A stretch of 31,241 nucleotides of DNA. It comes from a virus. A program made the position numbers and the translations under genes. The stretch lies in IMG/VR virus record IMGVR_UViG_3300047550_002977, positions 1 to 31,241 of that record; one strand, 5' to 3'. Below the pieces are notes generated by a model, which saw nothing but the letters and a program-made list of their open reading frames with translations, made no database searches and was not told the DNA's origin. This document shows, one piece after another, positions 1 to 31,241 of the stretch (its first letter is position 1; every line of letters starts with the position of its first letter).

Positions 1-563
1 CCAGTTTTTAAATACTCCAACATTTGTGGTAGTTTAGTATCACTAACTGATGGAAGAGTAGTTATTTGCGAATGAGTGATTGATGAACTTTCCCCATCAT
101 CATCATTTTCACTATTTATAAATAGAATGCTTGTCAGAGCATATCTACGGAGATATGTTAATCCTCCTCCTGCATTTTGTAGAGCATTAGTATTACTTCC
201 CGACATTGCTTGAAATGTCATTTTAGAAGCAATGAATTCACCGGATTCATGGGTTAGAATAGTGATTAATTCATTTCCTGCTAAATGCTGATGGATTAGA
301 ATGCCACAATTACATAGAATTGGTTTTACTTTTGAGATGATTTCATCAAGAGTAGTATATGCTCTTGTGCGATTAGCAGTCACCGGAACTACCTTATCTT
401 TCTTGATTGACAAATCTGATGAATGAAATTTAATTAATGCCTTATTGATTTGCCTTGTTGTTGTTGATGTCCAAAATGAATCGGTATAGTAAACTGATTC
501 AATCTTTGGATAATTGTCACTACTCTCTTGAGTAGATTCAAATAGCTTTTTAGTTGCGCTCAT
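1..563 (-). CDS. ERF-family single-strand annealing recombinase (3' end cut by window edge)
   Basis: This frame is open from an ATG at 563 to the window edge (187 codons visible) and I translated it by hand. It carries the ERF hallmark: a glycine triplet followed by LTYLRRYAL at about residues 132-143, then an acidic DDDG at 154-157. The N-terminal part has the INKAL and TTLDEIISKVKPIL segments expected of ERF proteins. ERF proteins (P22 Erf is the type example) anneal complementary single strands and act in phage recombination, genome circularisation or repair. The gene starts 14 bases after the helix-turn-helix gene, behind the shared AAACACAATG leader seen for several neighbours. The C-terminal region lies outside the window, so its length and any DNA-binding tail cannot be judged. 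Confidence 0.88.
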   Translation of the reverse strand, partial: MSATKKLFESTQESSDNYPKIESVYYTDSFWTSTTTRQINKALIKFHSSDLSIKKDKVVPVTANRTRAYTTLDEIISKVKPILCNCGILIHQHLAGNELITILTHESGEFIASKMTFQAMSGSNTNALQNAGGGLTYLRRYALTSILFINSENDDDGESSSITHSQITTLPSVSDTKLPQMLEYLKT

Positions 564-576
564 TGTGTTTGTTTGT

Positions 577-831
577 TTATTGGTTTTGGTTTAGTCTATT
601 GTTACGTTCTAATCTTTGCTTATCAATTATGCGTTTAAGTTCAATCAATCTCTCTTCTCTTTGATTGATAATCTTCTTGGCATAAGAGATAATTACCTCT
701 CCAGTATCAGTTTTCAATTCACCTTTTAATGCTGAATGTACTGATTGTTTTGATACTCCAAGTTCGTTAGCTATTCGGGTGACATCCCCAAATTGCAATT
801 CTTTGCGAATTAATCTTAAATCATTGTTCAT
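577..831 (-). CDS. Small helix-turn-helix DNA-binding protein
   Basis: An 84-residue protein with a helix-turn-helix at about residues 17-35 (VTRIANELGVSKQSVHSAL), followed by a long charged, probably helical C-terminal segment rich in R, E and K. Such proteins usually bind an operator as dimers. The likely role is transcriptional control of this part of the phage genome, but the target is not shown. Its start overlaps the end of the upstream 78-residue gene by 11 bases, and its stop falls within the leader of the ERF gene, so the three are probably co-transcribed. It could also be a replication or partition accessory factor. The HTH call is solid, the regulatory role inferred. Confidence 0.72.
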   Translation of the reverse strand: MNNDLRLIRKELQFGDVTRIANELGVSKQSVHSALKGELKTDTGEVIISYAKKIINQREERLIELKRIIDKQRLERNNRLNQNQ

Positions 832-1057
832 TTTTTATTGGTTTAGCTGTTATATACCATTGATTGAATTCATCTAACCATTTTAAGTTATGGTCACTCC
901 ATCCACCATCTTGATAAATCTCAATAAGAAATTTGTTTAGATATATGGCAGTTTTGATGTCACCTTCTTTCTGCATTTTATTACGGAGTGCAATAACAAA
1001 TCCGGTTAGTTTAGATGCTATCTCACATCCATGATAAGGTTTATAGTAATCTTTCAT
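821..1057 (-). CDS. Hypothetical protein, 78 aa
   Basis: I do not recognise this protein. It is a small soluble polypeptide with several aromatic residues (WSDHNLKWLDEFNQWY near the C terminus) and no membrane segment or obvious motif. It overlaps the upstream 63-residue gene by 4 bases (ATGA) and the downstream HTH gene by 11 bases. That translational coupling is the main reason to treat it as real. Its neighbours (DNA methyltransferase, HTH protein, ERF) suggest a role in DNA metabolism, but this is only context. Confidence 0.6.
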   Translation of the reverse strand: MKDYYKPYHGCEIASKLTGFVIALRNKMQKEGDIKTAIYLNKFLIEIYQDGGWSDHNLKWLDEFNQWYITAKPIKNEQ

Positions 1058-1245
1058 AATGCTACTACTATATAATCAATGATTAAACTATCTTCTTGAT
1101 AGACATCATGCACATATGCATCCAATTCTTCATCATAATAATGCTCACCTTGTGAGTAGCAAGTGATTCCAGTTTGTGGACAAATCCATTCTATTATTTC
1201 TTGATTTGCTTGGAAAGTGATTGTTCCGGTTACTTTGTTCATCAT
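1054..1245 (-). CDS. Hypothetical protein, 63 aa, behind repeated leader
   Basis: A 63-residue acidic protein, not recognised. It has two cysteines in an IEWICPQTGITCY context and an acidic middle (YYDEELDAY). Two ATGs stand side by side at 1245 and 1242; the first is directly preceded by the A-rich leader ending in AAACACA, so I use it. The gene is preceded by a 38-bp leader that is repeated exactly upstream of the 2224-2496 gene. It ends in a 4-base overlap with the 78-residue gene downstream. Confidence 0.6.
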   Translation of the reverse strand: MMNKVTGTITFQANQEIIEWICPQTGITCYSQGEHYYDEELDAYVHDVYQEDSLIIDYIVVAL

Positions 1246-1280
1246 TGTGTTTGTGTTTTGTGAGTTAGTATTAGTTAGTT
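1243..1280 (-). repeat. 38-bp leader repeat, copy 1
   Basis: Read on the plus strand from the ATG complement at 1243, 38 bases are identical to 2494-2531. On the minus strand this is an A/C-rich untranslated leader ending in AAACACAATG. It covers the start codon and about 35 bases upstream. It probably acts in translation initiation or mRNA control. Confidence 0.85.
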
Positions 1281-1293
1281 ATAAGCAAGCTTG

Positions 1294-2160
1294 CTACGTT
1301 TCTGCTTCGTTTGAAAATTCCGTTTCAAAAGAATTAAAAAAAAGCCCAAAGCACTCTTTAAGACGAGTTTCGATAATCTTACAATATTCTTCTGAAATTT
1401 CACTACCTATGTATTTTCTGTTGTTTAAAATAGCCATTTTAGCTGTTGTTCCACTTCCCATAAAGCAATCATAAATCAAATCATTTTTATTACTCCAACT
1501 TAAAATATGGTCGTTTGCTAATTGTTCTGGGAATATTGCAGGATGTTGAAAAGCAATTTTATCCTTTGTGCTATTTTGATTTCCTGCTGGTATTTCCCAT
1601 ACATTTGATTTAACTCTTGTTTCATCTTGCCTTGCTTTTTCCATTCTTAAAAAAGCATTTGTTCCATCAATTCTTTTTAAACTTCCATCAATTTGCCTTT
1701 CACCTCCAATACCAGTTTTGTTTTTTTGCCTTTTTAAAGTTCCTTCTGTTTTCATTTGCCTAAGTAAATTAATAGTTTTGGGTTTACCTTTACTAAAAAC
1801 AAACATATACTCAAAGTCTTGGTAATATCTAACTACATCAGGAAATGCACAAGTTCTTTTATAAATCATTGTATCATGCAAATTAAATCCTGCTTTTTCT
1901 ACAAATAAAATTGCTGTTTTAAAACTCGTTAGTGTTTCGCAATAGTTTATAGTTTTGTCATTTACTACCCAAACAACTATTCCACCTTCTTTAGTTACTC
2001 TGTAAAGTTCTTTTGCTATTTCTTCTATTGGCAAAGTAAATCCTTTATATGTTCTAATATCATCATAAGGTGGTGAGGTAATTGTTAAGTCAATGAAATT
2101 ATCAGGCATTTTAGACATTGTATCAAGGCAATTTTCGTTATATATTTTATTTATTTCCAT
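1294..2160 (-). CDS. DNA methyltransferase, N6-adenine/N4-cytosine type (orphan)
   Basis: A 288-residue SAM-dependent DNA methyltransferase. Catalytic motif IV TSPPY is at residues 28-32 and the SAM-binding motif DCFMGSGTTA at 231-240, preceded by HPAIFPEQLANDHI (motif X region) and followed by IGSEI. This order (motif IV before motif I) is the beta class, Pfam N6_N4_Mtase. TSPPY is common among N4-cytosine enzymes, but the sequence alone does not settle the modified base. No restriction endonuclease is adjacent, so the likely role is protecting phage DNA from host restriction or epigenetic control. The start at 2160 is preceded by the AAAACACAATG leader and a 12-bp hairpin. The target site is unknown. 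Confidence 0.9.
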   Translation of the reverse strand: MEINKIYNENCLDTMSKMPDNFIDLTITSPPYDDIRTYKGFTLPIEEIAKELYRVTKEGGIVVWVVNDKTINYCETLTSFKTAILFVEKAGFNLHDTMIYKRTCAFPDVVRYYQDFEYMFVFSKGKPKTINLLRQMKTEGTLKRQKNKTGIGGERQIDGSLKRIDGTNAFLRMEKARQDETRVKSNVWEIPAGNQNSTKDKIAFQHPAIFPEQLANDHILSWSNKNDLIYDCFMGSGTTAKMAILNNRKYIGSEISEEYCKIIETRLKECFGLFFNSFETEFSNEAET

Positions 2161-2184
2161 TGTGTTTTAGTTAGTGTTTTAGAT

Positions 2185-2212
2185 AGGCAGTAGCTGTTAT
2201 CAGCTACTGCCT
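2185..2212 (-). promoter_or_regulatory. Perfect 12-bp stem-loop in the methyltransferase leader
   Basis: AGGCAGTAGCTG at 2185-2196 and its exact complement at 2201-2212 enclose a four-base loop (TTAT). It lies between the stop of the upstream 90-residue gene and the methyltransferase start, 25 bases before the ATG. There is no U-run on either side, so it does not look like a simple intrinsic terminator. An mRNA processing, stability or translational control element is more likely. Confidence 0.6.
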
Positions 2213-2223
2213 TGTTAGATTCG

Positions 2224-2496
2224 TTAGCTGATTCGGTAAATGACTCCTTTGTCAATGTTTTCGTTATCACGATTGTAATACATCAGCATCATTGCACCTA
2301 CTTTAAGGTCAAGAATTGCATCAATCATATCTTGACAAGCATACTTCCATTCGTATAAATTATCATCAGATTCATCATTATATATTGCATAATAAAATTC
2401 GTACAAATAAACTGGTTTATGTACTTGTACATTTAATCCATCAAAGTAAGAAATGCAGTAAGACCTTGTGCTGTTTGTGAATGCTTGGTTTTCCAT
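2224..2496 (-). CDS. Hypothetical protein, 90 aa
   Basis: Not recognised. The protein is rich in aromatic and acidic residues (YLYEFYYAIYNDESDDNLYEW), soluble and without motifs. The frame stays open upstream to another ATG at 2565, but the ATG at 2496 is immediately preceded by the 38-bp leader also found before the 63-residue gene. The upstream extension would be low-complexity T/N/Q sequence encoded by that leader, so I place the start at 2496. It ends just before the hairpin that precedes the methyltransferase gene. Confidence 0.58.
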   Translation of the reverse strand: MENQAFTNSTRSYCISYFDGLNVQVHKPVYLYEFYYAIYNDESDDNLYEWKYACQDMIDAILDLKVGAMMLMYYNRDNENIDKGVIYRIS

Positions 2497-2531
2497 TGTG
2501 TTTGTGTTTTGTGAGTTAGTATTAGTTAGTT
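2494..2531 (-). repeat. 38-bp leader repeat, copy 2
   Basis: Identical over 38 bases to 1243-1280, including the start codon complement. It sits directly upstream of the 90-residue gene. Two exact copies 1.25 kb apart in front of unrelated genes suggest a conserved cis-acting leader rather than a coding repeat. Confidence 0.85.
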
Positions 2532-2546
2532 GTGTTTGCTTTGATT

Positions 2547-2741
2547 TTAATATCCTCGTTTGCATAATTGAGTAATTCTTCTCTCAAATCCTTTCTTGGT
2601 ATAGAACTTAATCTTATCCGTATTAACATACGTAATCATGTGTACATTATCTCTTGATATTGCGTACCAACCAGCTAATTCATTCTCCGCAGAATAAATA
2701 CCATTTTCATCTCTTTGTGCATCAATCTTATTGCTTTTCAT
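2547..2741 (-). CDS. Hypothetical protein, 64 aa
   Basis: An unrecognised small protein (ENELAGWYAISRDN in the middle, basic C terminus). The frame is open to ATGs at 2822, 2798 and 2771 as well. I choose 2741 because it carries the AAACACTATG context shared with neighbouring starts, and because a candidate promoter box at 2805-2812 would lie inside the longest version. The 2771 start (MSQNTT...) is the next best. It is probably the first gene of the unit running down to the ERF gene. Confidence 0.5.
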   Translation of the reverse strand: MKSNKIDAQRDENGIYSAENELAGWYAISRDNVHMITYVNTDKIKFYTKKGFERRITQLCKRGY

Positions 2742-2804
2742 AGTGTTTGAGTTAGTTGTATTTTGTGACATCTTTATAAGGTTACCTTCCGGCTTTTGCA
2801 TACG

Positions 2805-2838
2805 CAAAGGTATATATTTCACATTACTAATTGACCAA
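2805..2838 (-). promoter_or_regulatory. Candidate Bacteroidota-type promoter
   Basis: On the minus strand the sequence TACCTTTG (plus 2805-2812) matches the Bacteroides -7 consensus TAnnTTTG. A TTG (plus 2836-2838) lies 23 bases upstream as a possible -33 element, slightly longer than usual spacing. It sits upstream of the small-gene/methyltransferase/HTH/ERF unit, and inside a cluster of AAGGTnACC motifs. Prediction only. Confidence 0.42.
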
Positions 2839-2868
2839 GTAGTAAGGTGACCAGTAAAAAAATATGTA

Positions 2869-2885
2869 ACTGATTGATAATCAGT
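2869..2885 (-). terminator. Weak hairpin downstream of the phosphoesterase gene
   Basis: ACTGATT and AATCAGT form a 7-bp stem with a 3-base loop. On the minus strand the stem is followed, after six bases or so, by a run of seven T (plus 2856-2862). It lies 15 bases past the phosphoesterase stop codon. This is a plausible but weak intrinsic terminator separating two transcription units. Confidence 0.4.
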
Positions 2886-2899
2886 ACGATAATTTTGCC

Positions 2900-3913
2900 T
2901 TAAATAAGGTCACCGGAGATGATTTTATGGTTTTTTACCCTAAAATCCCCTTTATCATTAATCACTTCTACAATGGCAAAACCATTCACCCATTGATTCA
3001 CTCCATAGGTATAGTCAGCATCTAACTTGCATAAGCATCCAATTGACCAACATCCATGCATTACTCCATCCATTGACCTTGTAATGTATTCTTGTGATTG
3101 GTGCCAATGACCTAACATCAGATTGACTCCTGCTTTGTTGTAATAAGTACGAGCAATATTAACTACTCCCATTGATGTACGAATCTCATGTCCATGTATG
3201 ATATGCAGTTTACCAATTTTCACTCCTATGTTATCCTTGAGATAGACAATGTTTAATGCTTTCCAATCAATGATATGCTCAAAATCAAACATCCCATCAA
3301 ACATATATGCATGGTCACGTAACCATCTTTGCAATCTAATTTCATGGTTACCTTCCTTAAAATAGATTGTTGATTCCGGAAATCTTTGCTTTAATTGGTC
3401 AACAAAGAACTTAAATATTTGAATCTCATCTTTGATAGTAGGTTTTCTATGGTCTTTGCTGAACTTGCTCAAGTGATAAAAATCAAGTATATCTCCGTTT
3501 AGTAATATACCATCAACATTCTCTTTCTTACCTTCTCTTAAAGCAAGCATTAGACTGGTCTTGTCATGGTAAGGTATATGTATATCACTTAACACAAGTA
3601 ATTTTTTATGACTAACATCTTTCCATTTTAATTTAGAATTCTCTCCATCTTCTAATGTCATTATATATGTGGAGGAATCTTGTTCATCTATTTTATAATT
3701 CAATTGATTAATTACTTTACGAGCATCATAAACCATTTTATGGTCGGAAGCATCAAAATCACTTTTTAGATTCCGCTGAAACCATAAATTCAAATCTTGT
3801 TGATTGCAATTTGGATTGCTTGCTATGTAATCAACTAAATCATTAAAAAATAAATTATAGATTTTTGGTCTTCTATCATAATATATACAAATCTCTTTAT
3901 ACTCCTCTTTCAT
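2900..3913 (-). CDS. Calcineurin-like metallophosphoesterase
   Basis: A 337-residue protein with a roughly 120-residue N-terminal region of unknown role, followed by a metallophosphoesterase core. All canonical metal-binding motifs are visible in order: DIH in VLSDIHIPYHD, GD-x-x-D in LNGDILDFYHL, GNHE in FKEGNHEIRL, HGHE in IIHGHEIR and GHWH in MLGHWHQS. These coordinate a di-metal centre in enzymes that hydrolyse phosphomonoesters or diesters, including cyclic nucleotides, nucleic-acid ends and proteins; the substrate cannot be told from sequence. The start ATG overlaps the stop of the upstream gene (TAATG), so it is translationally coupled. It lies downstream of the lysis genes in a methyltransferase-containing group. 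Possible roles are DNA/RNA end processing or defeating a host nucleotide-signal defence, both inferred. Confidence 0.88.
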   Translation of the reverse strand: MKEEYKEICIYYDRRPKIYNLFFNDLVDYIASNPNCNQQDLNLWFQRNLKSDFDASDHKMVYDARKVINQLNYKIDEQDSSTYIMTLEDGENSKLKWKDVSHKKLLVLSDIHIPYHDKTSLMLALREGKKENVDGILLNGDILDFYHLSKFSKDHRKPTIKDEIQIFKFFVDQLKQRFPESTIYFKEGNHEIRLQRWLRDHAYMFDGMFDFEHIIDWKALNIVYLKDNIGVKIGKLHIIHGHEIRTSMGVVNIARTYYNKAGVNLMLGHWHQSQEYITRSMDGVMHGCWSIGCLCKLDADYTYGVNQWVNGFAIVEVINDKGDFRVKNHKIISGDLI

Positions 3914-4194
3914 TAATTTGCTCTGCTTAATGATACGAATGAACTTATTTGATTTTTATACCATCTTTCCCATAATTGAAAAATGATAAATACATTTTCA
4001 ATTGCGATAATTATATCTCCATCTTCTAAAATTATTTCAGTAGTATCTCTTTCATCTCCCTCTTGAATATAATATATATTTTCAAGGGGAATCATTGCTA
4101 TTGCTGTTTGTCGCTTTGCTTTTGATAGCAATATATCTTCCGATTCATCATCAGTTTTGATAATTCTTACTTTCAAGAATTGAGAGATTTCCAT
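3913..4194 (-). CDS. Hypothetical protein, 93 aa
   Basis: Not recognised. The sequence alternates hydrophobic and charged residues (KVRIIKTDDES, TEIILEDGDIIIAIENVFIIF), suggesting a small beta-rich fold. It ends in a basic/aromatic helix-like tail (LWERWYKNQ). It overlaps the upstream SAM methyltransferase-like gene by 22 bases and the downstream phosphoesterase by one base of TAATG, so the three are likely made together. No function is proposed. Confidence 0.58.
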   Translation of the reverse strand: MEISQFLKVRIIKTDDESEDILLSKAKRQTAIAMIPLENIYYIQEGDERDTTEIILEDGDIIIAIENVFIIFQLWERWYKNQISSFVSLSRAN

Positions 4195-4742
4195 TGTGGA
4201 TGATTAGGTATAATAAAGATACATCCCCTACTTGCTCCAGTAGCTTGAGAATTATACTCTATTTTATATCCATTGGGAAAAGCATTATCTACACTATTAT
4301 TGATATATGACCATTCATAACTGATATTATGATATTTATCATAACCAAATGGTTTATTAGGTACTTTAAAATCATGTATGGCAATAATGGGATATTTATT
4401 AGAATCGCCTATGATTTTAATTTCCTCCAATAATGGATTCTCGTACCAATGTGCATCAAGAAATACTAATGTATTACCAGTAGAATTTTCTAATGCATAA
4501 GGCAGGAAAGTTCTTGTATCTTCATTTTTATGAACTACATTCTCATATCCATAAAGTTCTGCTTTAGCTATATTATGGACTGCTTCATTAATCTCACAAG
4601 TAAATACATTGTCAAAGTTCAATGACATCCATTTGGTAGTATCAGCATAATATGTTCCAGTTTCAATAACTGATTTTATATTATACTTATTTTTTAATTC
4701 TATGAACTTTAATTCAAGGAAAGTATCATTGTTGAATGCCAT
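4173..4742 (-). CDS. Class I SAM-dependent methyltransferase-like protein
   Basis: A 189-residue protein with a motif I-like SAM site VIETGTYYADTT at about residues 25-36, an acidic position after the next strand (VFTCEIN), and LVFLDAHWYENPLLEEI at about 92-108. This combination fits small-molecule or sugar methyltransferases of the Methyltransf_24/CmcI-FkbM type rather than DNA methyltransferases, since no (D/N/S)PPY motif is present. Given the glycosyltransferases and GDP-fucose genes elsewhere in the window, O-methylation of a phage- or host-made glycan is a reasonable inference, but the substrate is not shown. It overlaps the small membrane protein gene upstream by 17 bases and the 93-residue gene downstream. 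Confidence 0.68.
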   Translation of the reverse strand: MAFNNDTFLELKFIELKNKYNIKSVIETGTYYADTTKWMSLNFDNVFTCEINEAVHNIAKAELYGYENVVHKNEDTRTFLPYALENSTGNTLVFLDAHWYENPLLEEIKIIGDSNKYPIIAIHDFKVPNKPFGYDKYHNISYEWSYINNSVDNAFPNGYKIEYNSQATGASRGCIFIIPNHPQWKSLNS

Positions 4743-4926
4743 TGTCAGAGAAGAAATTTGTCAAGAATTTACCTAATACTCCTCCAATCAAACAAAAGAT
4801 TGCAATGAATTTATCATCCATAACAATGTTATAAGTAGCAATCAATGAGCCGATAGATAATAGTGAGTCACCTAATGCTCTATAAAGTTTTGGAGTAGGA
4901 GTCCAATAATTTTTGAATTTGAACAT
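4726..4926 (-). CDS. Small two-TM membrane protein, possible holin or lysis accessory
   Basis: A 66-residue protein with two predicted membrane segments, about residues 16-35 and 40-59, and a short basic N terminus (MFKFKNYW). Size and topology match class II holins or similar small phage membrane proteins. It lies just past the terminator that follows the endolysin gene, so it may be made separately from the lysis cassette. Its leader is A-rich (nine A before CCATG) and shares the ACCAAAACCAAT string with the ERF gene leader. Another small membrane protein precedes the endolysin, so which is the true holin is open. Confidence 0.6.
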   Translation of the reverse strand: MFKFKNYWTPTPKLYRALGDSLLSIGSLIATYNIVMDDKFIAIFCLIGGVLGKFLTNFFSDNGIQQ

Positions 4927-4984
4927 GGTTTTTTTTTATTAGTATATTATATTTATGATTGGTTTTGGTTCACATTGTGTTTCT

Positions 4985-5022
4985 AAAAAGAGTAATCGGA
5001 TTATTCTGATTGCTCTTTTTTT
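4985..5022. terminator. Bidirectional intrinsic terminator after the endolysin gene
   Basis: AAAAAGAGTAATC at 4985-4997 pairs with GATTGCTCTTTTT at 5008-5020 (one non-Watson-Crick position), with a 10-base loop. The stem has A/T-runs at both ends, giving a U-run in either transcription direction. The stem includes the last codons and stop of the endolysin gene. It would end or attenuate late transcription coming from the structural and lysis genes. Confidence 0.82.
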
Positions 5023-5477
5023 ATTTGAAAATGCATTCCATCTACTCTTGTAGACCAATCAAATCCACAATCAACATATTTACGAGATACTTGTATGAAC
5101 TTATTTGTAAAAGGTTTTAATCCTTTTGCTATGCATTGCTCTCTTGTATAACCTAATGGGTTATGTGATGCATTTAAATCTATTGCCATTCCAAATGCAT
5201 GAATAGACAATGATTTTAATCCTCGTTTTTTACGCACATTCCAACATCCATCATATGTCATAATCTCATTATGCACTCCATTTTCTATGAGTGCAATAAA
5301 CCATTTTTCTACTATGGGTTGAAATTTTTTATGGATGTAAATTCTTTTTGGTAAACATTCTATACTCAAATGGATTAATGGAGATATATTCCAAATCATC
5401 ATGTTATTGATTTCCCATTTGATTGTATCAATTGATGGGTCACCATATAAATGGATTAATCTCTGACTATTTACCAT
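5001..5477 (-). CDS. Endolysin, M15-family peptidase
   Basis: A 158-residue protein with the M15 (VanY/L-alanoyl-D-glutamate or D-Ala-D-Ala peptidase) zinc site. SIHAFGMAID at 91-100 gives His93 and Asp100, and DGMHF at 146-150 gives the third ligand His149. The intervening GFDWSTRVD segment also fits. These enzymes cut peptide crosslinks of peptidoglycan. It is a single-domain enzyme without a signal peptide or wall-binding domain, typical of phages of Gram-negative-type hosts that rely on a holin. It overlaps the preceding small membrane protein gene by 11 bases, forming a holin-endolysin cassette, and its end lies in a terminator. Confidence 0.87.
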   Translation of the reverse strand: MVNSQRLIHLYGDPSIDTIKWEINNMMIWNISPLIHLSIECLPKRIYIHKKFQPIVEKWFIALIENGVHNEIMTYDGCWNVRKKRGLKSLSIHAFGMAIDLNASHNPLGYTREQCIAKGLKPFTNKFIQVSRKYVDCGFDWSTRVDGMHFQIKKEQSE

Positions 5478-5682
5478 TGATTTTTTTCCAAAATGATATG
5501 AATGAATTTTTGATTGGGTTACCGGTTAAAGTATCTACACCAACCATAATAGCAATAATATATGATGTTGTTTGTAGGTCTATATTACCAATCATTTCAG
5601 CTACATGAGCAATTGCAATGAATGTGCATGAGGATAAAAATCCGTGAATTGATGACATATCAACTTGATAGTTATTTTGCAT
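5467..5682 (-). CDS. Putative holin (two membrane segments)
   Basis: A 71-residue protein with two hydrophobic segments at about 12-32 and 38-55, a short polar turn (GNIDLQTT) between them, and a basic C terminus (KKINGK). This is the layout of class II/III phage holins, which open the inner membrane to release the endolysin. It directly precedes and overlaps the M15 endolysin gene by 11 bases. It starts after the hairpin that ends the structural block. A second in-frame Met at residue 9 could give a shorter form, as in dual-start holins, but I cannot show this is used. Confidence 0.7.
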   Translation of the reverse strand: MQNNYQVDMSSIHGFLSSCTFIAIAHVAEMIGNIDLQTTSYIIAIMVGVDTLTGNPIKNSFISFWKKINGK

Positions 5683-5701
5683 TTGCTTACGAATTTAAAG
5701 T

Positions 5702-5729
5702 AGAAAGGAGGATTTTACTCCTCCTTTCT
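5702..5729 (-). terminator. Strong GC-rich hairpin between structural and lysis genes
   Basis: AGAAAGGAGGA at 5702-5712 and its exact complement at 5719-5729 make an 11-bp stem with a 6-base loop. It lies between the stop of the last structural gene (5750) and the holin start (5682). The minus-strand tail is only moderately T-rich, so it may be a terminator, attenuator or mRNA 3'-end stabiliser. Confidence 0.6.
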
Positions 5730-5749
5730 TATAATTATTTGGTGAACTA

Positions 5750-6301
5750 TTATAGCTGGTTGATGTAACATTGATTGAAGATTCCAGCAGGAGTATCATA
5801 TGGTGTAGGCAAATCGGGATTCTGCCATTTTACCACTACTTCATATGTTAGAACTTCTTTCAGATTATCAGCTACTACCATTTTAGGAGAAATGGTTACC
5901 GGTTTTCCTGCTTCCCAAATCTTTGAACTTGTCCTAAACCAAATGGTATAGTCAGTAGATGATTTGATAGCATTATAGAAATCAGTATTCTCCGTAGTAT
6001 TTGGGTCTTTATAATTCAATGTATGAGTAATACCTCCATTGATTGTTTCAGCATCTCCAAATGCTACCAATTCTTCAACGGCAGAATCATAACTTCCGCT
6101 TGTTGCCCAAAGTACGATAATGTCTCCGCTTGCAAGACCAGCATTCCATTCAGTAGGATTACTTGGGTCAGTAAAAGAGAAATTATTTTTCACATAGGCA
6201 ATTGAACGTACTCTTGCAAATTCATATGTACTGCAAGGATTACATGAGTATGCTGGAATTTCTGCTCCTCCGCAATTACTCGCTGGATAATATATAGACA
6301 T
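5750..6301 (-). CDS. Probable major tail (tube) protein
   Basis: A 183-residue protein with no motif I can name, but with the composition of a virion protein: beta-rich, Gly/Ser/Thr/Asn-rich, few lysines. The N terminus has three close cysteines (SNCGGAEI, YSCNPC). It follows the connector and tail-completion candidates, where tailed phages normally place the tail terminator and tube. It has a strong A-rich leader (AAAAAAATAAAATG) like the capsid gene, consistent with high expression, and a hairpin follows it. It could instead be a decoration protein. The assignment rests mainly on position. Confidence 0.5.
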   Translation of the reverse strand: MSIYYPASNCGGAEIPAYSCNPCSTYEFARVRSIAYVKNNFSFTDPSNPTEWNAGLASGDIIVLWATSGSYDSAVEELVAFGDAETINGGITHTLNYKDPNTTENTDFYNAIKSSTDYTIWFRTSSKIWEAGKPVTISPKMVVADNLKEVLTYEVVVKWQNPDLPTPYDTPAGIFNQCYINQL

Positions 6302-6321
6302 TTTATTTTTTTATTTTAAGT

Positions 6322-6921
6322 TTAACAAGATGGACAATCACTAATGCAAGTTAAATCATAATCAGTAGTAATCTTATAATCTAATGCAAGGTAAATTTTA
6401 TTTGGACTAATTGGATAAGTTATTGAAGGCATTCTATATTCATTAGTATAGATTGACATTCCATCATAATTTGTTGAGATAGACTCAATGTTAACTCCAA
6501 GCAATCCATCATAATTCTGAATTTGTGATTGGGTTAATTGTTGAGTTACTCCGGAATTAATTAAGAATGATAATTGAGTAGGATTTAATCTTGTGATATT
6601 TCTATCAGCATATACTATCATTCTCATTAATGCTTCCTCTCTTGATACATTCCAACCATCACCAAATGCAATAGGTGCTTGAACTATTTGAGTAGATAAG
6701 CATCTATGATATATGATGATAGAGTACATATCATCAAATCCACTAAATGTAATTCCTCCATTTATATCAATCAATGATGGAATAGTAATTCCATATTGAG
6801 AGTTTTCTATAAGCAATTCTGACAATCCACATAATTTCTTTATAAATCTCTTATCATCGGAAAGTTTAGAATCTTTCAATCCGGAATTTATAATATCTAC
6901 TATTTCGCTTATATATGGCAT
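6322..6921 (-). CDS. Structural-region protein, possible tail terminator
   Basis: A 199-residue protein not recognised by motif. Its start overlaps the stop of the upstream tail-completion gene by one base (TAATG), and it precedes the probable tail-tube gene by 20 bases. In siphovirus neck modules this position is usually held by the tail terminator. The last residues form a cysteine cluster, CISDCPSC, that could bind metal or form disulfides. It may instead be an unrelated Bacteroidota phage neck protein. Confidence 0.45.
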   Translation of the reverse strand: MPYISEIVDIINSGLKDSKLSDDKRFIKKLCGLSELLIENSQYGITIPSLIDINGGITFSGFDDMYSIIIYHRCLSTQIVQAPIAFGDGWNVSREEALMRMIVYADRNITRLNPTQLSFLINSGVTQQLTQSQIQNYDGLLGVNIESISTNYDGMSIYTNEYRMPSITYPISPNKIYLALDYKITTDYDLTCISDCPSC

Positions 6922-7382
6922 TACTTAAACATTATTTTTAATTCTTCTTCAATGATAGTATTTACTTGCTCTAATTCTTCAGTAGTTAATCCATAAATCT
7001 CTCCATATCCTTTCCATTTACCATTCCCATACTGAAGACCTTGTGCTTTATCTCCATTCACTTTATTGCTAAATCCAATTCCATATTCCTTTTCAGAGAA
7101 AGCTATTACTTTAAAATCATTCTGCATATCTCCGGTTAAGAACAATAGTACCTTGTCTCCTTGTTGTGAATATCCATTTTTCTTTCTCCATGCAAGATAT
7201 TGTTTAGAATAAGTTCCAATATTACTACCATCAGTTTTCTTTCCTTCATTATGAATCCTAAATGCCATAGATTCTTTAGTTCTATCAGCAATAGTCCTCA
7301 ATAATTTATCAGACTCTTCTAATGTGAGCAGTTTTCCTTGCAATGCATTAAATTGAGAAAGGTTGATGATTGTATCAATCAT
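6921..7382 (-). CDS. Tail completion / virion morphogenesis-like protein
   Basis: A 153-residue protein whose second half (LLFLTGDMQNDF, then YGIGFSNKVNGDKAQGLQYGNGKWKGYGEI) resembles the phage virion morphogenesis/gpG-HK97 gp10 group, in which a TG-(D/S)-L/M segment is followed by alternating strands and a GxG-rich end. Such proteins complete the neck or join tail to head. It lies in the expected place, between connector and tail-terminator/tube candidates. The start at 7382 overlaps the stop of a possible 13-codon micro-ORF (ATGA). The purine-rich AGGAGG just upstream is probably codons of that micro-ORF rather than a Shine-Dalgarno site. Confidence 0.55.
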   Translation of the reverse strand: MIDTIINLSQFNALQGKLLTLEESDKLLRTIADRTKESMAFRIHNEGKKTDGSNIGTYSKQYLAWRKKNGYSQQGDKVLLFLTGDMQNDFKVIAFSEKEYGIGFSNKVNGDKAQGLQYGNGKWKGYGEIYGLTTEELEQVNTIIEEELKIMFK

Positions 7383-7420
7383 TTCTTTCCTCCTCGTTTT
7401 CCTCCTTTACATCCACACAT
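7379..7420 (-). CDS. Possible 13-residue Cys/Gly/Lys micro-ORF
   Basis: Between two structural genes an ATG at 7420 (two bases after the connector stop) opens a 13-codon frame, MCGCKGGKRGGKK. Its TGA overlaps the next gene's start as ATGA. This stop-start packing matches the authentic junctions around it. The composition (CxC plus Gly/Lys) is not random-looking, but so short a frame can arise by chance. It may instead serve only as a purine-rich initiation leader for the tail-completion gene. Confidence 0.4.
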   Translation of the reverse strand: MCGCKGGKRGGKK

Positions 7421-7421
7421 A

Positions 7422-8426
7422 TTAATAGAAATTAGTTGATTCACGAACTTGTACAATCTCATTGCATTCAATGCAACAATCACAATTCAATTTAAATCCT
7501 CCTGCTACTTGCTCTAAAGATTTCATATATTCTACTTGATATTCTTCTCGTAACTCTTTAGCTTTTTGAAGACCAATTGTAGTGAATTGATTTATTTTAC
7601 TTGAATATAATTGTTCAGTTAATAGTTCTATTCCAAGCAAATACCAATAAGACCTTGTGAATAGAGTTTTGTTTTGGCAAACAATAGCATCCCAATTGCA
7701 TACTATTGAAAATATTCCGCTTAATCCATATGTATCATTTGTAAATGTGATTTGCTCACCTACATTAATTCCTGCTCCTCTAACTCTAACATCACAACAA
7801 GATGGGATTGTATGATTATATGGTAAAGATAAACTTGAATAATCAGTAGTATTATTGGTATTATATCCTACAAATAATCTCCAAGAATTATTTGAATAGT
7901 TATTATGAAATGTAGTGTTTACCGGAATAGTATTCCAACCATCAACAGCACTACCATTATATGTCCATAATACTTCAAGAGTAGAAATATCAATGATTTC
8001 AATTTCTACTAATCCATTTCCTGCTACTGGAACTTGATAATATTTTAATTCTTGAATATGTATTGATGCTAATGGACTCGGAACATATTGGTAAGTAGCA
8101 GATTCAATCAACTCAATTGAGAATCCTTGTTTGGAATCAAAGACATTCCCATAATTACTTCCAAGAATATTACCAACATTGATTCCTTGCATTAAACTAT
8201 TAAGTTTATAATGCTTGGTCATTGATTCTCTTAAATCCAATGAGAATCTATTTTGCGCTCTCTTTTGGATTAGATTCCACATATCAAGATATGTTGCTTC
8301 CTCTTCATTTGTCAATGAAACAATTTGCTTTAAACTAATTGCTGGTAAATCATTGACATAAAGATTGGATGGGGATGCGGAATTTCCGCATCCCCTCAAT
8401 CCAATGTAATTATCAAGGCAATTCAT
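7422..8426 (-). CDS. Head-tail connector-region structural protein, 334 aa
   Basis: Not identified by motif. The gene directly follows the major capsid gene (10-base gap) and precedes the tail-completion candidate, so a neck/connector or head-fibre role is likely. The N-terminal half is helical and charged. The centre is Asn/Thr/Ser-rich and beta-like (WTYNGSAVDGWNTIPVNT), resembling a surface-exposed jelly-roll. The C-terminal helix ends in a tight cysteine cluster (NCDCCIEC at about 315-322), with further cysteines at the extreme N terminus (MNCLDNY, RGCGN). Such clusters recur in neighbouring structural proteins. Confidence 0.5.
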   Translation of the reverse strand: MNCLDNYIGLRGCGNSASPSNLYVNDLPAISLKQIVSLTNEEEATYLDMWNLIQKRAQNRFSLDLRESMTKHYKLNSLMQGINVGNILGSNYGNVFDSKQGFSIELIESATYQYVPSPLASIHIQELKYYQVPVAGNGLVEIEIIDISTLEVLWTYNGSAVDGWNTIPVNTTFHNNYSNNSWRLFVGYNTNNTTDYSSLSLPYNHTIPSCCDVRVRGAGINVGEQITFTNDTYGLSGIFSIVCNWDAIVCQNKTLFTRSYWYLLGIELLTEQLYSSKINQFTTIGLQKAKELREEYQVEYMKSLEQVAGGFKLNCDCCIECNEIVQVRESTNFY

Positions 8427-8436
8427 CCTTGTTTAA

Positions 8437-9570
8437 TTAGGAGTTAGTCATTACATAACGAAGAGTACCATTACTTCCTGCAATGTAATCTGCTCCATCA
8501 TAAGCATCAGTAGGAGTAGTAAACAATCCATAACGCTTTTTAATCAAAAGCAAATATCCCCTTGCACCAGTAATGCTTGCTTCGCTAATATAACCATTAG
8601 TGATGTTTGCACCTAAATCTTCGGGACAATCAATGTATTTAACTTGCAAATCAAATGCAATGTTACCAAGACCATTTGGAGTCCAACATTGAGTACGCGG
8701 GTCAACAATTGTAGTAAAGAATGAACTACCTCGCTGACCAGCAAATGCACCTACGTTATCAAATCGCTCAACAAGATGTACACTACCTTTTGCAAACATT
8801 CCTACGTGCTGTGCACCCCAAGTAGTAGCTGTTTGTCCACTACCATAGAATTCTAAACCAGTAGACATTGCTTCCGGATTAAATCCAAGAGCAGGATATA
8901 GTCCTCCTCGTTTTTGTTGAATTGAGTATGCATGGAGATATCCTCCGAGTGCGCCTACAAAAACGGGTGAATCGCAAAATTCATTTTGTTCCGCATCCAT
9001 CAAGAGTTTAGTGAATCCAGTACCCAAATCATTGATATCTTGATTCTGCTCAATGTTTACTGATACTGCTGTTGCAGTACCAGTAGCTTTATGTTTACCA
9101 AATGAAGATGCCATTGATGTTGTCAATACATTCTCCATCTTTTGATAAATACCATTCATTGCATTGAGAATTCCTCGTAGATGCTCATTCATAATTTGAG
9201 TAGGAGGAAGACCAATAGCTACACTACTTGATGCTTCTTCGCAAAAACGTCGAACGGAATCATCCGGAATCCATACACCAGTCTGAACAACATTGTTCAC
9301 GCTAACTGATGTCTCTTTATATGCAGGAATTACATCAACTGCACAAGTATCACTTGTAGATACTTGGTTGATTGTAGTTCGTGGCATATACTTAATATTC
9401 ACATCACGATAATGACCTTCACGATATCCATCTTGGATTGCTGTTGGTCTATCTGTTTGTGATACAAGCATATTGAGGAATCCGGGCATAGTAACTTTTT
9501 GACCCGGATAATTATTTCCTGCAATGCTATCAAGATGAAGCAACAATGCTTCGCAATAACCATTTGCCAT
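8437..9570 (-). CDS. Major capsid protein
   Basis: A 377-residue protein with the size, Gly/Ala-rich composition and mixed alpha/beta pattern of an HK97-fold capsid protein. It is placed after portal, MuF-type and scaffold-like genes and before neck genes. The long helix region at about 110-165 and the loop-rich C-terminal half (FFTTIVDPRTQCW) fit. Codon use here is visibly richer in G and C than in its neighbours, as often seen for the most abundant virion protein. The leader before ATG is A-rich (AAAAAATAAAATG). A TAnnTTTG-like box lies 81 bases upstream. No homology search was possible, so the family remains unnamed. Confidence 0.72.
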   Translation of the reverse strand: MANGYCEALLLHLDSIAGNNYPGQKVTMPGFLNMLVSQTDRPTAIQDGYREGHYRDVNIKYMPRTTINQVSTSDTCAVDVIPAYKETSVSVNNVVQTGVWIPDDSVRRFCEEASSSVAIGLPPTQIMNEHLRGILNAMNGIYQKMENVLTTSMASSFGKHKATGTATAVSVNIEQNQDINDLGTGFTKLLMDAEQNEFCDSPVFVGALGGYLHAYSIQQKRGGLYPALGFNPEAMSTGLEFYGSGQTATTWGAQHVGMFAKGSVHLVERFDNVGAFAGQRGSSFFTTIVDPRTQCWTPNGLGNIAFDLQVKYIDCPEDLGANITNGYISEASITGARGYLLLIKKRYGLFTTPTDAYDGADYIAGSNGTLRYVMTNS

Positions 9571-9673
9571 TTTATTTTTTAATTTAAGTTAGTAATTATT
9601 GATTTGTTTTTTAATGTTGGCAAATGCCCAATGTATTGCTTTGTTAAAGCCAAATATAACTACTTGCATTAGT
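9571..9673 (-). promoter_or_regulatory. Intergenic region before the capsid gene with a candidate promoter
   Basis: This 103-base gap is long for this compact genome. On the minus strand TATATTTG (plus 9651-9658) matches the Bacteroides -7 consensus TAnnTTTG, although no good -33 TTG is at proper spacing. A short stem (ATTAGT/ACTAAT, 9668-9683) overlaps the scaffold gene end. A 26-codon frame (9589-9669) also runs through it and could be a micro-gene. An extra promoter just before the capsid gene would fit the need for high capsid expression. Confidence 0.4.
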
Positions 9674-10546
9674 TTATACTAATTTACTACCTTCTCTGAA
9701 ATCTTGTAATGCTTTGCTTGTTTGAGATTTCGCAAATGGAGCATTAACTTTTGCAGGAGGAGTAACTTGATTTGATACTGGAGTATTACTGCTTGGTTTA
9801 TTTACTCGTAATAATTTTGCTTCAGCAAGAACACTATCAGTAAATGATTTCACATCAATAGTTTTATTATCAATTGTAAAAGGTAGGTCACTTGCTTCAG
9901 AATTAACTAATTTAATTCCATCAGTAGTGTAAACATATTTACCTCCTTTTTCACGCAATTTTTTTTCCCAAAGATTACGAGCAGTAGAAATTGTTACATC
10001 TTTATCAAGGTCAATAGCATAATCATAATTTGAAAACAAAGAGTTTAATTCTTTGTCAGTTAATTGATTTTGCCATTTTGAATTTGTCTCTTGAACTTCA
10101 TTCTTACGGAATTCCTTTTCTTGATTCAAGAGATTTTGCAATTCATTGACCTTATCAAGTAATGCTTTCTTTTCTCCTCCTTGAGCAGAGATTGATTTAT
10201 CCTTTACTTCAGAGATAGCTTTTGCCAATAATCCAATTCGATTATAGGTATTTGATTCTGATAATACTTGATTTTTATTATCATCATCAAAAGGAAATTG
10301 GTCTATCACTTCTTTAATCTTCAAATCAATTGCATTCAATGTTGAGCCAGTAAAATGTTTCTTTACCTCATAATTCCGTTTTGCTTCATCTTCATTCATT
10401 AGTTTAGCTTGAATGCCTTGACTAATCTTTGATGGTAGTTCAACATTGAGTAATGCTTGATTAGACATTACTGCTTGTATTGATTCATCATTAGAATCAA
10501 TTCCTGCTCTTTCAGAAAGAGTCTTAATAAATTCAGTTAGATTCAT
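9674..10546 (-). CDS. Scaffold-like capsid assembly protein
   Basis: A 290-residue, highly charged, mostly helical protein with a predicted coiled coil at about residues 125-160 and a proline/threonine-rich linker near the C terminus (NTPVSNQVTPPAKVNAPFAK). It lies immediately upstream of the capsid gene, the usual scaffold position, and resembles GP20-type minor structural/scaffold proteins in build. No protease motif is seen. I place the start at 10546 (MNLTEF), 14 bases inside the previous gene and behind an A/C-rich stretch; the ATG at 10579 would only add a basic, glutamine-rich tail encoded in another gene's frame. Confidence 0.6.
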   Translation of the reverse strand: MNLTEFIKTLSERAGIDSNDESIQAVMSNQALLNVELPSKISQGIQAKLMNEDEAKRNYEVKKHFTGSTLNAIDLKIKEVIDQFPFDDDNKNQVLSESNTYNRIGLLAKAISEVKDKSISAQGGEKKALLDKVNELQNLLNQEKEFRKNEVQETNSKWQNQLTDKELNSLFSNYDYAIDLDKDVTISTARNLWEKKLREKGGKYVYTTDGIKLVNSEASDLPFTIDNKTIDVKSFTDSVLAEAKLLRVNKPSSNTPVSNQVTPPAKVNAPFAKSQTSKALQDFREGSKLV

Positions 10547-10778
10547 TTGTTGTTGTCGTTTTGACCTTTGGAGTTTCAATAATATCTAAATTAACTATTT
10601 TTTGTTGTGATTTCACGGATTTCTTTATTACCTCTACTTCAATTTGCTTCCGTTTAATATCGCATATCTTGTCAAGATTATTCTTGATAAGAAATTCTCG
10701 TACGTTATTTTCATTCTCTAATGGGAATGAAAACCATATTTCTCCATTTCGGATTACATCAAGGAATTCTTGTTTCAT
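10533..10778 (-). CDS. Hypothetical protein, 81 aa, in head module
   Basis: An unrecognised small protein between the MuF-type gene and the scaffold-like gene. It begins with a plausible globular part (FLDVIRNGEIWFSFPLENENNVREFLI) and ends in a low-complexity basic then Thr/Asn-rich tail. Its last codons overlap the start of the scaffold gene. The position suggests a small head protein or assembly factor; nothing in the sequence proves it. Confidence 0.55.
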   Translation of the reverse strand: MKQEFLDVIRNGEIWFSFPLENENNVREFLIKNNLDKICDIKRKQIEVEVIKKSVKSQQKIVNLDIIETPKVKTTTTNESN

Positions 10779-10797
10779 TTGTCAAATATACATTAAG

Positions 10798-11721
10798 TTA
10801 TGAGCTTTTGAATTTATCTCTCAATTCTTTAGGTACTAAATATGATGGCACTCCACTAAACTGATGATTACAATTCCATCCTCCTCTATTAACTCTCAAA
10901 TTTGCAACATTAGTACCTTCTTTCATTCCATATGGTAATCCGGTTTTTTCATAAATAGGTACTTCATCATCGCATATTTTACCTTCAATTAAATCATTAA
11001 ATTGACTAACGTGAATGTATTCAAGGCATTTATTAACTCTTGCATCAATCAATTTTCTACACCAGTCTCTTGTAGTATCTTTTATGCTTCCTCTATATTG
11101 ATACCATTCATATCCAAGACTATCACTAACTATTTGATTATAGTTAGCATTAAATGAATTCAATGAATCAGTTACAATTGTTTTTGCATACTTTGATAAT
11201 GCACCTTCGCTCTCTTCCGTATCAACCAAAAACTTTCTTACCTCTTCAGTAAATTCTGCTCTTGTACCTCCATTAGTTACATTCTTGACTAATATATCTC
11301 TTACCGGAGAAATTATATTTACATCCATTCCATTCTCTCCAAGAGAATCAACTACTGATTCAATTGATAGATTCTCTACTTCCTTTAATACTTTAGGTAC
11401 TTTATATGTATCTACAAGTGATGAAAAATATTGATTTTGGAGTTTTGTTATTGTAGAATATGTATCTATTACCTTATCTAATTCTTTAGCATATTCTTTA
11501 TCAAAGATTATTTTTTGTAATTCTGATTTAATCTTTGCTATTATTTTAACATTCTTGATACTTGGTTTAATCTTTCCATTACTCGTTTCTAATTCTGATG
11601 TTAAATCAAGTATAATTGCATATGCATCTTGCTGTATTTTAGGTAATCTACCATTGAAAGATGATACACTATCATCAATGATGCTTTCAATTTCTTTTAT
11701 TATTTCATCTTGTTTTGCCAT
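10798..11721 (-). CDS. MuF-type minor head morphogenesis protein
   Basis: A 307-residue protein directly downstream of the portal gene. The N-terminal two-thirds are helical. The C-terminal part has the MuF/SPP1 gp7 pattern: YQYRGSIKDTTRDWCRKLI, then a NRGGWNCNHQFSGVP ending (about residues 278-292) corresponding to the conserved R-x-GG-x-x-C-x-H-x-x-x-P of the family. These proteins sit inside the capsid near the portal and help head assembly or are ejected with DNA. The portal-MuF-scaffold-capsid order strengthens both neighbouring assignments. No toxin or ADP-ribosyl domain is attached. Confidence 0.78.
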   Translation of the reverse strand: MAKQDEIIKEIESIIDDSVSSFNGRLPKIQQDAYAIILDLTSELETSNGKIKPSIKNVKIIAKIKSELQKIIFDKEYAKELDKVIDTYSTITKLQNQYFSSLVDTYKVPKVLKEVENLSIESVVDSLGENGMDVNIISPVRDILVKNVTNGGTRAEFTEEVRKFLVDTEESEGALSKYAKTIVTDSLNSFNANYNQIVSDSLGYEWYQYRGSIKDTTRDWCRKLIDARVNKCLEYIHVSQFNDLIEGKICDDEVPIYEKTGLPYGMKEGTNVANLRVNRGGWNCNHQFSGVPSYLVPKELRDKFKSS

Positions 11722-11739
11722 ATTTAATTATAATATAAT

Positions 11740-13503
11740 CTATAATGATGCATTATCATTATTATTATTATTATCATCATTATTATTATTAGAATCAGTA
11801 TTTAAATTTACTTGATTCCTTTTATTGTTAAGTTCATTTGCATATTGATTCATTATTTTCATTTGTTCATCATATGTCAATTCTGCAAATGAATCATATG
11901 CATCTAATGCTCTTTGAACAAATTTATTGATATTGGAATGAATTATTAAATCATTCTTATCAATCGCATTAAATGTATTTTGCAATGCAATTGATTCTTC
12001 CGGTACTCCTGCAAATGGGTCTAACTTCAATTTCAAAATAACCAAATCCTTAATGTTGCTATCACTAAATTTCTTTCCTGCAAGTTCAATTTGAGAAGCA
12101 TTAATAATAGCAGAATCTACCTTTGCTTGTGACATCATTGCAAGTTCATCAACTAATACTTTACCGGAGAGCATATCATATCTTTCCGGTACTGCAATGT
12201 ATGGAACTAAAGAGTAAATATCATTAGTGATTGCATAGTATCTCCATGCACATATATCATAGCTTACTTCATCCATAATCCTTACTACATCTTCTGCTAT
12301 ACTATGAACAAATGAGTATAGTTCTTCCCTATCTACTTGTTTAGCTACTCCGGATTGTGATAATGGAACATCAGCAAGAAATTCCATATTAATTGCTGAA
12401 AGAGCATCATATAAATGTTGCTTAATCCTATTATCTTGAATCTCTATGATTGATGTATCTTTTTGAACAAATCCCATTGGAGGAGTAGGGATTGCCGGTT
12501 CACCTGCTCTTGGAGGAGATAATACCAAATGTTCAAATGGATTCAATGGTAATAATCCTTTACCTCCACATGATGGACATTTAACTGGAGCAGAGTTTTC
12601 CTTTGGAATTTCACCATATCCTTTACATCTACCACATTGTTGTGGTTGAATAGAGTACATGGTAGGAAACATTGTTTGGACTATGCTTGATTGCATATCG
12701 GAATATTCTCTTAATGCTTCATCCATTTTAGGTACTATTCCACTAATCCTTGATTCGTATAATGCATAATCACTATACTGCTCTTTGATAAGACCATACA
12801 TATGCCTTACCGGTATATATCCAAGAGGATTTTCTATTTGAAATATCTCATAGATTCCACTATTCCTCCTTTCAAATAATTGGATTACATCATTTTGGAT
12901 ATACCAATATCTAATGCCATTATGATATTTCTCTCCTCCTTCTACATATGTACTTTTCTCCTCTTCTTTCAATAGATAGAATTGATTCTCTTTATAATCC
13001 AAAACATTCTCCGCACAAAAAATACGAGGATATGGTTTATAGTATTCATTCTCTTGAACTTCAAAGTTCATAGGAATAGTAAACACTACTGCATTAGCAT
13101 CAATCAAATATTGTTTGAATGCTACTGAAAACATCCAATTCGTAATACTGCTATTACGAGGGAATCTATACATCAAGTATTTTTCCGGAGTCTCCTCTTC
13201 ATTAATAATAGCAGGAATATCATTATTGAATGAAATCATCCAATCTTGAGATTTCCGAATCTTCATCAAAGAATTATAAATCTTTGTAAAGACTGGTTTA
13301 GTAATCGGAACAAATATTTTTTGCCTATAATTTTTGATATCATTGGATTCTGCTGGTCTTCTATCATCAATTAAATGATGTGGATATTCACCATCAGAAT
13401 GAATTTCCAATGATTCATACATTTTAACTGCTTCATTATATTCATCATGGCGATATCCTTGAAGAATATATGGTTCAAGATATGCAGGAGTGATTGATGG
13501 CAT
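11740..13503 (-). CDS. Portal protein with DnaJ-like double zinc knuckle
   Basis: A 587-residue protein with the length and helical layout of SPP1/HK97-type portal proteins (IFVPITKPVFTKIYNSLMKI near residue 63; REYSDMQSSIVQTMFPTMYS near 265; QSGVAKQVDREELYSFVHSIAEDVVRIMDEVSYD near 380-420). It is followed by the MuF-type gene. Unusually, residues 290-316 hold two CxxCxGxG units (Cys290, Cys293, Cys309, Cys312), the DnaJ-type zinc-binding pattern, inserted in the body of the protein. The C terminus is a run of Asn and Asp encoded by ATT/ATC triplet repeats (11751-11790), probably disordered. Its start overlaps the stop of the upstream glycosyltransferase gene (TAATG). Confidence 0.78.
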   Translation of the reverse strand: MPSITPAYLEPYILQGYRHDEYNEAVKMYESLEIHSDGEYPHHLIDDRRPAESNDIKNYRQKIFVPITKPVFTKIYNSLMKIRKSQDWMISFNNDIPAIINEEETPEKYLMYRFPRNSSITNWMFSVAFKQYLIDANAVVFTIPMNFEVQENEYYKPYPRIFCAENVLDYKENQFYLLKEEEKSTYVEGGEKYHNGIRYWYIQNDVIQLFERRNSGIYEIFQIENPLGYIPVRHMYGLIKEQYSDYALYESRISGIVPKMDEALREYSDMQSSIVQTMFPTMYSIQPQQCGRCKGYGEIPKENSAPVKCPSCGGKGLLPLNPFEHLVLSPPRAGEPAIPTPPMGFVQKDTSIIEIQDNRIKQHLYDALSAINMEFLADVPLSQSGVAKQVDREELYSFVHSIAEDVVRIMDEVSYDICAWRYYAITNDIYSLVPYIAVPERYDMLSGKVLVDELAMMSQAKVDSAIINASQIELAGKKFSDSNIKDLVILKLKLDPFAGVPEESIALQNTFNAIDKNDLIIHSNINKFVQRALDAYDSFAELTYDEQMKIMNQYANELNNKRNQVNLNTDSNNNNDDNNNNNDNASL

Positions 13504-14360
13504 TATATTAGATTTCTTTCTTTAAGATGTGACCTTTTGTGCATAATAGGGAAAGTAGGAAGATTCATTTTATATGATGCATTTTTTGCAAAATCATTAT
13601 AAATCTTCTCTTGTTGTTTTGGAACATGATTACCTCCTACACTAAAAGCAAAATAGTTCTTTTTAATATCTAAAATAGGAATCAATTTCTTTGCTGATGG
13701 TAACCAATATGTTGGTTGAAATGGGGATTTATGTAATTTATGTTTTAATGAATCAATTGATAAATTAAAGAATGGTTCATCCGGTTTATCTCCTGCAAAA
13801 GACCTTGTCAATAATTTACCTTCTAAATAGAAATCCTTTGCTTTAGCAAATATACTATCAGCTATTTCATTTTGTTTCCAATAAATCCATTCACTTGATA
13901 AATCGTACCATTGTTCGACATTGGGATATGTCTCATTCAATACATTATTATCAACCCATTCTGAAATACCTTTATTTGGTTCATTCTCTCCTCTATTTGC
14001 CATTGTCCATTCAATAGCTTTCATATCATTCCATAATTTATTGTAGTCGCACAATACACTAAAAATCATGTCAGCATCTACAAATAGTGTTTCTTCTAAA
14101 TATGGAGTTAAATTGAATAGGTTGAACTTGCAATACAATGGCAATTCCTTTCCATTAACTTTCCAATCATCATCAGAAGGTTTTATAATCTTATCAAATA
14201 TCATCTTATGACCTTCATTCAAATGTGATAAAGCAATATCATCAGCAATTACTGATACTTTCTGATTATAATTTCCTGCTTTTATTGATAAAGCAAGATT
14301 ATAGGCGAATCTTCCATATAATGGATGCTTTAAAGCAATCGTAAGTATTCCTTTGTTCAT
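13503..14360 (-). CDS. Glycosyltransferase (GT-A fold, GT8-like) inside the structural module
   Basis: A 285-residue protein with a GT-A type DxD motif in TLFVDADMIF (Asp95-Ala-Asp97), preceded by an N-terminal nucleotide-sugar region (GILTIALKHPLYGRFAYNLALSI). A C-terminal segment has H/G motifs (SVGGNHVP, then PIMHKRSHL). These match metal-dependent nucleotide-sugar transferases of the GT8 type. It is placed between the large tail protein gene (4-base gap) and the portal gene (TAATG overlap), so it is made with virion proteins. The likely role is adding a sugar to a virion component or host surface glycan; donor and acceptor are unknown. GDP-fucose is made by genes 10 kb upstream, but GT8 enzymes usually use UDP-sugars. 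Confidence 0.72.
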   Translation of the reverse strand: MNKGILTIALKHPLYGRFAYNLALSIKAGNYNQKVSVIADDIALSHLNEGHKMIFDKIIKPSDDDWKVNGKELPLYCKFNLFNLTPYLEETLFVDADMIFSVLCDYNKLWNDMKAIEWTMANRGENEPNKGISEWVDNNVLNETYPNVEQWYDLSSEWIYWKQNEIADSIFAKAKDFYLEGKLLTRSFAGDKPDEPFFNLSIDSLKHKLHKSPFQPTYWLPSAKKLIPILDIKKNYFAFSVGGNHVPKQQEKIYNDFAKNASYKMNLPTFPIMHKRSHLKERNLI

Positions 14361-14363
14361 ATA

Positions 14364-16382
14364 TCAATAAAGATTTGCCATAAATAAACTTGAATCCCAA
14401 TATGTATTAGCTGGATTACTATAAATTCCGGAAGCAATTCCAATAGTATCATGGTTACCAATCAATGATATAGTTCCGGTTAAATCAATGACTAATTCAT
14501 AATATAATGTAGTAGTAGCAAATGATATATTACCGGTAATAGTACCTCCATATTTTGTTTCTAAAAGGTCTATAATATCATTTTTCAATGTATCTCTATC
14601 TATTGAATTATTCAAATTATATATTGCAATAGTAAAACTTGTACTTGCTCCACCATCCATATCATATTCATAATATTTAAATGGAGCTGATGCTACATTA
14701 TATGCTTTGTCAAATCTATAAATTCCAACAAAACGTATATTACTCAATTCACCAGTATTAGTATTAATTGTTTGTGGTGGACATTGAGCATTAGATTGAG
14801 TGCCACAATAACTTCCAAATATTGCATTCTCATGGATTAACTCTACTCTGCTTTGTGCTAAATTATATTTGAAATTACTATTCCATTCCGGTTCATATTC
14901 TTCAGTACGATAAAAGAAATAATAACCATCAATAGATAATTTATCAGAGAGCAATTGAGTCCTAATGCAATCATGTGTATATTCATCTACATAGTCAAAC
15001 CAGCAATCACGATATTTCTGACTCTCTGCATATGTACGAGTCCTACCTCCGGAGGAATATAGATATTCAGTAACTTGATTAGAATACTTTGGATTGAATT
15101 GTAAAACTCTCAATCTTTGATATAGAGTAAATACTGGATTAGCAATATTTCCAAAATAAAATCCAAATGCATAACCATCATTCCATGCATCAACTACTTT
15201 AGTACATTCCCATCCATTGGTATTATAACTTATTTTATTTACGGAATAATATATATCATAAGCATCAACTACACATTCTTCATATAATGCTACTTTATAT
15301 ATTGGACAATCTGAAATAATATTTAAAAATAAATCATTCCAATTTTTGCAGAATACAATTCTATCTTCATAATAATCCGGAGTAAACTGATTACTTGCAA
15401 TTGTATTATCCTCATTAACTATATATGCAAGGAATCTTGTACTACTGCCATAATCAGTTACATTAACTTCATTTATACATCCATCAAATCCTCCTAATTG
15501 AGTAAATCTTAACTCTAAACTTGAATCTATTGGAATGCCATATAATGCGAATTGACCATTTCCAGTAATAGTACCTAATATAGTACCTCCAAGAGTTACC
15601 ATGATACTACCTTGTGTAGAATCAGTAATTGTAAATGTCACTCCACAATAATTTCCTGCTTGTGTATATGCATTATCATTTAATAAATCACCTATTGCAT
15701 TTGGATTACTTGAATATAAAGAGCAAAATTTACCTTGACCATTTTCATAATTATATGACCAAGATGAATGACCTAATTGAGAATTGCTAAAACCAAAAGC
15801 ATCTTGCCAACAAGATGTAATTTGGAAACAATTCATGTTAATTATTTCAACATAATTTGTTTCATCAACATTATTAAGAGGATTTCCCCAATAGAAATTT
15901 ATTGATAGTGTAGAAAATCTTGGAATAAAATAGATAGTATATGTTCCAGCTTGTGTATATTGTTGATTAGAAAAACTTGAGAATGGAATACTTAATGTTA
16001 ATGGTAGATTTCCGGTAATTGTATTAATAGTAAATGTAAACTGATATACTCTTCCTGCAACATATGTATTATTTAAATTAGATATTTGAGGATTAAAAAT
16101 TGTATTGGGACTTGAATAATTTATATTATCAAATGATGAACTACTCCATCCACCTTGTCCATTATCTAACCAATCTTTTAAGAATTCTTCAGTACCCAAA
16201 TCATACATATTTGGTTCACAAAATTCGCTCTCCTCACATGGCAATAATTTCCATTGTACGCAAATTTTATCCTCCGGTTGAGCAAGTTGATTATATGCTC
16301 TATTGTCATTATTCAAACATCCATAAGTACCAATTGGATGTTCAAAAATGATTGGTTGATTAGGTATAAACTCAATTGGCAT
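14364..16382 (-). CDS. Large tail protein / receptor-binding candidate with duplicated beta domain
   Basis: A 672-residue protein, beta-rich and Asn/Thr/Tyr/Ser-rich, located right after the tail hub gene and overlapping it by 11 bases. Residues about 70-187 and 193-310 look like two copies of one beta-sandwich domain. Each begins with an NGQG segment, has a QAG-x-Y/T strand in the middle and ends with an E/N-rich IIN-MN or INEVNVT strand. Such tandem modules are typical of carbohydrate-binding domains on tail fibres or tips. The C-terminal third is unrelated. A role in receptor binding is likely from position and composition, not proven. Confidence 0.6.
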   Translation of the reverse strand: MPIEFIPNQPIIFEHPIGTYGCLNNDNRAYNQLAQPEDKICVQWKLLPCEESEFCEPNMYDLGTEEFLKDWLDNGQGGWSSSSFDNINYSSPNTIFNPQISNLNNTYVAGRVYQFTFTINTITGNLPLTLSIPFSSFSNQQYTQAGTYTIYFIPRFSTLSINFYWGNPLNNVDETNYVEIINMNCFQITSCWQDAFGFSNSQLGHSSWSYNYENGQGKFCSLYSSNPNAIGDLLNDNAYTQAGNYCGVTFTITDSTQGSIMVTLGGTILGTITGNGQFALYGIPIDSSLELRFTQLGGFDGCINEVNVTDYGSSTRFLAYIVNEDNTIASNQFTPDYYEDRIVFCKNWNDLFLNIISDCPIYKVALYEECVVDAYDIYYSVNKISYNTNGWECTKVVDAWNDGYAFGFYFGNIANPVFTLYQRLRVLQFNPKYSNQVTEYLYSSGGRTRTYAESQKYRDCWFDYVDEYTHDCIRTQLLSDKLSIDGYYFFYRTEEYEPEWNSNFKYNLAQSRVELIHENAIFGSYCGTQSNAQCPPQTINTNTGELSNIRFVGIYRFDKAYNVASAPFKYYEYDMDGGASTSFTIAIYNLNNSIDRDTLKNDIIDLLETKYGGTITGNISFATTTLYYELVIDLTGTISLIGNHDTIGIASGIYSNPANTYWDSSLFMANLY

Positions 16383-18303
16383 TTGTTGCAGTTATTAATT
16401 TAATTTTTGCTGTTTTACTAAAATGCTCATAAACTATTTCATCAATCCATGCAGTACGAGTATCTTGTTTATTCATCTTAAAAGCAATTTTACCCAAAGG
16501 ATTACTTATGATATTTTGCCATTCTGATGGAGATAATGGATATTCAAATTCATGTACTAAAATTGGATAATTTTTTGGGTCTTTTGGAACTATTAATCCT
16601 CCTCCATTTGTGTTATAATAACAAGTAAATACTCCAGTAGGTAATATATCAAAGCTAACTAAATTAGCATTATTATTAAAAGATGATAATCTAACCCATA
16701 CTTGAACATAATCTCCTTGATTCATTTTTTGAGTCCTACCTCCGCTTAAAGATATTTGTGAATTAGGAGGAGAATAAACATTATCAGTATTTCCATTATC
16801 TAAAAGTACATATCCAATAGGATTATTGGATGAATCATAATATCGTAGAAAGAAATCTACTTCTACTTCTTGTCCATTTGTAGACCAAGAAAAGTTACCA
16901 AGATATGCTGAAGCATATATAGAATATACTCCTGCTTGTGGAGCAGTAAATGTACTTGTGATTGGATTATAATCATTCCCATAATCATTTATTTCATTAT
17001 CATATGAAAATTGAAATTCATCAATAGTATAATTGATAGTACGAGGAATATATACTGCATAAAACTTACCATCTTGAGTATCTCCATAAATTGAAGATGC
17101 ACTATTTGGGATTCCTCCAACATATCTATTCAATATCTCATTATTGATTAATCCGGTATTATAGTAATATACGGCAGGAGATATACCAAAATAATTGACA
17201 TTTGTAGTTCTTCCGGTATATGATGTTAAAGTATCTCTTATTGTTTCAATTAAAAATATTTCATCATCATAAGAATCACTTGATAGATATAAGATATCCT
17301 CAATGACATTATTAGACCTTACCCAATCTCCGCTTAAATCTAAATCATTATCAATATTGCATTGACCTACAAGGTATACTTGCTCTTGCTTAAATCCAAG
17401 AATATTAATGTTCTCCGGAAAAGGTAAAGCTGGAGCATCATTTAATGTTGAACTACCTAATTTAACATTGGTATATATCTTTTGTTCATCTACTGATGTA
17501 TTAATTTCATACACATCATTCATTGTTGCAATGATATTTGATGTATATGTATAATCCATATTCTCAATTCTAATTTTTGGTGAGCCATATGGGTCTTCTA
17601 AAATCATTATCAATGGTTCAGTAACATTCATTATTTCAGTATATAATTCATCTAATGAGAATTGAGTTATTTGTTCTTCATTAGTAGTTGATAATCTCTT
17701 ACCAGTAGTAATAGATAATCCTGCCCATTTACCTCCATCACCAAATAATGAACTTTCAAATCCAATTTCATTATCACTTACAAAAGCAATAAGATATTTA
17801 AAAGCATCATAAACTCGTACACATGGAATTGTAGCTTGAATAGCTACATTAGTAGCTACATCATAGAAATCAACCCAATATGTTTGAGGAATTACTGATG
17901 AAATATCTAAAAGATTCTTACTCTCTCTACCATTAATTGCAGTTTTAATCTTTAGATTATTCTTTATTAAAGCAAAGAATGATTGGTCTTCAATTTTTAC
18001 TTGAGCAGTACAAATCCTTTCATTGAATTTAACATCAGAGAGGAAAATTCTTCCTTTAATTAATTGAGTCCAAGATGCACCTTCATCACAAGATTCTTGT
18101 ATAATGCAATCAATAACTGAACAATATCCATCAGCTAATAATTTCTGATATAGATAATCATATGCTTCATCATTGAATATTAGTTCAGTCTCTTGGTAAA
18201 GCAATAATGCATTATACTGGTCTTCTCGCTTTAACTTACTTACCAATTCTTTCCATGAATCCGGATTAGTGACTAATGTATTATCAAGTATAACTCTTAT
18301 CAT
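16372..18303 (-). CDS. Tail hub/baseplate-like protein with C1q-type jelly-roll domain
   Basis: A 643-residue protein following the tape measure gene (4-base overlap), where siphoviruses place distal tail and hub proteins. The N-terminal about 300 residues start with RVILDNTLVTNPDSW and include a GRIFLSDVKFNERICTAQVKIED segment, resembling tail-hub folds. Residues about 448-560 (TFTAPQAGVYSIYASAYL, then VEVDFFLRYYD, then MNQGDYVQVWVRL) look like a C1q/TNF-type jelly roll, a trimeric binding module common on phage tips. The C terminus returns to a hub-like strand (AWIDEIVYEHFSKTAKIKLI). It probably connects the tail tube to the receptor-binding protein. Confidence 0.62.
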   Translation of the reverse strand: MIRVILDNTLVTNPDSWKELVSKLKREDQYNALLLYQETELIFNDEAYDYLYQKLLADGYCSVIDCIIQESCDEGASWTQLIKGRIFLSDVKFNERICTAQVKIEDQSFFALIKNNLKIKTAINGRESKNLLDISSVIPQTYWVDFYDVATNVAIQATIPCVRVYDAFKYLIAFVSDNEIGFESSLFGDGGKWAGLSITTGKRLSTTNEEQITQFSLDELYTEIMNVTEPLIMILEDPYGSPKIRIENMDYTYTSNIIATMNDVYEINTSVDEQKIYTNVKLGSSTLNDAPALPFPENINILGFKQEQVYLVGQCNIDNDLDLSGDWVRSNNVIEDILYLSSDSYDDEIFLIETIRDTLTSYTGRTTNVNYFGISPAVYYYNTGLINNEILNRYVGGIPNSASSIYGDTQDGKFYAVYIPRTINYTIDEFQFSYDNEINDYGNDYNPITSTFTAPQAGVYSIYASAYLGNFSWSTNGQEVEVDFFLRYYDSSNNPIGYVLLDNGNTDNVYSPPNSQISLSGGRTQKMNQGDYVQVWVRLSSFNNNANLVSFDILPTGVFTCYYNTNGGGLIVPKDPKNYPILVHEFEYPLSPSEWQNIISNPLGKIAFKMNKQDTRTAWIDEIVYEHFSKTAKIKLITATNAN

Positions 18304-20861
18304 CTTCTTGGATTATAGGATTTCATCAATTCTTTTGCAATTACTTTTCCAATAAAATCAGCATTTGCTACTTCTACTGATGATTTAGATTTTGATATTG
18401 CTCTTGACAATGCAAACGTATCTAAATTGGCAGTTATAGCAGTATCTCTTCCAATTGAAGATTTTCCCGACATTCTATTTAATACAAATGAATTTATATC
18501 AGTAGGACTAATTTGCTTCTTATATATTGCTTTGATAGCAGGATGATATGCTTTATTTATATCTACTGGAATAACTGCTTCTCCGGGTCTTAACATAGCA
18601 TGAACGGAATCTTTTCCCATGTCTACACCATTAACTGATAAAGTACCTTTATTGAATGCAGGAATAGGAGTAGATATAATTTTAGCAAGATTTATTGCAC
18701 CTAATGAAGATGCTAAAGCTACTGCAAATGGAACTAAATTTGGAGGAGTAGTACCTAATGCATTTAATATACCTTGAGCAAGATTGATAGTAGCTTGAGC
18801 AATTTGCGCTCTTTTATTTGCTTCTGCTTGTCTCTGCTTTATAGGTCTTAACTTTGCTTCATACTCTTCCTCACTAATTATTTTATTATCTAATTGGTCT
18901 TGTAATGCTGACAATTCTTTTTCATACTGCTCATTTGTAGAATCAATAATTGTATTACTAATTTGAGAAAGAGAATCTACTACGAACTTTGCATTAGCTA
19001 ATTTTTTTTGCTTTAAATCTTCATCAGTCTTTTTTTGTTTTTCACTTGATTCTTTATCTATTTCTTGTATATCTTTATTATACTTCTGCTTTAATTCTTT
19101 TAATTGAGTTAGATATTCCTTCTCTTCAAGAGTACCTTGTTCAGTAAATTTTAATTTATCTTCAATCGCTTTTGTATCAGTATCAAAATTAAGTTTAGCT
19201 AAATCCTTTTTATCTTTTGCTATTAATGCATTATTCCTTTTCTCAATATTTGCTTGTTGGTCTACCAAATCTTTAAATGATTTGATTAAATCCTTATCTT
19301 CTTGTAATTCTTTCTCTTTTTTTGTTTTTGCATCTTCTTTATCTTTATCTCTTTTTGTTTTTACAAATGCATAATACTCATTTGTTAATTCTTTTTCCAA
19401 AGAATTATATCTTGCATTTATCTCAAGTTTATTCTTACCAAGAGCATCAGCATTTTTTTCTTCAAATTTTCGTAGTACATCAAGATTTCTAAATCTCACT
19501 TCAAATCTTTGTAGTTCATCTTTAGCATCTAATTCAGTACCTTTTAATGTTTCTTGAAGAATTTGAAATTCTTCAGATTTAAGTTTTTTTAATGCATCTA
19601 ATTTTTGTTGAGCAATTCGTTTTGCATCTTCTTTATCTTTTTGTGCTTTTTTATCAGCATCTTCTTTATCTTTTTTATTTTGATTTTCAGTTAATGTTTG
19701 TGCTTTTGCATTAGTTGTTTGTTGTACATTCAGTAATGTTTGCCTTGCAATTTCAGTCTGCTTTAATGCATCTTGAACATCTTTCTCTGATGTACTAAAG
19801 TATTCATATAATCCGGAAGATGTCAAAAAACTTGCATCAGCATATGCTTTATCAGATTTCTTTTTCTTCTCGTTATATTCCTCTTTTGCTTTAGCAATTT
19901 CTTTTTCTGAATTGATTTCTAATTTCTTTTGCTCTAATGCTTTTTGGAATTTTGGGTCTTTTGTAGCTAATAATTCTAATTCTGCTAATACTCTATTATT
20001 TATAGAATCATTCAATTTATCATTTGCTTCTTTTAAATTCTTCTCACTTTCCGTAAGAGTATCAGTATTAGAAGATGATGTAAGTAATATTCCTGCTAAT
20101 GCACCTAATGCTATTACTACTGCTCCTACTCCAGTAGATGCAATAGCTGTAGACAATCCCCTAAATGCAGTAGATAATACTCCAGTAGATGTTGCTCCTG
20201 CTACTTGTGCTGTATTTAAAGTAGCTTGTGCAGTAGCTGTAAAACCTAATACTGATTTTACATCTTTATATGCATCTTTTAGTTGAACTACTGATGATAA
20301 TCCTTGTGCAATATTTAATCCTGCTTGCAGTCTTTGGGCAATCTCATTTGCTTTCTCATTTTCAATTCCAAATGCTTGTAATACTCCAGTAGCTGTTTGA
20401 AATGCTCCACTAATTGTTTGTCCAAATTTTGAAAATACAGCAATTTTCTCTTCCGGTTTTATCGTACTTAAACTCTTACCTACATTTGATAAACTTTCTT
20501 TTAAATCTGCATATTTCTTTTTTGCATTTTCTGCTTCTTTACTACCTTCTCCAAATTGTACTACGAATTTTTCATAATCATCTTTTGCTTTTTTTAGCTG
20601 TTTACCAAGAGATAGAAATGAATCTCCAGCATCATCAGTGGTATTTCCTGCTTCACCTAATTTTTTATTTAAATCTTCAATAGATTTTTTTAAATCTTGA
20701 TTTTCTGCATCTAATTCTGCTGTTTTCTTTTTTAATTCATCATATTTCTTTACATCTTCACTTAATACCTTTCCCGTATCAGCAAGAGTTTTATTACTAT
20801 TTACAAGAGCAGAATCATCTACTACATACTTAATTACAATATTGCTTTCAGTATTTGCCAT
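18300..20861 (-). CDS. Tail tape measure protein
   Basis: An 853-residue protein, the longest in the window. Long charged coiled coils lie at about 35-135 and 380-680. A glycine/alanine-rich hydrophobic segment sits at about 243-262 (GVGAVVIALGALAGILL), and the C-terminal signature DSVHAMLRPGEAVIPV is common in siphovirus tape measures. It sets tail length; at roughly 0.15 nm per residue this predicts a tail of about 125 nm. Its ATG overlaps the stop of a 44-residue basic gene (TAATG) and its end overlaps the hub gene. No lytic transglycosylase or peptidase domain is apparent. Confidence 0.88.
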   Translation of the reverse strand: MANTESNIVIKYVVDDSALVNSNKTLADTGKVLSEDVKKYDELKKKTAELDAENQDLKKSIEDLNKKLGEAGNTTDDAGDSFLSLGKQLKKAKDDYEKFVVQFGEGSKEAENAKKKYADLKESLSNVGKSLSTIKPEEKIAVFSKFGQTISGAFQTATGVLQAFGIENEKANEIAQRLQAGLNIAQGLSSVVQLKDAYKDVKSVLGFTATAQATLNTAQVAGATSTGVLSTAFRGLSTAIASTGVGAVVIALGALAGILLTSSSNTDTLTESEKNLKEANDKLNDSINNRVLAELELLATKDPKFQKALEQKKLEINSEKEIAKAKEEYNEKKKKSDKAYADASFLTSSGLYEYFSTSEKDVQDALKQTEIARQTLLNVQQTTNAKAQTLTENQNKKDKEDADKKAQKDKEDAKRIAQQKLDALKKLKSEEFQILQETLKGTELDAKDELQRFEVRFRNLDVLRKFEEKNADALGKNKLEINARYNSLEKELTNEYYAFVKTKRDKDKEDAKTKKEKELQEDKDLIKSFKDLVDQQANIEKRNNALIAKDKKDLAKLNFDTDTKAIEDKLKFTEQGTLEEKEYLTQLKELKQKYNKDIQEIDKESSEKQKKTDEDLKQKKLANAKFVVDSLSQISNTIIDSTNEQYEKELSALQDQLDNKIISEEEYEAKLRPIKQRQAEANKRAQIAQATINLAQGILNALGTTPPNLVPFAVALASSLGAINLAKIISTPIPAFNKGTLSVNGVDMGKDSVHAMLRPGEAVIPVDINKAYHPAIKAIYKKQISPTDINSFVLNRMSGKSSIGRDTAITANLDTFALSRAISKSKSSVEVANADFIGKVIAKELMKSYNPRR

Positions 20862-20995
20862 TATCCTTGACCTTTATACCTTTTAAGGTATAATTTAGAT
20901 GATTTTAATTTACTTGATTTTTTCTTTGAATGAATAGATGGTCTTTTCCTTTTCGCTCTCTTAATAAAAGATGAATTGTTAGACTGCTTTTTCAT
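20861..20995 (-). CDS. 44-residue strongly basic protein before the tape measure
   Basis: A short frame of 44 codons beginning with MKKQSNNSSFIKRAKRKRP. Nearly half the residues are Lys or Arg, and there are no acidic residues. The ATG (20995) overlaps the stop of the 98-residue gene, and its TAA (20861) overlaps the tape measure start; both junctions are TAATG. Precise coupling at both ends in a genome that uses this junction repeatedly makes it a credible gene. It could bind DNA, RNA or acidic coiled coils of the tape measure, for instance as an assembly cofactor. I know of no named family. Confidence 0.7.
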   Translation of the reverse strand: MKKQSNNSSFIKRAKRKRPSIHSKKKSSKLKSSKLYLKRYKGQG

Positions 20996-21291
20996 TATAC
21001 TGATGTCAGTAAATCACGAATTGATTCATACATTGTTTGAGCATTATTTATTACTCCAGTATTAAGAGTATCTCCATTTTCATATTTGTAGATGTTCTTA
21101 CCGCATACTGAAATTTCAAAATAATTTGCAGAAACATCAAGAGATAAATATGTATTTGTTGAATCTGCTAATACCCTAATATCTATTCCACCATCAGTAA
21201 TAACATATTCTCCTGCACATGGGAATGATGATGCACTACCTCCAGTTCCATCTAACCAATTTAGGCGATTGAATGTTATGTCTTTAGCCAT
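20995..21291 (-). CDS. Hypothetical tail-module protein, 98 aa
   Basis: An unrecognised 98-residue protein with a beta-rich central part (EYVITDGGIDIRVLADSTNTYLSLDVSANYFEISVCGKNIY) and a helical C terminus (QTMYESIRDLL). It lies between the putative tail-assembly chaperone pair and the basic 44-residue gene, upstream of the tape measure. The start overlaps the previous gene by 8 bases. It may be a minor tail protein. Confidence 0.55.
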   Translation of the reverse strand: MAKDITFNRLNWLDGTGGSASSFPCAGEYVITDGGIDIRVLADSTNTYLSLDVSANYFEISVCGKNIYKYENGDTLNTGVINNAQTMYESIRDLLTSV

Positions 21292-21436
21292 TGTTATTTT
21301 GTTTTTGATTTTTGTCTAATTGTTCAAGCAATAATAAGTATTCCCACAAAGTTAATCTCGTACAATCTATTTTGTATATTTTATTTATGTATGACCTTTG
21401 AATAAATCCATCTTCATTTTGCTTTGCGAATCTCAT
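21284..21436 (-). CDS. Putative tail-assembly chaperone, downstream (-1 frame) part
   Basis: Fifty codons from an ATG at 21436 (MRFAKQNEDG) that overlaps the stop of the 205-residue gene as TAATG. It can be translated by restart. The frame is also open upstream, without stops, to position 21562, passing a T7 slippery heptamer at 21553-21559. It is therefore also a candidate for production by -1 frameshifting as a roughly 256-residue fusion (about 167 + 89 residues), as in lambda gpG-gpGT. The end (CTRLTLWEYLLLLEQLDKNQ) is helical. It lies upstream of the tape measure, where such chaperones occur. A TTG at 21490 would be a poorer start. Confidence 0.6.
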   Translation of the reverse strand: MRFAKQNEDGFIQRSYINKIYKIDCTRLTLWEYLLLLEQLDKNQKQNNNG

Positions 21437-22053
21437 TAATGGCGATTCAACGAATGAAGATTTGTCGCTTCGTCTATCATATTCAAACAAATTTTCAAAT
21501 CTACTTCTGATAGCTGTGGTAAAGGAATCATATCCTTTAACAGCATCACGATAAAAAAATCGCTAATCTCTGCTTCCTCCTTCCAGCGATTTATTTTTTG
21601 TTTGCAATATTCCGGGTCATAACTATAAGGAGATTCATTCTTATCAAAGAAAGCTACTGATGCGAACTTATATACTATTTCCGTAGTAGGCATTATATAG
21701 TTTATTCGCTCTTTTAGTATATTAACTATTCTTGCTATTTCACCTATTCTGATTTCTCTTGGATTATTTAGATTCTTATCCATCAATTCTATGAATTCAG
21801 AAAGATGTTCTTTGGTCATTCGCATATTCCATTCTTCATAAACTTGAAGAGCAGTTAATCCTCGTAAACTGAATGTATTGAAATAATCCTTCAGTCTATA
21901 ATATTGGATTCCTCCACTAATGAATGCCGGTTCAATCACATGACCTTCCGGAATTTGCCATATTGGTTTATGACCAAATTTAGTTAATGCTTTTGCTGTT
22001 AATTTCTGAATAGTATTCCACAATTTCTTTGATAGCTGTTTCTTCTTCTCCAT
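21436..22053 (-). CDS. Putative tail-assembly chaperone, upstream part (gpG-like)
   Basis: A 205-residue, mostly helical protein without a motif I can name. It starts with a lysine-rich segment and has a compact region (YRLKDYFNTFSLRGLTALQVYEEWNMR). The position is typical for the gpG-like tail assembly chaperone: after possible tail genes, just before the tape measure, with a second overlapping frame in -1 and a seven-T slippery site at codons 165-167. The start at 22053 overlaps the upstream 83-residue gene by 74 bases, which is long for this genome, so the true start may be further in. The chaperone assignment is by architecture only. Confidence 0.55.
   Translation of the reverse strand: MEKKKQLSKKLWNTIQKLTAKALTKFGHKPIWQIPEGHVIEPAFISGGIQYYRLKDYFNTFSLRGLTALQVYEEWNMRMTKEHLSEFIELMDKNLNNPREIRIGEIARIVNILKERINYIMPTTEIVYKFASVAFFDKNESPYSYDPEYCKQKINRWKEEAEISDFFIVMLLKDMIPLPQLSEVDLKICLNMIDEATNLHSLNRH
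21553..21559 (-). other. T7 slippery heptamer, candidate programmed -1 frameshift site
   Basis: On the minus strand the 205-residue gene reads GAT TTT TTT ATC here, so the last T of GAT and two TTT codons form T_TTT_TTT, an exact X_XXY_YYZ heptamer in phase. A -1 slip enters the frame of the 21284-21436 gene, which stays open from 21562 downward; the last stop in that frame is at 21563-21565. Confidence 0.6.
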
Positions 22054-22231
22054 ATCTAATTACATTGGTTTTGATTAATTGCCATTTTCCGTTTTTCCAT
22101 AATTTGAATTCATGTCCATCAGAATGTTTCCATCTAAATGGTTTACTCCTGCATGATGGACATTGACCTAAAAAGTAATATCCCCTTTTAATTAACTCTG
22201 CATTTATTTTAATTCCTTCCTTATTAATCAT
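21980..22231 (-). CDS. Small protein with CPSC zinc-knuckle-like motif
   Basis: An 83-residue protein with a QCPSCRSKPFRWKHSDGHEF segment in the first half. The CxxC plus nearby histidines suggest half or more of a zinc-binding site. A charged helical C terminus follows. It overlaps the membrane protein gene upstream by 8 bases and the chaperone candidate downstream by 74 bases. The role is unknown; small zinc-ribbon proteins of phage often act in DNA or protein binding, but here the neighbours are tail genes. Confidence 0.5.
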   Translation of the reverse strand: MINKEGIKINAELIKRGYYFLGQCPSCRSKPFRWKHSDGHEFKLWKNGKWQLIKTNVIRYGEEETAIKEIVEYYSEINSKSIN

Positions 22232-22505
22232 GGATGAATTTTGATGCTATGATTGTATTAATACAAGCAAGAGCAAATACATATGGTATATATAACCATG
22301 TTAATCCGAATACAAAGATGAATATCCATGAATGTAAACTTGCCATACAAGTTAGACATCCACCTATTGGATTATACCAATATCCAAATTTGCTCTCTAA
22401 ATATTTACCTACATTATCAAGTATCATTCCCTCTTGAAGAGCAAGATATACTCCTCCACAATAAAGAGAATTAAAAATCATTAGTATAAGGATATCTAAT
22501 ATCAT
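22224..22505 (-). CDS. Membrane protein with CxxC, 93 aa
   Basis: A 93-residue protein with an N-terminal hydrophobic segment (about 1-22) and one or two more at about 57-88. Between them lies a NPIGGCLTCMASLHSW motif (Cys50, Cys53). The C-x-x-C followed by a small residue and tryptophan resembles small phage membrane proteins of the DUF1360 type, although I cannot confirm membership. It overlaps both neighbours by 4-8 bases. Its presence inside the tail block is odd; superinfection exclusion or membrane docking are speculative roles. Confidence 0.55.
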   Translation of the reverse strand: MILDILILMIFNSLYCGGVYLALQEGMILDNVGKYLESKFGYWYNPIGGCLTCMASLHSWIFIFVFGLTWLYIPYVFALACINTIIASKFIHD

Positions 22506-23215
22506 GTTTGAGGATTTGTGTTAGTTGAATAATTAAATGTCAATCTAATGCAGTTATATTCAATTGCATTATTAATCCATGTAATAACATTACCTTGATT
22601 ATCCTCTATTGTGAGAGTATATATTGTAAATGGATTAAATAATCCTTCAGTATTAGTCACATCCCATTCAATTGCTCCACCATTAGATTCAATGGATTGA
22701 GTATATTCATTCTTTGTGTTTTCATCAATAATGGTTACATTATATGTTCCATTATCAAGACCAAGATTTATGATTGGATTGCCATCACAAAACGGAAGAG
22801 ATAAATCTTCACAATCTTCACATTGAGTTACTGGACATTCTTCAGAGCCAAATTTCATTGCAATAACATTATTTGTTTTATTCTCAAATGCTTCTTCAGT
22901 AAAAAATGCTCCTGCAAAATGTTGGCATTCATTGTCACCTTCTCCAATTATTGATATAAGTATATCTCCATTATTTTGATTTACTGATATACTACTTGAT
23001 GTCACTACTCCATTTGGATATCCATTACTTTGATTAGTAATGAATCCTTCAATCATTGATAAGAAAGTATTTCGACCATTAATAGTAGTTACATCATTAT
23101 TTTGATGTGTATGAATTGTGATTCCATTCTCAATAATATAGAGAGTGAAATTACTCAATGGTTGATAATTTTTTGTCTTGAGAGTGCCTTGTATAGTAAT
23201 AGGTACGATTGCCAT
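22502..23215 (-). CDS. Virion-type protein with Ig-like C-terminal domain, 237 aa
   Basis: Immediately follows the large terminase gene (18-base gap). It is beta-rich with an Asn/Thr-rich surface. The last about 90 residues (NPIINLGLDNGTYNVTIIDENTKNEY, then FTIYTLTIEDNQGNVITW) resemble an Ig-like or fibronectin-like fold, often used on virions for weak carbohydrate binding. A four-cysteine stretch (CPVTQCEDCED ... LPFC) separates the two halves. It could be a minor tail, decoration or neck protein. No catalytic motif is seen. Confidence 0.5.
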   Translation of the reverse strand: MAIVPITIQGTLKTKNYQPLSNFTLYIIENGITIHTHQNNDVTTINGRNTFLSMIEGFITNQSNGYPNGVVTSSSISVNQNNGDILISIIGEGDNECQHFAGAFFTEEAFENKTNNVIAMKFGSEECPVTQCEDCEDLSLPFCDGNPIINLGLDNGTYNVTIIDENTKNEYTQSIESNGGAIEWDVTNTEGLFNPFTIYTLTIEDNQGNVITWINNAIEYNCIRLTFNYSTNTNPQT

Positions 23216-23233
23216 GATTTTTCAAAGATAATG

Positions 23234-24454
23234 TCAGAATAGCTTAATCCAATTTTTATGAAATGTACTGCAATAATATCTAAAGCAATCAAGTAAATCT
23301 GCTTTTCTCAAATCATTCTTCCTATCTTTTATTATATCTCCTTCAGAATCTACTTCTACATATGCAAGGTCTTTTATTAGACCTAAACATGATGGGTCAA
23401 TTTGTATGCAATAGTTTTGAAGCAAAGAATTCACTAATACTCTTGTATCACGAATAGATGGATTGATTGCCGGTTGAAGCATTTGAGTTCTACTTAAATT
23501 TAATCTCTTTTGAACTACATCATAATATCCATAATTTCCTGCCGTTAATGCAGACCTATTTGCTCCAGTAGCATCTCCGGTAACTATAAAGGTAGCTTTT
23601 GGGAAAGCACTAATTATATTGTCGCACAATTGATATATATCAGAATTCCTCAATGCAAATTCTCGTATTACTTTAATGCATCCATTATCTTGTTGAACAG
23701 CTATGCAAGTGATTGGGTCTACGTTAAAATCAAATGATAGATACAATGGTAATACTTGAACATATGATGTCTCAACCTTGTGCTTTGATTCATCAAATGC
23801 ATATGCAAATGGATTGTTACTTATATTGACATCTTCAGCAAGAATCTCACATCTAAAAGTTAATTCATCTAATTGCTCTCTTAAATGGTCTATCTCAATT
23901 GGGTCAATGTGAGGATTATCATAGGTAGATAGATTGAATGATTGCCATGATTCATCCTGCTTACCGAATAATTCTTTGAAGAAAGTTAATCCGAACTTTG
24001 GAGTAGATAATATCCAAGCATCCCCTTTAAAATCCATCAATGTTGGAAGAATCGTTTGATTCCAAGCATCTTTAAACTTCTTTGCTTTTTCTGCTTCATC
24101 AACTACTACTCTTGCATACTTTCTACCTCTTCCGGAATCCGGTTCATCCATTGACCAAAAATCTATAATACCTCCGGTAATCAATCTCATTTGCTTTGTT
24201 TGTTCATTCTTTGATTCAATGATATTAGAAAGCAAAAACTTTAATTCAATCCATACATCTTGTAGGTCTTTATATGTTGGAGCATAATATGCACATGGCA
24301 ATCCATCAAGAGCAATTTGTGGTAATAACTCATTGATAGCAAGAGTAGTTTTTCCCCATCTTCTACCAATCTTTAATACGTTATATCTCTTTGCTTCAGT
24401 TAGTACCTTCTTCTGACCTTTGTGAAGACTCTGCAATTTGATTTGAATCTCCAT
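23234..24454 (-). CDS. terL: Terminase large subunit
   Basis: A 406-residue packaging motor. ATPase: Walker A GRRWGKTT at residues 30-37, Walker B RVVVDEAEK with Asp119-Glu120, coupling motif ILSTPKFG at 148-155. RNase H-like nuclease: LSFDFNVDP (Asp242), VTGDATGANRS (Asp294) and a C-terminal KADLLDCFRYY (Asp386/Asp389). It pumps DNA into the prohead and cuts concatemers. It follows the small-subunit candidate with a 59-base overlap. The length is short but within range for Terminase_6-type proteins. Confidence 0.94.
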   Translation of the reverse strand: MEIQIKLQSLHKGQKKVLTEAKRYNVLKIGRRWGKTTLAINELLPQIALDGLPCAYYAPTYKDLQDVWIELKFLLSNIIESKNEQTKQMRLITGGIIDFWSMDEPDSGRGRKYARVVVDEAEKAKKFKDAWNQTILPTLMDFKGDAWILSTPKFGLTFFKELFGKQDESWQSFNLSTYDNPHIDPIEIDHLREQLDELTFRCEILAEDVNISNNPFAYAFDESKHKVETSYVQVLPLYLSFDFNVDPITCIAVQQDNGCIKVIREFALRNSDIYQLCDNIISAFPKATFIVTGDATGANRSALTAGNYGYYDVVQKRLNLSRTQMLQPAINPSIRDTRVLVNSLLQNYCIQIDPSCLGLIKDLAYVEVDSEGDIIKDRKNDLRKADLLDCFRYYCSTFHKNWIKLF

Positions 24455-24797
24455 TATCTCGTATTACTTTAATTGTGATTCCCTCTTGATTGAATTCAAT
24501 GTTAGTTTTTGCCTTACCATATGCTCTATCAAACAAAACTTCAAATGCTCTGATGTCACCTTCTAATGCTTTATTCCTTACTGCTTTTAATATTTGCTCT
24601 GCAATTGAAATTCCCTCTTTGTTTTCTTCGCCTAATACATCAGCAAGCAATCTTGTAATCTCCGGAATCTTCTTTGGTCTTCCTCCGGGATTTCCGCTTT
24701 GACCTTTCTTCCATTGATGTGGACGAATGTTTTCAGCATAATTAGGATTTCTTGGATTATCATTCCAATTTATTGGTTTATTTTGATTTTCTTCCAT
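24396..24797 (-). CDS. terS: Terminase small subunit-like (DUF5681-type)
   Basis: A 133-residue protein whose N-terminal KKGQSGNPGGRPKK segment (about 31-44) is the hallmark of DUF5681 proteins, commonly encoded next to the large terminase and regarded as small-subunit-like. A helical region follows (ITRLLADVLGEENKEGISIAEQILKAVRNKALEGDIRAFEVLFDRAYGKAK). It would recognise packaging DNA and stimulate TerL. It overlaps the fucose synthase gene by 20 bases and the TerL gene by 59 bases. The DUF call is firm; the small-subunit function is by position. Confidence 0.75.
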   Translation of the reverse strand: MEENQNKPINWNDNPRNPNYAENIRPHQWKKGQSGNPGGRPKKIPEITRLLADVLGEENKEGISIAEQILKAVRNKALEGDIRAFEVLFDRAYGKAKTNIEFNQEGITIKVIRDNGDSNQIAESSQRSEEGTN

Positions 24798-25680
24798 AGT
24801 ATAGAGAAATTGTTTGTTCTAATCCTCTCCTCAATGGTATTTGATACTTCCATCCAATTGAGTTTAATCTTGATACATCCATTACTTTTCTTGATACACC
24901 ATCAGGATAACCAGTATTATAAATGAATCCTCCTTTGTAATCAACTATTTCAGCAATCATCTTTGCAAGTTCAGTTATTGATGTCTCTTGTCCAGTACCT
25001 ACATTGATGATATCTCCATTATAATTATTCATCAAATATATGCAAGCATCAGCACAATCATCAATATGCATGAATTCTCTTTTTGGATTACCAGTACCAT
25101 ATATCTCAACAAACGAATCATCATTTGCTTTTGCTTCAATAATCTTTTTTATTAATCCTGCAACAACATGACTATTGTTAGCATCATAATTATCTCCTTG
25201 ACCATAAAGATTACAGCACATTGCAGTAATCCAATTGCATCCAAATTGTTTGCGATATGATTTAACTAATTCTACTCCTGCAATCTTTGCAATAGCATAT
25301 GCTGAATTTGTCTCTTCAAGAAATCCGGAAAGCAAATATCCTTCCTTAATTGGCAATTGACAATTCCTTGGATATATGCATGATGAGCCAATGAATAGTA
25401 ATTTACTTACTCCAACATTGTATGCACATTTCATTACATTCGTTTCTATTCTCAAATTGATATCCAAGAAATCTACTGGATTACGAATGTTTGCAATGAT
25501 TCCTCCTACCTTGGATGCACATAAGTAAACAATGTTTGGTTTTACCCTATTGAACATCATTTGTGTTTGAGATAAATCGGTAAGGTTACATTGTGCCGTA
25601 CTTACTCCAATCGCATTAGGTAACCTTCGCATTAATGCACTACCAAGCATTCCAGTATGACCAAGTATCAATGTTTTCAT
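24778..25680 (-). CDS. fcl: GDP-L-fucose synthase
   Basis: A 300-residue short-chain dehydrogenase-type enzyme. GHTGMLGS at 7-14 is the NADPH-binding GxxGxxG. GSSCIYP at 98-104 and YAIAK at 128-132 give Ser99, Cys101, Tyr128 and Lys132, with His171 at the end of DANNSH. These match the E. coli enzyme's Ser107, Cys109, Tyr136, Lys140 and His179 with a constant offset of eight, so all catalytic residues are kept. It converts GDP-4-keto-6-deoxymannose to GDP-L-fucose. The dehydratase for the previous step is encoded just upstream. It is coupled to a 75-residue gene (ATGA) upstream and overlaps terS downstream. Confidence 0.93.
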   Translation of the reverse strand: MKTLILGHTGMLGSALMRRLPNAIGVSTAQCNLTDLSQTQMMFNRVKPNIVYLCASKVGGIIANIRNPVDFLDINLRIETNVMKCAYNVGVSKLLFIGSSCIYPRNCQLPIKEGYLLSGFLEETNSAYAIAKIAGVELVKSYRKQFGCNWITAMCCNLYGQGDNYDANNSHVVAGLIKKIIEAKANDDSFVEIYGTGNPKREFMHIDDCADACIYLMNNYNGDIINVGTGQETSITELAKMIAEIVDYKGGFIYNTGYPDGVSRKVMDVSRLNSIGWKYQIPLRRGLEQTISLYYGRKSK

Positions 25681-25904
25681 ACAATCAATTCATCACAATT
25701 AATATTATATTTTTTAAATATATCATCTAACTTTTCAAATATTGAATCCAATGTATTAGACTCTCCAAGTTCATGCTGACATTGTTTCCTAAAATTCATT
25801 TGAATGTCCCATATAGCTAATGCCATATCAAGTGATTTAACACATCTATGATGTGATAACCTATCATCAACATCATCCAAATCAAATTCCAATAATGCCT
25901 TCAT
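25677..25904 (-). CDS. Conserved small phage protein, 75 aa
   Basis: Begins [20 protein letters not shown] and continues with [18 protein letters not shown]. This pattern (MKA-I/L-LEF acidic stretch, then an 'ALWD' helix and LR) occurs in a common family of short phage proteins of unknown function. It lies between the two GDP-fucose genes, overlapping gmd by 23 bases and fcl by 4. Whether it has anything to do with sugar synthesis is unknown; it may simply be a hitchhiking late gene. Confidence 0.65.
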
Positions 25905-26889
25905 TATTGTGCAATTCCGAATTAATCATATCGTGAATCAAATCATCCAAATTGATTTTTGGATTCCATTTCAATATGTCTCTTGCAAGAGTAGAATCCC
26001 CGTTTAGATATGTTACATCATTCTTTCTTAAATACTTTTTATCAATCATCACTACTCTCTTTCCATCAACATATCCTCCAGTAGCAGTCCATTCAATATC
26101 ATATCCTACATATAAAAATGCTTTCTCAATAAACTCTTTTACTGAACAAGTTACTCCAGTAGCTATCACTAAATCTTTTGGTACTTCTTGCTGTAACATC
26201 ATCCACATTGCTTGCACATAATCTTTTGCATGACCAAAATCACGAATGGAATTTATATTACCCAATCGTAATACTCCTTCTTTATTATTCAACCATTTAG
26301 CAATGAATCTTGTAATCTTTCTTGTTACAAATGTCTCTCCTCTTCTTGGAGATTCGTGATTGAATAGTATACCATTAACTGCAAATATATCATATGCTTC
26401 CCGATAATTACGAGTAATCCAATAAGCAAATAACTTACTCGTAGCATAAGGTGACATTGGATTAAATGGAGTATTCTCGTTTTGTATCTTATCAAGAGAA
26501 TTACCAAATAACTCTGATGTTGATGCTTGATAGAACTTTGTTTTTAATCCTAATATCCTAATTGCTTCAAGTAATCTCAATGTTCCAAGAGCATTTACAT
26601 TAGCTGTATATTCAGCATTTTCAAATGATACTTGGACATGAGACATTGCTCCAAGATTATATACTTCATCGGGATTAATTCTATTCATCAGATTCATTAT
26701 GGACATCCCATCAGTTAAATCTCCATAATGCAATTCAAAATTTGGATGGTCATATATATGGTCTATTCGTTCAGTATTAATAGATGAAGACCTTCTCTTA
26801 ATACCATGCACTATATATCCTTTGGACAATAATAATTCAGCAAGATAACTTCCATCTTGTCCGGTTATTCCAGTTATTAATGCTATCAC
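25882..26889 (-). CDS. gmd: GDP-mannose 4,6-dehydratase
   Basis: A 335-residue extended SDR enzyme. [17 protein letters not shown] at the N terminus is the NADP-binding signature of [25 protein letters not shown] and [10 protein letters not shown] (Thr124, Glu126), then SPYATSK (Tyr148, Lys152) and [18 protein letters not shown], are all family-specific. It converts GDP-D-mannose to GDP-4-keto-6-deoxy-D-mannose. With the downstream GDP-L-fucose synthase it completes a two-step route to GDP-L-fucose from the host's GDP-mannose. It is slightly shorter than bacterial GMDs (about 345-375) but no motif is missing. It overlaps both neighbours. Confidence 0.95.
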
Positions 26890-27107
26890 TTCTCTAAAAG
26901 TTTCTTGATGAATTGAATCAGATTCTCATATATTGAATCAATAACTACATCATGGATATCAACAAATTCTCCATAATTATATGCTGGCATGACTGGAACA
27001 ATCTCAATAGTAGTTACCTCATTAATAGATGTTGTAACCTTGAATACTCCTTTGTATCTATCAGATTGAATGTAATAACTGCCTTGATAGTAGATGATGT
27101 TGTACAT
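26886..27107 (-). CDS. Hypothetical protein, 73 aa
   Basis: Not recognised. The first 45 residues are strand-forming ([25 protein letters not shown]), followed by a helical tail ([17 protein letters not shown]). It overlaps the gmd start by 4 bases (ATGA), so translation is coupled. No function is proposed. Confidence 0.55.
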
Positions 27108-27116
27108 AGTATATGC

Positions 27117-27428
27117 TTATTTAATTTTTCCTTCTTTTTTTAAAACTGATTTCGACCATGTCAATGCACTCTTACCTCCCCAAAGTAAATATGATATAGT
27201 TCCACATGATTTAGTATCATTTTCATCATAATACTCCTCTGCTCTGCTCAAATATGAATACATTCTCATAATAGTAATTAGAGATATACTCTCACGATTA
27301 ACTAATTGCTTCGCTCTTACTTTACCAATTTGAGTAGCACATTTGTTATTAACTGATTCGTTTAATTCAATTCCTCTCTTTGCATTGTTTGATACTGATT
27401 CGGGATAATCATTATATGTTTTTGCCAT
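27117..27428 (-). CDS. Conserved phage domain protein (NNAKRG...VRAKQL type), 103 aa
   Basis: A 103-residue protein with the sequence features YPESVSNNAKRGIELN, CATQIGKVRAKQL, ISLITIMRMYSYLSRAEEYYDENDTKSCGTISYLLWGG and ALTWSKSVL. I recognise these as a domain that recurs in phage and prophage proteins, alone or fused to protease or portal-associated proteins. Function unknown. Cys30 and Cys74 are probably not a metal site. Here it stands alone, 2 bases downstream of the putative nuclease gene, in the segment leading to the terminase. A role in head assembly or DNA metabolism is possible but unproven. Confidence 0.7.
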   Translation of the reverse strand: MAKTYNDYPESVSNNAKRGIELNESVNNKCATQIGKVRAKQLVNRESISLITIMRMYSYLSRAEEYYDENDTKSCGTISYLLWGGKSALTWSKSVLKKEGKIK

Positions 27429-27429
27429 G

Positions 27430-27981
27430 TTATAAATCTTTGTAGTATATGACCTTCTTGTTTAAATCACTCCTCACCGGATTCTTGTACAATGGTAGTG
27501 CATCTATTGCTTTCATTGAGTAATAGAATCCTCCACTATTGTTTGTTTTCAATTCTTTACTCACTCCATCAATAACACATAATGCAATGTAATCATTACT
27601 TGCAGGATTACTTACTAATGGGTCATTGGGTTGAAATAACCATGATACTGGATAATTGCTATTTAGATTATGTGATTTGACATGAATCAATTTCTTATCT
27701 CCATTGTCTAATGTCAAAATTAAATCAGAACTATAATCTTTTGTATGTGGAGGATAAACAATCATATCGGGATAACTGCAATTACCTCCATTCTTTTTGA
27801 TTGCATAATAAATCATCCATTCAGCTAACTTACCATTCACAATATCTTGTACTACTTTTTCTTTTACTGAATGATTCCTTGACAAATACAAATCAGCATT
27901 CTCGTTTATGTACTGATTAGCGAAATCAATACACATATCATATGTTGCAAGGTAAAATGAATCTAATTGTTTTGCTCTCAT
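27430..27981 (-). CDS. Possible PD-(D/E)XK-fold nuclease
   Basis: A 183-residue protein with GKLAEWMIYYAIKKNGG (Glu54 on a helix), then YPDMIVYPP, then SSDLILTLDNGDKKLIHVKSH with Asp86 and His100-Val-Lys102. The layout helix-Glu, Asp on a strand, then xVK on the next strand is that of PD-(D/E)XK nucleases such as type II restriction enzymes, with His in place of the usual Glu/Asp two before the Lys. This may alter or abolish activity. It could degrade host DNA, act in packaging or recombination, or be a degenerate restriction enzyme. It overlaps the glycosyltransferase gene upstream by 4 bases. Confidence 0.5.
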   Translation of the reverse strand: MRAKQLDSFYLATYDMCIDFANQYINENADLYLSRNHSVKEKVVQDIVNGKLAEWMIYYAIKKNGGNCSYPDMIVYPPHTKDYSSDLILTLDNGDKKLIHVKSHNLNSNYPVSWLFQPNDPLVSNPASNDYIALCVIDGVSKELKTNNSGGFYYSMKAIDALPLYKNPVRSDLNKKVIYYKDL

Positions 27982-28553
27982 ATCTTTTTATTGATTCCTC
28001 TCCATTGATAGAAATAAAGGAATTCATCAACAAATGCACAATCCCTAACTAATCCGCTTTCCGATAATCTAATTGCATAATCATAATCCTCTCCAAGCAT
28101 CAATGGTTTATAACCAATCTCTCTTGCAATGTCAATCATTACCGGATTAAGATGGTTTAATGGTCTTGTGTATATAAGTGATTTGCCATACCTATGTGCT
28201 TTCTCACTATACTTATATCCTGCATTATGAGCGAATTCAATTGGAATAGAATTAGGGGATGTGATGATTCCTCTAAATCCTATACCATGAGGAAATTTCT
28301 TCATGGGTAATAGAATCCTATCTACGAATGATGAACTAACTACATCATCATCATCAATAAAGCTTATGTATTCGCTCTCACATAAATCAAGAGCGATTTG
28401 TCGTTTTTCCCCTATTGATTTCTGCCTATCATCTTTTAAGATAAGCAAATCAATTGGTTTATTAATTATTTGTGGACTAATGATGTCTATGATTCTATCA
28501 TAGAACTTCTCTCTACCATTGATGGTTAGAATAGCAATTGTCCATAATTTCAT
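27978..28553 (-). CDS. Glycosyltransferase family 2-like
   Basis: A 191-residue GT-A type protein: WTIAILTINGREKFYDRII at the N terminus, IGEKRQIALDLCESEYISFIDDDDVVS with a DxD-type acidic cluster at 67-70, and LGEDYDYAIRLSESG (Glu155-Asp156), where the ED pair fits the catalytic base region of GT2 enzymes. It would transfer a sugar from a nucleotide-sugar donor, perhaps GDP-fucose or a host donor. It is compact and has no membrane segment of its own. The start overlaps the stop of a 24-residue membrane micro-gene, and the end overlaps the putative nuclease gene. The acceptor (virion protein, DNA or host glycan) is unknown. Confidence 0.75.
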   Translation of the reverse strand: MKLWTIAILTINGREKFYDRIIDIISPQIINKPIDLLILKDDRQKSIGEKRQIALDLCESEYISFIDDDDVVSSSFVDRILLPMKKFPHGIGFRGIITSPNSIPIEFAHNAGYKYSEKAHRYGKSLIYTRPLNHLNPVMIDIAREIGYKPLMLGEDYDYAIRLSESGLVRDCAFVDEFLYFYQWRGINKKI

Positions 28554-28624
28554 TTTGCTCTTCCTTGATTATATCCAAAAACATATACTCCCACTATAAG
28601 TATCATCAGTAATATCCATAACAT
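28550..28624 (-). CDS. 24-residue single-pass membrane micro-protein
   Basis: The 70-base space between two glycosyltransferase genes is exactly filled by a 24-codon frame. Its ATG overlaps the previous stop (TGATG), and its TGA overlaps the next ATG (ATGA). The peptide starts MLWILLMILIVGVYVFGY and ends NQGRAK, which is one perfect membrane span with a short polar, positively charged tail. Coupling at both ends and the coherent membrane sequence argue for a real gene. It may anchor or recruit the neighbouring glycosyltransferases to the membrane, or be an independent membrane toxin or modulator. Confidence 0.65.
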   Translation of the reverse strand: MLWILLMILIVGVYVFGYNQGRAK

Positions 28625-29277
28625 CATACGATTGGGAATCCTTGTTTCTTCCGGTAATCATAAATCCTTTGACCATATATGTAAGCAAGTTTTGAATTCT
28701 CCTTCCTATATGTTTCATCAATCTTGCTCTTTCCAGTAGTATAATGCTTATGTTCAAATTGGATGTGGAGCGCATTATTATAGATTTCCAACTTCTTGCA
28801 TACTTGAGTTAAATCATTATCAGCATACATTGAGAGATACTTTGGATGATAGATATATCCAATCAATTCATAGGCACTCCTATTCATAATAGGAATGGTT
28901 AGTATATCACATCTAATCGTATCATGTACTTGCAGTACGGCAGGAGATTTACCTAATCTCTTGTATTCATTGATGATTTTAGAATCCCATTTATCGCAAG
29001 GAAACATATCATCACTTACAAGAATCAATATTTCTTCTGATGATTCCATTGCACCAATGTTAGTAGCTTGCACCATATTGGTGGAATCACTTTTGATTAT
29101 CGTTACTGCTTCACCTTCAAATAATTGCTCATAATCATTAATTGAATCATCATTGTTGTTGAGTGAAATTATCCATTCAACATGACAATTAGAATTGTCC
29201 ATTGCAAGCATCCAACTACGATAAGTAGTGAATGCTTGCTTTGGTCTTTTATATGATGGGTGAATTATGCTAAACAA
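28624..29277 (-). CDS. Glycosyltransferase (GT-A type)
   Basis: A 217-residue protein with FSIIHPSYKRPKQAFTTYRSW at the N terminus, typical of GT2-like folds. NMVQATNIGAMESSEEILILVSDDMFPCDKW (Ser88-Asp89-Asp90) is a DxD-equivalent, and MYADNDLTQVCKKL is the later acidic motif. No membrane segment. It begins the glycosylation cluster, 3 bases downstream of the DUF736-like gene. With the next GT and the fucose genes it probably builds or transfers a short glycan. Specificity cannot be predicted. Confidence 0.72.
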   Translation of the reverse strand: MFSIIHPSYKRPKQAFTTYRSWMLAMDNSNCHVEWIISLNNNDDSINDYEQLFEGEAVTIIKSDSTNMVQATNIGAMESSEEILILVSDDMFPCDKWDSKIINEYKRLGKSPAVLQVHDTIRCDILTIPIMNRSAYELIGYIYHPKYLSMYADNDLTQVCKKLEIYNNALHIQFEHKHYTTGKSKIDETYRKENSKLAYIYGQRIYDYRKKQGFPIV

Positions 29278-29279
29278 GT

Positions 29280-29486
29280 TCAGAATGGATTAGAATCCTT
29301 CTCTTTCTTATCACGGAAAGCAAGATTGAAATACTCTATTCCGGATTTAGCTTTTTTAATCCATAGAGATACATCTCTCAATTTTCCATCAATGAGTGCT
29401 GTTCCGGTAAAATCCGGTTGATTCTCCGTTTGCTTCTTGTTGTTCTGAAATAAACTTCCAGTTGATTCTTTATGCTCGTAAGCCAT
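29280..29486 (-). CDS. Small conserved phage protein (DUF736-like)
   Basis: A 68-residue protein starting MAYEHKESTGSLFQNNKK, followed by PDFTGTALIDGKLRDVSLWIKKAKSGIEYFNLAFR. This MAYE-x-K-x-x-(S/T)GSLF-x-N ... P-D-(Y/F)-TG ... (I/V)DG ... W-(I/V)K-x-x-K-x-G pattern is familiar from short phage and plasmid proteins related to DUF736, of unknown function but often near replication genes. It is the first gene downstream of the origin-like region. A small beta-barrel resembling an OB fold is possible. Confidence 0.68.
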   Translation of the reverse strand: MAYEHKESTGSLFQNNKKQTENQPDFTGTALIDGKLRDVSLWIKKAKSGIEYFNLAFRDKKEKDSNPF

Positions 29487-29546
29487 ATCTTTTAGTGATT
29501 TTATTACTGCTAAATTATAGTAAGGAGTAGAATGAATGAATGGGAT

Positions 29547-29555
29547 TTATCCACA
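29547..29555 (+). promoter_or_regulatory. Consensus DnaA box
   Basis: TTATCCACA matches the strong bacterial DnaA-binding consensus TTATnCACA at every position. It lies 20 bases from the decamer iterons. It suggests that host DnaA may take part in starting phage replication. Confidence 0.6.
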
Positions 29556-29574
29556 AGATTATATGATGTGCTTT

Positions 29575-29604
29575 GCATAAGATAGCATAAGATAGCATAA
29601 GATA
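29575..29604 (+). repeat. Three tandem GCATAAGATA iterons
   Basis: Three exact, directly repeated decamers, one per helical turn, so a bound protein would sit on the same DNA face. Further copies in both orientations occur to 29840. This arrangement is typical for an initiator-binding array. Confidence 0.85.
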
Positions 29605-29844
29605 AATCGAATCATCTTATGCTACCTAACTCATTGAATAGTATACCAATATATGCTCTTGCATAAGATAATAAGATAATATTATATATATATAGATATT
29701 TATATATAGTATAGAGAGCCTTATATATACACATATATATTTATATATAGTTTTGAAAACACTATCTTATGCTATGCAGTCTTTGTGACTAATTGATTTA
29801 CAATGCATTCAAAATGCTTGCATAAGATGCTATCTTATGCAGTA

Positions 29845-31241
29845 TCAAAATGGAGCATCATCATCAAGTTTTCGGGAAATAGTCGCATGAAGATTAAATG
29901 AAGAATTCTTCTCCATTATGATGTAACCAAATCCTCTTTCCTTATAGATTCTACGATAACCAAGATTCCTCAATTCCATTCCAAGTTTTTTGATTGAGAG
30001 TTTTTGCTTGGTCATTGTTTCAATTATATCCTTGATATGCGTAGTAGTTTTGAAATCATAATCAGTACCTATCTCCGGTAACTCAAATAGTCTAATGATA
30101 GATTCACGTTCAATGGAGATTTCGCCATATTTAGAAGCAGTAAACTGCTCAAGCATATCTATATCATCGCTTGATAGGTTAGCATCAGTACCAGCAAGGT
30201 ATAGATGCTTTATTTGAGCGAATAGCTGTTCTTTACAAACGGAGTTATAAAGCAGGAAATTAAACTTACCTATTGCTTCAATAACAATGATTCGCCTATT
30301 ACCGGTAGCATCATTAAGAATCTCCGTTTCATTGCAAGTTCCGCACAAGGTAGCTACTCTCCTCAAAGTGATATTCTTCTTGCCATATGGTTCACGGAGA
30401 GTGAACGAATCTGAAGAGAGCATCTTTTTCATATGCTTTGCATCTTGCTTTGATTTACCGGAGTATTCATCATCAAAGATGATTAGCTTTTGGGTCATTA
30501 GTATTTCATCATCTTTTTGCTTATCCAATTGAGAATTAGCAAAAAACCTTATCAATTCATTTGGCAATAACCTTTTGAAGAATTGAGTCTTACCGGTATT
30601 CTTTGCTCCTGCCAAAACAAGGCAAAGTATATTTGGTTCATTGGAATAGATGGATTGAACTATACCTATCAACCATTTGGTTACAATTGATAATCTCCAT
30701 TGATGATTACCGGTATCAGAATTTATGGAATAGACAAGGTCATTTAATCTATCTATGTTATCCCATTGGAGTGAATCAAAATAATCTTTTATAGGATTAT
30801 ATACTGGAGTAGAATTAGAGAAGATGATAGTATCAAACAATTCTCTTGATAGCTTTTCAAATCGCTTTTTAGCTTGTATATAGATAGTATTAAGGTCTTC
30901 TGATTCTAACTCTTTACCATGTAGTTCATATATACGAGTAATCTGATTCTTCTTAATTGGATAATTTGATTTAATCCAAAGTTCCACATCATCAATGTTC
31001 AGTTTTTTATCTTCATGTGGAGCATAATTATCATTAGAATAAACTGCTTCAATAACTTCTAAATCATTGGATGTAATGTTATCTATCATGGAAGATAGTT
31101 CATCAGATTTCTTACCATTTGATTTAGCGAAGAAAGCTACCTTACTGATATAGTTTTCACGTTCATCAGAGATATTGATTCCATAAACTTTGCAGTAGTA
31201 GTAGAATGTATTGATGGTAACCTTATTGGTATTATACTTTA
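29845..31241 (-). CDS. VirE/VapE-family replication helicase (5' end beyond the window)
   Basis: The frame is open from the stop at 29845 to the window edge. The ATG at 31089 is internal, since about 50 more codons precede it without a stop. Counting from that Met: VYNPIKDYFDSLQWDNIDRL (96-115) is the family signature, Walker A GAKNTGKT at 161-168, Walker B LIIFDDE at 202-208, sensor-like TCNE at about 251-254, and TGNRRIIVIE thereafter. These are SF3-like ATPases of phages and mobile elements, usually fused to an N-terminal primase-like or BT4734-type domain in Bacteroidota, which would lie outside the window. It probably unwinds DNA at the adjacent iteron region. Confidence 0.85.
   Translation of the reverse strand, partial: KYNTNKVTINTFYYYCKVYGINISDERENYISKVAFFAKSNGKKSDELSSMIDNITSNDLEVIEAVYSNDNYAPHEDKKLNIDDVELWIKSNYPIKKNQITRIYELHGKELESEDLNTIYIQAKKRFEKLSRELFDTIIFSNSTPVYNPIKDYFDSLQWDNIDRLNDLVYSINSDTGNHQWRLSIVTKWLIGIVQSIYSNEPNILCLVLAGAKNTGKTQFFKRLLPNELIRFFANSQLDKQKDDEILMTQKLIIFDDEYSGKSKQDAKHMKKMLSSDSFTLREPYGKKNITLRRVATLCGTCNETEILNDATGNRRIIVIEAIGKFNFLLYNSVCKEQLFAQIKHLYLAGTDANLSSDDIDMLEQFTASKYGEISIERESIIRLFELPEIGTDYDFKTTTHIKDIIETMTKQKLSIKKLGMELRNLGYRRIYKERGFGYIIMEKNSSFNLHATISRKLDDDAPF

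Follow-up and report, generated by a model that had tools for sequence, protein, structure and literature searches.

A VapE-linked iteron array as the putative replication origin of a Bacteroidota tailed phage

RESULTS

Gene order and content of the noncoding gap

The window analyzed here, a linear IMG/VR virus record of 31,241 bp, carries all of its assigned genes on the minus strand and contains a 358-bp noncoding gap at positions 29487 to 29844, between the stop codon of a VapE-type helicase gene (29845 to 31239, minus strand) and the start of the next gene. This is by far the largest gap between the selected coding sequences, the second largest being 133 bp, which bears out its earlier description as the only long noncoding stretch. 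The helicase gene is cut by the right contig end, beyond which its 5' end is lost, leaving the C-terminal 464 aa of the protein, and an ERF-family recombinase gene (1 to 563, minus strand) is truncated by the left end; the two ends may therefore adjoin in a circular or permuted genome. Since the contig is a linear fragment, an origin could also lie elsewhere. On the far side of the gap, a gene at 29280 to 29486 (minus strand) encodes a 68-aa protein with a weak resemblance to single-strand DNA binding proteins of phages (phrog_18154, 2.3e-7). In most of the close relatives examined, this gene adjoins the replication gene or origin, whatever the helicase type. The 68-aa protein also resembles DUF736 via L112, below the cut-off. 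Genes for a GDP-mannose dehydratase, a fucose-synthase-like epimerase, and glycosyltransferase-like proteins (24778 to 26889 and 27978 to 29277, minus strand) sit between the putative origin and the terminase and are partly conserved in relatives. The window also holds TerL, a TerS candidate, weak portal and tape-measure matches, and putative tail genes; the portal candidate (11740 to 13503, minus strand) contains a CxxC zinc-finger-like insert at residues 285 to 319 that matches Anti-TRAP below the cut-off.

The window contains eight exact copies of the 9-mer GCATAAGAT, every one of them inside the gap, and across 3,000 dinucleotide-preserving shuffles of the gap the copy number of any 9-mer stayed at three or below. 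The decamer GCATAAGATA is present in six exact and two one-mismatch copies, in agreement with the original prediction of at least seven such decamers in both orientations. In the orientation of VapE, three iterons come first, namely an inverted pair at 29832 to 29840 (minus strand) and 29820 to 29828 (plus strand) and a last VapE-side copy at 29764 to 29772 (minus strand), and the first of them begins 4 bp beyond the VapE stop at 29845. They are followed by an 82-bp A/T-rich core at 29676 to 29757, the proposed melting site, and then by five distal iterons at 29661 to 29669 (plus strand), 29614 to 29622 (minus strand, inverted), and 29595 to 29604, 29585 to 29594, and 29575 to 29584 (plus strand), the last three forming the exact 10-bp tandem triplet that had been predicted. 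The core is 86.6% A/T compared with 68.9% window-wide, so that the proposed core of about 80 bases is indeed A/T rich but was overstated as almost pure; a second 80-mer of equal A/T richness lies at 11731. An exact match to the consensus DnaA box, TTATCCACA, is located at 29547 to 29555 (plus strand).

Rfam and tRNA scans gave no match, and GC skew was dropped as origin evidence because it is uninformative with every assigned gene on the same strand. The inverted iteron pair just past the VapE stop (29818 to 29841) may fold into a hairpin (z -4.0) that lacks a T run, and its inverted orientation is not preserved in the related loci L010 or L141. In the archaeal plasmid pRN1, a stem-loop origin lies immediately 3' of the gene for the winged-helix primase-helicase ORF904 (PMC4234260), and self-pairing of the A/T core is possible, which would suit an origin built on a large stem-loop rather than on iterons. 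Nevertheless, the core folds like its shuffles (z -0.05), and the only structure that folds well is the short two-iteron hairpin, whose repeats are direct in several relatives. Such a stem-loop origin was rejected as extremely improbable.

The VapE-type helicase

The protein encoded next to the gap is a VapE-domain protein (Pfam PF05272, E = 3e-34), confirming the adjacency to a VirE/VapE-type helicase gene noted earlier, and its AAA+ helicase domain spans residues 155 to 365 (30145 to 30777, minus strand). Its sole significant sequence homologue in the PDB is 7pds, titled "The structure of PriRep1 with dsDNA" (1.5e-14; profile, 8e-22). The AlphaFold2 model (mean pLDDT 86, pTM 0.74) likewise has 7pds as its top Foldseek match (2.6e-18, TM ~0.6), with further fold matches to the C-terminal region of phage NrS-1 and, lower down, to 7ola, "Structure of Primase-Helicase in SaPI5." Thus, the protein is related to 7pds in both sequence and fold. 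In the predicted model, residues 395 to 443 (29911 to 30057, minus strand) follow a strand-helix-helix-strand-strand order, from which we read a putative winged helix, the proposed reader of the iterons. The nearest full-length relatives additionally carry BT4734-like_N and PriCT_2 domains; among relatives whose gene is complete, L010 is the closest.

Repeat arrays 3' of VapE in related loci

Scanning viral contigs with a VapE alignment yielded 80 loci, selected by VapE similarity without regard to repeats, and the DNA 3' of VapE was taken in each. Clustering at 90% protein identity gave 53 nonredundant loci whose 3' flank reached 400 bp or more, and 2,001 windows drawn from the same loci served as the background. 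Some 8-mer was found at least four, five, or six times within 400 bp 3' of VapE in 38, 31, and 25 of the 53 loci, respectively, compared with 9, 4, and 3 of the background windows; for five or more copies, the enrichment (31/53 vs 4/2,001) was highly significant (Fisher p ~5e-50). Fifteen of the 53 clusters had fewer than four copies of any 8-mer in these first 400 bp. Arrays were displaced by inserted genes in L022, L037, and L009, with offsets of +1311 to +1517 in L022 and L037, and likewise in Flavobacterium phage mumin, at +669 to +896. No array was seen 3' of VapE in phi46:1, P12024L, phi38:2, and ARB14.

The repeat sequence varied by lineage (GGGTAAGATA in L010 and L011, CGACAGAT in L141, GGGTAACTT in L029, TTAATAGG in L038, TGTAGTCA in L076, and CTGACAGATG in L006), while the layout, with iterons on either side of an A/T-rich core, was preserved; the most A/T-rich 60 bp was flanked on both sides by iterons in 61 of 63 array loci. 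Offsets nearly coincided among the window, L010, L011, and L141, with a proximal set at ~0 to 30, one copy at ~70, the core, and then more copies that close with a triplet at ~240 to 280. The exact tandem GCATAAGATAGCATAAGATA was absent from the viral contigs searched, and a DNA-level search of phage records gave no match. Relatives lacking the decamers at this locus had originally been taken as grounds for discarding an origin; they do lack the exact decamer, but they carry a repeat family of their own in the same layout. Arrays 3' of VapE were also present in Streptococcus satellite Javan339, Clostridioides phage phiCDKH02, Flavobacterium phage FPSV-F8 with 8 repeats, Cellulophaga phage phi17:1 with 5 repeats, and a Saprospiraceae metagenome-assembled genome (MAG), which suggests that the arrangement extends beyond the phages of Bacteroidota. 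The predicted Bacteroidota host of the window itself is supported because both genomic VapE homologues found belong to MAGs, one from Bacteroidia and one from Saprospiraceae. Other arrays occur far 5' of VapE in L018 (~600 to 800, GCAAGAAC, 10 copies) and L076 (~1865 to 2050, GCATTGGC, 8 copies), where the spacing, always a multiple of three, points to coding repeats.

This distribution bears on two other roles for the repeats. Because the gap lies directly 5' of the next same-strand gene, a promoter may lie within it, and the repeats could be an operator or promoter array through which a phage transcription factor would control the downstream operon (SSB-like protein, glycosyltransferases, packaging); weak HTH-like matches in the window, for example at 577 to 831, would fit such a factor. 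However, arrays accompany VapE despite differing downstream genes (L003 to L006, the satellite, and the Clostridioides phage), and the A/T core separates the iteron sets. Moreover, a Bacteroidota-type promoter pattern had no match in the gap, sigma-70-like sites fell below the shuffles, and promoter and terminator scans of the gap returned nothing exceeding shuffles, leaving regulation an unlikely function for the array. Centromere-like sites also combine repeat clusters with an adjacent A/T-rich stretch, and a terminase small subunit candidate is located ~4.7 kb away, as might be expected of a partition or packaging (pac) site. Yet the part of the window proteins that was scanned contained no ParA/ParB family match, and across phages the arrays adjoin VapE rather than the terminase, so a partition or pac site appears very improbable.

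The DnaA box

The original prediction joined the iterons and the DnaA box in a single origin, and this pairing would suit an iteron-plasmid-style origin that host DnaA and a phage initiator open jointly, with VapE serving only as the helicase. The exact box has a chance of 0.0024 per gap shuffle, with ~0.5 expected over the whole window. Against such opening, an exact box was found in only 1 of the 53 loci, the window itself (0.23 expected), looser boxes were found in 6 of the 53 loci vs 3.07 expected, and the box is missing from the nearest relatives, L010 and L011, which have the same layout. The box is thus not conserved along with the iterons, as it would be in an origin of the iteron and DnaA-box type. 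We consider it probably incidental or lineage specific, and opening by DnaA correspondingly improbable. The iteron part of the original prediction is upheld by position, layout, and linkage to VapE in dozens of phages, and the part that made the DnaA box an origin element is unsupported.

Exchange of the proposed initiator and possible co-variation with the iterons

In phages closely related by terminase (TerL 74 to 80% identical), the helicase slot before the 68-aa gene varies in type. Among these relatives, VapE in the slot came with an array, a BT4734-like/DUF5906-type helicase with different and weaker repeats (3 to 6 exact copies), and a DnaB_C-type protein (L129) with no intergenic array. 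The L129 helicase in place of VapE, at 2360 to 4195 of that locus, has a BT4734-like N-terminus.

Suggestive evidence that the C-terminal domain (CTD) may change together with the iterons came from pairs of VapE proteins. The strongest example is the pair L019 and L021, with AAA+ cores 99% identical and CTDs 58% identical; here each of the nine iteron copies is changed, from ATCTTACC to ATCCTACC, and their positions nearly coincide. Among pairs with similar cores, mean iteron similarity was 0.91 to 0.97 where CTD identity reached 0.7 and 0.48 to 0.60 where it did not, but core identity drops together with CTD identity, so these means do not isolate an effect of the CTD. Iteron similarity in close-core pairs, which are not independent of one another, correlated with the CTD (rho 0.80) barely more strongly than with the core (0.74), and over all pairs CTD similarity added no prediction of the iterons beyond the core (partial Mantel p 0.22).

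DISCUSSION

The gap resembles the replication origins of staphylococcal pathogenicity islands (SaPIs) and phage-inducible chromosomal islands (PICIs). SaPI Rep helicases read iterons with their CTD, and the origin follows rep immediately on its 3' side (PMC7581432); in PICIs, the origin 3' of rep always comprises two iteron sets around an A/T-rich region (PMC6092414). The window shares with them an AAA+ helicase of the VapE/PriRep type, here the proposed initiator, with a C-terminal DNA-binding domain, here predicted, a putative origin directly 3' of its gene, and two sets of short iterons, three proximal and five distal to VapE, around an A/T-rich region. In contrast to these elements, the window belongs to a phage of Bacteroidota that carries a terminase, a portal candidate, and tail genes of its own; the N-terminus of the nearest full-length relatives is of the BT4734-like plus PriCT_2 kind, and the iteron sequence is unrelated. 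A PICI is a satellite without complete capsid or packaging genes, and the window, with its terminase and structural genes, is therefore not itself a PICI.

Other systems share single features with the window. In the staphylococcal cassette SCCmec, the Cch2 helicase uses its C-terminal domain to bind direct repeats at a putative origin just past its operon (PMC7581432), similar to what we propose for VapE, but Cch2 is of the Primase_Cterm/D5_N type and has only three 5-nt iterons. The alpha protein of satellite phage P4 binds origin repeats through a winged-helix domain on a primase-helicase (PMC4234260), similar to the domain predicted here, although its primase is of a bacterial type; the likeness is drawn from the published description of P4. 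The pRN1 origin has the same position immediately 3' of a winged-helix primase-helicase gene but uses a stem-loop instead of iterons in an archaeal plasmid. Iteron plasmids with DnaA boxes resemble the window in its iterons, A/T-rich stretch, and one consensus DnaA box, but no RepA-type initiator was found among the window proteins scanned, and the box is not conserved here. The plasmid-type likening of the original prediction is less fitting than a SaPI/PICI origin, in which a VapE-like initiator-helicase recognizes iterons 3' of its own gene (PMC6092414, PMC7581432).

Taken together, positions 29487 to 29844 are probably where this phage has its replication origin, with VapE acting on it as SaPI/PICI initiators do, a reading based on sequence comparison. 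We infer that replication would start in the gap, with VapE, encoded directly upstream in transcription order, binding the GCATAAGAT iterons that flank the A/T core. Binding would occur through the C-terminal winged helix, an assignment for which the predicted fold and the co-variation are suggestive only. Bound VapE would then form AAA+ rings, melt the A/T-rich core, and load itself as the replicative helicase, so that host DnaA would not be needed.

This type of origin is already known from satellites, and its spread in Bacteroidota phages appears to be under-described; a search of the open-licence literature found no paper on such VapE-linked origins in phages, which is weak evidence of novelty. 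The layout is present in many of the phage contigs examined here. On balance, we lean toward the view that SaPI/PICI-type origins are no speciality of satellites but are common in VapE-encoding tailed phages of Bacteroidota and in at least one Clostridioides phage, where lineages may re-specify initiator and iterons together, presumably through a concerted change of all iteron copies with the winged-helix domain, and where the whole would act as a plug-in module exchanged with DUF5906- or DnaB-type modules at one slot. Phage-specific repeats around an A/T-rich core 3' of VapE would offer a simple rule for placing origins in uncultured phages, and the natural initiator-iteron pairs could serve to test how the winged helix recognizes DNA. 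The shared arrangement may also point to a linked ancestry of satellite and phage replicons.
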